Shown here in pieces: positions 1 through 47,572 of a stretch of 47,572 bases of DNA. Every line of letters begins with the position of its first letter. The stretch's first letter is position 1. The stretch comes from an uncultured Alphaproteobacteria bacterium. Its GTDB lineage: Bacteria; Pseudomonadota; Alphaproteobacteria; Puniceispirillales; Marisalimonadaceae. The notes under the pieces are model-generated. The model saw only the letters and a list, made by a program, of their open reading frames with translations. It was not told the origin of the DNA and ran no database searches. A program made the translations under genes and the position numbers. The DNA is taken from the NCBI GenBank assembly GCA_937142855.1, contig CAKZQZ010000110.1:1-47572 (forward strand), read 5' to 3'.

Positions 1-708
1 AAATTTGAAAACTTACAATCTATTTTTTTTGAGTACAAAAAAGTTAATAATTTTGCTTTTGATACAAAAGGTTTCTGGATGAAACAATCATCAGATGGGA
101 AGACAATAATAATTAATGCTTATGGAATAAACGAAGACTCTAAAACTTTGAAAAAAGTAAATGTTTTTATATTAGATAATAATGCAAAATTTGAGAAGAG
201 AGTTTCTGCAAAAAATGCAAAATTTGAAAAAAGTAATCTTCAACTTTCTGATGCTACAATAACTAATGAAGACTCAGTGGTAAAAAGTTTAAAAAAATAT
301 AACTTGATTATTGATTCACCCTCTAAAGATATAGGCGTATCTATACTAGAGCCAGATAGTATTTTCATTATTAATTTACCTAATTATATTCTTAATATGA
401 AAAAGTTTGGCTTAAATACATCAAAACATTTGATACATCTATTTAAATTGATATGTCAGCCATTACTTCTCATTTCAATGATTTTACTTTCTGCATCCTT
501 AATGTTAAGGAGTAGTGAAAGAAAAGTAGAGGTAGGTATCGTATCTCTATCATTAGTTGTAGGATTTAGCTTGTATTTTGTTGGAGACTTTATGTTTGCT
601 CTGGGTTCTTCTGAAAGATTACATCCAATACTATCTGGGTTCGGGCCCACTCTTATTGGTTTGTTTTCAGGTTGTTATCTAATAAGTGACATAGATGAAC
701 CTAAATAA
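1..708 (+). CDS. lptG: LptG, LPS export permease (C-terminal part)
   Basis: LptG is one of the two inner-membrane permease subunits of the LptB2FG transporter that extracts lipopolysaccharide for delivery to the outer membrane. The reading frame is open from base 1, so the N-terminal membrane segments lie outside the window. What remains is the end of the periplasmic jellyroll (GFWMKQ start, then NVFILDNNAKFEKR strands) and the C-terminal membrane segments from about base 445 (LFKLICQPLLLISMILLSAS) to the end. The PxxxGLFSGCYLISD tail matches the YjgP/YjgQ family. LptF and LptG are paralogues; I choose LptG because surA-pdxA-rsmA follow. The next gene starts 11 bases later, so it belongs to the same operon. 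LptD, the usual neighbour here, is absent. Confidence 0.85.
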   Translation, partial: KFENLQSIFFEYKKVNNFAFDTKGFWMKQSSDGKTIIINAYGINEDSKTLKKVNVFILDNNAKFEKRVSAKNAKFEKSNLQLSDATITNEDSVVKSLKKYNLIIDSPSKDIGVSILEPDSIFIINLPNYILNMKKFGLNTSKHLIHLFKLICQPLLLISMILLSASLMLRSSERKVEVGIVSLSLVVGFSLYFVGDFMFALGSSERLHPILSGFGPTLIGLFSGCYLISDIDEPK

Positions 709-719
709 ATAAGTAATTA

Positions 720-1997
720 GTGGAAATAAAATTGATTATTAAAAAAACCTTGAACATTAAATTAATTGTTACCTTTATAGTTTTTATTTATTTTTCTTTA
801 ATAAATTTGACCTGTGCCAATGAAAATTTCATAGTCACTATTGTCAATAAAATACCAATCAGTAAAATTGACGTTATAAACAAAGCTAAATTATTATCAT
901 ATTCTATTGAAAAAAATTTAAATACTAACAATCTACCAAAATTTTATAACCAAGCCTTAGAAAATCTAATTAACGAAAAGGTAATATTGTCTGAAGGTTT
1001 AAAAATTAACAAAAACATAGAAAACCTTGTGAAGAAACAATCTGAAAACTTACTGCTTGCAGAATTTAAAAATTCAGAAATTCAATTAACTAATTTCCTA
1101 AAACAACTATCTATTACTAAATCAACTATCCTAGATAAATATAAAACCCAACTAATTTTAGGGTACTTAATTAAAAATAAATATAGGTCACAATTAATTA
1201 ATTTAGAAACAGTAGTAGAAAAGAAAATAAACTCTGAAAAGGATTCACGTAAAGTAGATTTATTTGAATTAGCAGAAATTGTAATTAATAAAAAAAATAA
1301 TTCTAAATTATATAATGAAATTCAGTCAGCACTTCAAAATGGAGCAAATTTTCTAAATATAGCTAAACAAATATCAATAAGCAGTTCTTCTAGATTTAAT
1401 GGCAAAATAGGTTGGAAAACTTTTGAAGAGGCTTCTAGACTTACTAAAAATAAAAAAACTAAATTTTTAGAAGGTGACATTTTAAGTTACTCAACCAACG
1501 ATAAAATATATTTTTTTAAAATTCTTGCTATTCGCTTAAATGGTCAATTAAGTAAAAAAGAAGATAAGGTTTTACTTGTTGAGGCAAAGTTTCCAATTAA
1601 TTTTAAAAAAAAAGAAAAAGCTTATATGGACGTTAAAAAAAGGTTAGACAATATGTTAAGTCACAAATCAAAATGTAATAACCTAGCAGCACTAAAAAAC
1701 TCTAATAAATTTAATATTTCCATAAATACTATTCAAACTCGCCTTGCCGATATTAGCTCAAATATCCAATACTTGATAAAAAATATAAAACTTTACGAAG
1801 TTTCCAAACCTCTTTTTTCTGGAAATAATGTGTTTGCTTACATTATTTGCGATAGACAAAAAGCAACTAAGGAAGAAATTAATCCAGATATTATTAAAAA
1901 TGAAATGATGAATAAACATTTTTCAAATTTGGGTAATAAACTTTTAAAGAGATTGAATAAACAAGCTCAAATTACTCAAATTCAAGAATTAAATTAA
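720..1997 (+). CDS. surA: SurA-like periplasmic chaperone / peptidyl-prolyl isomerase
   Basis: SurA escorts unfolded outer-membrane proteins through the periplasm to the BAM complex. The start is GTG; no better ATG exists before the signal peptide. There is a basic N-region followed by a hydrophobic stretch (KLIVTFIVFIYFSLINL) and a likely cleavage site near TCANE, about residue 34. The SurA N-terminal helical domain covers about residues 35-170 and includes NLINEKVILSEG. One parvulin-like domain follows (about 175-275, with the FNGKIGW signature of the PPIC fold), then a C-terminal helical part. The family often has one or two parvulin domains; only one is convincing here and its active site is poorly conserved, so chaperone activity is more certain than isomerase activity. 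The assignment leans on position before pdxA and rsmA. Sequence is Lys/Asn-rich like its neighbours. Confidence 0.8.
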   Translation: MEIKLIIKKTLNIKLIVTFIVFIYFSLINLTCANENFIVTIVNKIPISKIDVINKAKLLSYSIEKNLNTNNLPKFYNQALENLINEKVILSEGLKINKNIENLVKKQSENLLLAEFKNSEIQLTNFLKQLSITKSTILDKYKTQLILGYLIKNKYRSQLINLETVVEKKINSEKDSRKVDLFELAEIVINKKNNSKLYNEIQSALQNGANFLNIAKQISISSSSRFNGKIGWKTFEEASRLTKNKKTKFLEGDILSYSTNDKIYFFKILAIRLNGQLSKKEDKVLLVEAKFPINFKKKEKAYMDVKKRLDNMLSHKSKCNNLAALKNSNKFNISINTIQTRLADISSNIQYLIKNIKLYEVSKPLFSGNNVFAYIICDRQKATKEEINPDIIKNEMMNKHFSNLGNKLLKRLNKQAQITQIQELN

Positions 1998-2011
1998 ATA
2001 TATAGAAATTT

Positions 2012-3028
2012 ATGAGTTCTTTAGAAAAGATAATTCTTATATCAGCTGGAGATCCAGCTAGTATAGCTTCAGAAATAACTGTTAAAGCAATACAATCTTT
2101 ATTAAATAATATTTATATAAAACCAATAGTCATTTCTAATATCAAATTAATAGAGAATTCTAAGAATATAATTAAAAGTGATATTCCATTAAACATAATA
2201 AAGGACTTAAAAAACTTTTCTGACTTTCAAAAAAATTGTTTCAATTTAATTCCTCTAGACATTCAATATGAAGTTGTTTTAGGTAAACCTAATTATAAAA
2301 ATTCTTCTTTTGTAAAAAAATCAATTAAAACTTGTGTAAGTATTATCAATACAAGCATCGCTTCAGCAGTTGTTACTAACCCGATTAATAAAAATGTTAT
2401 GCATAAAGCAGGTTTTAAATTTAATGGCCATACAGATTATCTAGAATCACTTTCTGTTATAAAAAAAAATGCAATTATGATGCTCGTTACAGATCAACTT
2501 AAAACTATTCCTCTAACAATTCATGTCCCACTTAAAGACGTACCTACACTAATCACTAAAGATTTAATTTTAAATACTATAAAAATTTTAATTAAAGATT
2601 TGAATTTATATTTTGGTATTAATAAACCAAGAATATTAGTGACAGGATTAAACCCTCATGCTGGTGAAAATGGCGATATTGGCTTTGAAGAAAATGAAAT
2701 AATTATACCAGCTATATTAGAAGCTAAAAAAAATCTAAACTGTTCTATAATTGGACCTGTTTCAGCTGATTCTGCATTTACACCAAGTTTAAGAAAACAA
2801 TATGACGTTGCTATTTGTATGTATCATGACCAAGCACTCATTCCAATAAAAACACTAGATTTTTTTAATGGAGTAAATATAACTTTGGGGATTGATTTTA
2901 TAAGAACTTCTCCAGATCACGGCACTGGTTTTGAAATTGCTGGTAAAAACATAGCTAATGCCGAAAGTCTTATCTCATCCATAAAACTTGCGTATGAAAT
3001 GAGCTTGTTTAAAGAAGATAGACTTTAG
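2012..3028 (+). CDS. pdxA: 4-hydroxythreonine-4-phosphate dehydrogenase PdxA
   Basis: PdxA oxidises 4-phosphohydroxy-L-threonine in the DXP-dependent route to pyridoxal 5'-phosphate, in the cytoplasm. The length (338 aa) is normal for the family. The metal-binding histidines are visible in HVPLKDV (His171), [12 protein letters not shown] and YHDQALIP. The substrate-binding GHTDYLE block (about 139-145) and the C-terminal [24 protein letters not shown] block are also intact. It lies 14 bases after surA and 3 bases before rsmA, the usual surA-pdxA-rsmA operon. Nothing is missing from the active site, and the start ATG is the only one compatible with family length. Confidence 0.96.
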   Translation: [338 protein letters not shown]

Positions 3029-3031
3029 ACT

Positions 3032-3844
3032 ATGGAAATCCCAACTATAAAAGAGACGTTAAAAAAAAATAATATTAAAATTAACAAATCATTGGGTCAA
3101 AATTTTATTTTTGATCAAAATCTGACAGATAAAATTGTTTCGAAATCAAAACCTCTATCTTCAACCATTATAGAAATTGGCCCAGGCCCAGGAAGTTTAA
3201 CAAGATCAATTTTAAAAGAAAAACCAAGTAAATTATTTGTAATAGATATAGATAAACAATCAGAAAAAATGCTTTCTGATTTAAAATCAATCCACAATGA
3301 AACTTTAAATATTATTATAGAAGATGCTCTTAAATACCCTATATGGGAACTGGGCAACTCTCCAAGACAAGTAATAGCAAATTTACCTTACAATATAGGG
3401 ACAAAAATGTTTACTGAATGGTTAAAGCGCATCAATTGTTTTGAATCTATGACTTTGATGTTTCAAAAGGAAGTTGCAGATAGAATTTTAGCTAAACCTG
3501 GGTCTAAAAACTATGGACGATTATCAGTTATAACTAATTGGTTATCAGAAACTAAAAAATTATTTGATATACCAAATTCAGCATTCATTCCAAAGCCTAA
3601 GGTTAATTCAACTGTTATAAAAATAAAACCTTATAAAAAACCTATATACGATGTATCTTTTGAATCTCTAGAAGCAATTACAAGAATTGCATTTAGTCAA
3701 AGAAGAAAAATGATCAAAACAAGTTTAAAAGAAATAAATTGTAATAAAATTTTAGACGAGTTGAATATTTCACCATTTTTACGGCCAGAACAACTATCCA
3801 TTCAAGATTTTTGTAAAATTGCCAAAAAGGCTTTTGAAAATTAA
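3032..3844 (+). CDS. rsmA: 16S rRNA dimethyladenosine transferase RsmA (KsgA)
   Basis: RsmA dimethylates the two adjacent adenines in the 3'-terminal hairpin of 16S rRNA (A1518/A1519 in E. coli numbering) and acts as a late check on 30S assembly. The SAM-binding motif IEIGPGPGSLT is at about residues 47-57, the N-terminal KSLGQNFIFD signature at 19-28, and the catalytic NLPYNIGT motif near 117. The C-terminal FSQRRKMIKTSLK block that contacts RNA is present. At 270 aa it is full length. It ends the operon; it converges on gmk with only 21 bases between the stops and no clear hairpin terminator. Confidence 0.96.
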   Translation: MEIPTIKETLKKNNIKINKSLGQNFIFDQNLTDKIVSKSKPLSSTIIEIGPGPGSLTRSILKEKPSKLFVIDIDKQSEKMLSDLKSIHNETLNIIIEDALKYPIWELGNSPRQVIANLPYNIGTKMFTEWLKRINCFESMTLMFQKEVADRILAKPGSKNYGRLSVITNWLSETKKLFDIPNSAFIPKPKVNSTVIKIKPYKKPIYDVSFESLEAITRIAFSQRRKMIKTSLKEINCNKILDELNISPFLRPEQLSIQDFCKIAKKAFEN

Positions 3845-3865
3845 GTTTATTTCTTAAAATTAGAT

Positions 3866-4489
3866 TTATATAAGATTATCTACAAACTTTTTTAGTCCAA
3901 CTTGTCTATGTCTTCGAAGACTTTCTGAATATAAAATTGTTTTGATTTTATTTACAGATTCTTGAATATCCTCATTAATAATAATAAAATCATACTCGGA
4001 ATAATGACTGATTTCTTTTCTAGCTTCAGACATTCTTTTTTTAAAACTATCTTGGCTCTCAGTTGCTCTAGCACCTAATCTTTTTTCAAGCTCTTTAATT
4101 GAAGGTGGCAAAATAAATATCTTAACAATATCGTCTGGTATATGTTGTTCAATTTGTCTTGTCCCTTGCCAGTCGATATCAACTATAACATTAATACCAT
4201 TAATAATTTTTGTGTCGATTTCGCTTTTTAGAGTACCATAGGAATAGTCAAATACCTTGGCATGTTCTAAAAATTTTTCTTGCGCAACCATATCATCAAA
4301 TTCTTTATCACTTCTGAAAAAATAATCTTTTCCATCAACTTCATCTGACCTTTTTAATCGTGTTGTTACAGAAACTGATAAGTTTAAATTATTAACTTCT
4401 TCAATAAGCTTTTTACATATAGTTGTTTTTCCAGCTCCAGAAGGCGAAGAGATAATTAATACCAATCCCCTATTTGATTTATCTAACAT
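3866..4489 (-). CDS. gmk: Guanylate kinase
   Basis: Guanylate kinase converts GMP to GDP with ATP and feeds nucleotide and (p)ppGpp pools. The P-loop SSPSGAGKTT lies at about residues 14-23. The GMP-binding region with VTTRLKRSDEVDGKDYFF follows, then VDIDWQG and the arginine-rich lid (RLGARATES). At 207 aa it is normal length. Its ATG overlaps the stop codon of mltG by one base (TAATG), so the two are translationally coupled. In many alphaproteobacteria a yicC gene lies between mltG and gmk; it is absent here. Confidence 0.96.
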   Translation of the reverse strand: MLDKSNRGLVLIISSPSGAGKTTICKKLIEEVNNLNLSVSVTTRLKRSDEVDGKDYFFRSDKEFDDMVAQEKFLEHAKVFDYSYGTLKSEIDTKIINGINVIVDIDWQGTRQIEQHIPDDIVKIFILPPSIKELEKRLGARATESQDSFKKRMSEARKEISHYSEYDFIIINEDIQESVNKIKTILYSESLRRHRQVGLKKFVDNLI

Positions 4490-5451
4490 TACTTGTCCTT
4501 AAGAATATTCTTTTTCCACAACATTATATTTTTTTTGTGTAAATTATATGTCTTAGAAAATCTATGATTACCTTTTCCATCACTTACAAAATATAAGTAA
4601 TCTGTTTTTTTTATATTTTTTAATGCATTTAAAGCATTTTCTCCTGGGTAAGATATAGGAGTTGGGGGCAAACCATAATGATAGTAAGTATTGTAAGGAT
4701 GATCAGATTTTAACATTTTTTTTGTTATTTTGTTTCCATTAACATTATACCCATAGGCTAATGTAACATCAGATTGTAATTTCATTCTTTTTTCAAGCCT
4801 ATTTATAAAAACACTTGCAACTAGTCTGCTGTCATTAAAATTTTGTGCCTCTTGTTGAATTATAGATGCAAGAGTTAACAATTCATTTTTATTTTTCAAG
4901 ATAAAATCATCAGGTCTTTTCTTCCATATATTTTCTATTAAGGTTTCCTGTGCAACCTTCATTCTTTCAAGCATTTTTTTCCTAGGAAAACCATATTTGA
5001 AATTATATGTGTCAGGTTTATATATCCCTTCCTTGAGAATATTTATTTCACCTGATAGATGCTTATTATCGAGTAGCTTTTTTTTTAAATCTGATGCCGT
5101 CATACCTTCAATAAGAGTAAAGCTTCTGGTTATAGTATCTCCGTAATGAAATATGTTTTGTATATCTAATATAGTTGAATTTTTAGGTATTAAATATTCA
5201 CCAGCTTTAGGGATGAACCTTTTTTCCTTCAAAAATGATAATAGTCTCCATTCAAAATATGATATTTTCACATTATTTTTTTGGAGCTCTTCAACAATAG
5301 ATTTTTGTGATTTGTTTTGTTTTAAAAAATAGTATGTATTTTGATTAACTATAGAAGATGTTTTCAACAAATTGATGTAATCATAAGCAGCATAAACGGA
5401 CAAAGAAGAAAAAATTAAAAAAAATAAAAGATACTTTTTATTTAAATTCAA
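4489..5451 (-). CDS. mltG: Endolytic murein transglycosylase MltG
   Basis: MltG cleaves nascent glycan strands at the inner membrane and is thought to set glycan length during peptidoglycan synthesis. A single N-terminal membrane anchor covers about residues 6-22 (YLLFFLIFSSLSVYAA). A LysM-like segment follows, then the YceG domain. The catalytic glutamate is Glu201 in LASIIQQEAQ, followed by LQSDVTLAYG and the YNTYYHYGLPPTPI signature. At 320 aa it is a normal compact version. Its start overlaps the fabF stop by four bases (ATGA), showing coupling to the fatty-acid operon, a common arrangement in proteobacteria. Confidence 0.94.
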   Translation of the reverse strand: MNLNKKYLLFFLIFSSLSVYAAYDYINLLKTSSIVNQNTYYFLKQNKSQKSIVEELQKNNVKISYFEWRLLSFLKEKRFIPKAGEYLIPKNSTILDIQNIFHYGDTITRSFTLIEGMTASDLKKKLLDNKHLSGEINILKEGIYKPDTYNFKYGFPRKKMLERMKVAQETLIENIWKKRPDDFILKNKNELLTLASIIQQEAQNFNDSRLVASVFINRLEKRMKLQSDVTLAYGYNVNGNKITKKMLKSDHPYNTYYHYGLPPTPISYPGENALNALKNIKKTDYLYFVSDGKGNHRFSKTYNLHKKNIMLWKKNILKDK

Positions 5452-6716
5452 TCTACGCTTCCGAGTAACAAACTTGCATTTGTTCCGCCGAAGCCAAATG
5501 AATTAGATAAAACGTTTCTAATTGTTCTTTCTTTTGCATTAATAGGGACTAAATCAAATCCAACACTCTGTTCATCAGGGTTAATTAGATTATTAGTTGG
5601 TGGTACAATTTGATTAACAATAGATAATATTGAAAAAATAGCCTCAATAGCGCCCGCAGCGCCCAAAAGGTGACCTGTAGCAGATTTTGTTGAACTTATG
5701 CTAACTTTACTTACATTGTCTCCAAGCAATCTTCCAATAGCTTTTAATTCAATCATATCGCCAAGTGGAGTGGAAGTTCCATGAGCATTTATATAATCAA
5801 TTTCTGAATTATTAATGTTAGCATCACTTAAAGCAGATCTCATTGCCCTAAAACCACCATCCCCATTTTCAGCCGGTGCTGTTATATGATGAGCATCACC
5901 TGACATACCATAACCTTTTATTTCAGCATAAATGTTAGCTCCTCTTGCTATAGCATGTTCTCTTTCTTCAAGTACAAGAACTCCAGCACCTTCACCCATA
6001 ACAAAACCATCTCTTTCTTGATCCCAGGGCCTAGAACTTGAAGAGGGTTGATCATTGAAATTTGTACTTAAGGCTCTGGCTGCTGCAAATCCTGCCATAC
6101 CAATTCGGCAACAAGCTGCTTCTGCTCCACCTGCTATCATAACATCAGCATCGCCATATCTAATTATTCTAGAAGCATCACCAATTGCATGGGCACCAGT
6201 TGAACAAGCAGTTACCACTGAATGGTTTGGACCTTTAAATCCATATCTGATACTGACTTGTCCAGACAATAAATTAATTAACGCAGAAGGTATAAAAAAA
6301 GGACTAATTTTTCTAGGACCTTTTGTGTCTAGTAAGCGAGTTGTGTTAGCAATGGTTTCTAAACCACCAATACCAGAACCAAGTATTACACCAGTTCTAT
6401 TCTTTTCATTTTCACTCTTAGGTTTCCAGCCAGAATGTTCAACTGCTTGTACAGCGGAGATTATACCATAAGATATAAACCTATCTATTCGTTTATACTC
6501 TCTTGGCTCGATCCAGTTATCAATATCAAGGCCACCTTCTGGATCATTATTTATGTTAGGAACTTGACCGGCTATTTTACAAGGTAAATCCGATACATCA
6601 AAATTTTCAATTTTATTTATACCAACCACACCTGAGGTAAGTCTTTTCCAATTGACATCTACCCCATTTCCCAAAGGAGTAGTCAAACCCATACCTGTTA
6701 CAACAACTCGACGCAT
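5448..6716 (-). CDS. fabF: 3-oxoacyl-ACP synthase II FabF
   Basis: FabF (KAS II) condenses malonyl-ACP with growing acyl-ACP in type II fatty-acid elongation. The catalytic triad is visible: Cys171 in VVTACSTGAHAIG, a His in INAHGTSTPLGD (about 310) and a His in KSATGHLLGAAG (about 347). At 422 aa it is full length, and it carries the C-terminal NSFGFGGTNASLLL block. It lies 39 bases downstream of acpP in the fabD-fabG-acpP-fabF order. Sequence conservation is high and no anomaly was seen. Confidence 0.97.
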   Translation of the reverse strand: MRRVVVTGMGLTTPLGNGVDVNWKRLTSGVVGINKIENFDVSDLPCKIAGQVPNINNDPEGGLDIDNWIEPREYKRIDRFISYGIISAVQAVEHSGWKPKSENEKNRTGVILGSGIGGLETIANTTRLLDTKGPRKISPFFIPSALINLLSGQVSIRYGFKGPNHSVVTACSTGAHAIGDASRIIRYGDADVMIAGGAEAACCRIGMAGFAAARALSTNFNDQPSSSSRPWDQERDGFVMGEGAGVLVLEEREHAIARGANIYAEIKGYGMSGDAHHITAPAENGDGGFRAMRSALSDANINNSEIDYINAHGTSTPLGDMIELKAIGRLLGDNVSKVSISSTKSATGHLLGAAGAIEAIFSILSIVNQIVPPTNNLINPDEQSVGFDLVPINAKERTIRNVLSNSFGFGGTNASLLLGSVD

Positions 6717-6755
6717 AAAAGCTCCCTATTATTAACCGAGTGAAATATGAATATA

Positions 6756-6989
6756 TTAGCTATTTGATGATATAAAGTCTATTGCATCTTTAACAGTTTG
6801 AATTTTTTCAGCAGCATCATCAGGAATCTCACATTCAAATTCTTCTTCAAATGCCATTACTAGCTCAACAGTATCTAAGCTGTCAGCTCCTAAATCATCT
6901 ATAAAACTTGCTCCATCAACCACCTTAGATTCTTCAACACCTAGATGTTCAACAACTATTTTAGTAACCCTGCTTGCTATATCGCTCAT
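6756..6989 (-). CDS. acpP: Acyl carrier protein
   Basis: This is the small acidic carrier that holds acyl chains on a 4'-phosphopantetheine arm for fatty-acid and lipid A synthesis. The attachment serine is Ser37 in [16 protein letters not shown] start at the MSDIASRV methionine (77 aa, the family length). An in-frame ATG six codons upstream exists, but a strong Shine-Dalgarno (AGGGGAA) is correctly spaced before the internal ATG. The gene sits between fabG and fabF. The 81-base gap to fabG upstream probably gives it extra transcription, as is common for this abundant protein, though I see no confident promoter there. Confidence 0.97.
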
Positions 6990-7088
6990 AAAAAATTCCC
7001 CTAACATTCATATTTCTAATATATGTAAATTCGAGTATCATAAATATGTATCTATGCCAAGTATATTGTGATTGGTTAACAAAAAAAA

Positions 7089-7826
7089 CTAAACCATACT
7101 CATTCCACCGTTAATATGTAGTGTTGACCCAGTAATAAAGCTGGCCTCATCACTTGCTAAATATACGCATGCATTAGAAATATCATCAGGCATTCCTAGC
7201 CTGTTAACAGGTATATTTTTAACGATGTTATTTTTTTGATCATCACTTAACTTGTCAGTCATTGGTGTAGAAATAAAACCTGGAGCAATTAAATTACAAG
7301 TTATACCTCGGCTAGCAACTTCCAAAGCTAGAGATTTAGTTAAACCAACTAAAGCTGATTTAGAAGCCGAATAATTTGTTTGTCCGGCATTGCCTGTATA
7401 ACCTACAACTGAACTTATAAATATAACCCTTCCAAACCTTTTTTTTATCATACCTCTTATAACTTGTCTTGTAAGCCTCATAGCAGCTGTGAGATTAATA
7501 TTGATAACTTTTTCCCAATCTTCATCTTTCATTCTCATGAAAAGGTTATCTGCTGTAACACCTGCATTATTAATTAACACATCAATTTGACCAAAACATT
7601 TTTCTGCCTCATCAGCCAAAGATATAATATCATCTTTATCATTTAAATCTGTAACAATACCTTTAGCCTCATTTCCAAATTCAGATACAATATTATTAAG
7701 AACATCTTGACGGGTTCCAGATAAAATTAATTTAGCCCCTTTTTCTCTCATCTTCCTGGCAATTGATTTTCCAATGCCACCAGTCGCACCAGTTATAAGA
7801 ACAACTTTACCATTTAAATCAAACAT
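7089..7826 (-). CDS. fabG: 3-oxoacyl-ACP reductase FabG
   Basis: FabG reduces 3-ketoacyl-ACP to 3-hydroxyacyl-ACP with NADPH. It is a classical short-chain dehydrogenase: the cofactor motif TGATGGIG is at residues 12-19, NNAG near 86-89, and the catalytic Ser139, Tyr152 and Lys156 (NYSASKSA) are all present. At 245 aa it is normal. Position between fabD and acpP makes it the fatty-acid FabG rather than another SDR. Confidence 0.97.
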   Translation of the reverse strand: MFDLNGKVVLITGATGGIGKSIARKMREKGAKLILSGTRQDVLNNIVSEFGNEAKGIVTDLNDKDDIISLADEAEKCFGQIDVLINNAGVTADNLFMRMKDEDWEKVININLTAAMRLTRQVIRGMIKKRFGRVIFISSVVGYTGNAGQTNYSASKSALVGLTKSLALEVASRGITCNLIAPGFISTPMTDKLSDDQKNNIVKNIPVNRLGMPDDISNACVYLASDEASFITGSTLHINGGMSMV

Positions 7827-7851
7827 TTAATTTCCCTTCAAAACTTAAAAT

Positions 7852-8781
7852 CTAAGTGATATTTTCTAAATCTGCAGAATTTTCTATATTTAAAGTATTG
7901 ACATTTTCTATCATTCTCTTTGCAATTCCCGTCAGCACTTTTCCACTTCCCAATTCTGTAATTTTTTGTACACCTAACTCATTGGCTAATAACATGGTCT
8001 CCCTCCATTTAACAGTCCCAGTAACCTGATTTATAAGGTTTTCTCTTAATTTAATTGGATCAGTTTCTGATTTAGCGTTTATATTTGAAACAATAGGCAC
8101 TAACGGTTTTTGAAAACCTAAATTATCTAAAGCTTCTTGCATTATTGATTGTGCAGGCTGCATTAGCCTACAATGAAATGGTGCGCTAACAGGAAGAACT
8201 ATAGCCCTTTTAATACCATATTCCTTTGAAAGACTAATTGCATTTTCAACAGCATCCAAATCACCACTAATCACAACCTGAACATCTGAGTTATCATTAG
8301 CTATATCGCAAATTCCATAACTTTGAACTTTTTCTAAGATTTTCTCTACTGTTTTAATGTCAGTACCAATAAATGCTGCCATAGCTCCTTTCCCAACTGG
8401 GACAGCTTTTTGCATAGCATCACCTCTTAACCTTAATAACTTAGAACACTCTTGGAGCGAAAAAACCTCTGCAACAGTCATGGCTGTATATTCACCTAAT
8501 GAATGTCCACAAACAAAATTAGCTAAATCTGGCAATTTTTTTCCAGTCAATTTACTTAACACTCTAAAAGCAGCAATTCCACAGGCCATTAAAGCGGGTT
8601 GAGCATTGGATGTTAAAGATAAATCTTTTTCATTATCACCCCACATGATCTTGGTTAAATCAAAGTTCAAAGATTCATTCACCTCTTCAAATACTTCCCT
8701 TGCTTCGACAAAATTATCCGATAGATCTTTACCCATACCTATTTTTTGAGAACCTTGCCCAGGAAAAACAATAAAATTCAT
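7852..8781 (-). CDS. fabD: Malonyl-CoA:ACP transacylase FabD
   Basis: FabD loads malonyl groups from CoA onto ACP, the entry to chain elongation. The oxyanion-hole motif FPGQGSQ is at residues 6-12, the nucleophile Ser94 lies in GHSLGEYTA, and the catalytic His is in VSAPFHCRLM (about 203). At 309 aa it is full length. It is the first gene of the minus-strand fab operon and is divergent from rpsF, so its promoter must lie in 8782-8880. Confidence 0.96.
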   Translation of the reverse strand: MNFIVFPGQGSQKIGMGKDLSDNFVEAREVFEEVNESLNFDLTKIMWGDNEKDLSLTSNAQPALMACGIAAFRVLSKLTGKKLPDLANFVCGHSLGEYTAMTVAEVFSLQECSKLLRLRGDAMQKAVPVGKGAMAAFIGTDIKTVEKILEKVQSYGICDIANDNSDVQVVISGDLDAVENAISLSKEYGIKRAIVLPVSAPFHCRLMQPAQSIMQEALDNLGFQKPLVPIVSNINAKSETDPIKLRENLINQVTGTVKWRETMLLANELGVQKITELGSGKVLTGIAKRMIENVNTLNIENSADLENIT

Positions 8782-8890
8782 CTTTATTTCCTAAAATTTG
8801 TTTATTTATTTATTGCATATTTTTTATAAACATTTATGTTCCAATATTACTAAAAATACTAGCATAAAATTAATAATTTATGCACTCCTT
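8782..8890. promoter_or_regulatory. Divergent promoter region between fabD and rpsF
   Basis: This AT-rich spacer must carry promoters for the fab operon (leftward) and the ribosomal-protein operon (rightward). For rpsF a plausible sigma-70 pair is TTGCAT at 8813-8818 and TATGTT at 8835-8840, spacer 16; a second possible -10 is TAAAAT at 8865-8870. These matches are modest in such AT-rich DNA. I found no convincing -35/-10 for fabD. Confidence 0.35.
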
Positions 8891-8951
8891 GCCAATAACA
8901 TTTTGTTGTTGGCTAACCTGGGTATCACCCAAAAGCCATAAGGAGATTTTA
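8891..8951 (+). promoter_or_regulatory. Structured 5' leader of rpsF-rpsR-rplI
   Basis: Two stem-loops precede the bS6 start. Hairpin 1 is a 10-bp stem (8891-8900 with 8904-8913, one T-G pair, 3-base loop). Hairpin 2 is TGGGT-ATC-ACCCA (8919-8931), which can be closed by an outer stem GGCT/AGCC (8911-8914 with 8934-8937). The outer stem reuses bases 8911-8913 of hairpin 1, so the two folds exclude each other. The second fold ends just before the Shine-Dalgarno AAGGAG (8940-8945). Leaders that bind the S6:S18 complex for autoregulation are known in front of rpsF in many bacteria. I cannot align this one to that motif confidently, so the identity is inferred. Confidence 0.5.
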
Positions 8952-9332
8952 ATGGCATTATACGAAAGTGTAATAATTGGAAGACAAGACTTGACACCTA
9001 GTCAATTCGAAACAATTACAGACGAGTTTATTTCAATAATTGAATCACTTAAGGGAACAATTCGAAAAAAAGAGAATTGGGGCCTAAGAAACTTAGCTTA
9101 TAAGATTAATAAAAATAGAAAAGGCCACTATATGCTTTTGAACATAGATGGTCCTGCTGACGCAATAGTTGAATATGAAAGATTAATGAGATTACATGAA
9201 GATATTATAAGGTTTCTCACAATGAGAATTAAATCAGTTGATGAAAAACCATCTCCACTTATGAGTAATAAAAGTGAGCGTCAAAGAAATTTACCATCCG
9301 AAGAAATTACTACCGCACCTGCGGCGTCTTAA
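8952..9332 (+). CDS. rpsF: Small ribosomal subunit protein bS6
   Basis: bS6 binds bS18 on the 30S platform. The product is 126 aa starting [16 protein letters not shown], the conserved beginning of the family. Its RNA/S18-binding beta sheet includes [21 protein letters not shown]. An in-frame ATG 24 codons upstream is rejected because it lies in the structured leader and encodes no S6 sequence, whereas AAGGAG is well placed before the chosen ATG. It is the first gene of rpsF-rpsR-rplI. The short tail after about residue 100 is Ser/Glu-rich and variable, as usual. Confidence 0.97.
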
Positions 9333-9346
9333 TAAGGATTATTAGT

Positions 9347-9601
9347 ATGACACAGTTCAATATTAAAAGAGAAGCTTTAAGAAAGCCTAATCAAAAAAGA
9401 AAAAAATCATGTCCTTTTTCAGCACCTAATACACCAGAAATTGATTATAAAGATTTAAAAGTTCTTACAAGATATGTTTCTGAAAGGGGTAAAATAATAC
9501 CTTCTAGAATCTCTGCAGTTTCTGCCAAAAGGCAAAGGGAACTTTCTAAAGCTATCAAAAGAGCTAGATTTCTAGCATTAATGCCATATGTAGTTGGTTA
9601 G
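9347..9601 (+). CDS. rpsR: Small ribosomal subunit protein bS18
   Basis: bS18 forms a heterodimer with bS6 on the 30S platform. The protein is 84 aa and strongly basic; it carries the conserved core [19 protein letters not shown] and the tail [20 protein letters not shown]. It lies 14 bases after rpsF and 14 before rplI. Only one Cys (KKSCPF) is present, so this is a form without a zinc-binding Cys set. Confidence 0.97.
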
Positions 9602-9615
9602 AGCCGGAGATTAAA

Positions 9616-10263
9616 ATGAATATTATTTTACTAGAACGTGTTGAGAAATTAGGACAAATGGGTGAGTTGGTTTCTGTGAAATCAGGTTATGCTAGAAATT
9701 ACCTTTTACCTCAAGGAAAAGCAGTGTTTGCTTCAAAAGATAATATAAAGTTATTTGAAGAACGTAAAGCACAACTAGAAGGCGAAAACATAACTAAAAA
9801 AAATGAAGCACAAAAGCTAGCTGACAGCATTAAATTTAATGAAGTTGTTATTATTAGAGCTGCAAGTGAATCTGGACAGTTATATGGCTCAGTATCAGCT
9901 AAGGACATATCACAAGCTGTATCTGAAGCTGGTCTTTCTATAAATAAAAATCAGGTCGTTTTAAACAAATCTCTTAAAACTCTATCTTATGAAGATATTT
10001 CTATAAAGCTTCATCCCGAGGTCCAATTTAATCTTAAATTGAATATAGCAAGATCTCCTGAGGAAGCAAAAGAACAAACGAAGTCTGGGAAGGCTATAAT
10101 TACAACTGAAACTACAGGCGGTGATATTAGATCAGAAAGAGCTCAGAAAGATGCTAAAAGGTTTGATAAGAAAGAGAGTTTAATAAAACCTCAAAAAGAA
10201 GATAATGATTTGTCTGAAAATCTAGATAAAACAGTTGAAAAAGAAGCCAAAACAGAAGAGTAG
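9616..10263 (+). CDS. rplI: Large ribosomal subunit protein bL9 with extended acidic tail
   Basis: bL9 binds 23S rRNA at the base of the L1 stalk and helps hold the frame between neighbouring ribosomes. The N-terminal domain (MNIILLERVEKLGQMGELV, then GYARNYLLPQGKA) and the C-terminal domain (GQLYGSVSAKDIS, LHPEVQ) occupy about residues 1-150. A further 65 residues, Lys/Glu/Asp-rich and of low complexity, follow. Long tails on bL9 are known in alphaproteobacteria, so this is probably normal for the group. Its start follows a GGAG Shine-Dalgarno (GCCGGAG). Confidence 0.95.
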   Translation: MNIILLERVEKLGQMGELVSVKSGYARNYLLPQGKAVFASKDNIKLFEERKAQLEGENITKKNEAQKLADSIKFNEVVIIRAASESGQLYGSVSAKDISQAVSEAGLSINKNQVVLNKSLKTLSYEDISIKLHPEVQFNLKLNIARSPEEAKEQTKSGKAIITTETTGGDIRSERAQKDAKRFDKKESLIKPQKEDNDLSENLDKTVEKEAKTEE

Positions 10264-10271
10264 ATAATTTA

Positions 10272-10296
10272 ATAAACATTTAAAAAATATGTTTAT
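10272..10296 (+). terminator. Possible weak terminator after rplI
   Basis: An all-AT-closed hairpin (ATAAACAT at 10272-10279 with ATGTTTAT at 10289-10296, loop of 9) is followed by a T-rich stretch. With only two G-C pairs and no uninterrupted T-run immediately after the stem, it could equally be chance in AT-rich DNA. Confidence 0.25.
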
Positions 10297-10332
10297 ATCT
10301 TTCATTATGTTTTATTTTTAAAGTAAGTAGTA

Positions 10333-11832
10333 ATGGATGAAAGTTTAATAAATAATTATACTCAAACTGATATTTTGTCTTCAGATCAACCTGAAAACAA
10401 AATGCCTCAAAATATAGAAGCTGAACAAAGTCTAATTGGTTCTATATTGTTTGATAATAAAGTTTTAGAAGATTTACCTTCAAATTTTGACATCAGATAT
10501 TTTTTTGATCCATTGCATGCAAGCATTTATGAAGCTTGTATATCACTAACAGATAATGGAAGACTAGCTGATCCGCTAACACTTAAAAATTACTTAAATG
10601 ACACTAAATTAGACAGAGATATTGATGTTGAACAATACCTTCTAGATTTAAGAGAAGGTGTGCTTTCTTTAAGCAAAGCCAAATTTTACGCCGAAGAAAT
10701 TAGAAATTGCTATGTGAGACGATCGTTAGTAAGAATTGCTGATGAATTAATTGAACATTCCATCAACCCAAATATTGAAATAACACCAGATCAAGAGATA
10801 GCTGATACAGAAGAAAAACTCTATAATCTAGCAGAGAAAGATCAAATTAATTCTGGTCCAATTGATTTTAAAACTGTTTTGGCTAGCGCTACAAACCAAA
10901 TTAATGAAGCCTTTAATAGGAAGGGTAAATTATCTGGCATTGACACAGGATTTTCAGGGTTAAACCGTCAATTAGGTGGTTTAAATAAATCAGATCTTGT
11001 TGTTCTAGCAGGTAGACCTGGAATGGGAAAGACCGCGTTAGCAACAAATATTGGTTTTAACGCAGCTAAAAGTAGTAAATTAGACAATAATGATTCAATT
11101 TTAATTTTTTCTTTAGAAATGTCTGCTGAACAATTAGCTCAAAGAATCTTGGCAGAACAATCAACTATTGATTCTCACAAGCTAAGAAGTGGCGATATAG
11201 ATGATAATGAATTTTCACAACTAGTAGTTACCCAAAATAATATATTTAATTTGCCCTTCTTTATTGATGATACTCCAGCAATTTCGGTAAGTCAGATTGC
11301 ATCTCGTTCACGTAGGTTAAAAAGAACAAATGGGTTAGGCCTAATTATAATTGACTATATACAGTTAATACAAGGATCAAAAGTAAGTGAAGCGCAAGGA
11401 AGAGTTCAGGAAGTTTCTAATATTACTAGAGGACTAAAGTCGCTTGCAAAAGAATTAAATGTTCCTATCCTAGCCTTGTCACAACTTAGTAGAGCTGTAG
11501 AACAAAGAGAAGATAAAAGACCTATTCTTGCTGATTTAAGAGAATCAGGTTCCATAGAACAAGATGCAGATGTAGTAATGTTTGTTTACAGAGAAGAATA
11601 TTACCTTGATAAAAGCGAGCCTTCGCAGAGAGAAAATGAAAATCAAGAAAGTTTTAACGAACGTTTTACTAAGTGGCAAGATAGAAGAAATGCTGCAGAA
11701 GGTAAGGCTGAAATTATCATATCAAAACAAAGACATGGTCCAACTGGTATTATACAAGTTCAGTTTGAAGCAAAGTTCACAAGGTTCATGGACCTTGTCC
11801 AAGGTGACAGATTACCAGACCAAATTTATTAG
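10333..11832 (+). CDS. dnaB: Replicative DNA helicase DnaB
   Basis: DnaB is the hexameric 5'-3' helicase that unwinds DNA at the replication fork and recruits DnaG primase. The N-terminal DnaB domain begins MPQNIEAEQSLIGSIL (about 24-39). The RecA-type core has Walker A GRPGMGKT (about 230-237), Walker B LIIIDYIQLI and the DLRESGSIEQDADVVMFVYR block. The C-terminal KQRHGPTG arginine-finger region is intact. At 499 aa it is normal. It follows the ribosomal operon, as in many proteobacteria. Confidence 0.97.
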   Translation: MDESLINNYTQTDILSSDQPENKMPQNIEAEQSLIGSILFDNKVLEDLPSNFDIRYFFDPLHASIYEACISLTDNGRLADPLTLKNYLNDTKLDRDIDVEQYLLDLREGVLSLSKAKFYAEEIRNCYVRRSLVRIADELIEHSINPNIEITPDQEIADTEEKLYNLAEKDQINSGPIDFKTVLASATNQINEAFNRKGKLSGIDTGFSGLNRQLGGLNKSDLVVLAGRPGMGKTALATNIGFNAAKSSKLDNNDSILIFSLEMSAEQLAQRILAEQSTIDSHKLRSGDIDDNEFSQLVVTQNNIFNLPFFIDDTPAISVSQIASRSRRLKRTNGLGLIIIDYIQLIQGSKVSEAQGRVQEVSNITRGLKSLAKELNVPILALSQLSRAVEQREDKRPILADLRESGSIEQDADVVMFVYREEYYLDKSEPSQRENENQESFNERFTKWQDRRNAAEGKAEIIISKQRHGPTGIIQVQFEAKFTRFMDLVQGDRLPDQIY

Positions 11833-11864
11833 TAAAAACATATAAAGTTGGATAAACTTTTTAT

Positions 11865-12950
11865 ATGCAAGGAAAAATAGAAATATCACTTGAACAAATT
11901 AAATCTAATTGGAAATCACTTAACCTTGCTTCCAATGGGAAAGCTGCTGCAGTTGTAAAAGCTGATGCATACGGTTTTGGTATGATAAAAATAACAAAAA
12001 CACTTATAAATGCTGGCTGTAAATACTTCTATGTAGCCAATATAAACGAAGCAACTCAATTAAGAAAGAGCATTAAAAACCAAAATATAAATATTGCTGT
12101 TTTTGAAGGTTTAATTGAAGGTACTGAAAAAGAATATATTAATTACAATTTGACCCCTATCATTAATAATCTTAATCAATTAAAGAGACTTCATTTTTTA
12201 TCAAAACAAGAAAAAAAAATAAGTGCAATTCTAAATATTAATACTGGTATGAATAGACTGGGATTAAATTCTAATGAAATTGATTTTTTGCTTAAAAATA
12301 GAGAAATGGTAAATAATTTAGAGTGGGATTTTATCATGTCTCATCTAGCAAATTCTGAGGATGTAAAAAACAATACAAATAATCAACAGTTAAATGAAAT
12401 ATTAAAATTTTCTAAAAACTTTCCTCATATAAAATTAAGTTTATCAAATTCAGGTGGAATAATGCTTGGTCAAAAATTTTGTTTAGATCAAACTAGGCCT
12501 GGCCTTGGTTTATATGGAATTAACAGTTATGGAGACAATATAAGAGTAAATTCTAAAAACCTTAAATTGCCCCTTAAAATATATGCTCCAGTCATTCAAA
12601 TTAAAGAAGTTGGTGTCGGCGAACCAATTTCATATGGTGGTATAGATATAACAAGTAAAAGGTCATTACTAGCAACAATTGGAATTGGGTATGCTGATGG
12701 ATGGATCCGACTTTTAAAACAAAATAAATTTATAAATATAGATAAAGAAAAATGTAATATTATGGGACATATTACAATGGATAGTTTTGTATTAGATATT
12801 ACTAAAGTTACTAAAAATTTATTAGAAGAAGGTGATTATTTATGCCTTTTAGACAACTCTAATATTAAGGAATTACTAAAAGGTTTAAATCTAATTAGTT
12901 ATGAATTATTAACTCTAATGGGTTCTAGATTAATAAGAGAGTACAAGTAA
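11865..12950 (+). CDS. alr: Alanine racemase
   Basis: This PLP enzyme converts L- to D-alanine for peptidoglycan. The PLP-binding lysine is Lys32 in VVKADAYGFG. MNRLGL, SNSGG and the RPGLGLYG motif follow, and the second-domain tyrosine is in GIGYADGW (about residue 275). At 361 aa it is normal. The dnaB-alr order is widespread in proteobacteria. The start MQGKIEISL gives the expected N-terminus. Confidence 0.95.
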   Translation: MQGKIEISLEQIKSNWKSLNLASNGKAAAVVKADAYGFGMIKITKTLINAGCKYFYVANINEATQLRKSIKNQNINIAVFEGLIEGTEKEYINYNLTPIINNLNQLKRLHFLSKQEKKISAILNINTGMNRLGLNSNEIDFLLKNREMVNNLEWDFIMSHLANSEDVKNNTNNQQLNEILKFSKNFPHIKLSLSNSGGIMLGQKFCLDQTRPGLGLYGINSYGDNIRVNSKNLKLPLKIYAPVIQIKEVGVGEPISYGGIDITSKRSLLATIGIGYADGWIRLLKQNKFINIDKEKCNIMGHITMDSFVLDITKVTKNLLEEGDYLCLLDNSNIKELLKGLNLISYELLTLMGSRLIREYK

Positions 12951-12974
12951 AAATTTTAATAAAGGTCTATAAAC

Positions 12975-13760
12975 TTGTTTAAGTATGTATTTAATTTCAT
13001 GGGTTCGATAGGTAGAAAATGTCTTAATTTTATATCACTATTAGGACATTTTTTTTTATTTTTTACCCAAACACTCTCTTGGATTTTTAGGCCTCCTTGG
13101 TACTTTAAAAGAATTTTTTCTCAAATTCTTGATATTGGTTACTTTTCACTGCCTGTAGTTGGGCTAACCACCTTTTTTTCAGGAATGGTATTGGCTTTAC
13201 AAACCTATAATGGATTTACTGATTTTAATAATGAAACCACAGTTGCAAGGGTTGTATTAACCTCAATTACAAGAGAACTTGGTCCGGTTTTAACTGGTTT
13301 AATGGTTGCTGGAAGAATAGGTGCTAAAATGGCTGCAGAAATAGCCACAATGCGCGTTACTGAGCAAATAGATGCACTTGGGACTTTAGGAACAAGACCA
13401 ATGCAGTATTTGATAGCTCCTAAAGTGATTGCTGCCGTTATTTGTATTCCTTTTTTGGTTATGATTGGAAATACAATAGGAATATTAGGTGGTTATGTTA
13501 TAGCCATCTACAAATTAGATTTTAATCCAAATATTTATCTATACGCAACAGTAGATTATTTACAGTGGATAGATATTATACAAGGTTTAGTTAAGGCTGC
13601 CATTTTTGGTTTAATTATTTCAATGGTAAGTTGTTATTTTGGTTATTACGCTTCAAAGGGAGCTGAAGGAGTTGGATACGCAACTACTGCATCAGTAGTA
13701 ATTTCTTCTATAATGATTTTAACAAGCACTTATATAATAACAGCTTTATTTTTCGGTTAG
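12975..13760 (+). CDS. mlaE: MlaE-type ABC transporter permease
   Basis: MlaE is the membrane subunit of the MlaFEDB complex that moves phospholipids between inner and outer membranes to keep outer-membrane asymmetry. The family signature is clear: ELGPVLTGLMVAGRIGAKMAAEIATMRVTEQ is interrupted only by expected residues, and DALGTLGTRPMQYL follows. About five hydrophobic segments are visible. The start appears to be TTG at 12975, preceded by AAAGG at suitable spacing; the first ATG, 24 bases further on, has no Shine-Dalgarno. mlaF follows after 3 bases. No mlaD, mlaC or mlaB is adjacent, so the substrate-binding partners must be elsewhere. Confidence 0.9.
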   Translation: MFKYVFNFMGSIGRKCLNFISLLGHFFLFFTQTLSWIFRPPWYFKRIFSQILDIGYFSLPVVGLTTFFSGMVLALQTYNGFTDFNNETTVARVVLTSITRELGPVLTGLMVAGRIGAKMAAEIATMRVTEQIDALGTLGTRPMQYLIAPKVIAAVICIPFLVMIGNTIGILGGYVIAIYKLDFNPNIYLYATVDYLQWIDIIQGLVKAAIFGLIISMVSCYFGYYASKGAEGVGYATTASVVISSIMILTSTYIITALFFG

Positions 13761-13763
13761 AAA

Positions 13764-14534
13764 ATGAAAAGAAATATTAACAAAAAAATTGTAATAGAGG
13801 TCAATAACCTCAGAAAAAGTTTTAATGGAAACATTGTTTTAAAGGACATAAATTTTAAACTTTTTGAGGGTGAATCATTAGCTATAATTGGAGCCTCTGG
13901 CTCAGGTAAATCGGTACTACTAAAAAATATTATTGGTTTATTGACACCTGACAATGGTTCAATCGAAATTAATAAAACAAATATTGTAAACTTACCGCGA
14001 GTGCAAAAAGAAAACCTTTTACAAGACCTTGGTATTACATTTCAACATGGTGCGCTTTTTGATTCACTTAAGAATTGGGAAAATATTGTTTTTAAAGTTA
14101 AAAATAGAGAAAAATTATCAAATAAAAATGCAGAAATTTTAGCCCTTTCTATAATTAAAAATCTAGGTTTAGAACCAAAAATTTTAAACCTATACCCATC
14201 TGAGATATCTGGCGGTATGCAAAAGAGAATTGCGATAGCAAGAGCCATTTGTGGTAACCCAAAAATTTTATTATTTGATGAACCCACATCTGGCTTAGAC
14301 CCTGTTACAGGAAGTTTAATAGATAAACTGATTATAACAGCGGTTAAAACAGTTGGTGGAAGTGCAATTACAATCACACACGACATGTCATCAGTATGTA
14401 GAATTGCTGACAAAGTTATTTTAATTGACAATCAAACTATTGGCTGGTCAGGAACACCAAAACAAATGTTAAAGTCAAAAAACTCAAAAATTCAAGAATT
14501 TATTAAATCTACCAACCCAAACTTATTTAAATAA
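13764..14534 (+). CDS. mlaF: MlaF-type ABC transporter ATP-binding protein
   Basis: This is the ATPase partner of the preceding permease for phospholipid transport. Walker A GASGSGKS is at residues 43-50, the Q-loop at TFQHGALFDSL, the signature SGGMQKR near 149-155, Walker B ILLFDEPTSGLDP, and the H-loop in ITHDMSSV. The SGGM form with QKR following and the FQHGALFDSL Q-loop are typical of Mla ATPases. Its stop (TAA) abuts the ATG of radA, so radA is likely cotranscribed. Confidence 0.92.
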   Translation: MKRNINKKIVIEVNNLRKSFNGNIVLKDINFKLFEGESLAIIGASGSGKSVLLKNIIGLLTPDNGSIEINKTNIVNLPRVQKENLLQDLGITFQHGALFDSLKNWENIVFKVKNREKLSNKNAEILALSIIKNLGLEPKILNLYPSEISGGMQKRIAIARAICGNPKILLFDEPTSGLDPVTGSLIDKLIITAVKTVGGSAITITHDMSSVCRIADKVILIDNQTIGWSGTPKQMLKSKNSKIQEFIKSTNPNLFK

Positions 14535-15905
14535 ATGGCTAAATCCAACAAACAATTTATATGTCAATCATGCGGATCCATTTATTCTAAATGGACTGGA
14601 AAATGTGAACAATGTAATGAATGGAATACATTACTAGAGGAAACTAACAATAAACCATCAGGACCATTATCAAAATCATTTGGGCAAAAAATAAATTTTG
14701 AATATTTAAACAATGAAAGTTTTGATCATGCAAAATTAAAAACTAATTTAAGTGAAGTTGATAGAGTCACAGGTGGAGGTTTTGTATCTGGATCGATAAC
14801 TTTGATAGGTGGCGATCCAGGAATTGGAAAATCTACACTACTATTACAAATTGTAGGTAATTTATCTAAATTAGGTGAGGATTGTATATACGTATCTGGT
14901 GAAGAGAGTTTGTCGCAAATTAAGATGCGAGCAGATAGATTAGGCGTTAAAAACAGTCCCATTAAATTTGCATCAGTCACAAATGCCTCAGACATTGCAA
15001 CAACAATTTCATCTATGAATAAAAGACAAATTGTTGTTGTTGACTCAATTCAAACAATGTATTTGCCCCAATTAGATAGTGCTCCAGGGACAGTGTCTCA
15101 GGTAAGGGCCACTACTCATGAATTAATAATTGCTGCAAAAAAAACTAATACTATTCTAATTTTAATTGGACATGTTACTAAAGATGGAAATATTGCTGGT
15201 CCAAGAGTCTTAGAACATATGGTAGATACAGTTCTGTATTTTGAAGGTGATAATAATTTTCAGTTTCGTATTTTAAGAAGCATTAAAAATAGATTTGGAC
15301 CTACTAATGAAATTGGTGTTTTTGAAATGTTATCTAATGGACTAAAAGAGATTTCAAATCCTTCCTCATTGTTTTTACTTGATCGACAAAAAAATATTCC
15401 TGGTAACGCTGTTTTTGCTGGCCTTGAGGGCACAAGACCAATACTCGTTGAAATTCAAGCGCTTGTTACCCCATCATCACTAGCCTCTCCAAGAAGAACA
15501 ATTGTTGGTTGGGATATTTCAAGACTTTCTATGTTGTGTGCAGTCTTAGAAGCAAGATGTAAAATTCATTTATCTAATATGGATATTTTCTTAAATATAG
15601 TTGGAGGTATAAAGATTTTTGAGCCTGCTGCTGATTTGGCTGTTGCGGCGGCGATAATCTCTTCAGTAAAGAATATTGCAATAGATGAAAAAAGTGTTTT
15701 TTTTGGTGAAATTGGATTGTCAGGTGAAGTTAGAAAAGTTACCCAACCAGAATTAAGAATTAAAGAAGCTTTTAAATTAGGTTTCGATAGTTTTACCCTT
15801 CCCATAAAGCAAAAAGTTATAGATAATAAAAACATGAGTTATAATAATGTTGCACTGTTAAAAGACCTAGTTGAACTAATTAGCAAGAACTCTGAGGCAA
15901 ATTAA
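14535..15905 (+). CDS. radA: DNA repair protein RadA
   Basis: RadA (Sms) is a RecA-related branch-migration helicase in homologous recombination. The N-terminal zinc finger uses Cys10, Cys13, Cys24 and Cys27. Walker A GDPGIGKS lies at 93-100, the RadA-specific KNRFG motif near 251-255, and a C-terminal Lon-protease-like domain after about 290 includes VGGIKIFEPAADLAVAAAI. At 456 aa it is full length. It starts directly after mlaF, and cvpA follows. Confidence 0.96.
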   Translation: MAKSNKQFICQSCGSIYSKWTGKCEQCNEWNTLLEETNNKPSGPLSKSFGQKINFEYLNNESFDHAKLKTNLSEVDRVTGGGFVSGSITLIGGDPGIGKSTLLLQIVGNLSKLGEDCIYVSGEESLSQIKMRADRLGVKNSPIKFASVTNASDIATTISSMNKRQIVVVDSIQTMYLPQLDSAPGTVSQVRATTHELIIAAKKTNTILILIGHVTKDGNIAGPRVLEHMVDTVLYFEGDNNFQFRILRSIKNRFGPTNEIGVFEMLSNGLKEISNPSSLFLLDRQKNIPGNAVFAGLEGTRPILVEIQALVTPSSLASPRRTIVGWDISRLSMLCAVLEARCKIHLSNMDIFLNIVGGIKIFEPAADLAVAAAIISSVKNIAIDEKSVFFGEIGLSGEVRKVTQPELRIKEAFKLGFDSFTLPIKQKVIDNKNMSYNNVALLKDLVELISKNSEAN

Positions 15906-15909
15906 ATCA

Positions 15910-16431
15910 ATGGACTTCTTAAATAATATTTTTAATGGAATAGATATTCTAATAATATCCATTATATTAACATCTTGTGTCGTTGCTGCCTTTAGAGGTT
16001 TTGTTAAAGAAATTTTTAGCGTACTTTCTTGGGTGTTTTCAATTGTAATAGCATTTAACTTCTTTGATAAATTTAGAATTATTATATCTGAATACGTTAC
16101 TCAAAAAATTATTATAGATGTTGTTGCTTTTGCAGTTCCATTCTTAACCTCTTTGTTTGTTTGTCACTTAATTACAAGATGGTTATCACCAAAATTTAAT
16201 ACATCCGAAGTGTTATTATTTGATAAATTGATTGGCTTTATTTTTGGTGCTTTTCGTGGAGTTTTAATTGTTGTTTTATTATTTTTAGGCTTTAAGTATT
16301 TAGTAGGTGAAAATTTGCCAGAATGGCTTCTTGAGGCATACTCTTTTCATTACCTAGATAATATTGGTGATATTTTGAAAGAAATTTTCTTAGATGAAGA
16401 CGTTATAGTCACAAAAGAACAAAAAATTTAG
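15910..16431 (+). CDS. cvpA: CvpA family membrane protein
   Basis: CvpA is a small inner-membrane protein named for colicin V production; its molecular role is unsettled. Four hydrophobic segments are visible at about 12-30, 35-55, 70-90 and 105-130. The family motif AFRGFVKEIFSVLSWVFSI is at about 28-46. At 173 aa it is normal. It precedes purF, a pairing conserved from E. coli to alphaproteobacteria. Confidence 0.9.
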   Translation: MDFLNNIFNGIDILIISIILTSCVVAAFRGFVKEIFSVLSWVFSIVIAFNFFDKFRIIISEYVTQKIIIDVVAFAVPFLTSLFVCHLITRWLSPKFNTSEVLLFDKLIGFIFGAFRGVLIVVLLFLGFKYLVGENLPEWLLEAYSFHYLDNIGDILKEIFLDEDVIVTKEQKI

Positions 16432-16456
16432 ATTAACTATTTATAAGGCAGAATTA

Positions 16457-17881
16457 ATGTATTGCAAATATACAGACCGAATTAAAGATGAGTGCGGTGT
16501 ATTTGGCATATTTGGAACAGAGGAAGCTTCTGTGCTAACTACTCTTGGACTTCACTCACTCCAACATAGAGGACAAGAAGGTGCGGGAATAGTTAGTTTT
16601 GATGGTCGAAATTTTCACTCCGTAAGAAAGCAAGGATTAGTAGGAGATAATTTTAATAACACTGATATATTATCTCAACTTCCTGGAAAAACTGCAATTG
16701 GCCATGTTCGTTATTCTACAACAGGAGAATCAAAACCAGAAAATTTACAGCCTCTATTTGCAAACCTAGCAATGGGAGGCTTTGCTTGTGCTCACAATGG
16801 TAATTTAACTAATACTTTCTCAATTAAAAAACAATTAGTTGAGAGTGGATCAATTTTTCAAACTTCTTCAGACACAGAAATAATACTTCAATTAGTGGCA
16901 AGATCTAGAAAAAAAAAATTAATTGATAAACTTACAGATGCCCTTTCTCAAATTCAAGGAGCTTACTCTCTTATTATTCTAACGAATAAGAAGCTTATTG
17001 GTGTAAGAGACCCCTTGGGTATCAGACCACTGGTTTTGGGTGATAAAAACGGTTCACCAGTATTAGCTTCAGAAACATGTGCATTAGATATGATTGGAGC
17101 TAAATACATTCGGGATGTTGAAAATGGAGAGATAGTTGTCATTACTGATAATGGTATTGAATCTATCAAACCTTTAAACAAAATACCAGAAAGGCCTTGT
17201 ATTTTTGAGCGGATTTATTTTGCTAGTCCCGACAGTATAGTCGATAATAAAACTGTTTATACTTATAGAAAATCTTTAGGCGAACAACTAGCTATAGAAA
17301 ACAAAATATCCGCAGATGTAATTGTGCCTATACCAGATTCTGGTGTTTCGGCAGCCATTGGGTTCTCCCAAAAATCATCTATACCATTTGAGTTAGGAAT
17401 AATAAGAAGTCATTATGTTGGACGTACTTTCATTGAACCTTCACAAACAATTAGACAATTTGGCGTAAAACTTAAGCATAGCGTAAATAAATCATGTATT
17501 GAAAACAAAAGAGTAATTCTTATTGATGATTCAATAGTAAGAGGAACTACCGCAAATAAAATTGTAAAAATGGTTTTTGAAGCAGGAGCTAAAGAAGTAC
17601 ATTTGGGTATATCATGCCCACCAATAAAACATCCTGATTTCTATGGCATTGATACGCCCAATTATAGTGAGTTAATAGCTTCTAAATTTAACCTAGAAGA
17701 AATGACTAAAATCGTAGGTGCAAATTCACTGTTTTTCTTATCCTTAAATGGCACTTATAAAGCTATGGGTTTTAATGAAAGAAATACTAAGTCACCTCAA
17801 TTTACAGACCATTGTTTTACTGGTGACTATCCAATAGATGTTTCAGAGATACTTAAAATAAACTCAAAGACGAATGACTGA
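16457..17881 (+). CDS. purF: Amidophosphoribosyltransferase PurF
   Basis: PurF catalyses the first committed step of purine synthesis, making phosphoribosylamine from PRPP and glutamine. A 12-residue leader is expected to be removed to expose the catalytic Cys13 of CGVFGIFG. The glutaminase core (LQHRGQEGAGI, HVRYSTTG, CAHNGNL) and the PRPP-binding loop VILIDDSIVRGTT are complete. The length (474 aa) fits the Bacillus-type enzyme. Of the four Fe-S cysteines of that type, one is kept in RPCIFERIYF, one is Asp in HPDFYGID, and the final pair is reduced to one in DHCFTGDYP. A cluster is therefore unlikely. Confidence 0.96.
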   Translation: MYCKYTDRIKDECGVFGIFGTEEASVLTTLGLHSLQHRGQEGAGIVSFDGRNFHSVRKQGLVGDNFNNTDILSQLPGKTAIGHVRYSTTGESKPENLQPLFANLAMGGFACAHNGNLTNTFSIKKQLVESGSIFQTSSDTEIILQLVARSRKKKLIDKLTDALSQIQGAYSLIILTNKKLIGVRDPLGIRPLVLGDKNGSPVLASETCALDMIGAKYIRDVENGEIVVITDNGIESIKPLNKIPERPCIFERIYFASPDSIVDNKTVYTYRKSLGEQLAIENKISADVIVPIPDSGVSAAIGFSQKSSIPFELGIIRSHYVGRTFIEPSQTIRQFGVKLKHSVNKSCIENKRVILIDDSIVRGTTANKIVKMVFEAGAKEVHLGISCPPIKHPDFYGIDTPNYSELIASKFNLEEMTKIVGANSLFFLSLNGTYKAMGFNERNTKSPQFTDHCFTGDYPIDVSEILKINSKTND

Positions 17882-18581
17882 AAATAAATTAAATGCCTTA
17901 ATCACTGGAGCCGGCAGTGGTATTGGAGCAGAAACAGCTCAACAATTAGCCCAGAAAAATATACATACAATAATTACTGATAAAAACTTATCAGGTCTTA
18001 AAAAAACCGAAGACGCTATTTTGTCCAATAATGGAACTTGTACCGTTGCTCAATTAGATATGAAAGATTTTTTAGGTATTGACAGATTGGGAATGGAGAT
18101 CTTTAAAAGGTGGAAAAAGTTAGATATTATGATTTCAAACGCAGCTACTCTAGGCACCTTAGGCCCCATTCATCATCAAATTAACGAAGAATTTATAGAA
18201 GTTTTAAATATTAATGCAATAAGTAACCATAGATTAATACGTTCATTTGATGCATTATTAAAAAATAGTAAAAAACCAAAAGCATTATTTTTGAGTTCTT
18301 CTTTAGCTAGCAAACCTAAACCATTTTGGGGAGCTTATTCTGTTTCAAAGGCAGCTCTTGAACATATAGTTAAGATATGGGCATTAGAAAATAAACATAA
18401 TAACCTATCTATTTCTATAATTGACCCTGGGAAAACCGATACACCAATGAGAAAAATAGCAATGCCAGGTGAGGGATCAAAAAATTTAAACAAGCCAATT
18501 CATGTTGCAAAATTGATAATAAATGAGATATTTAGCGATAAAATTTATAAAGGTGAAGTCATAAAGGCTAATAGCAGTTAG
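17874..18581 (+). CDS. Short-chain dehydrogenase/reductase next to purF
   Basis: This is a classical SDR oxidoreductase of unknown substrate. The cofactor motif TGAGSGIG is at about 11-18, the SNAATL motif replaces NNAG, and the catalytic YSVSK (Tyr and Lys spaced by three) is present with SSSLA upstream. The 235 aa length is normal. It overlaps the end of purF by eight bases and is surely cotranscribed; purF-SDR pairs are common in alphaproteobacteria. NAD(P) use is expected from the fold; nothing in the sequence tells the substrate. Confidence 0.85.
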   Translation: MTENKLNALITGAGSGIGAETAQQLAQKNIHTIITDKNLSGLKKTEDAILSNNGTCTVAQLDMKDFLGIDRLGMEIFKRWKKLDIMISNAATLGTLGPIHHQINEEFIEVLNINAISNHRLIRSFDALLKNSKKPKALFLSSSLASKPKPFWGAYSVSKAALEHIVKIWALENKHNNLSISIIDPGKTDTPMRKIAMPGEGSKNLNKPIHVAKLIINEIFSDKIYKGEVIKANSS

Positions 18582-18591
18582 TTTTTCAAAA

Positions 18592-19326
18592 TTAATCTTC
18601 TAAAATAGCTGGTTCTAAATAAGAATAATAAAAATCAATTTTGTTATCAAATTTTCTAGATAATTCTTGGGCCTCTTTTTCACTTTCTGCACAAAAAATT
18701 GAACTTAGTCTATAATTTCCAAGTCTATAAAAAAGCCTTAAAATATCTACTTGTGAAGTTCCTACATACCAAGATTTCAATATCCAACCTATAAAAAATA
18801 ACCATGGAGAAATCATAAAAAGAAAAAAATAAAATAACATAGTGATAGAAAATAATGTCCACAACCGATTTTGAATCATCCAAAGTGGTGGTGCTAGACT
18901 AGCAAGTATTGTTGGTGATGTATTAAGTAAAATTGCTATTGATTCAGGTTTTTTAAATAATTCATATTGATGATAAAGTACATCTGATTTAAAAAAATCA
19001 TTTAGTTTAAAGTTATTGAGTTCAGGCACTTTATCATATTCGACTTGTTCACAAATCACTCCTAAAGAACCTTCAACAAACGTATTAAAGAAAACCCCTT
19101 CTCTGCATAAAGTGAGTACTTTTCTTTCCTTTATTTCTTTTAATTCCTTAGACAAATCTTCATAAGATTGATGAACTTCTTTTCCATCTAATGCAATTAT
19201 TATATCGCCTTCTTTTAGCTTCATTAAAAAAGCATTCGATGAAGTTCTAATTGATTTTATTTGTAAAAAATTTTTTTGGTCAGTAGCTTGGTCAGAAAGA
19301 TTTTCATCATCCATTTTTTTATCCAT
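18592..19326 (-). CDS. PDZ-domain membrane protein, end of flagellar operon
   Basis: I do not recognise a named gene. Residues about 18-75 look like a PDZ peptide-binding domain (LKEGDIIIALDGKEVHQSYEDL is interrupted only by typical residues; it has the GD-I-ldG-KEV pattern). A middle region of about 60 residues follows, then two hydrophobic segments (about 145-160 and 165-195) with PPLWMIQNRLW between. That arrangement resembles DUF2628-type membrane proteins. The start is uncertain between two nearby ATGs (19326 or 19314). It is the last gene of the minus-strand flagellar run, 13 bases after the coiled-coil gene, so a role in flagellar assembly or placement is an inference from position. 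Confidence 0.6.
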   Translation of the reverse strand: MDKKMDDENLSDQATDQKNFLQIKSIRTSSNAFLMKLKEGDIIIALDGKEVHQSYEDLSKELKEIKERKVLTLCREGVFFNTFVEGSLGVICEQVEYDKVPELNNFKLNDFFKSDVLYHQYELFKKPESIAILLNTSPTILASLAPPLWMIQNRLWTLFSITMLFYFFLFMISPWLFFIGWILKSWYVGTSQVDILRLFYRLGNYRLSSIFCAESEKEAQELSRKFDNKIDFYYSYLEPAILED

Positions 19327-19339
19327 AAATTAATATTTA

Positions 19340-20053
19340 TTAAGGATATTTAATCCTGCTTGTTTTATCTGCAATTTTTCCTAAAACACTATTATTCTGC
19401 TTTACAAGTTTTGAAATTTGTTGCGCCTGTATTGCTTGATTAGCAACTATTTGTTTATAAATTGCCTTATTACTTATTTGCTGAATTGCTTTAGAAATTG
19501 TCCTACTATTTGATTTGTTTAGTTTTTCTAAATTGGCATTAAGTTTTTTGTTATTGTCAATATTAGCTTGCGTGTTTTTACTTATTTCATCTATCAAAGT
19601 CTTAGTTATTAGTTGTAATTCTCCGACTGTGTTTTCATTTGATTTCTGGACTCTTTTTTCTATTTTATCAAGCGTAATAACTAGTTTTTCATTAATTTCT
19701 AATAAGTCACCTTGTTTTTTAATTGCTGTATCAAGATTTTTTAATGAAGCATTAACGCCATCAACATTTTCTGCAAAAACTACAAGAGCTTCTCTACTAG
19801 TTTCTGTCATATTAGTAAGTTTATTTGAAGACTGCATAAATAAAATTGCACTAAATATAATAACAGCTAAGCCTGACACAATAGAAGATAGAAATACAAC
19901 TGTAGTATACTTATGAATTTGTTTCACTTTAGCCTCCAATAATGCATGAGCTTTTTTAACTTTATTATATTCTGATGTTACATCAGTAGCTGCATCTGCA
20001 GCATCTAAAGCTAGTTTGATGCTTTCTTGAACAGCTTCCATTTTTGTATCCAT
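19340..20053 (-). CDS. Single-pass membrane coiled-coil protein
   Basis: No family is recognised. The first 50 residues are helical and cytoplasmic-looking (Ala/Asp/Lys-rich). One transmembrane segment lies at about 53-74 (VFLSSIVSGLAVIIFSAILF). The remaining about 160 residues are a long predicted coiled coil rich in Lys, Asn, Leu and Ile, ending in QQISKLVKQNNSVLGKIADK. The layout resembles a methyl-accepting or tethering protein without a signalling tip. It lies between the Cys-motif gene and the PDZ gene in the run that starts with flhB. Confidence 0.6.
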   Translation of the reverse strand: MDTKMEAVQESIKLALDAADAATDVTSEYNKVKKAHALLEAKVKQIHKYTTVVFLSSIVSGLAVIIFSAILFMQSSNKLTNMTETSREALVVFAENVDGVNASLKNLDTAIKKQGDLLEINEKLVITLDKIEKRVQKSNENTVGELQLITKTLIDEISKNTQANIDNNKKLNANLEKLNKSNSRTISKAIQQISNKAIYKQIVANQAIQAQQISKLVKQNNSVLGKIADKTSRIKYP

Positions 20054-20090
20054 TTTTAAACCTTACAAATATTAAAAATTTACAGACAAA

Positions 20091-20282
20091 TTAATTAGAA
20101 ATTTTCTCAGTTCTATATGCACATTCTATACCAGTTGTGCTAAATACTTCTCTTGCTGGTAAAAATTTTGAAATAAAACCAAATTTTTTACAGCCCCAGG
20201 GTCTTTCTTTTTTGTAAGTAACAAAGAAATATAAACACCCGTTACATGTTACTATTTTTTTATTATTTTTTTTTATATTCAT
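20091..20282 (-). CDS. Small cysteine-motif protein (63 aa)
   Basis: This is a basic 63-residue protein with a CNGCLYFFVTY motif, then a GCKKFGFISKFLP block and a last Cys in GIECAYR. Four cysteines (CxxC, GC, EC) could bind a metal. I recall a conserved family of short proteins with the same C-x2-C-Y-F-x-V-T, P-x-GC-x3-FGF and TG-x2-C layout in several Gram-negative phyla, but no assigned function. It lies in the flhB operon downstream of the 76-aa membrane protein. Confidence 0.6.
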   Translation of the reverse strand: MNIKKNNKKIVTCNGCLYFFVTYKKERPWGCKKFGFISKFLPAREVFSTTGIECAYRTEKISN

Positions 20283-20290
20283 AATTTAAA

Positions 20291-20521
20291 CTATTTTTTA
20301 TTTTTATTTATAAAATCAATTAACCCATAAATTAATTCAGCTATTTTAAACCTGAAACCTCCAAGAATTGCTGTAAAACCAAAAAACCAATATAAATATG
20401 CATTTAATAAATCACCTTGCTCCTTAAGAGAACTGGCCTCAAAGTGGCATAACAAGGCTGACCAGAAAAACATGGCAGTTATAACTATTTGACCAAATGA
20501 TTTTTTTCTTCTTACACTCAT
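20291..20521 (-). CDS. Small two-helix membrane protein (76 aa)
   Basis: An unrecognised small protein with a basic N-terminus (MSVRRKKSFG), a hydrophobic segment at about 9-27, a second at about 42-60 and a lysine-rich end. Its start overlaps the flhB stop by four bases (ATGA), so it is translationally coupled to flhB. The coupling suggests a role next to the flagellar export gate; nothing in the sequence proves it. Confidence 0.6.
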   Translation of the reverse strand: MSVRRKKSFGQIVITAMFFWSALLCHFEASSLKEQGDLLNAYLYWFFGFTAILGGFRFKIAELIYGLIDFINKNKK

Positions 20522-21675
20522 TCTTGATCCTTATTTAATTTTTTTCCATATTCATCAAATGCCATTTCCTCTGGTATTTCAAAATCAGGATAATCAGTTT
20601 CTTCACCTCTTTCAATTTTAAAGATATAGGCTAATACAGAAGCCACAGCTGAATATAAGTTTTCTGATATTTCTTTACCTATTTCACCAGTAAAATATAG
20701 CGCTCTAGCCAATAAAGGGCTTTGGAAAACGGTTATTTTATTATCATCAGCTAATTTAATAATTTTTTCAGCTATCATTCCCCTACCCATGGCAAGAATT
20801 ACTGGAGCTCCACTTTCACCTACTTCATATTTAATAGCTACAGCAAAATGAGTTGGATTAGTGATTATAGCTGAGGCATCCTGAACATTATCAAGGGCTG
20901 CAGTTTGTGTGGCGGCCCTATTAGAAATTTCGTTTTGTAACTTCCTAATTTTTTGTTTAACCTCTGGGGAACCGTCACTGTCTTTATGCTCGTCCTTTAC
21001 CTCTTTAATTGTCATTTTTAGTTTTTCTATATGCGTATATTTTTGCCAAATAAAATCAAAAATAGCTATAAAACCAAGGGCTATTAATAATGAAATTGTC
21101 AATTGTGGAAAATTATCTAAAAGATTTGATAGTGCGGTATACAGATTTCTTTCAGACAGATATATTATATCTTTAATATTTAAGTATATAACGCCAAAAG
21201 TAATCCCTCCTAAAAGACCTACTTTGAATAAGGATTTAATTAATTCAACCAAACCTTTTGATGAAAAAATTCTTTTTAGCCCAGATAATAAATTAATTCT
21301 ATTAGACTTAAAATAAAAACCTTTAGGAGCAAAATTTATTCCTCCCATTGCCATTTGAGTTATTAATATAGTGATTATCAATGGAACACCGACTATCAAA
21401 GTTATATAAATGACATACTTTATCATTTTTCCTAAACCCGAATAGGGTGAAACATTTATTATATAATTCAAATCAAATAAGAAAAAATTTTTCCATATTG
21501 CTAAAAATTCTTGAGCAAAAAAAGGAATAGAAGTGAGTACCATCAGTCCCATAATCAATGTTGTAAATACAAACATTTCTTTTGATGTTAAAACTTGACC
21601 ATCTTCTGCTGCTTTATCTAATTTCCGTTGGGATGGTTCTTCGGTTTTATCCTGTGAATTATCTTCTTCAGCCAT
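20518..21675 (-). CDS. flhB: Flagellar export protein FlhB
   Basis: FlhB controls the switch of export specificity from rod/hook to filament substrates. The N-terminal EEDNSQDKTEEPSQRKLDKA signature precedes four membrane segments. The cytoplasmic domain carries the autocleavage site NPTH (about 271-274, in ITNPTHFAVAIKYE). At 385 aa it is normal. It follows fliR by three bases, the common fliR-flhB order. Confidence 0.96.
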   Translation of the reverse strand: MAEEDNSQDKTEEPSQRKLDKAAEDGQVLTSKEMFVFTTLIMGLMVLTSIPFFAQEFLAIWKNFFLFDLNYIINVSPYSGLGKMIKYVIYITLIVGVPLIITILITQMAMGGINFAPKGFYFKSNRINLLSGLKRIFSSKGLVELIKSLFKVGLLGGITFGVIYLNIKDIIYLSERNLYTALSNLLDNFPQLTISLLIALGFIAIFDFIWQKYTHIEKLKMTIKEVKDEHKDSDGSPEVKQKIRKLQNEISNRAATQTAALDNVQDASAIITNPTHFAVAIKYEVGESGAPVILAMGRGMIAEKIIKLADDNKITVFQSPLLARALYFTGEIGKEISENLYSAVASVLAYIFKIERGEETDYPDFEIPEEMAFDEYGKKLNKDQE

Positions 21676-21678
21676 TTT

Positions 21679-22491
21679 TTAATTTCTCTTTTGATATGAT
21701 TGAAGTACTTCTTCTATTAAGTTTATTCCTGTACCCGTTAAATCTGAAAATGCATCTGAAATAGGTCCTACCCCAGCATATAAAAAAACAAAAACTGCAA
21801 TTAGTGCTATTGGAAAACCAAATGAAAAAAGGTTTAAAGATGGAGCAGATCTAGTAATCACGCCAATTGACGCTTGTATTAATAATAAACCACCCACAAC
21901 CGGCAAGCTAATAAGCGCTGCTAGATAAAGCATATCTCCAAAAGTATCTATAGCTATATTACTTGCTTGGAAAAAATTAATACTTAATCCAATGGGTAAA
22001 TATACATAACTTTCTAATAACATTTTGATTATGAACAAATGACCATCTAGAGATAAAAAACATGAAATTAAAAACAATATTAACACAGTACTTAAAACAA
22101 GTGTCTGTCCTCCAGATTGAGGATCAATCATACTTGACATAGATAATCCTGCAGTAGAAGCAATTTTTTCTCCTGCTACTGCTGCTGCTGAAAATATGAT
22201 AGTTAAGATAAGTCCAACTGATAAACCAATTCCTATTTCTGATAATATTATTATAAATAAATTAAAACCTGGAATGGTTTGTAAATCAGGAACTTTGATT
22301 ACTGGGAATAAAAAAGCAGTAAGACTAATACCAGCTACAATTCTTACCTGTAAGGGAATACCGCCTAACGAAAAAAACGGGGCGCTAATTAAAAATGAGG
22401 AAATCCTTAAAGATGCAATAAAAAAAATTACTAGATACTGATATAAATTGAATAAGTCAATTCCTGGTAAACTTAAAGCTGTAGAACTCAT
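21679..22491 (-). CDS. fliR: Flagellar export protein FliR
   Basis: FliR is an export-gate subunit in the MS ring; it forms the core complex with FliP and FliQ. It is 270 aa and highly hydrophobic, with about six membrane segments. The family signatures ASLRISSFLISAPFFS (N-terminal) and SLPVVGGLLLIQASIGVITRSAP are visible. It lies 17 bases after fliQ. Confidence 0.93.
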   Translation of the reverse strand: MSSTALSLPGIDLFNLYQYLVIFFIASLRISSFLISAPFFSLGGIPLQVRIVAGISLTAFLFPVIKVPDLQTIPGFNLFIIILSEIGIGLSVGLILTIIFSAAAVAGEKIASTAGLSMSSMIDPQSGGQTLVLSTVLILFLISCFLSLDGHLFIIKMLLESYVYLPIGLSINFFQASNIAIDTFGDMLYLAALISLPVVGGLLLIQASIGVITRSAPSLNLFSFGFPIALIAVFVFLYAGVGPISDAFSDLTGTGINLIEEVLQSYQKRN

Positions 22492-22508
22492 AATGTAAAC
22501 TTTCCAAC

Positions 22509-22781
22509 TTAGTTTTGTCCAACGCCAGCGACCTGATCAAAAATGAAATTAAAATACTCTACTAGGCCCATCATAAAAAAATTACCTAATAATCCAATTC
22601 CCAACATGACAACTATAACTTTAGGAACAAAGCTAAGTGTCATCTCGTTAATAGAAGTTGCTGCTTGAATTATTCCAATAAAAAGACCAATGCCTAGTGC
22701 AAGAATAAGGATTGGTCCAGACACAAGTAAGACTTGATAAAAGGCCATACTTAACATGCTTATATTCTCATCAAAGCTCAT
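22509..22781 (-). CDS. fliQ: Flagellar export protein FliQ
   Basis: FliQ is the 90-aa two-helix subunit of the FliPQR export gate. The two membrane segments (about 14-38 and 50-72) and the signature ATSINEMTLSFVPKV between them are typical. It sits between fliP and fliR. Confidence 0.95.
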   Translation of the reverse strand: MSFDENISMLSMAFYQVLLVSGPILILALGIGLFIGIIQAATSINEMTLSFVPKVIVVMLGIGLLGNFFMMGLVEYFNFIFDQVAGVGQN

Positions 22782-22786
22782 AATAT

Positions 22787-23629
22787 TTATCCTGCTGCAA
22801 ATGTACTAACTAAAGAGCCAACCGTCATACTCCAACCATCTACTAAAACAAAAAGTAAAAGTTTAAAAGGAAGTGCAACTAACATTGGAGATAACATCAT
22901 CATTCCTAATGACATTAATATAGATGAAATAACCATATCAATTACGAGAAATGGCAAGAATAGCAAAAAACCTATTTGAAAAGCTGTCTTAAGTTCACTG
23001 GTCATAAAAGCCGGCAAAGCAATTCTGAATGGTATGTCAGAAACTTTATCAAACTTTTCTAAACCAGCTAATTCGGAAAACATAACTAGGTCGCTCTTCC
23101 TGGTATTTTTAACCATGAAGCTTTTCATTTCAGCACTAGCAGTTTCAAGGGCTTTGTCAGCAGGCAAAGTTTTATCCATGTAAGGAGCTGCTGCGTTATC
23201 ATATACTTTGTTAAATGTTGGTGCCATTATGAAAAATGTAAGGAATAAAGATATAGCTATTAGAACTTGGTTAGGTGGTGTTTGTTGAGTTCCTAGTGCT
23301 TGACGTAGAATTGACATCACTATTATAATTCTTGTAAAGCTTGTCATCCCAAGAACTAAAGATGGTAAAACAGTCAAAGCGGTCATCAACAATAAAATTT
23401 GTAAAGGAAATGAGTATTCAGTTGTATTCCCATTAGTTGATACATTTAATGCTGGGAAACCTGATGTAAATGTTTCACCAAAAGCATTTGTAGACATACC
23501 AGTTATTAATAAAATAGCTGCTGAAAAAGAAATAAGTTTCATAAAATTTTTTAATTTATCCATAGATTGAAATCTATTTTTAATAAAAAAAAATCTCTTC
23601 TCTGGCTGTGGGCAAATTGCTTTACGCAT
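22787..23629 (-). CDS. fliP: Flagellar export protein FliP
   Basis: FliP forms the pentameric core of the export gate. The conserved LPSLVLGMTSFTRIIIVMSILR and GTQQTPPNQVLIAISLFLTFFIM regions and the C-terminal LPFLVIDMVISSILMSLGMMMLSP block are complete (motifs quoted in part). A good Shine-Dalgarno (AGGGA) supports the ATG at 23629, which overlaps fliO by eight bases. It gives a 22-residue basic extension before the signal peptide at MDKLKNFMKLISFS. The alternative ATG at 23563 lacks a Shine-Dalgarno. Confidence 0.95.
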   Translation of the reverse strand: MRKAICPQPEKRFFFIKNRFQSMDKLKNFMKLISFSAAILLITGMSTNAFGETFTSGFPALNVSTNGNTTEYSFPLQILLLMTALTVLPSLVLGMTSFTRIIIVMSILRQALGTQQTPPNQVLIAISLFLTFFIMAPTFNKVYDNAAAPYMDKTLPADKALETASAEMKSFMVKNTRKSDLVMFSELAGLEKFDKVSDIPFRIALPAFMTSELKTAFQIGFLLFLPFLVIDMVISSILMSLGMMMLSPMLVALPFKLLLFVLVDGWSMTVGSLVSTFAAG

Positions 23630-24053
23630 CTCTATTTCCCTTTTTATGAGCTGTTAATAAATCAGAAATATTTACATGTTGAAGAGGTTTTTTGTCTTCA
23701 GTTTTATGTATGATTTTTTTTTCAGAAGAACTGTTATTATTTATAGAAAGTTTTTCTATTTTATTTTTTTGGAATTGAGGCTCAACATCTTTCAAGCTAT
23801 TAATTTGTGTTAACGAGCCTCTTCCAGATTTATGACCCACAAAGAAAAAATTTTCATTACCAACTTTAAGTATATAGGCTAAATAGCCGTCTCTAAGAGG
23901 TAATTGATTAATAACTTCGAGATTATTTTGATTTTTAATTATTCTTTTTAGTGGTCCACTTTTTTTCTTAATGATAAAGGCAACAATACCTAATACCAGC
24001 AAAAATAAGATTGTTACTATAGCTGTGCTAAAATCTGGGACTGTTTGTGACAT
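23622..24053 (-). CDS. fliO: Flagellar protein FliO
   Basis: FliO assists assembly of the FliP ring. The protein is 143 aa with one N-terminal membrane segment (about 9-27, TAIVTILFLLVLGIVAFII) and a small cytoplasmic domain (LPLRDGYLAYILKVGNENFFFVGHKSG) matching the family's weak pattern. It is the first gene of fliOPQR-flhB, behind a clear sigma-54 promoter at 24083-24099 and an AAGGAAG Shine-Dalgarno. Confidence 0.85.
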   Translation of the reverse strand: MSQTVPDFSTAIVTILFLLVLGIVAFIIKKKSGPLKRIIKNQNNLEVINQLPLRDGYLAYILKVGNENFFFVGHKSGRGSLTQINSLKDVEPQFQKNKIEKLSINNNSSSEKKIIHKTEDKKPLQHVNISDLLTAHKKGNRDA

Positions 24054-24082
24054 AATTACTTCCTTTGTGATTAGACAAAAGA

Positions 24083-24099
24083 AGCAAGAATGATGCCAA
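24083..24099 (-). promoter_or_regulatory. Sigma-54 promoter for fliOPQR-flhB
   Basis: On the minus strand the sequence reads TTGGCATCATTCTTGCT, with GG and GC at the exact -24/-12 spacing of the consensus YTGGCACGRNNNTTGCW. Transcription would start near 24072, giving an 18-base leader before fliO. This makes fliO-flhB an independent sigma-54 unit. Confidence 0.85.
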
Positions 24100-24151
24100 T
24101 TATTTCAGCACTTAAACTGTTGATTTAACTATGTTTTATTAATTTTAAAAC

Positions 24152-24165
24152 GTCAATTTTTTGAA
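24152..24165. promoter_or_regulatory. Possible FleQ-type box upstream of fliO promoter
   Basis: The sequence GTCAATTTTTTGAA keeps GTCA and three of four bases of the TGAC arm at the 14-base spacing of the FleQ operator. It lies about 53 bases upstream of the -24 element. In AT-rich DNA such a match can arise by chance. Confidence 0.3.
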
Positions 24166-24166
24166 A

Positions 24167-24481
24167 TTATAATTTTTGAACACGGTTCTCTGGGTTGGTT
24201 ACTTCTGTAAAACGAATACCAAACCTCTCACCAACCATTACAACCTCACCTTTGGCTATTTTTACGCCATTTGCTAAAATGTCAAGTGGGTCTCCTGCTA
24301 GCCTTTCTAATTCAACAACAGACCCTTCATTAAGTCTTAAAAGATCTCTGATCTTTAATTCTGTTGAGCCTACCTCAACCGTAAGTTTTACTTCAATATT
24401 TTCAAGAACTTTAAGGTTATCAATCCCAGAATTATTTGTGTTATTCTCATCACTTGAAGGCTTAGTTTCATTTTCTGCCAT
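24167..24481 (-). CDS. fliN: Flagellar motor switch protein FliN
   Basis: FliN forms most of the lower C-ring and, with FliM and FliG, sets rotation direction and docks the export ATPase complex. Residues about 25-104 are the SpoA domain with VKLTVEVGSTELKIRDLLRL and GDPLDILANGVKIAKGEVV (the LDILANG motif is diagnostic). The short acidic Asn-rich N-terminus is typical. A good GGAG Shine-Dalgarno precedes the ATG. fliM lies 18 bases upstream. Confidence 0.96.
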   Translation of the reverse strand: MAENETKPSSDENNTNNSGIDNLKVLENIEVKLTVEVGSTELKIRDLLRLNEGSVVELERLAGDPLDILANGVKIAKGEVVMVGERFGIRFTEVTNPENRVQKL

Positions 24482-24499
24482 TAAATTCTCCTAATTATA

Positions 24500-25468
24500 T
24501 CAAACTTTATTTTTTAAACTAACTGCTACTTGACCATTTGTTTCACCTATATCTGCTTTAAATAAAAGCTTATCATCAACAAAGAAGTCAATGCCATCAA
24601 CTGGAGGCAAATTAACAACATCACCTGGCTTATATTTAAGTAAGTTTGATAACGGTACGGATGGCTCACTCAATATAGCAGAAATAGGAAGAGGTACATT
24701 TAAAACTGATTTTTCTAATCTCTCTTTCCAACTTGTATCGTCATCTACCACATCTGATTGAACTCTAGATCTAAGAAGAGAGGCAATTGGCTTTAATGTT
24801 TGTAGAGGATAAATTATATCAAAAGAAGCAGAATCTATATTAGGGAGTTGAACTACAAAAGAACAAATAATTACTGAATCTGAGGCTTCTACTAAAGTAG
24901 CAAATTGTGGATTAATTTCACGAGTTTGATGCTTGATGGTAATAGGCATAAGATCTTTCCAGGCCGCTTGTAAACATTGCCCCATTCCATCTGATACAAT
25001 TTCTATAATTCTATCTTCTGTTGCGGTAAATTCTGCTTTGGTTGTTGGAAAATTTGCTAATTTTCCTCCATAGTAACAGTTAGTTAAAATACTAATAAAG
25101 GAAGGTTCCAAAACAAGTAACATAGACCCTCTTAGCTCATCGATCCTACTAGTTGTTAAACTCATAAAACTGTTTAGGCCTGCACTATATTCATCATATG
25201 TTTTTACTTCTGGTGGAAATGGATTAATTTTTGGCTGAATTCTAATCATTGGTAAAAAAATACTTCTAACCAACCTAGCAAATCTCTCATTTATTAATCT
25301 TAGAGCATAGTAATCACCTAGTAGCTCCAAATTGTCAGAACCAAATGTAAAGTCAGTAACTTCAACATCATTATTTAAACCGGAGTTAGCATCGATTTCA
25401 CCAGACTGGAGACCTTCCATTAATGCTGAAACTTCATCCGAGGATAATTTGCGTGACGTGTTAGACAT
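24500..25468 (-). CDS. fliM: Flagellar motor switch protein FliM
   Basis: FliM links FliG to FliN and receives phospho-CheY. The CheY-binding N-terminal motif appears as LSSDEVSALMEGLQ (about 8-21, consensus LSQDEIDALL). The middle CheC-like domain and C-terminal SpoA domain (about 250-322) follow. At 322 aa it is normal. Retention of the N-terminal motif implies chemotactic control of the motor, though no che genes are in the window. Confidence 0.95.
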   Translation of the reverse strand: MSNTSRKLSSDEVSALMEGLQSGEIDANSGLNNDVEVTDFTFGSDNLELLGDYYALRLINERFARLVRSIFLPMIRIQPKINPFPPEVKTYDEYSAGLNSFMSLTTSRIDELRGSMLLVLEPSFISILTNCYYGGKLANFPTTKAEFTATEDRIIEIVSDGMGQCLQAAWKDLMPITIKHQTREINPQFATLVEASDSVIICSFVVQLPNIDSASFDIIYPLQTLKPIASLLRSRVQSDVVDDDTSWKERLEKSVLNVPLPISAILSEPSVPLSNLLKYKPGDVVNLPPVDGIDFFVDDKLLFKADIGETNGQVAVSLKNKV

Positions 25469-25482
25469 AACTAAGGCCTCGA

Positions 25483-26082
25483 TTATTGAAGGATAAACGC
25501 AGTAAAGTAGACATCTTCAATACCTGGAAATTCTTTTAAAGTCTCCAGTTTTTTATTAAGAACAACCATCAATCTATCAGATAATTTCTTCTTACCGTCA
25601 CTTCCGGAAATGTCTTCTTCTGTAAAATCACTAATGGTTGATAATATCTCAGATCGCAAAGCTAATTGATGCGAGTCAACCACTTCCATTACTTTCTCAT
25701 CATATTGTGTTGATACACCAACACTAACCTGCAAAAATTTTCGGCTTCCTTTCAAGTTTGTTGTGAAGTCTCCAGGGAATTCAAAATATGTGGTTTCATA
25801 AGCATCAACCTCTGGAACCTCTTTAACATTCTTTGTTATTATTCCTTCTTCGCCTTCTTCACCCTCTTTTTTTTCAGCACTTTCTTCTTTTTCTTTTTTT
25901 TCAGTTTCTTTGCCTTCTATTATTTGATTAACTTCAGCAGAAGGGTCAGGCTCAGGTTCTCCACCAAATATGAAATATCCAATACCTAGACCAACAGCAA
26001 TCAGCATAATGCCTGCTACAACAAAAATGATTATTTTAATTAAACCACCTTTTTTTTGTTCTTCTTCAACTTCTTCTGCCAT
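25483..26082 (-). CDS. fliL: Flagellar basal-body protein FliL
   Basis: FliL is a single-pass inner-membrane protein that rings the stators and supports torque. The membrane segment is at about 15-38 (IIIFVVAGIMLIAVGLGIGYF). A Glu/Lys low-complexity linker (about 52-80) precedes the stomatin-like periplasmic domain with ATYFEFPGDF-like and LRSEILSTISDF blocks. The linker makes it longer (199 aa) than many family members (about 155-170). Confidence 0.9.
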   Translation of the reverse strand: MAEEVEEEQKKGGLIKIIIFVVAGIMLIAVGLGIGYFIFGGEPEPDPSAEVNQIIEGKETEKKEKEESAEKKEGEEGEEGIITKNVKEVPEVDAYETTYFEFPGDFTTNLKGSRKFLQVSVGVSTQYDEKVMEVVDSHQLALRSEILSTISDFTEEDISGSDGKKKLSDRLMVVLNKKLETLKEFPGIEDVYFTAFILQ

Positions 26083-26111
26083 GTTTCTTCTCGCTATAGG
26101 GTTGTTATCAA

Positions 26112-27464
26112 TTATGCTATTACATTAATCATATGTCTAGATGAATCATCTTCGCTACCAACTACGTCATTTTTGTCATTTATCTGATTAATTTTTTCAT
26201 CTGGGCCATTTTTCTTATTTTTATGTTGTTCATTGGAGTTTTGACTAAAACTACTTTTAGAGCCAAATGACTGACTTTCGTTTTGCGCAGTAAAATCCAA
26301 ATTCATTCCTTGATCATTAAATAATTTCTGCAAATAATTTTCGTTTTGAGCCAATGCGGACGTCACAAAACTATTTTCAGCTATAATTTTTACAGTATTC
26401 ATTCCATTTTTTTGACTTACTGATACTTTCAACATACCAAGATTTTTAGGTTTTAAATTGAATTCTATTTCTTCGCCACCATTACTCAGAGCGTTTTCAA
26501 TTCTTGAAACTAATTTACTCGTCCAACCTTTTTGAGACAAATCAAGATGATCGAGCAAATTTTCTAAGACTGAGTTATAACCATTATTAGAAAAAGATGA
26601 ATCATTATTATGAGACAAATTTTGACCTAGATTGGATGTTTGATTTGTAATGTTTACATTAAAAGATTGGGTATTATTTAATTTGACGTCATTTTTATTT
26701 TTTTTGATTGTTTCTAGAGCAGAATAATTATGCATTGAAATTGTAGAATTATTTTCAGATATATTAATTTTCTTATCTAAATTCATGTCTTTTAATTGAT
26801 CAAATTGCGATGTTTTTGATTTCAGTGGTTGATAAATTTTATTTGGATAATTGTTTTTTCTAATTTTTTTAACAAAAGTGTTTTTATTATCTAAAATCTT
26901 TGTTTCATTAACCTCATGAGATTGACTTAACTCAACGTTTGATTTTGTATATTTTGATATGTCCTCAACAACTATATTTTTATCGATAGACTGACTATGG
27001 TTTATTTTTTTTGGAGCAGCTAAATTATTAGATGAAATGTTACTAGTTTTTAGTAATTTACTAGTCACAATTTTATTTTTTAATTTGTTATCAGTGTGCT
27101 GTGGCATGTTAATCTGAAAACTTTTTGAATAATTTTTGCCTTGATTTAAAAATTGTAAAATTCTGTCTTTATCTTCTAATTTAATAGAATTATCCAAACT
27201 AATTTGAGTTTTAATTGTTTCAAAATTGATGTGTTTTTTTGTATCCTTTTCTAGGATGGGTATTATATTTGAAATATAATCAACAAATTTGATTTTATCT
27301 TCATTAAAGATAAATTCATCTATATTTTTTTTTACTTTATCGTCTAAAGAACCTTCACCAAAATCAATACTGAATAGTCCACTTAAAATAGAAAGATCAG
27401 CTTCTCCATTTTTAGAGCCAGCTAGTAATTCGAAGTTATTACTAATTTCGTTGGTTATTTTCAT
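26112..27464 (-). CDS. fliK: Flagellar hook-length control protein FliK
   Basis: FliK is the exported ruler that measures the hook and triggers the FlhB substrate switch. The conserved C-terminal domain lies at about 305-395, with EIEFNLKPKNLGMLKVSVSQ containing the diagnostic LxPxxLGxLxV pattern. The first 300 residues are Asn/Ser/Lys-rich and unstructured-looking, as expected of a molecular tape. At 450 aa it fits the family. A sigma-54 promoter precedes it. Confidence 0.88.
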   Translation of the reverse strand: MKITNEISNNFELLAGSKNGEADLSILSGLFSIDFGEGSLDDKVKKNIDEFIFNEDKIKFVDYISNIIPILEKDTKKHINFETIKTQISLDNSIKLEDKDRILQFLNQGKNYSKSFQINMPQHTDNKLKNKIVTSKLLKTSNISSNNLAAPKKINHSQSIDKNIVVEDISKYTKSNVELSQSHEVNETKILDNKNTFVKKIRKNNYPNKIYQPLKSKTSQFDQLKDMNLDKKINISENNSTISMHNYSALETIKKNKNDVKLNNTQSFNVNITNQTSNLGQNLSHNNDSSFSNNGYNSVLENLLDHLDLSQKGWTSKLVSRIENALSNGGEEIEFNLKPKNLGMLKVSVSQKNGMNTVKIIAENSFVTSALAQNENYLQKLFNDQGMNLDFTAQNESQSFGSKSSFSQNSNEQHKNKKNGPDEKINQINDKNDVVGSEDDSSRHMINVIA

Positions 27465-27492
27465 AAAAAATTCCGTATTTTTTTTAGATTAA

Positions 27493-27509
27493 TGCAAATA
27501 GAATGCCAT
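27493..27509 (-). promoter_or_regulatory. Sigma-54 promoter for fliK-fliL-fliM-fliN
   Basis: On the minus strand the sequence is ATGGCATTCTATTTGCA: TGGCA and TTGC at exact -24/-12 spacing. The predicted start near 27482 gives a 17-base leader before fliK. The fliJ end lies just upstream, so the fliK group can be transcribed apart from fliE-fliJ. Confidence 0.75.
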
Positions 27510-27536
27510 TAACAAAAAACGGTACCATTACAAAAA

Positions 27537-27929
27537 TTAATTATAACTCTTCTTTTCAAGTTCATTAGAATAAATGAGTTTATATTCGTTAGTTTTTTCT
27601 TCAGCTTTAATTTTTTTTAAACGATTGACTATAATTTTTTTCTTAACAATTTTTTGCTCATTTAATAGGTAATTATTTCTATTACTGGCAATATTTTTCT
27701 GACTTTGTAATGTACTCAGTAATTGAGCATTATTCTTAAAAAAACCGGAATTTATTATATTTTGGGAACCATCAATTTTGCTATTATCCATAATATCATC
27801 TATTTGAGAAATTAGTTTTTTATTTTTGACTATTTCTGTCTCAAGCAAATTTGAATTTGCAACATTTTTTGAAATATCTCTTTTCTGAAGTGTTGCCAAC
27901 CTTTGAAAACGTTTAATTTTTTTTTCCAA
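27537..27929 (-). CDS. fliJ: Probable FliJ, export chaperone
   Basis: FliJ is a short coiled-coil protein that sits in the FliI ring and couples the export ATPase to the gate. The 130-aa product is almost entirely helical and Lys/Asn-rich, with heptad-like Leu/Ile spacing (RFQRLATLQKRDISKNVANS at the start). FliJ sequences are too variable to prove it. Position directly after fliI and before fliK is the main support. Confidence 0.7.
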   Translation of the reverse strand: MEKKIKRFQRLATLQKRDISKNVANSNLLETEIVKNKKLISQIDDIMDNSKIDGSQNIINSGFFKNNAQLLSTLQSQKNIASNRNNYLLNEQKIVKKKIIVNRLKKIKAEEKTNEYKLIYSNELEKKSYN

Positions 27930-27938
27930 TATAATTCC

Positions 27939-29258
27939 CTATGAATAAAGCTTTAACAATTCAGATTTGGCAGTCTCATAGTTAGCTTTTTCTGAATTTA
28001 ATTGTGTTATGTAATCTATCAATTTTGGCCACATCAAAATAGCTTCATCTAAATCTTTATCTTGTCCCTGAGTGTATCCACCCATTAATAATAAATCTTT
28101 GTTTTCGATATAACTACTAACATGTTTTCTAAATAGCTTTGCGGCATTTAAATGTTCCTCAGAAACTAAGTCATTCATAACTCTACTTATAGAGTGTGAA
28201 ACATCTATGGCTGGATAAATCCCCATCTGAGCATTTGATCTACTCAATACAATATGACCATCAAGTATAGCCCTTGCTGTATCAACAACAGGGTCATTAT
28301 TATCATCACCATCAGCTAAAATTGTATAAAATGCAGTAATGCTTCCTTCACCCTCGTCATTGGTTCCTGATCTTTCTATTAAGTTTGGTATCATAGATAT
28401 AACTGACGCAGGGTATCCCTTAGAAGTAGTTGGTTCTCCCAATGATAAACCAATTTCTCTTTTTGCATGCGCTATCCTGGTAAGACTATCCATTATAAGT
28501 AAAACATTTTTATTTTGGCTTCTAAAATACTCAGCAATTGCTGTGGCTCTGTTGGCTGCTCTTATCCTTATCAAGGGAGATCTATCAGCAGGCACAGCAA
28601 CAACACTTATTTTTGATGAACTTTCATCTTGAAACAATTCGTTTACCATAGTGCCAACTTCTCTTGCTCTTTCGCCAATCAAAGCAACTACAACTACATC
28701 AGCTTCTGTATATTTACTCATCATTCCTAAAAGAACAGATTTTCCTACTCCAGATCCAGCTATTATTCCTAACCTTTGACCTTGCCCAACAGTTAAAAGA
28801 CCATTAATAGCCCTAACACCAACGTCTAGCGGTTTTTTTATTAAATTTCGTTTAAGAGGGTTCATAACTTTGCCCATTAATGGCCATTTATTATTAATTT
28901 TTTCTAATGGTTTATCATCAAGTGGGTTTCCAAAAGCGTCAGTAACACGGCCTAATAAAGTATTATCTATATCAATATACCTTCCGTCGTCATGCAAAGA
29001 CACCTCACAGCCTGTTACAATGTGTGATGATGGCTCTAATATTGCCAACATATTATGATTTTGATCAAAACTTATGACCTCTGCTAAAATTTCTTTTCCT
29101 ATTTGATCTTTAACAAGACACAAGCTTCCAATTGGAGCTGGGAAAGGGTTACAATAAATTACATTGCCGTCAAACCTGTTAACTCTTCCAGAACTCGTAA
29201 TTCTCTTTGGTCTTTTGAAATTTGTAATATTATCTATTAACTTGGCGTTGAAATTCAT
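27939..29258 (-). CDS. fliI: Flagellum-specific ATPase FliI
   Basis: FliI is the F1-like ATPase of flagellar type III export. Walker A GSGVGKSVLLG is at about 167-177, VALIGERAREVG and Walker B VLLIMDSLTRIAHAKREIGL follow. The signature SEPTTSKGYP appears as GEPTTSKGYPASV. At 439 aa it is complete. It lies 18 bases after fliH. Confidence 0.97.
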   Translation of the reverse strand: MNFNAKLIDNITNFKRPKRITSSGRVNRFDGNVIYCNPFPAPIGSLCLVKDQIGKEILAEVISFDQNHNMLAILEPSSHIVTGCEVSLHDDGRYIDIDNTLLGRVTDAFGNPLDDKPLEKINNKWPLMGKVMNPLKRNLIKKPLDVGVRAINGLLTVGQGQRLGIIAGSGVGKSVLLGMMSKYTEADVVVVALIGERAREVGTMVNELFQDESSSKISVVAVPADRSPLIRIRAANRATAIAEYFRSQNKNVLLIMDSLTRIAHAKREIGLSLGEPTTSKGYPASVISMIPNLIERSGTNDEGEGSITAFYTILADGDDNNDPVVDTARAILDGHIVLSRSNAQMGIYPAIDVSHSISRVMNDLVSEEHLNAAKLFRKHVSSYIENKDLLLMGGYTQGQDKDLDEAILMWPKLIDYITQLNSEKANYETAKSELLKLYS

Positions 29259-29276
29259 TAATTGCCCCTAGCCAAT

Positions 29277-30347
29277 CTAATTATTAATATTTTTTTCTGA
29301 GTAGTGCATACCATCACAATTTAAAATAATATCTCCTCTTGAGAGATCTTTGTTAGGTACAAAAATGGATTTATCTAACCCATCACTAAATTTTTCTATC
29401 TTGGAAATGGCTTGATGATCCTCTTCATTAATTTCAATAGTAATTTTATCTTCAAAACAATTAATATTTTTTAATAATGATTTAATTTTTTTTTCATATT
29501 TGTCAGGCATTTTATCAATTTGATAACCTGCTAAATCATAAGCAATTTCAATAATTTTTTTCTGTATTGTATTGTAAATTGCTGTTTCAGTTATTTCGGA
29601 TAGATTTGAGAAAATATTTTGAAATTTTTGAAAATCTTTGGATATTATATCAGAAGTGTTGGTTAAGTTAGGGTCATTTCTTTCTAAGTTTTCTTGGACA
29701 CCGTTATCGATATTATTTATTGATTTTGAAACAGCATCTCTAACTGAATCTAGAGCCTGTTTTGTCTCTTCGCTTTTGTTATTTTCGTTATTATCTACCT
29801 CTAACCTAGATACATCGTTTGAAATATCTTTGTTTGAATCTATCTGTTCTGATTGAATTATTTCAGGGTCTTTATTGCCCAAAGAGTTGTTTTTTATATC
29901 TGAATTTTCAGAGCTTTCCTTATTCTCGTTATTATTATTAATATTAACTTCTGCGTCTTCAATTTTTGATGTTTCTGTTACATTTTCATTAGACCCAGCT
30001 GTAGTTTCTTCTTCTGAACTGTCAGGAGTATCAGTTACACTCTGGTTTTCAAAGAGAGCAGTATTATTCTCATTTTCATTCTTTTCAATTTCGTTTCCAT
30101 CTAAGTCTTTAGAGCTTTCTGACTTATTTGGGATATCATTATTATCATCTTTTTTTGTTTTAGTTTCAAAATCTAGAGCAATTTCTATTAGTGATTTCTT
30201 TATAAAATCTGTTTTGCTAGAAATATTTTTCTCTTCAAAAACAGACTCAGATTGTTTTTGAAGGACAGACTTAATATCATTATTACCAAGAGGAACAATA
30301 TTTTCTGTTTCATCATTTTCAGTATTGTTTTTCATACTTAAGTTCAT
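29277..30347 (-). CDS. fliH: Probable FliH with long acidic N-terminal region
   Basis: FliH binds and restrains the FliI ATPase and docks it on FliN. The conserved part is the C-terminal third (about 235-350): a helical stretch with IIEIAYDLAG, then INEEDHQAISKIEKF and IILNCDGMHYSEK. The first 230 residues are low-complexity Asn/Glu/Asp/Ser/Lys, giving a total of 356 aa against 220-280 commonly. The identity rests on the weak C-terminal match and on position between fliG and fliI. The acidic tract may interact with basic export partners; that is speculation. Confidence 0.75.
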   Translation of the reverse strand: MNLSMKNNTENDETENIVPLGNNDIKSVLQKQSESVFEEKNISSKTDFIKKSLIEIALDFETKTKKDDNNDIPNKSESSKDLDGNEIEKNENENNTALFENQSVTDTPDSSEEETTAGSNENVTETSKIEDAEVNINNNNENKESSENSDIKNNSLGNKDPEIIQSEQIDSNKDISNDVSRLEVDNNENNKSEETKQALDSVRDAVSKSINNIDNGVQENLERNDPNLTNTSDIISKDFQKFQNIFSNLSEITETAIYNTIQKKIIEIAYDLAGYQIDKMPDKYEKKIKSLLKNINCFEDKITIEINEEDHQAISKIEKFSDGLDKSIFVPNKDLSRGDIILNCDGMHYSEKNINN

Positions 30348-30362
30348 TTTATTGTTCTCAAC

Positions 30363-31400
30363 CTAAACATAATCGTCACCACCTCTTCCAGCTAGAACGA
30401 TGGTACCTTCATCGGACATACGACGTGCTACAGCAATTATTTGTTTTTGTGCTTCTTGAACCTCTGTTAGCCTAACTGGCCCAAGGGCTTCCATTTCATC
30501 TTGAATGTTTGCTGCTGCACGCTGAGACATACAACCGAATAATTTTGTTCTTAACTCTTCATCAGCGCCTTTTAGAGCTAAAATAATCAAGTCATCTTCA
30601 ACTGCACGTAAAAGAGTTTGCAAAGATTTATCATCAGATAACATTAATGTCTCAAACACAAACATACTATCTTGTATATCTTGCATGAGTTTTTTATCTT
30701 CTTTAAGAATTTCTTTCATGATTTTGGCTTCACCATCACCACTTAAAAAGTTCATGATCTTAGCAGCAGCTGGAACACCTCCAACCTTACTTGCTCTTAA
30801 ACTAGCATTTGATGAAAAAACTTTCTGCATCACTCTATCTAATTCTTTTAAAGCTTCTGGCTGAACGGTCTCAAGAGTGGCTATTCTTCTTATAATGTCT
30901 GCCTGATTTTTTTCTGGCATAAAGTTCAACACATCAGAGGCAGTAGCTGGCTCTAAATACGAAATAATTAAAGCAATAATTTGAGGGTGCTCATCAATAA
31001 TCAAGTCAGCTACTGATCTAGCATCAAGCCAGTCTAGAATTTCTATTGCCTTATTACTGTCAGATGGTGTTATTTTACCAAGAACGGTTTGAGCCTTATC
31101 TTCACCTAAAGACTTGGTTAACACGTTTTTAATATAACCTCCTCCTGAAATGCCAAGGCTTGTTTGTGATTTAATAATTGCTAAGAATTCATCTAAAACT
31201 AGGTTGACAGTATCTTGACCTAACCCTTGAACAGAATACATTGCCGCCCCTAAAACTTGAACCTCTTTTGGCGTAAGGTTTCCCATTATTTCTGCGGCTT
31301 CATCTTCACCAATTAGCATCATTAGAATTGCACATTTTTGTGTGCCGGTTAAACCTTCATAAACTTCTTTTGCGTTAGGTGTTTTTACTGCTTCTGCCAT
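30363..31400 (-). CDS. fliG: Flagellar motor switch protein FliG
   Basis: FliG is the C-ring subunit that contacts the stators and generates torque. The N-terminal domain begins LTGTQKCAILMMLIGEDEAAEIM. The middle domain contains the EHPQIIALIISYL block (EHPQxIA is diagnostic). The C-terminal torque helix carries the charged residues in LRAVEDDLIILALKGADEELRTKLFGCMSQRAA (quoted in part). At 345 aa it is normal. The gene lies between fliF and fliH. Confidence 0.97.
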   Translation of the reverse strand: MAEAVKTPNAKEVYEGLTGTQKCAILMMLIGEDEAAEIMGNLTPKEVQVLGAAMYSVQGLGQDTVNLVLDEFLAIIKSQTSLGISGGGYIKNVLTKSLGEDKAQTVLGKITPSDSNKAIEILDWLDARSVADLIIDEHPQIIALIISYLEPATASDVLNFMPEKNQADIIRRIATLETVQPEALKELDRVMQKVFSSNASLRASKVGGVPAAAKIMNFLSGDGEAKIMKEILKEDKKLMQDIQDSMFVFETLMLSDDKSLQTLLRAVEDDLIILALKGADEELRTKLFGCMSQRAAANIQDEMEALGPVRLTEVQEAQKQIIAVARRMSDEGTIVLAGRGGDDYV

Positions 31401-31430
31401 AAGAATTTTCCTACTCTCTTAACTATAAAC

Positions 31431-33146
31431 TTATGAATCTTTTTCGATCATACCCTTAAATACGCTTGATACTCTACCTGCCTCGTCGCCAACTATCATT
31501 CTAATAACAGCAACTTTGTCGTCATATGTGTTTGCAGTATCAAGCATTTCTGCTGAAATTGAAGATTTTTTGGGCTTTAACTTAGCTTTAATGTCTTCTA
31601 GTGACTCACCCTCTTGAACCTCAATTTTCTCATCCACATCATCTTCTTCATCTAAAGCCACTGAACCGACACCTGAGGTATAACCTGCTGGAACAAGTAC
31701 CCTTTTTAGAAGTGGATGAAGAGCGCCAAAGATTACTATTGCCAAAATTAATACAGTTGCTAATTGCTGTGCAAGTTCTTTTATAGATTCATTTTCATAC
31801 CAAGGAACTATTTCTGCTTCAAGTGCATCAACAAATGGACTACTAGTGACTGTCACACTATCTCCTCTTGTCTCATCAAAACCAAGAGCTTCCTGGACTA
31901 AAGATTTAATTTCTACTAATTTTTCATCACTAAATTTTTCAAATGTAACCGTTCCTTCAGGAGAAACAGATTTCATCTCTCTAATAATAACTGCAGCTTT
32001 AATTTTGGTTATTTGGCCATACTGAGCAGTTGTTGTTTCAACTTTTCTACTAACTTCATAGTTTTTTACAGAAGTCTGACTTCTTTGCTTAAGGTTAGCT
32101 CCAACACCTTTATTTTCAGGAGCTTCTTTTTTCAAATCTGGTGCCAAAGGTGGTGCGTTTGAAAGAGCTCCTGGGATCCCTCTTGCTTCTGGGTTTGCAC
32201 TTTCATCTAATGAAGTTTGTTCACTTCTAAGAGCATTACCTTTGGGATCAACAGATTCCTCAGTTATCTCACTCTTTGTAAAATTCATATCCACATTAAC
32301 TTCTGCCTTTAAATTTCCTGCACCTACTATTGGTGTCAATAATGAAATAATTCTAGATCGATATATTTCACCTAGCCTCATAGTCTGTGACATTTGTTCG
32401 TTAGACGCAGTAGCCGAACTATCACTAGACGGTTTCGATAAAAGTTCACCAAATTGATCTACTACAGTTATATTTTCTGAAGGTAGGTTGGGTACTGAAG
32501 ACGCAACCAAATGAACAATTGATTGAACTTGCTGCCTTCCAAGTGATCTTCCGTTTGATAATTTTACGAAAATTGAAGCAGAAGGGTGTGCAATTTCCCT
32601 TGCAAAAACTGTTTTTTCAGGAATGGCGAGGTGAACTCTAGCTGAACTAACTCCTGATATGTGGTTTATAGACCTAGATAACTCAGCTTCGAGCGACTGC
32701 TTTATCTTCACAGCTTCAACTGAACGACTTGTACCCATAGGCATATCACCTAAGGTATCATAGCCATTTGGAACTGATGAAGGTAAACCTTCTCCAGCAA
32801 GAAGCATTCTAGATTCATGGTATTCCGCTACTGGAACAATAACTTCTCCTGTTGTTGGGTTTAAAGAAACATCTACACCATTTTGTTTTAAGGTTTGAAT
32901 TACAGCGGCTTTTTCACTCTCAGGTAGTGATGCAAATAAAGTCGTCATATCAGATTTTTGCATAGTGAAGAAAACAATTAGCCCTATGAAAGCTACTATA
33001 ACGCCAAAAATTAAAGGAATAGACTTTTGAACAGCTGGATCAGAAGTTATTTTTCTAACATTCGAAATAGATGAAGAAATACGACTTACTATTCCAGTGT
33101 TTTGACTAAGACCAGATAAATTATTTCCTGTAGTTGCTTCTGCCAT
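31431..33146 (-). CDS. fliF: Flagellar MS-ring protein FliF
   Basis: FliF builds the MS ring, the first flagellar structure in the inner membrane. Two membrane segments flank the periplasmic ring-building domain: about 41-64 (IPLIFGVIVAFIGLIVFF) and about 460-480 (LATVLILAIVIFGALHPLL). The YscJ/FliF domain has the MLLAGEGLPSSVPNGYD block and the SVDPKGNALRSEQT region. The acidic C-terminal tail that binds FliG is present. The 571 aa length is normal. Confidence 0.97.
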   Translation of the reverse strand: MAEATTGNNLSGLSQNTGIVSRISSSISNVRKITSDPAVQKSIPLIFGVIVAFIGLIVFFTMQKSDMTTLFASLPESEKAAVIQTLKQNGVDVSLNPTTGEVIVPVAEYHESRMLLAGEGLPSSVPNGYDTLGDMPMGTSRSVEAVKIKQSLEAELSRSINHISGVSSARVHLAIPEKTVFAREIAHPSASIFVKLSNGRSLGRQQVQSIVHLVASSVPNLPSENITVVDQFGELLSKPSSDSSATASNEQMSQTMRLGEIYRSRIISLLTPIVGAGNLKAEVNVDMNFTKSEITEESVDPKGNALRSEQTSLDESANPEARGIPGALSNAPPLAPDLKKEAPENKGVGANLKQRSQTSVKNYEVSRKVETTTAQYGQITKIKAAVIIREMKSVSPEGTVTFEKFSDEKLVEIKSLVQEALGFDETRGDSVTVTSSPFVDALEAEIVPWYENESIKELAQQLATVLILAIVIFGALHPLLKRVLVPAGYTSGVGSVALDEEDDVDEKIEVQEGESLEDIKAKLKPKKSSISAEMLDTANTYDDKVAVIRMIVGDEAGRVSSVFKGMIEKDS

Positions 33147-33169
33147 TTTCTTATTCCTAAAAAATTAAA

Positions 33170-33484
33170 TTAAACGGGCATATTCATTATATCTTTGTAC
33201 GAACTTAAAACTTTATTCCTGACATTAAGTGTCATTTGGAAAGCTATGCTTGATATTTGTTGTTGCATTATTACTTTTGTTAAGTCTGTTTCTTTACCTA
33301 ACTCATAATCTTTAGTTATTTCTGCGGCTTTATTTTGGCTGTCAGCAACTGAATTAATAGCGTCATTAATTTTTTTTGAGAAGTCCTCAGCCTTCTCACC
33401 TCCAGCAAATGCCTGATTAGCCTTTTCTAAAATATTTTGTCTTAAAAGGCTTGAACTTCCTATGCTTTGATTTGAAACCTGCAT
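33170..33484 (-). CDS. fliE: Flagellar hook-basal body protein FliE
   Basis: FliE joins the MS ring to the proximal rod and is the first export substrate. The 104-aa protein has the characteristic C-terminal part DLTKVIMQQQISSIAFQMTL and VRNKVLSSYKDIMNMPV. It lies 14 bases downstream of the FlbD-like regulator gene and 23 upstream of fliF. Confidence 0.93.
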   Translation of the reverse strand: MQVSNQSIGSSSLLRQNILEKANQAFAGGEKAEDFSKKINDAINSVADSQNKAAEITKDYELGKETDLTKVIMQQQISSIAFQMTLNVRNKVLSSYKDIMNMPV

Positions 33485-33498
33485 TATTTAATTTCCTT

Positions 33499-34695
33499 TT
33501 ATGTTATTTTTGCAAATGCTAGTTGATCAGCAAATGTATCAACTGAAGAATTACTACTTATGCTTGATAGAGACTTGTCGATCATTATAGAATTCTCGTC
33601 TATGATGTTGTTTTGACATAAGACGAGAGCCCTTTGGAGAGTGTTTTCAAGTTCTCTTACATTACCCGGCCAGTCATGTTCTAACAGTAATTCTCTTGCA
33701 CCACTAGTCATGTAGGGTGTCATATTATTTTCTTGAAAATGCTTATTTAAAATTTTAATTGATATAGGAAGTATATCGTCTTTTCTTGCTGATAAATTCT
33801 TTGTTTGAAGAGGAAAAACATTAAGTCTGTAATATAAATCTTCTCTAAACCTTGATTGATTAACCTCGGAAGCCATGTCTCTGTTAGATGTTGCTAAAAC
33901 TCTAACATCAACATCAATATCTCTTTGACCTCCAACTGGAGTAACTTTTCTTTCTTGCAATACTCTTAATAACTTGGCTTGAAGTGATAAAGGCATCTCA
34001 GAAATTTCATCTAAGAGTAAAGTTCCCTTATCAGCAGCTCTAAAAATACCCTTATTGGCATTTGATGCTCCTGTAAAAGCTCCTTTTTCGTGACCAAATA
34101 AAATAGCCTCTAACATATTTTCAGGTATGGCAGCGCAATTTACCGCAACAAAAGGCGCATCCTTTCTGTTTGAATTCTCATGCAAATAATTGGCTAGAAC
34201 CTCTTTTCCTGATCCAGTAGGACCATTAATGAATACTGTTACGTCTGTGTTTGCTACCCTTTTGGCTAATGATAAAAGCTCATAAGTTTTAATATCACCA
34301 GCGGAAAAAGAAATATCAGGACAACACATATTAAAAATAAGTTCTAAAGAATATTGGTCTGTGAAATCTGAAATTGATACTCTTCTTAGAGCGCCTCCTA
34401 ATTCACTTTTGACTTCAAAACCATTTACAGACACATCTTCGCTAATAATGATGACTTTTGTTAATTTAGCCTGCCTGGCAATAGCTACAAGTTTTTGTGA
34501 ACCCCCAACTTCTTTCTCAAACGCGTCTGAGCAAACTATGGTGTCAGCTTGATATCCAACTAAATCTATTCCTAAAAAATTAGGCTTTGAGTTATCACTG
34601 CCTGCTTTAATAACTGTAATGTCTCTATTTTCTAAGATATCACATAAATTATTGGCTATTTTTAAATTGCTGTTAACGACTATAACTTGGCTCAT
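33499..34695 (-). CDS. FlbD-like sigma-54 activator lacking a DNA-binding domain
   Basis: This is a bacterial enhancer-binding protein of the FlbD type, first gene of the fliE operon. Residues 1-125 form a degenerate receiver: the first strand reads IVVNSN where acidic phosphorylation-pocket residues are expected, so phosphorylation is unlikely. The AAA+ domain is complete: Walker A GPTGSGKE (158-165), GAFTGA sigma-54 loop (205-210), Walker B LLLDE (226-230) and [10 protein letters not shown]. After that only about 50 residues remain, ending in FADQLAFAKIT, with no Fis-type helix-turn-helix; fliE follows 14 bases later, leaving no room for one. It should contact sigma-54 but must be guided to DNA by a partner. 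A good AGGAG Shine-Dalgarno and a sigma-54 promoter precede it. Confidence 0.88.
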   Translation of the reverse strand: MSQVIVVNSNLKIANNLCDILENRDITVIKAGSDNSKPNFLGIDLVGYQADTIVCSDAFEKEVGGSQKLVAIARQAKLTKVIIISEDVSVNGFEVKSELGGALRRVSISDFTDQYSLELIFNMCCPDISFSAGDIKTYELLSLAKRVANTDVTVFINGPTGSGKEVLANYLHENSNRKDAPFVAVNCAAIPENMLEAILFGHEKGAFTGASNANKGIFRAADKGTLLLDEISEMPLSLQAKLLRVLQERKVTPVGGQRDIDVDVRVLATSNRDMASEVNQSRFREDLYYRLNVFPLQTKNLSARKDDILPISIKILNKHFQENNMTPYMTSGARELLLEHDWPGNVRELENTLQRALVLCQNNIIDENSIMIDKSLSSISSNSSVDTFADQLAFAKIT

Positions 34696-34727
34696 AAATA
34701 ACTCCTAAAATTCTCTACAAGACCAGA

Positions 34728-34744
34728 AGCAAGAAGCTTGCCAA
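34728..34744 (-). promoter_or_regulatory. Sigma-54 promoter for flbD-like-fliEFGHIJ operon
   Basis: The minus strand reads TTGGCAAGCTTCTTGCT, with the -24 GG and -12 GC correctly spaced. The expected start near 34717 leaves a 22-base leader with AGGAG. The FlbD-like activator would be made from a promoter of the class it activates, a positive feedback loop. Confidence 0.85.
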
Positions 34745-34809
34745 CAAAAATTCAAAAACAAATTTTCCTTAAATAATAAATATAAGAAAGCAATTTTTTT
34801 TTTATATTA

Positions 34810-34839
34810 TTGCTTTATCTTCAAAAAAGTCATTATTAT
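34810..34839 (+). promoter_or_regulatory. Probable sigma-70 promoter of the fleQ-like gene
   Basis: TTGCTT (34810-34815) and TATTAT (34834-34839) with an 18-base spacer fit a sigma-70 promoter reading toward the fleQ-like gene; the -10 matches five of six bases and the -35 only three. The -10 is inside the palindrome at 34829-34842. Confidence 0.5.
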
Positions 34840-34842
34840 GAC
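34829..34842. promoter_or_regulatory. FleQ-type operator between the two activator genes
   Basis: GTCATTATTATGAC is a perfect 5-4-5 inverted repeat. It has the outline GTCA-N6-TGAC of the published Pseudomonas FleQ consensus GTCaNTAAAtTGAC. It overlaps the probable -10 of the fleQ-like gene (autorepression) and lies about 85 bases upstream of the sigma-54 promoter of the divergent operon, a normal enhancer distance. Function is inferred. Confidence 0.65.
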
Positions 34843-34884
34843 AAAAATAACAAATTTATTTCAATAATTTGACAGGTTTTGTTT

Positions 34885-36006
34885 ATGAGTCTCGACGATA
34901 GCAGTTCAACTAAGACTAATCCTAATAATATCCTAAATCAGATGATAGACGGTGAAAGCTCTTCTACCAAATCAATGAAAAATTTAATTGCTATGGTCTC
35001 TCAAACAGATAGTACAGCCTTAATACTAGGAGAAACGGGAACAGGAAAAGATGTCGTAGCACAAGCTATTCATAAATGTTCTAAAAAAAAAGGTCCTTTT
35101 GTAACTGTTAACTGCGCAGCTATCCCCTCAGAATTACTCGAGTCTGAATTATTTGGTCACGAAAAAGGTTCATTCACAGGAGCAGACAAACAAAGAAAAG
35201 GACGATTTGAGCAGTCAAGCGGAGGATCACTATTCCTTGATGAAATAGGAGACATGCCCCTCCCCCTACAAGCCAAACTTCTAAGAGCTATTGAAAGTAG
35301 AACTATACAAAGAGTTGGCGGAGCAGAAGATATTAAAATTAATTTAAGATTAATTTGTGCAACTCATAGAGATCTTGAAAAAAAGGTTGAGAGCGGCGAA
35401 TTTAGAGCAGACCTGTTTTTTAGAATTAATGTTTTACCAATAAATGTTCCCTCACTTGCTGAAAGAAGAGAGGATATCCCAAGCCTACAACAAACGCTCT
35501 TAAAAAAAATGAATGTTGATAAGTCATCCGAACCCTTTTTTTCTCCTGATGCTGTAACAGCACTATGCAAACATAACTGGCCAGGAAATGTCCGTGAATT
35601 AAAAAATGTTATAGAAAGAGCTTGTATAATTTTCCCTGGAAAGGAAATTTCAGGAACCAATGTCTATGAAAATTTACTGAGGCTCAAAGTTCCAACCATT
35701 GCTGAGGAGCAAGACGCATTATGGGAAATGACTTCTGATTTGAGTGGGATTAATGAATTAGACGATAATGAGATAATCAGCAATCCAGAAGATTACTTAC
35801 CACATCCCAAAAATTATAAAAATTGGTTTTCATTTTATGATGAAATTGACTTAAGAAGACATTTACAAGATGTAGAAATCGTTCTCATTGAAGAAGCCCT
35901 AGACAAAACAGGTAATAAAATAGCTGCCGCTGCAGACAAGCTTAAATTAAGAAGGACTACGCTGATCGAAAAAATGAAAAAATACTCTATTAGTAAAGAG
36001 CTATAA
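34885..36006 (+). CDS. FleQ-like sigma-54 activator lacking an N-terminal domain
   Basis: This is an enhancer-binding protein with AAA+ and DNA-binding domains only. Walker A GETGTGKD is at 49-56, the sigma-54 loop is GSFTGA (95-100) rather than the usual GAFTGA, and Walker B is LFLDE (116-120). The C-terminal Fis-type helix-turn-helix (about 325-373) contains [14 protein letters not shown], nearly the same as the end of Pseudomonas FleQ. The first 25 residues are unstructured; the FleQ receiver-like domain and its LFRS c-di-GMP switch are missing. I take the ATG at 34885 (AGG 9 bases upstream) over an in-frame TTG two codons earlier. Probable master regulator of the flagellar genes and DNA-binding partner of the divergent FlbD-like protein. 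Confidence 0.85.
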
Positions 36007-36011
36007 TCAAT

Positions 36012-36308
36012 TTAGTAGTTGTAAGCCTTAAATCTTTTAATGAATTTTGATTTTTCATCTTTTAATGAAATGAGTTTAGACTCAATTTGAATAATGTTTT
36101 CTGTATTTTTTAAAGATAATTTTTTGACTAAGCTTTGAAAATTTTTATTATTCCTATCCTTAAAGTTTTTTATAAGTTCCAAACGGGTTCTATCTAAGTC
36201 TTCAATTAGGCTATAATCACCTAAATTTATAAGATCTGAAATTTGTTTTGAAAGTTTTTCAATTTCATTTAATTCAGAGTTATCTTTTAGATATTGCTGT
36301 TCTAACAT
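36012..36308 (-). CDS. Small helical protein after fliS, FliT-like
   Basis: This 98-aa protein is rich in Leu, Lys, Glu and Asn and predicted almost fully helical. It lies two bases downstream of fliS and converges on the fleQ-like gene with five bases between stops. FliT, the chaperone of the filament cap FliD, occupies this place after fliS in many bacteria and is a short, poorly conserved helical protein. The size and position fit, but no diagnostic residues can be named. Confidence 0.55.
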   Translation of the reverse strand: MLEQQYLKDNSELNEIEKLSKQISDLINLGDYSLIEDLDRTRLELIKNFKDRNNKNFQSLVKKLSLKNTENIIQIESKLISLKDEKSKFIKRFKAYNY

Positions 36309-36310
36309 TG

Positions 36311-36751
36311 TTATGCATTCTTAATTTGCATATTATTCCATGCAGATAATATCTGATCTAACGCTTTTTTTGCTTTTATAATGCCGTCATTAATGGATTT
36401 TGTAAATCCAGATATAATTTGGACACGGCAATACTCATAGAGCTGAAATAATCCAGTTGCTATTTTTCCACCTTTATCAAAATCAAGACTTGTTTGAAGA
36501 CTGTAAATAGTTGTAAGAGATCTCGTTACGTTTTTTGAAATTGATTTTTGTAATGATAACAAATCACCACTTTGTTGTTTAATATCTAACTGTTTTTTCT
36601 TTTCAATGTCTTCACTTAAGATTTGCATTGTTCTGCTTAATTCTTGGAGAATAAGTTTTACAACTTCATAAGGATTTTTTTGTAAATCACCTGATTTAAC
36701 TACCTTCTTATATACATCTAAGACACTAGAATTTGTTGTCATATCACTCAA
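36311..36751 (-). CDS. fliS: Flagellin export chaperone FliS (copy 1)
   Basis: FliS binds the C-terminal D0 segment of flagellin and keeps it from polymerising before export. The 146-aa helical bundle shows the family pattern NPYEVVKLILQEL (about 22-34), LQTSLDFDKGGKIATGLFQLYEYC (quoted in part; about 85-108) and a C-terminal ALDQILSAW. It resembles the second copy at 44752-45144 at the same positions. The upstream Shine-Dalgarno is weak (GAG). Confidence 0.85.
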   Translation of the reverse strand: MSDMTTNSSVLDVYKKVVKSGDLQKNPYEVVKLILQELSRTMQILSEDIEKKKQLDIKQQSGDLLSLQKSISKNVTRSLTTIYSLQTSLDFDKGGKIATGLFQLYEYCRVQIISGFTKSINDGIIKAKKALDQILSAWNNMQIKNA

Positions 36752-36787
36752 ACTTGCAAAAAATTAAAATATTTATATAATATAGTA

Positions 36788-37141
36788 ATGTTAGCTACTA
36801 ATACTTATCCTATTAATAATCATAATCAGTATTCTATAAATACTTATAATACTAATATGAGTGATAAACTTGCAAACAACATGCCAAATGGTTTGCTAAG
36901 AGTTGCGGAAACTCAAATAAATAGGAATATTGAAAATAACTTAAAAAATACAAATCTTAGACAAATTTATGCGCCTAAATTATCACCCTCAAATGGTTCA
37001 TTAACAGAGAGCTTCCTTAAGTCCAGATCAAACATGTCACCAGTTTACAGATTTAATGAAGCTGCAACTAAATATCAAATGACAAGCGTTGCACCTACAT
37101 TTCTGAAGCAAATAAAAAATAACGTAGATCTCGTCATATAA
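36788..37141 (+). CDS. Unrecognised Asn-rich protein (117 aa) beside flagellin
   Basis: No family is recognised. The protein is rich in Asn, Ser, Thr and Tyr, with no signal peptide, membrane segment or cysteine. The N-terminal 40 residues (INNHNQYSINTYNTN) are disordered-looking and the rest is mixed. It is divergent from fliS (36 bases between starts) and reads toward flagellin 1. Position suggests an exported or regulatory flagellar protein, for example an anti-sigma or export accessory factor, but nothing in the sequence supports one choice. Confidence 0.5.
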   Translation: MLATNTYPINNHNQYSINTYNTNMSDKLANNMPNGLLRVAETQINRNIENNLKNTNLRQIYAPKLSPSNGSLTESFLKSRSNMSPVYRFNEAATKYQMTSVAPTFLKQIKNNVDLVI

Positions 37142-37221
37142 ATAAAGATCAAAAACTGACTATATTATATATACATCAAATTATACTGTTAATTATCAAA
37201 TTGATTTCGTTTTATTGACTA

Positions 37222-37252
37222 TAAGTTTATTGTGAATGTCATTTTAAACTTA
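37222..37252. repeat. Inverted repeat upstream of flagellin 1
   Basis: TAAGTTTA (37222-37229) and TAAACTTA (37245-37252) form a perfect 8-base inverted repeat around 15 bases. It lies about 190 bases upstream of the sigma-54 promoter and about 80 after the 117-aa gene. It could be a protein-binding site or a weak terminator; no T-run follows. Confidence 0.4.
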
Positions 37253-37331
37253 AAATTACAAAACCATTACTAATTATTTATGGATTTCTGACATTTTAGT
37301 AACCTCTAAAAATCAAGAATATGGCAGTATT

Positions 37332-37345
37332 TTCAGATAATTGAC
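37332..37345. promoter_or_regulatory. Possible FleQ-type box upstream of flagellin 1
   Basis: TTCAGATAATTGAC keeps a full TGAC arm and three of four bases of the GTCA arm at the right spacing, about 100 bases upstream of the -24 element. Taken alone it is weak; the position is right for an enhancer. Confidence 0.35.
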
Positions 37346-37444
37346 AAAATTTTATTCACTTTTAGCTACTATTATTTTTAGTTAAGCTATTGATATATAT
37401 AACTTTATTTTTTCATTGATGCGTTAAGTCTATTTTTTTAAAAA

Positions 37445-37461
37445 TTGGCATAATCATTGCA
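37445..37461 (+). promoter_or_regulatory. Sigma-54 promoter of flagellin 1
   Basis: TTGGCATAATCATTGCA has TTGGCA and TTGCA at exact -24/-12 spacing. Transcription would begin near 37472, leaving a 19-base leader with the AAGGAG Shine-Dalgarno (37477-37482) for the ATG at 37491. Confidence 0.9.
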
Positions 37462-37490
37462 GAATTACTCCGAATTAAGGAGAATTAAAA

Positions 37491-39257
37491 ATGCCATCAA
37501 TTAACTCTAATACTAGTGCATTGTACGCAGTAAATGCTTCTAGGAAAACTGACAGAGATATGGACACATCAATGCAAAGGCTATCAACTGGCCTTAGAAT
37601 TACCAATGCAGGTGATGACGCATCAGGGGCAGCTATTTCTGATAGAATGACAGCCAACATCAAAGGTATTGAACAATCTATAAGAAATGCTGGTGATGTT
37701 ATCTCAATGGCTCAAGTTTCCGAAGGCGCTTTAGGAGAGGCCTCTAGTACACTTCAAAGAATTCGTGAACTGGCCATTCAATCGGCATCAGACGTAATGA
37801 GTGCAACTGAGAGAAACTATATTCAAACTGAGGTAAGTCAGTTACTAGCAGAATTTGATAGAGTTACAAAAGATACTACTTTTAATGAAATTAATGTACT
37901 TGATGGCTCCTTTGCAAGTAGAACATTTCAAATAGGAATTAAAAAAGGTGAAGCAGCATCAGTTTCTGTAGGTTCTATGAGAATTGATCAATTAGGTGCA
38001 TACCAACAATCAACAGATGTTGACAGTACAGATTTTGATGCATCAACTGGTGCTAAACTTGTTGCAAGCGCATCAGTTGTAAACCATGTTGAAGCAGACA
38101 CTGTAACTATTTCAGGTCAGTTGGGTAGTGCTAACGTCACAATTACTGCAGGTGAGACAGCAAAAGAAATTGCCACAAATATCAATAATGTATTTGAAAG
38201 CACTGGCGTTGATGCCAGTGCGTCTACACAATTAAAATTTGAAGGCTTAGCGTCTTCTGGAAACACAGGCGTTGTTAGCGTCTCTTTTGATTTGTACGGA
38301 TCAAACAGTACTGCCGTTACTATTTCAAGTTCAGTTAATCTTGGGGCTACTGTAGGCGCGTCTAACTTTACAGAATTAAGAGACAGTATAAATGCCTATA
38401 CAGCTCAAACTGGTGTTGAGGCTGTTCTTGCAACAGACTTTTCATACTTATACCTTACACAGCCAGAAGGTTACGATATCAAAATAGCAGATATTGATTT
38501 TGATATGGAAACAGCTTCTAGTGCAAATGCTACCACATTAGGTGCAGCCGCTGCTGTTGGAGATACAACAATTACAGTTGCAGACTCCACTGGCATGGCT
38601 GCCGGGGATTTGGTTACTGGCGTAGGTATTGCTCCAGGCACAACTATTTCTAGCGTAACTAATGGAACAACCATTGTTATAAATACAGCTGTAGAGACAG
38701 CTATGGCAAACTCTGCAGCAATTACTGTTGGTGCAGACAGAGTATTCAAAGTTACAGGAATGAGTGAAGACTTAGCTACCGCTGGTTATCAAGCTGATTT
38801 ATTTGACAAAAACCATATTAGTGGCGTACATGACTCAGTTATAGTTACAGGTCAGATAACAATGGCTTCGAGTAAACAATTTACAGTTAATGGTGATATA
38901 ACAAAAGGTCTATTCACAACCAATCCAGGTGCCGCAACTTTAAATAAGTTGTCTGGAATAAGCGTACTTACAAGGCAAACATCAACTGATACTCTCGTTG
39001 TTCTAGACAAGGCCATGGACAGAATAAATCTTGAACGTGCTAAGCTTGGTGCAATTATGAGTAGAATGGAAAAAGCAGTTGATAACTTATCAAATGTTGC
39101 CATGAATACAACCGCTTCAAAAGGAAGAATAGTTGACGCTGACTTTGCATTAGAATCAGCAAACTTAACAAGAGCTCAAATTCTTCAGCAATCCGCCACA
39201 GCTATGATTGCGCAAGCAAGTAAGTCAATGCAGACTGTATTAGAATTATTACGTTAA
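37491..39257 (+). CDS. Flagellin 1 (588 aa, with inserted beta domain)
   Basis: This is a filament subunit. The conserved N-terminal D0/D1 (about 1-140: QRLSTGLRITNAGDDASGAAIS, quoted in part) and C-terminal D1/D0 (about 500-588: ADFALESANLTRAQILQQSA) are intact. The centre is a large surface domain with Thr/Ser/Ala-rich beta repeats of the flagellin_IN kind (VTISGQLGSANVTI). A separate segment at about 344-418 has the pattern VGDTTITVADSTGMAAGD and GIAPGTTISSVTNGTTIVI. It is long compared with the 270-500 aa usual for flagellins. It is driven by sigma-54 and converges on flagellin 2. The gene is visibly less AT-rich than its neighbours, typical of highly expressed flagellins. Confidence 0.96.
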   Translation: MPSINSNTSALYAVNASRKTDRDMDTSMQRLSTGLRITNAGDDASGAAISDRMTANIKGIEQSIRNAGDVISMAQVSEGALGEASSTLQRIRELAIQSASDVMSATERNYIQTEVSQLLAEFDRVTKDTTFNEINVLDGSFASRTFQIGIKKGEAASVSVGSMRIDQLGAYQQSTDVDSTDFDASTGAKLVASASVVNHVEADTVTISGQLGSANVTITAGETAKEIATNINNVFESTGVDASASTQLKFEGLASSGNTGVVSVSFDLYGSNSTAVTISSSVNLGATVGASNFTELRDSINAYTAQTGVEAVLATDFSYLYLTQPEGYDIKIADIDFDMETASSANATTLGAAAAVGDTTITVADSTGMAAGDLVTGVGIAPGTTISSVTNGTTIVINTAVETAMANSAAITVGADRVFKVTGMSEDLATAGYQADLFDKNHISGVHDSVIVTGQITMASSKQFTVNGDITKGLFTTNPGAATLNKLSGISVLTRQTSTDTLVVLDKAMDRINLERAKLGAIMSRMEKAVDNLSNVAMNTTASKGRIVDADFALESANLTRAQILQQSATAMIAQASKSMQTVLELLR

Positions 39258-39274
39258 TTAAATTTGAATAAAAA

Positions 39275-39297
39275 AAACCCCCACTAAGTGGAGGTTT
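39275..39297. terminator. Shared bidirectional terminator between the flagellins
   Basis: AAACCCCCAC and GTGGAGGTTT form a 10-bp stem with one C-A mismatch and a TAA loop. On the plus strand it is followed by a TTTAAAGATTTTTTT stretch. On the minus strand it is followed directly by a run of T, so it is the stronger stop for flagellin 2. It sits between the two convergent flagellin stops. Confidence 0.8.
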
Positions 39298-39321
39298 CCT
39301 TTAAAGATTTTTTTAAAAGTT

Positions 39322-40809
39322 TTACCCTTGAAGTAAAGCCAAGATACTTTGCTTGGAAGTATTAGCTTGAGCTAGCATAGAAGTCGCAGCCTGTGTCAAT
39401 ATCTGAGCTCTTGTCAACTTACTAGTCTCCTGAGAAAAGTCAGCATCTCTGATATTAGACATAGAGCCTTCAACATTCGTTGCTACATTTGTTAAGTTAG
39501 AAATCGTGGAGTCTAACCTATTTGATATAGCACCTAGATCTGCTCTAGACTGGTTAATTTTATTAATTGCACCATCAAGAACCGTTATCGCAGCCTCTGC
39601 ATTAGCTGCAGTACCTAGAGATATTGCTGACACAGCACTTAGACTACCTGTATTAGAAGCAGTTGTCTCAAAAAAGTTTTGTAAAGTAGTGGTATTACTA
39701 GTTGTTGCTGTAAAAGATTTGTGAGAATTTAGTGTTAAATGACCAGTAACCGCTACTGCTACTTTAGCTGAAGTAGTATCTGTTAATACAACATTGGTTG
39801 CTGTTGCAGTTGTAGTCGCTTCATCTTTGTCTAATGCAGTTGCTGTCAATGTAGTATCATTAACGCTAGTATCATAAGCAGAAATTAAGATATCTTCTCC
39901 TGTAGAATGTGTTAAGATTACATCTGTATTAGCAGTACTTAACATCTCAGCAGTAATACCAGTAGTACCAGCAACTGCATTGATAGCATCCTTAAGAAGT
40001 CTGAGGTCAGAAACATCAGTAATAGAAGCGCTTATGCTTGCTGAACTTGATCCATTACCAAGAGTAAATGCTACATCAGTTACTGCAGACAATGATCCTA
40101 ATTTGAGTTTTGTAACTGCGGTTGCAGTAACACCAGTATCAGCAGTTTTAGCATTTATATTAGCAGCTGCTGTTGCAGCTGAGGAATTTGCAGCATTTGT
40201 AATTGTTGCCGATCCAATATAACCACTTACAGTTACAGTATGTGAAGCAATAGTATCTGCAGCACCATCTACAATACCAGAAACTCCATTTGCCTGATAG
40301 TTTCCAATTGAGCTAGACTTAGCATTATCAATTGAGTAAGTTACTTTTTCATTCTCATTTGCGCCTAGTTGGAATTGTTTTGATGAAAAAGTTCCATCTA
40401 AGATTTTAGCACCGTTCCATGTTGTTTGGTTAGCAATTCTATCTATTTCAGCAATTAGTTGAGTAGCTTCTGCATTTAAGAAAGTTCTATCAATAGCTTG
40501 ATTGGTATCATTTGAAGATTGAACAGCCAGCTCTCTCATTCTTTGAAGTATATTCAAAGTCTCAACGTGAGCTCCTTCTGATGTATCAATCAATTTTTGT
40601 GAGTCAGTCGCATTTCTAATAGCTTGTGATACACCCCTTACTTGAGCTTCCATTTTACTTACGATTGCCATACCAGCTGCATCGTCTTTTGCACTATTAA
40701 TTCTTAGTCCTGAAGACAATCTCTCAATTGAGGTATCTAATTCTCTTCCAAACTTTGCCATATTAGCTGCAGAAACAACTGCACCCATATTTGTATTTAC
40801 ACTACTCAT
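39322..40809 (-). CDS. Flagellin 2 (495 aa)
   Basis: This is a second filament protein. N-terminal D0/D1 (about 1-150) includes SIERLSSGLRINSAKDDAAG and RMRELAVQSSNDTN; the C-terminal part (about 400-495) includes DADFSQETSKLTRAQILTQA. The centre is extremely Thr/Ser/Ala-rich, beta-type, and shares the VTVSGYIGSATIT and DLRLLKDAINAVAGTTG repeat patterns with flagellin 1. The two flagellins differ in both termini (MSSVNTNMGAVV versus MPSINSNTSALY), so they are diverged paralogues. It has a strong AAGGAG Shine-Dalgarno but no sigma-54 site upstream, so it is probably under different control. Confidence 0.96.
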   Translation of the reverse strand: MSSVNTNMGAVVSAANMAKFGRELDTSIERLSSGLRINSAKDDAAGMAIVSKMEAQVRGVSQAIRNATDSQKLIDTSEGAHVETLNILQRMRELAVQSSNDTNQAIDRTFLNAEATQLIAEIDRIANQTTWNGAKILDGTFSSKQFQLGANENEKVTYSIDNAKSSSIGNYQANGVSGIVDGAADTIASHTVTVSGYIGSATITNAANSSAATAAANINAKTADTGVTATAVTKLKLGSLSAVTDVAFTLGNGSSSASISASITDVSDLRLLKDAINAVAGTTGITAEMLSTANTDVILTHSTGEDILISAYDTSVNDTTLTATALDKDEATTTATATNVVLTDTTSAKVAVAVTGHLTLNSHKSFTATTSNTTTLQNFFETTASNTGSLSAVSAISLGTAANAEAAITVLDGAINKINQSRADLGAISNRLDSTISNLTNVATNVEGSMSNIRDADFSQETSKLTRAQILTQAATSMLAQANTSKQSILALLQG

Positions 40810-40894
40810 TTATATCTCCTTAAAGATTTTGTTTTTATCTAAAAGGAAATACGACCTATATAAAATTTGTTTAATTTTTTATTTTTATTTTTGT

Positions 40895-42850
40895 TTATTT
40901 GTCACTATTCCATGAATCCATCATATTTGTTAGATAGTCCCCAGTGGATTTCAAACTAGTAACAGCAGACTCCATTGAAGAAAATTGTTTCTTATACCTT
41001 ACAGTTAATGCCTCTACCTTTTCATCGACGTCTGCCAAATCTATATTCAAATCAAGTAAGTCACTAGCTACTGTATTTTCCGTTTTCTTTAATGTTCCCG
41101 ATGAAGAAAGACTTAAATCTATATATTCCGTAAGCTGATCAATTAAACTTTTTCCGAAATATACATATGCGCTAGATATAGTCTCAGATTCAGTGATTTT
41201 AATACCACCAGTATTTTCTGCAATTCCACTTGATAAATAATAAGTGTTGCCAGAAGCGTCTGTGGTAGATGTCATTGCAATACCATCAAGTTTCACGGTA
41301 CTAGAATCATTGACATATGAATATTTGCCAGGTGTCGGACTAGAAGTTGCGCTTGATCCTTCAACTTTTAAATAAGAAGAACTAGATGAAAACATTGTTG
41401 TAAAAATAGCATCAAAAACAGATGAATCTAAATCTAATTGTGAATTGAAAGTTTTCTCATTAATAGTGAGCGTTCCATCCATTTCGGTTCTAACGCCTAA
41501 TTCGGACAAATATAAGCTTTTATCGCCATAACCAACGATTGCACCTGTTGTGATAGAACTAATTTTATTTACTACATTCTTTACCGCAACATTTTTTGCT
41601 AGAGGACCAGCTTCAATAGTATCTGAGCCTTGCCTTGTGAGTTCGTTCAAGGTTGTTCGAGTACTATTTAAAACATCAACAAATTCTTTTAACGAAGTAA
41701 GCGCAGTTGCTTTATCAAGCTGAGAAGAAACTCTACAGGAGCTAGTGGTTGTGGCTGTTAAATCAAATTGATAACCATCAAATAGATCTGTAATTGAATT
41801 TGAAGATCTAGCAACGCTAACACCATCTATAATTAAAGAAGCATCCGTAGCTGCTGTTTTTTGATGCGTTGCATTATCAGAAGTTGTATCAAAAGTTGAT
41901 AAACCAGTGTCACTTACATTTTCAGAAACCGTCATCTTAATTGCATTATTAACACCCGTATCAGTTCTAACAACCAGAGAATATGTTCCATCACCCTTAT
42001 TTAAGATACTTGCGTTAACACCGGTGATACTATTTAAACTAGTGGCAATACTAGTTAGAGTTCCTGTTCCTGATCCTATTGTTAAGGTTGAACTTGTACT
42101 AGCAGTATTAGGCCCAAAATCAGAGGCTACATGACCAATTTTAACATTCCCTGTCCCAACAGTCGAGCCAGGAGTTATGCTTGTAACGGATTTAAATACT
42201 TTAGTTGTAGTAACAGCAGCTCCACTACTACCGCCAGTAATGGTTTCTGTTATAGCATTTCCAGCCATATCTTTTCCCACAATTGTAAATGAGGTAGATG
42301 ACTGATCACCGCCTGGTTCAGTTGCAATCCTTATGACTCCTCCTAGATTAGAGTGTGCAATGGGAGTTCCTAAAGAAGTCGATGCTGTGACTGTTGTCGT
42401 ATTATCAAATAAGGAATCATAATCAGTTGCTGTACCATTTGTAATCCAGTTTCCAAAATCAACGGAAATAGTTCCACTTCCAATAATCTGAGAAGTAGAT
42501 GTAAAACCTGTAAACTCTAATGTCTGTGGAGTTGCTAAGGTTGACACTGTAACATCAGAACTAAATGCTTTAGCAACAGAAGGGTTTGTAACAGAAATAG
42601 TATTTAACGTACTAGCGCTAGATGTAGATAGTTTTGTTTTATTGGCTAATGCTGATGCATTTGTTTTAAGAAGATTTAACTCACTAGCCACAGTACCTAA
42701 AGATGAAATTTCTAGGGTTTTAGCATCTACGTCAGCGTTAATTTTATCTTTTTCAGGAGCTGTTTCAGCTTCAACAAGGCTATCAACAATTTGGGTTATA
42801 TTTAGTCCACTACCGCCTTGATTGATTGCACTTAAATAATCTACTGCCAT
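40895..42850 (-). CDS. fliD: Filament cap protein FliD
   Basis: FliD caps the filament tip and folds flagellin subunits as they arrive. The N-terminal FliD domain begins GLNITQIVDSLVEAETAP (about 14-31), and the C-terminal domain ends SLKSTGDYLTNMMDSWN after a coiled region. The middle (about 70-330) is Thr/Ser-rich beta structure and holds an extra segment near 165-230 with FTIVGKDMAGNAITETITGG. At 651 aa it is longer than the usual 430-500. It has no clear Shine-Dalgarno but a good sigma-54 promoter. Confidence 0.92.
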   Translation of the reverse strand: MAVDYLSAINQGGSGLNITQIVDSLVEAETAPEKDKINADVDAKTLEISSLGTVASELNLLKTNASALANKTKLSTSSASTLNTISVTNPSVAKAFSSDVTVSTLATPQTLEFTGFTSTSQIIGSGTISVDFGNWITNGTATDYDSLFDNTTTVTASTSLGTPIAHSNLGGVIRIATEPGGDQSSTSFTIVGKDMAGNAITETITGGSSGAAVTTTKVFKSVTSITPGSTVGTGNVKIGHVASDFGPNTASTSSTLTIGSGTGTLTSIATSLNSITGVNASILNKGDGTYSLVVRTDTGVNNAIKMTVSENVSDTGLSTFDTTSDNATHQKTAATDASLIIDGVSVARSSNSITDLFDGYQFDLTATTTSSCRVSSQLDKATALTSLKEFVDVLNSTRTTLNELTRQGSDTIEAGPLAKNVAVKNVVNKISSITTGAIVGYGDKSLYLSELGVRTEMDGTLTINEKTFNSQLDLDSSVFDAIFTTMFSSSSSYLKVEGSSATSSPTPGKYSYVNDSSTVKLDGIAMTSTTDASGNTYYLSSGIAENTGGIKITESETISSAYVYFGKSLIDQLTEYIDLSLSSSGTLKKTENTVASDLLDLNIDLADVDEKVEALTVRYKKQFSSMESAVTSLKSTGDYLTNMMDSWNSDK

Positions 42851-42899
42851 ATTATAAACTTTTTAATAAACTCATTATTAGTAATTACGTCTATTTTAA

Positions 42900-42916
42900 T
42901 GCAAATTTAATGCCCA
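42900..42916 (-). promoter_or_regulatory. Sigma-54 promoter of fliD
   Basis: The minus strand reads TGGGCATTAAATTTGCA. GGCA and TTGCA stand at exact -24/-12 spacing; the base before GG is G instead of T. The predicted start near 42889 gives a 38-base leader before fliD. Confidence 0.7.
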
Positions 42917-42959
42917 ACTTTATAGTTTTGTTTTTTTGTTGAAATTGGTATGATAGCTT

Positions 42960-44681
42960 ATGATTAAAGTTAAAAATCAGCTGTTTAACTTAATAACATC
43001 AAATGTAGCCCTCGTATTTGTAGCTATATTTACAGGTTTAATTGTTTCCTGTGTAGCACAAATTTTTATGTACTCAGGTAAAAAAGTATTTGAATTATTA
43101 AGATCAGATGTTCCTTATGATTTTCTTAACTTTGTTTTATTTGACCAACAATATAATTTTGTTCCCCTAATAATTGGTATTTTAGCTGCTATATTGATTG
43201 GATTATTGATAAAATATCAAAAAATTGATCGCTTTCATGGACCAGCAGACACTATTTATGCAGCCCATCAAATTGATGGACAATTAGACGTTCGAAAAGG
43301 TTTCCTATCTACATTAACCTCTCTTATTTCAATTGGAGGTGGAGCTTCTGTTGGTATTTATGGACCATTAGTGCATTTTGGAGGCACTTTTGCTGCCTTC
43401 ATGAGAAGGCAAAAATTTATTCCTAAAATACCCCATGACATAATTATTGGAAGTGGTGTGGCAGCAGCTATTTCTGCTGCTTTTGGCGCTCCTTTGGCAG
43501 GAATACTTTTTGCCCACGAAGTTATAATCAGGCATTTTTCAAAAAAAGGTGTAGCTGCGATTGCCTTATCGTCTGTCTCAGCTAATTTTTTAGCTGTAGA
43601 GTTAGGCATGGTAACATATCCGCTTAGGTTTGAAGAAAATAACTTTGAATTAATAAACTCTATTCCTGGCTTAATAGTAATAGGCATCATTTCAGCCTTT
43701 GCTGCTCTTTTTTTTATGAAATCATTATTATATTCGGGAGTATTATCCTCAAAAATAAATATAGCAGCTCATTATAAACCAATTATTCCTGGCATACTTT
43801 GCGGACTATTTGGTATTTTTTTACCTATTGTCATTGGATTAGGATCAAGCGGTATTATGAGTTTTATAACTCTAGAGAATAGTTTCTTATTCTTGCTCAC
43901 TATACTCGTAATAAAAATAATATTAACCTCTTCATGTATAGGTTTTGGTTTGTTTGGAGGTATTTTCTCGCCAGCACTATTTGTTGGCGCAGCAACAGGT
44001 GCTTTAATTTATAACGTTCCATTTCTAGGTAATGATCTTAACTTACTTTCTATCTTTGCCGTTAGCGGAATGGCCGCTGTCTCAAGTTCAGTCATAGGTG
44101 CTCCTATTACCGCTATCATCCTTGTATTAGAGTTAACCGGCTCCTATAATTACGCTATTGTTGCCATGCTTCCCATAGGTATATGTAATTTAATTACCTA
44201 CCTCTCATTTGGGTCAAGTTTTTTTGATGTACAACTAAAAAACAGAAAAATATTAATTGATGAAGGAAGAGAATATATTTTATTAAGTCAAACTAAAATA
44301 TTGAATTATATCGATCAAAATTATAGCAAGCTTGACAAAGAGATAAATACTGATGCTGCTATAAAAATTCTACAAAAAAATAATACAACAGAGGGTTATT
44401 TTGTAGATAATAATAAAAATTATTTAGGAAAAATTAATTTAATCAATCTTATAAATTCGAAATCTTCTAAAGCATTTTCACTAAGAGACAAAAAACACAT
44501 TATACTAAATCCAGATCAAAGCATTTTGGAAACAATAGAAAAACTCTCAGACTTTGTTGGGGAAAGTATACCTATAGTCAACACAGAAAACAATAAAATG
44601 CTAGGTATTATATCTGAAAACGATATTTTAGATGCCTATATTAAACTTTCCAATGAGATAAAAAATATAGAAAAAAAATAA
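42960..44681 (+). CDS. ClC-type chloride channel or transporter with CBS pair
   Basis: This is a membrane protein of the voltage-gated ClC chloride family (573 aa). About ten hydrophobic segments cover residues 15-440, followed by two CBS domains (about 460-570: ILQKNNTTEGYFVD and SIPIVNTENNKMLGIISENDILDA). The family motif GREGP appears as GIYGP (132-136), with GASVGIYGPLVHFGG around it: the gating glutamate is Tyr134 and the preceding basic residue is Ile. The GSGIP motif is replaced by HGPAD (93-97). The third motif GLFGGIFSPALFVGA is kept. Loss of the gating glutamate suggests uncoupled, channel-like transport. It is divergent from fliD and unrelated in function as far as I can tell. Confidence 0.9.
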   Translation: MIKVKNQLFNLITSNVALVFVAIFTGLIVSCVAQIFMYSGKKVFELLRSDVPYDFLNFVLFDQQYNFVPLIIGILAAILIGLLIKYQKIDRFHGPADTIYAAHQIDGQLDVRKGFLSTLTSLISIGGGASVGIYGPLVHFGGTFAAFMRRQKFIPKIPHDIIIGSGVAAAISAAFGAPLAGILFAHEVIIRHFSKKGVAAIALSSVSANFLAVELGMVTYPLRFEENNFELINSIPGLIVIGIISAFAALFFMKSLLYSGVLSSKINIAAHYKPIIPGILCGLFGIFLPIVIGLGSSGIMSFITLENSFLFLLTILVIKIILTSSCIGFGLFGGIFSPALFVGAATGALIYNVPFLGNDLNLLSIFAVSGMAAVSSSVIGAPITAIILVLELTGSYNYAIVAMLPIGICNLITYLSFGSSFFDVQLKNRKILIDEGREYILLSQTKILNYIDQNYSKLDKEINTDAAIKILQKNNTTEGYFVDNNKNYLGKINLINLINSKSSKAFSLRDKKHIILNPDQSILETIEKLSDFVGESIPIVNTENNKMLGIISENDILDAYIKLSNEIKNIEKK

Positions 44682-44751
44682 TTAGAATTTTTTTCTAAAC
44701 CTTTTTCACGCATGTCGTTTAGTTATATGAACTTAATTCGAGGAGCCTACT

Positions 44752-45144
44752 ATGAATTTTCATGCTATGATGAAAGAATATAAAACTATTGATGTTCAAT
44801 CAAAACTTGAAAAAGACAATCCTCACGAGTTCATTAAAATCGTTTTGAATGAACTACTAACCAATATGAAAACTTTATCAATGGCTTTAAAAGAGGGGCC
44901 AAAAGTATCAAGTGTTAAATCTCGAGCCTTTAGTCAATCTCTAGCGTCCATTATGGTTTTACAATCAAGTCTAGATTTTGAGAATGGTCAGCCTATTGCA
45001 GGCAATCTCAATGATCTTTATAATTATTGTAGAACTGAAATAATTAAATGTTACAAAGAGCAGACAACTGAGGGTTTGGAGTCTTCTATATTAGTAATCA
45101 CTGATATATTTGAGGCTTGGGTAGAGATAAGTAATTCTGTATAA
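44752..45144 (+). CDS. Flagellin chaperone FliS (copy 2)
   Basis: This is a second FliS-like protein, 130 aa, all helical. The positions NPHEFIKIVLNEL, LQSSLDFENGQPIAGNLNDLYNYC (quoted in part) and IFEAW match those of the first FliS. The two share perhaps a third of their residues by eye, so they are old paralogues. It probably serves one of the two flagellins or another filament protein. It has a GGAG Shine-Dalgarno and no sigma-54 site. Confidence 0.8.
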   Translation: MNFHAMMKEYKTIDVQSKLEKDNPHEFIKIVLNELLTNMKTLSMALKEGPKVSSVKSRAFSQSLASIMVLQSSLDFENGQPIAGNLNDLYNYCRTEIIKCYKEQTTEGLESSILVITDIFEAWVEISNSV

Positions 45145-45176
45145 TTAATATGCAATTATACTAATTGAAATTAAGT

Positions 45177-45192
45177 GTTTATTGTAATAAAC
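45177..45192. repeat. Short inverted repeat between fliS2 and the 162-aa gene
   Basis: GTTTATT-GT-AATAAAC is a perfect 7-bp inverted repeat in the 77-base gap. The two-base loop is too tight for a normal hairpin and no T-run follows, so it reads better as a binding site than as a terminator. Function unknown. Confidence 0.3.
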
Positions 45193-45221
45193 TGTTATTT
45201 TAACTGAACAGAAATAATTAA

Positions 45222-45710
45222 ATGCCTAATTTTTGTCCTGAATGGGTTTTCCAAATATGTGTTGCTAAAACAGCCGCAGATTTCTTATCGTCAAATAATA
45301 GCATAAATATGATTGGTAAAAAATTTGCTTCTGGATTATCAGAGCATTATGATGAAGTAAAATTTGAAGAGATAGCTGAAACATCCGAGGCAATCTTAGG
45401 TTTTTTATCTGAGATTAATGCTGGAGAAGAGTCTGTTAATTATATCAATGATTATATTTTTCATAGGACATGTTTTGCTGCAAACGGAAACCCTAGAAAA
45501 ATTAAAAGTATGTTCTCAAGTGAACTTGATGGAACCAAAACAAAAGAATATAATTATAAACAGTCTTTGAAAAATTTTAGAGCTGCTACTTTTAGTATAA
45601 AAAATGGAGTTTTTGAAAAAGCGCCACCTGGCTGGGTGATTACTGATGTTGAAGATGTTGATTGGTTAGGTGAACTTTTTTCACAAGATGTAAATTTTTC
45701 AGATGTTTAA
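45222..45710 (+). CDS. Unrecognised 162-aa protein between fliS2 and flgL
   Basis: No family is recognised. The protein is soluble-looking, mostly helical for the first 100 residues (EWVFQICVAKTAADFLSS) and acidic at the end (ITDVEDVDWLGELFSQDV). It has three cysteines without metal-site spacing, no signal peptide and no membrane segment. It follows fliS2 on the same strand by 77 bases and converges on flgL with five bases between stops. Its place in a cluster of filament proteins and chaperones suggests a cytoplasmic flagellar accessory role. It is not the size or sequence of FlaF or FlbT, the flagellin regulators of other alphaproteobacteria. Confidence 0.55.
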   Translation: MPNFCPEWVFQICVAKTAADFLSSNNSINMIGKKFASGLSEHYDEVKFEEIAETSEAILGFLSEINAGEESVNYINDYIFHRTCFAANGNPRKIKSMFSSELDGTKTKEYNYKQSLKNFRAATFSIKNGVFEKAPPGWVITDVEDVDWLGELFSQDVNFSDV

Positions 45711-45715
45711 AAAAT

Positions 45716-46996
45716 CTATCTTATAAATTCAAATAAATTTAAATTAGATATCTTTACAAATGCTTGTTGACTTGCCTGCAAACTAGTCATCATAGTCTGC
45801 ATCTCAGTTACAAGTTTGGCAAGATCGGCATCCCCAATCTTACTCATATCTTTTTGTATAGCGATATCTCTTTCATTGAGTGTTTCCTTTTGTCTTTCAA
45901 GCAAATTTAGTCGAGCTCCTACCTTACCCCTGAAATTTGCAATATGAACTTGAGTTTCCGAAATATTATTTAGTTGAGAAGAAGTAAGTTGATTTGTATC
46001 ATATAAAGTCTGAGACCTTCCTATAGTACTTCCTGTAGAGTCGATTGCATTCAAAGTTATAAAAGATGTAGGAGATTTTTCAGCATTTTCTATACCCTCT
46101 ATTTCAAGGTTTTCTATCTTAATTAAACCTTCTTGATTACTTATAAGTTTTATCTTTCCTTCATTTTCTGAAAATGAAGCGGTAATTCCTATATCAGCTG
46201 CATTTATTTTAGTTATAATATCAATAGGATCATCACCAATTAGCTCAGAAGAGATAGAGGCTGTACCCTCATTACCTGTGATATCAAAGGACCAATTTCC
46301 ATAATTGTTGTTTGTGATTTCTATTTCTGCACTAGTTGGAGCTTCTAAGGCATATACAGCTTGAGCGGCAGTTCTAATTGAATTTGACATGTTTTCAAAT
46401 AAAGTAAACATAGAAATTGGCTTATTATTTCCTACTTTTATATTTTGGAATAAAGAACCACCGTCAAGATTGGTTTCAACAACCATACTCTCAGACACTG
46501 CTAATGACGTAACCCCCCTATCGCCTTTATAATTAATTTTTCCAGATATATCCTTCACAAAAGGTTGAGTTTTAGATTTATATCCACTGAAAAGGAATAC
46601 TCCACTTGCGTCTTGTTGGTTAGCTAAACCAAAAGCCTGTTCTTTTAGTTGGTCCATTTCTATCGCAATAGCTTCTCTATCAGATGCTCCTAATACATCA
46701 CTAGAGGCTTGTATCATTAACTCATTAGCTCTAACCATTAAACTGGTTAAGTTTTCTAAATTTACATCTATATTTTTCATACGAGAGTCAGAGGTATTAA
46801 CATTTTTGATATATTGATCAATTTGTTCTTTTACTACCTTCATTCCAGATAATTCTACAGACCCAACTGGATCATCTGATGCAACTAATATATTTTTACC
46901 ACTAGAAATTTTACCTTGAAGACTCTGGAGTTCAGAGTTAATTTCAGAAAATTGGTTAACTTGCTGTTGGTTAAATAATTTACTACTAATCTGCAT
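45716..46996 (-). CDS. flgL: Flagellar hook-filament junction protein FlgL
   Basis: FlgL (HAP3) joins hook to filament below the flagellin. Flagellin-like D0/D1 ends are visible: N-terminal INSELQSLQGKISSGKNILV (about 18-37) and SDDPVGSVELSGM. The FLFSGYKSKTQPFV motif near 138 is diagnostic of FlgL. The C-terminal segment is helical (LAKLVTEMQTMMTSLQASQQ). At 426 aa it is longer than the 300-320 of E. coli, with an extra middle beta domain. It follows flgK by 21 bases. Confidence 0.93.
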   Translation of the reverse strand: MQISSKLFNQQQVNQFSEINSELQSLQGKISSGKNILVASDDPVGSVELSGMKVVKEQIDQYIKNVNTSDSRMKNIDVNLENLTSLMVRANELMIQASSDVLGASDREAIAIEMDQLKEQAFGLANQQDASGVFLFSGYKSKTQPFVKDISGKINYKGDRGVTSLAVSESMVVETNLDGGSLFQNIKVGNNKPISMFTLFENMSNSIRTAAQAVYALEAPTSAEIEITNNNYGNWSFDITGNEGTASISSELIGDDPIDIITKINAADIGITASFSENEGKIKLISNQEGLIKIENLEIEGIENAEKSPTSFITLNAIDSTGSTIGRSQTLYDTNQLTSSQLNNISETQVHIANFRGKVGARLNLLERQKETLNERDIAIQKDMSKIGDADLAKLVTEMQTMMTSLQASQQAFVKISNLNLFEFIR

Positions 46997-47017
46997 AAAA
47001 AACTCTCTTAAAGAGGA

Positions 47018-47572
47018 TTAAACAACCTCAATTAATGTTTGAAACAATTCTTTAGCAGTTTGCAATATTCGTGCCGAAGCTTGGTAAGCTTGCTGATACT
47101 TAAGTAGATTTGCGGCCTCCTCATCTAAGTTTACACCTGCAAATTCACTTTCACTTCCTTCGGCAGCCTCCATATTACTTTTAGCAGCTGATAAAGAAAG
47201 TTTGTTAGCTTGAACATTTGATCCAACTTTAGCTAATGTAGTACTAAAAATTTCTTGAAAATTACCTTTTCCTTTTTGGTTTTCATCTTCCATTTGCAAG
47301 TTAATCATATTCATAATATTTCTAGAATCACCAGTTCCAGATTTATTTTCGGATAAAGCGAATGTATTTTCTACTAATGGTTGTTCAGAAAATTGAAATT
47401 TATTCCCATTAAACTCAAAAACTCTATTTTGATCGAGAATTCTTGTAGCTATTGAATGACCACTTGCTTTTTCAAAAATTTCTACTTTGTTAGAATTAAT
47501 GGCATCAACCTTAATTGTTAGCTCAGGTTCAATTAATTCACTGATATTTTCTTGAAAATCAAAATCAGAACT
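47018..47572 (-). CDS. flgK: Flagellar hook-associated protein FlgK (C-terminal part)
   Basis: FlgK (HAP1) is the lower hook-filament junction protein. The reading frame is open to the last base of the window, so the N-terminus lies outside. The visible 184 residues include TRILDQNRVFEFNGNKFQF, the SGTGDSRN motif and the diagnostic C-terminus GVNLDEEAANLLKYQQAYQA with SARILQTAKELFQTLIEVV. The flgK-flgL order is standard. Confidence 0.93.
   Translation of the reverse strand, partial: SSDFDFQENISELIEPELTIKVDAINSNKVEIFEKASGHSIATRILDQNRVFEFNGNKFQFSEQPLVENTFALSENKSGTGDSRNIMNMINLQMEDENQKGKGNFQEIFSTTLAKVGSNVQANKLSLSAAKSNMEAAEGSESEFAGVNLDEEAANLLKYQQAYQASARILQTAKELFQTLIEVV

Follow-up and report, generated by a model that had tools for sequence, protein, structure and literature searches.

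Paired FleQ-type boxes between divergent FleQ-like and FleT-like activator genes as a probable operator in an uncultured alphaproteobacterium

In the Fla1 flagellar system of Rhodobacter (Cereibacter) sphaeroides, FleQ together with sigma-54 is described to drive an operon of fleT and fliEFGHIJ (PMC7277832), and FleT, which lacks a DNA-binding domain, is described to form a complex with FleQ (PMC11999139). The FleQ box is reported as a 14-bp pseudo-palindrome taken to bind a dimer, with the inverted repeats GTCAAT/ATTGAC (PMC10723142) and the consensus GTCaNTAAAtTGAC in P. aeruginosa and GTCAaAAAAtTGAC in P. putida (PMC6120874). FleQ of Pseudomonas is reported to act close to the promoters of flhA, fliE and fliL, with no looping (PMC6120874), PflhA of P. 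putida is a sigma-54 promoter activated by FleQ (PMC6424431), and duplicate FleQ boxes cause promoter occlusion at biofilm genes (PMC10723142). R144, R185, E330 and R334 are given as c-di-GMP contact positions of FleQ (PMC10723142), and a ChIP study of P. fluorescens judged the P. aeruginosa FleQ motif to be unreliable in that species (PMC6120874). Our literature search found no paper joining FleQ with SAR116 or with Puniceispirillum.

The window analysed here, i.e., the whole stretch of 47,572 nucleotides, contains two divergent activator genes and a flagellar operon headed by one of them. The features of this region are as follows (promoter functions of P0001 are predicted).

34885..36006, + strand: P0001, FleQ-like sigma-54 activator with Fis-type HTH and without the FleQ receiver-like domain (Pfam; best PDB relative 8p53)
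33499..34695, - strand: P0002, FleT-like sigma-54 activator without HTH (Pfam: AAA+ families only, no HTH_8)
33170..33484, - strand: fliE, second in the operon (PF02049, TIGR00205)
31431..33146, - strand: fliF (TIGR00206, above cut-off)
30363..31400, - strand: fliG (TIGR00207, above cut-off)
34829..34842, + strand: box 1, GTCATTATTATGAC, putative FleQ-type operator, the 14-mer studied
34860..34873, + strand: box 2, TTCAATAATTTGAC, differing from the frame at one position
34729..34743, - strand: sigma-54 promoter of the P0002-fliE operon, TGGCAAGCTTCTTGC, one mismatch to consensus
34810..34815, + strand: TTGCTT, putative -35 hexamer for P0001 (TTGATT as consensus in the genus, with every column conserved to at least 95%)
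34834..34839, + strand: TATTAT, putative -10 hexamer for P0001, contained in box 1 (from the sequence)

The minus-strand operon was arranged in the order P0002, fliE, fliF, fliG. What the original prediction had called a divergent fliE operon is a divergent flagellar operon, but its first gene encodes the FleT-like activator and fliE comes second. In its genes, an HTH-less activator heading the fliE operon beside a FleQ-like gene, this region resembles the FleQ/FleT arrangement of R. sphaeroides Fla1.

P0001 was assigned by Pfam to the sigma-54 AAA+ domain PF00158 (E 2e-68) and to HTH_8 (E 6.5e-11), and its residues 15-371 aligned with P. aeruginosa FleQ (8p53) with an E value of 4.3e-91, AAA+ domain and Fis-type HTH included. 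The 12-residue stretch of the HTH was aligned against RRTTLVEKMRKY of P. aeruginosa FleQ, and the FleQ-like HTH is kept in P0001, as had been predicted. Unlike P. aeruginosa FleQ, P0001 has no receiver-like domain: PF06490 was absent from it and had no match in its own genome at E 0.001, and the protein was therefore named FleQ-like and not canonical FleQ. The equivalents of R144, R185, E330 and R334, counted by hand in the alignment with FleQ, were N, Q, T and K, respectively. Because the receiver domain is lacking and the four contact positions are changed, Pseudomonas-type c-di-GMP control is unlikely in this genus. In the family groups f2 and f4 introduced below, the R185 equivalent was kept in 7 of 8 aligned sequences. 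The sigma-54 contact loop of P0001 was GSFTGA, compared with GAFTGA in FleQ; GSFTGA was common to the other f1 sequences and the f3 sequence L030, and the aligned f2 and f4 sequences had GAFTGA. FlrA of Vibrio and Shewanella belongs to the same activator family, and PDB 26jl ('Flagellar regulatory protein A') was the third match of P0001; the Vibrio and Shewanella loci differ from this one in that the aligned part is preceded by 117-155 aa of open frame and a second activator is encoded on the same strand.

Box 1 was confirmed at 34829-34842 of the window. The GTCA-N6-TGAC frame predicted for this 14-mer is exact, both outer arms (GTCA and TGAC) of the 14-bp inverted repeat being present, whereas the claim of a perfect palindrome failed, since the symmetry covers 12 of 14 positions (reverse complement GTCATAATAATGAC). 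Box 1 reads GTCATT-AT-TATGAC, and its inner bases thus differ from GTCAAT/ATTGAC of the Pseudomonas consensus, to which box 2 comes nearer, as do the boxes described below for rpoN and the fliO-position operon. The original prediction spoke of one site and missed box 2, which lies 31 bp from box 1, or about three helical turns, and ends 11 bp before the start codon of P0001; the site is a helically phased pair of boxes.

The number of boxes was compared with chance. The window contained one exact frame match against 0.27 expected, and 24 of 100 dinucleotide shuffles reached one, so that the count alone is not beyond chance. The own genome contained 11 exact frames and 11 matches to the reversed control pattern, giving no genome-wide excess. 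Across 37 genus genomes including this one there were 397 exact frames and 267 matches to the reversed pattern, a difference that was given no weight because the control differs in word composition. The 11 exact boxes of the own genome were distributed over two flagellar sites (box 1 and flhA), two other intergenic sites (one upstream of thyA) and seven sites in or at the edge of ORFs unlike flagellar genes. Of 16 boxes of relatives that were chosen among the matches listed, 11 were inside ORFs, four upstream of thyA and one upstream of rpoN. The exact GTCA-N6-TGAC upstream of thyA (own genome C53:35340, L045; also L229-L231 and L240) was not counted in the regulon, since it lies within a predicted tmRNA gene in L229 (one locus), and it is probably unrelated.

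For conservation, 61 genomes were searched, of which 41 gave matches, and 39 loci were examined. Complete divergent intergenic regions were obtained from 36 loci of four families (21 same-genus, f1; five f2; four f3; six f4), while L026, L027 and L043 had no complete fleQ/fleT region and were left out of the counts. On this comparison, box 1 is beyond chance by conservation and not by count, because its frame was found in 21/21 complete same-genus regions (the identical 14-mer in 19) and 14/14 of its columns were at least 95% conserved in the genus alignment, against 1/17 in the stretch between the boxes. The conservation in relatives on which the original prediction had staked itself was thus observed across the genus. 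Box 2 had 12/14 columns at this level, and a box with one mismatch occurred at its place in 21/21 same-genus regions, with a spacing of 31 bp in 17, 32 bp in three and 30 bp in one. Beyond the genus, at least one box with no more than one mismatch was present in all 36 regions of the four families, where shuffles gave 0.00-0.08 such boxes per intergenic region. Each of the four f3 regions contained one exact box. The exact box was absent from all five f2 and six f4 regions; a box with one mismatch occurred at least once in each of these 11, and a paired spacing of 40-42 bp was seen in 10 of them when two mismatches were allowed in the partner. Close to three or four helical turns, the spacings are compatible with two dimers that share a face of the DNA. 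Conservation is given here as counts, without a combined probability, because the sequences are related. The uncultured Alphaproteobacteria genome AG-911-L17 carried the same divergent pair with an exact box between. Rhodobacteraceae SB2 also carried the gene pair, but was boxless at both the fleQ/fleT-like region and flhA, and its HTH was changed as well; this one case fits co-loss.

The sigma-54 promoter TGGCAAGCTTCTTGC was conserved in 15/15 columns (at least 95%) and was matched at this position in 21/21 same-genus regions, and boxes 1 and 2 sit 99-130 bp from it. On the P0001 side, the putative -35 TTGCTT and the putative -10 TATTAT are separated by an 18-bp spacer. A generic promoter scan, for which 2.0 sites were expected, returned four; each of them was on the opposite strand, and the TTGCTT/TATTAT pair was not listed. 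Overlap of box 1 with the promoter of the FleQ-like gene is plausible. Of the predicted double role, overlap with the fleQ-like promoter and enhancer for the divergent operon, the position suits both.

Since TATTAT lies inside box 1 behind a conserved TTGATT, and a single frame match in the window is not rare, the conservation of box 1 might be explained by a sigma-70 promoter and its context, with no operator involved. This explanation is disfavoured and in our judgement very improbable: the outer GTCA and TGAC arms were kept in 21/21 regions and are found again at flhA, the fliO-position operon and rpoN (see below), and box 2 is held at a fixed spacing. A more serious alternative, which we still regard as doubtful, accepts the boxes as an enhancer for the divergent sigma-54 promoter and denies autoregulation of the fleQ-like gene. 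It draws on the predicted nature of the P0001 promoter elements, which the generic scan missed, and on the lack of FleQ autorepression in the literature searched; set against it are the overlap of box 1 with the putative -10 and the short distance from box 2 to the P0001 start codon. We consider it likely that boxes 1 and 2 are an operator pair of P0001, acting as enhancer of the fleT-like/fliE operon and probably in autoregulation, with both binding and the sign of autoregulation predicted.

The same kind of box was found at other flagellar genes. At flhA of the own genome, the box GTCATGAATTTGAC (GTC ATG AAT TTG AC; C48:11283-11296, L004 1501-1514) spans the start codon and is located 93 bp downstream of the midpoint of a sigma-54 promoter; it is the sole other exact box of this genome at a flagellar sigma-54 promoter. 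A box with no more than one mismatch was present in 39/39 readable flhA genes (L110, with a truncated flhA, and the second flhA copy of G030, with no locus, were left out), over the start codon in 32 and in the leader of the other seven. The start-codon box occurred in 21/21 f1, 3/3 f3 and 8/8 f4 genes. In f2 it was found at the start in 0/7, the box lying instead at -70 to -108 (five exact, two with one mismatch), and the f3 genes had a second exact box 25 bp upstream. The three bases before the ATG, which are non-coding, stay GTC in those 32 genes, and this argues for selection on the DNA at the flhA start. A start-codon box as a general habit of FleQ was rejected, as none of 14 flhA genes from 11 named genomes had it at the aligned start; five of the 14 had a box with no more than one mismatch in the scanned region, which in four cases was placed between the gene and a sigma-54-like site, and several of the starts are uncertain. 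Downstream of flhA in the own genome (C48, L119 9424-12137), the Pfam hits of the next ORFs fit flhF, a fleN-like ATPase of the MinD/ParA type and a fliA-like factor of the sigma-70 family, and the operon in P. putida is reported to have the same order (PMC6424431).

Upstream of the operon at the fliO position, two further features of the window were found.

24152..24165, - strand: degenerate box TTCAAAAAATTGAC, with a CAAAA-N2-TTGAC core
24084..24098, - strand: sigma-54 promoter of the fliO-position operon, TGGCATCATTCTTGC, strict consensus match

The CAAAA-N2-TTGAC core was present in 19/19 same-genus sequences including the window, with no more than one mismatch to the frame in 10/19. The first gene of this operon (23622-24053) had no Pfam match. 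The rpoN gene of the own genome, identified by Pfam, is located at C53 51851-53053 (L269). In f1, a box at -202 to -231 was found in 23/23 rpoN loci with the upstream region present (one exact, 22 with one mismatch), and a second near -92 in 15/23. The f3 loci had two exact boxes in 3/3, the f4 loci a box near -150 (to -163) in 6/6 and near -76 in 5/6, and the f2 loci a box in 3/6, two of them exact at -15, one of the three misses having its upstream region cut short. These counts exclude L267, L275 and L284 (upstream cut) and L288, G051 and G060 (partial match) and keep L300, cut at 122 bp; the loci with rpoN boxes include L285-L287 and L289-L297. The upstream boxes suggest that the flagellar activator controls the gene of its own sigma factor. 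Another motif, of the GTCAAAT-N(4-6)-ATTTTG type, was kept from f1 to f4 some 60 bp ahead of rpoN (e.g., L289, L290, L292 and L259), and it looks like a motif separate from the FleQ-type boxes.

No box with at most one mismatch was found at flgB-like (0/13), fliK-position (0/20) and FlgE/F/G-type genes (0/17) or at the gene left of flhA (0/18). A flagellin box was rejected as not conserved (3/13 with no more than one mismatch, at different places, in a gap-rich alignment that may mix paralogues). Between fliS (36311-36751) and the divergent ORF, ATCAAATTTWTGAC was seen at -29 to -32 in 9/13 same-genus sequences (relatives L071-L084), and the window (36751-36788) is without it.

The original prediction expected enrichment of the motif near sigma-54 promoters, which was examined at 14 promoters, comprising 13 strict matches of the own genome (reversed control 0) and the P0002-fliE promoter. 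Within 150 bp of them (4,200 bp) there were six boxes with no more than one mismatch, against 10 in 37,995 bp of flank (Poisson p 0.0013; overlapping flanks of neighbouring promoters are counted twice). Without the P0002-fliE promoter, four boxes remained (p 0.026). Two exact boxes were near promoters against 0.02 expected, one of the two being box 1, and among the six boxes the one at L060 had no recognised flagellar gene. GTCA ranked second of 256 half-sites by the Poisson measure and 32nd by raw count. Enrichment was therefore modest near sigma-54 promoters and absent genome-wide.

As binding by P0001 is predicted, and no recognised sigma-54 promoter accompanies the rpoN boxes, the boxes could instead be bound by another DNA-binding protein whose palindromic site is similar and which would tie together fleQ, flhA, the fliO-position operon and rpoN. 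We think this unlikely, given that the box matches the published FleQ consensus and that P0001 keeps the FleQ HTH; the two other clear activators of the genome are extended at the N-terminus and, by eye, differ in their HTH sequences, and in SB2, a single case, the changed HTH goes with absent boxes. Binding by P0001 is the preferred reading. What differs from the boxes of Pseudomonas is their placement, which here is between the divergent fleQ-like and fleT-like genes, over the start codon of flhA and ahead of rpoN.

In the mechanism proposed, P0001 would bind both boxes, which some three helical turns bring to a single face of the DNA, and its AAA+ ring would contact sigma-54 RNA polymerase across the 99-130 bp to the promoter, switching on the operon of P0002, fliE, fliF and fliG. 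The same binding would probably limit P0001 synthesis, because it covers the putative -10 and the leader of the P0001 gene. Boxes of this kind would also let P0001 act on flhA, on the fliO-position operon and, probably, on rpoN. Published FleQ work, cited at the outset, lends support to each type of step: dimer binding to a 14-bp box, occlusion by duplicate boxes, and action near the flhA, fliE and fliL promoters. By analogy with R. sphaeroides Fla1, the HTH-less P0002 may then join P0001 at later flagellar promoters.

In conclusion, the intergenic site is very probably a docking site of the flagellar master regulator, because it is kept in relatives and recurs at other flagellar control points. 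In favour of the operator pair, both boxes and the sigma-54 promoter are conserved, boxes occur at flhA, the fliO-position operon and rpoN, and FleQ is the nearest of the solved structures to P0001; counted against it were the lack of an own-genome excess, the seven own-genome boxes at ORFs unlike flagellar genes, the deviating inner bases of box 1, the degenerate f2 and f4 sites, the boxless flagellar promoters, SB2 and the P. fluorescens ChIP study. From the original prediction, the FleQ-type operator, the FleQ-like HTH and the position suited to two roles were supported; the perfect palindrome, the single site and the naming of the divergent operon after fliE, its second gene, were corrected. 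The paired boxes between divergent genes, the flhA start-codon box and the likely rpoN link are read as FleQ/FleT-like control. More tentatively, and with somewhat less than even confidence, we propose that a receiver-less FleQ runs a compact circuit including an rpoN loop that sets the supply of its own sigma factor, and that at flhA, where the operator lies in the start and first codons, protein binding and the FlhA N-terminus constrain each other.

If these readings are true, a testable operator and a small predicted regulon would be available for the master regulator of flagella in a bacterial order that is uncultured. Control in this order would usually follow the FleQ/FleT design of R. 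sphaeroides, its sites being kept in four families, and sigma-54 supply would be tied to flagellar control. In the flhA box, a regulatory site would then clearly have become fixed within a start codon.
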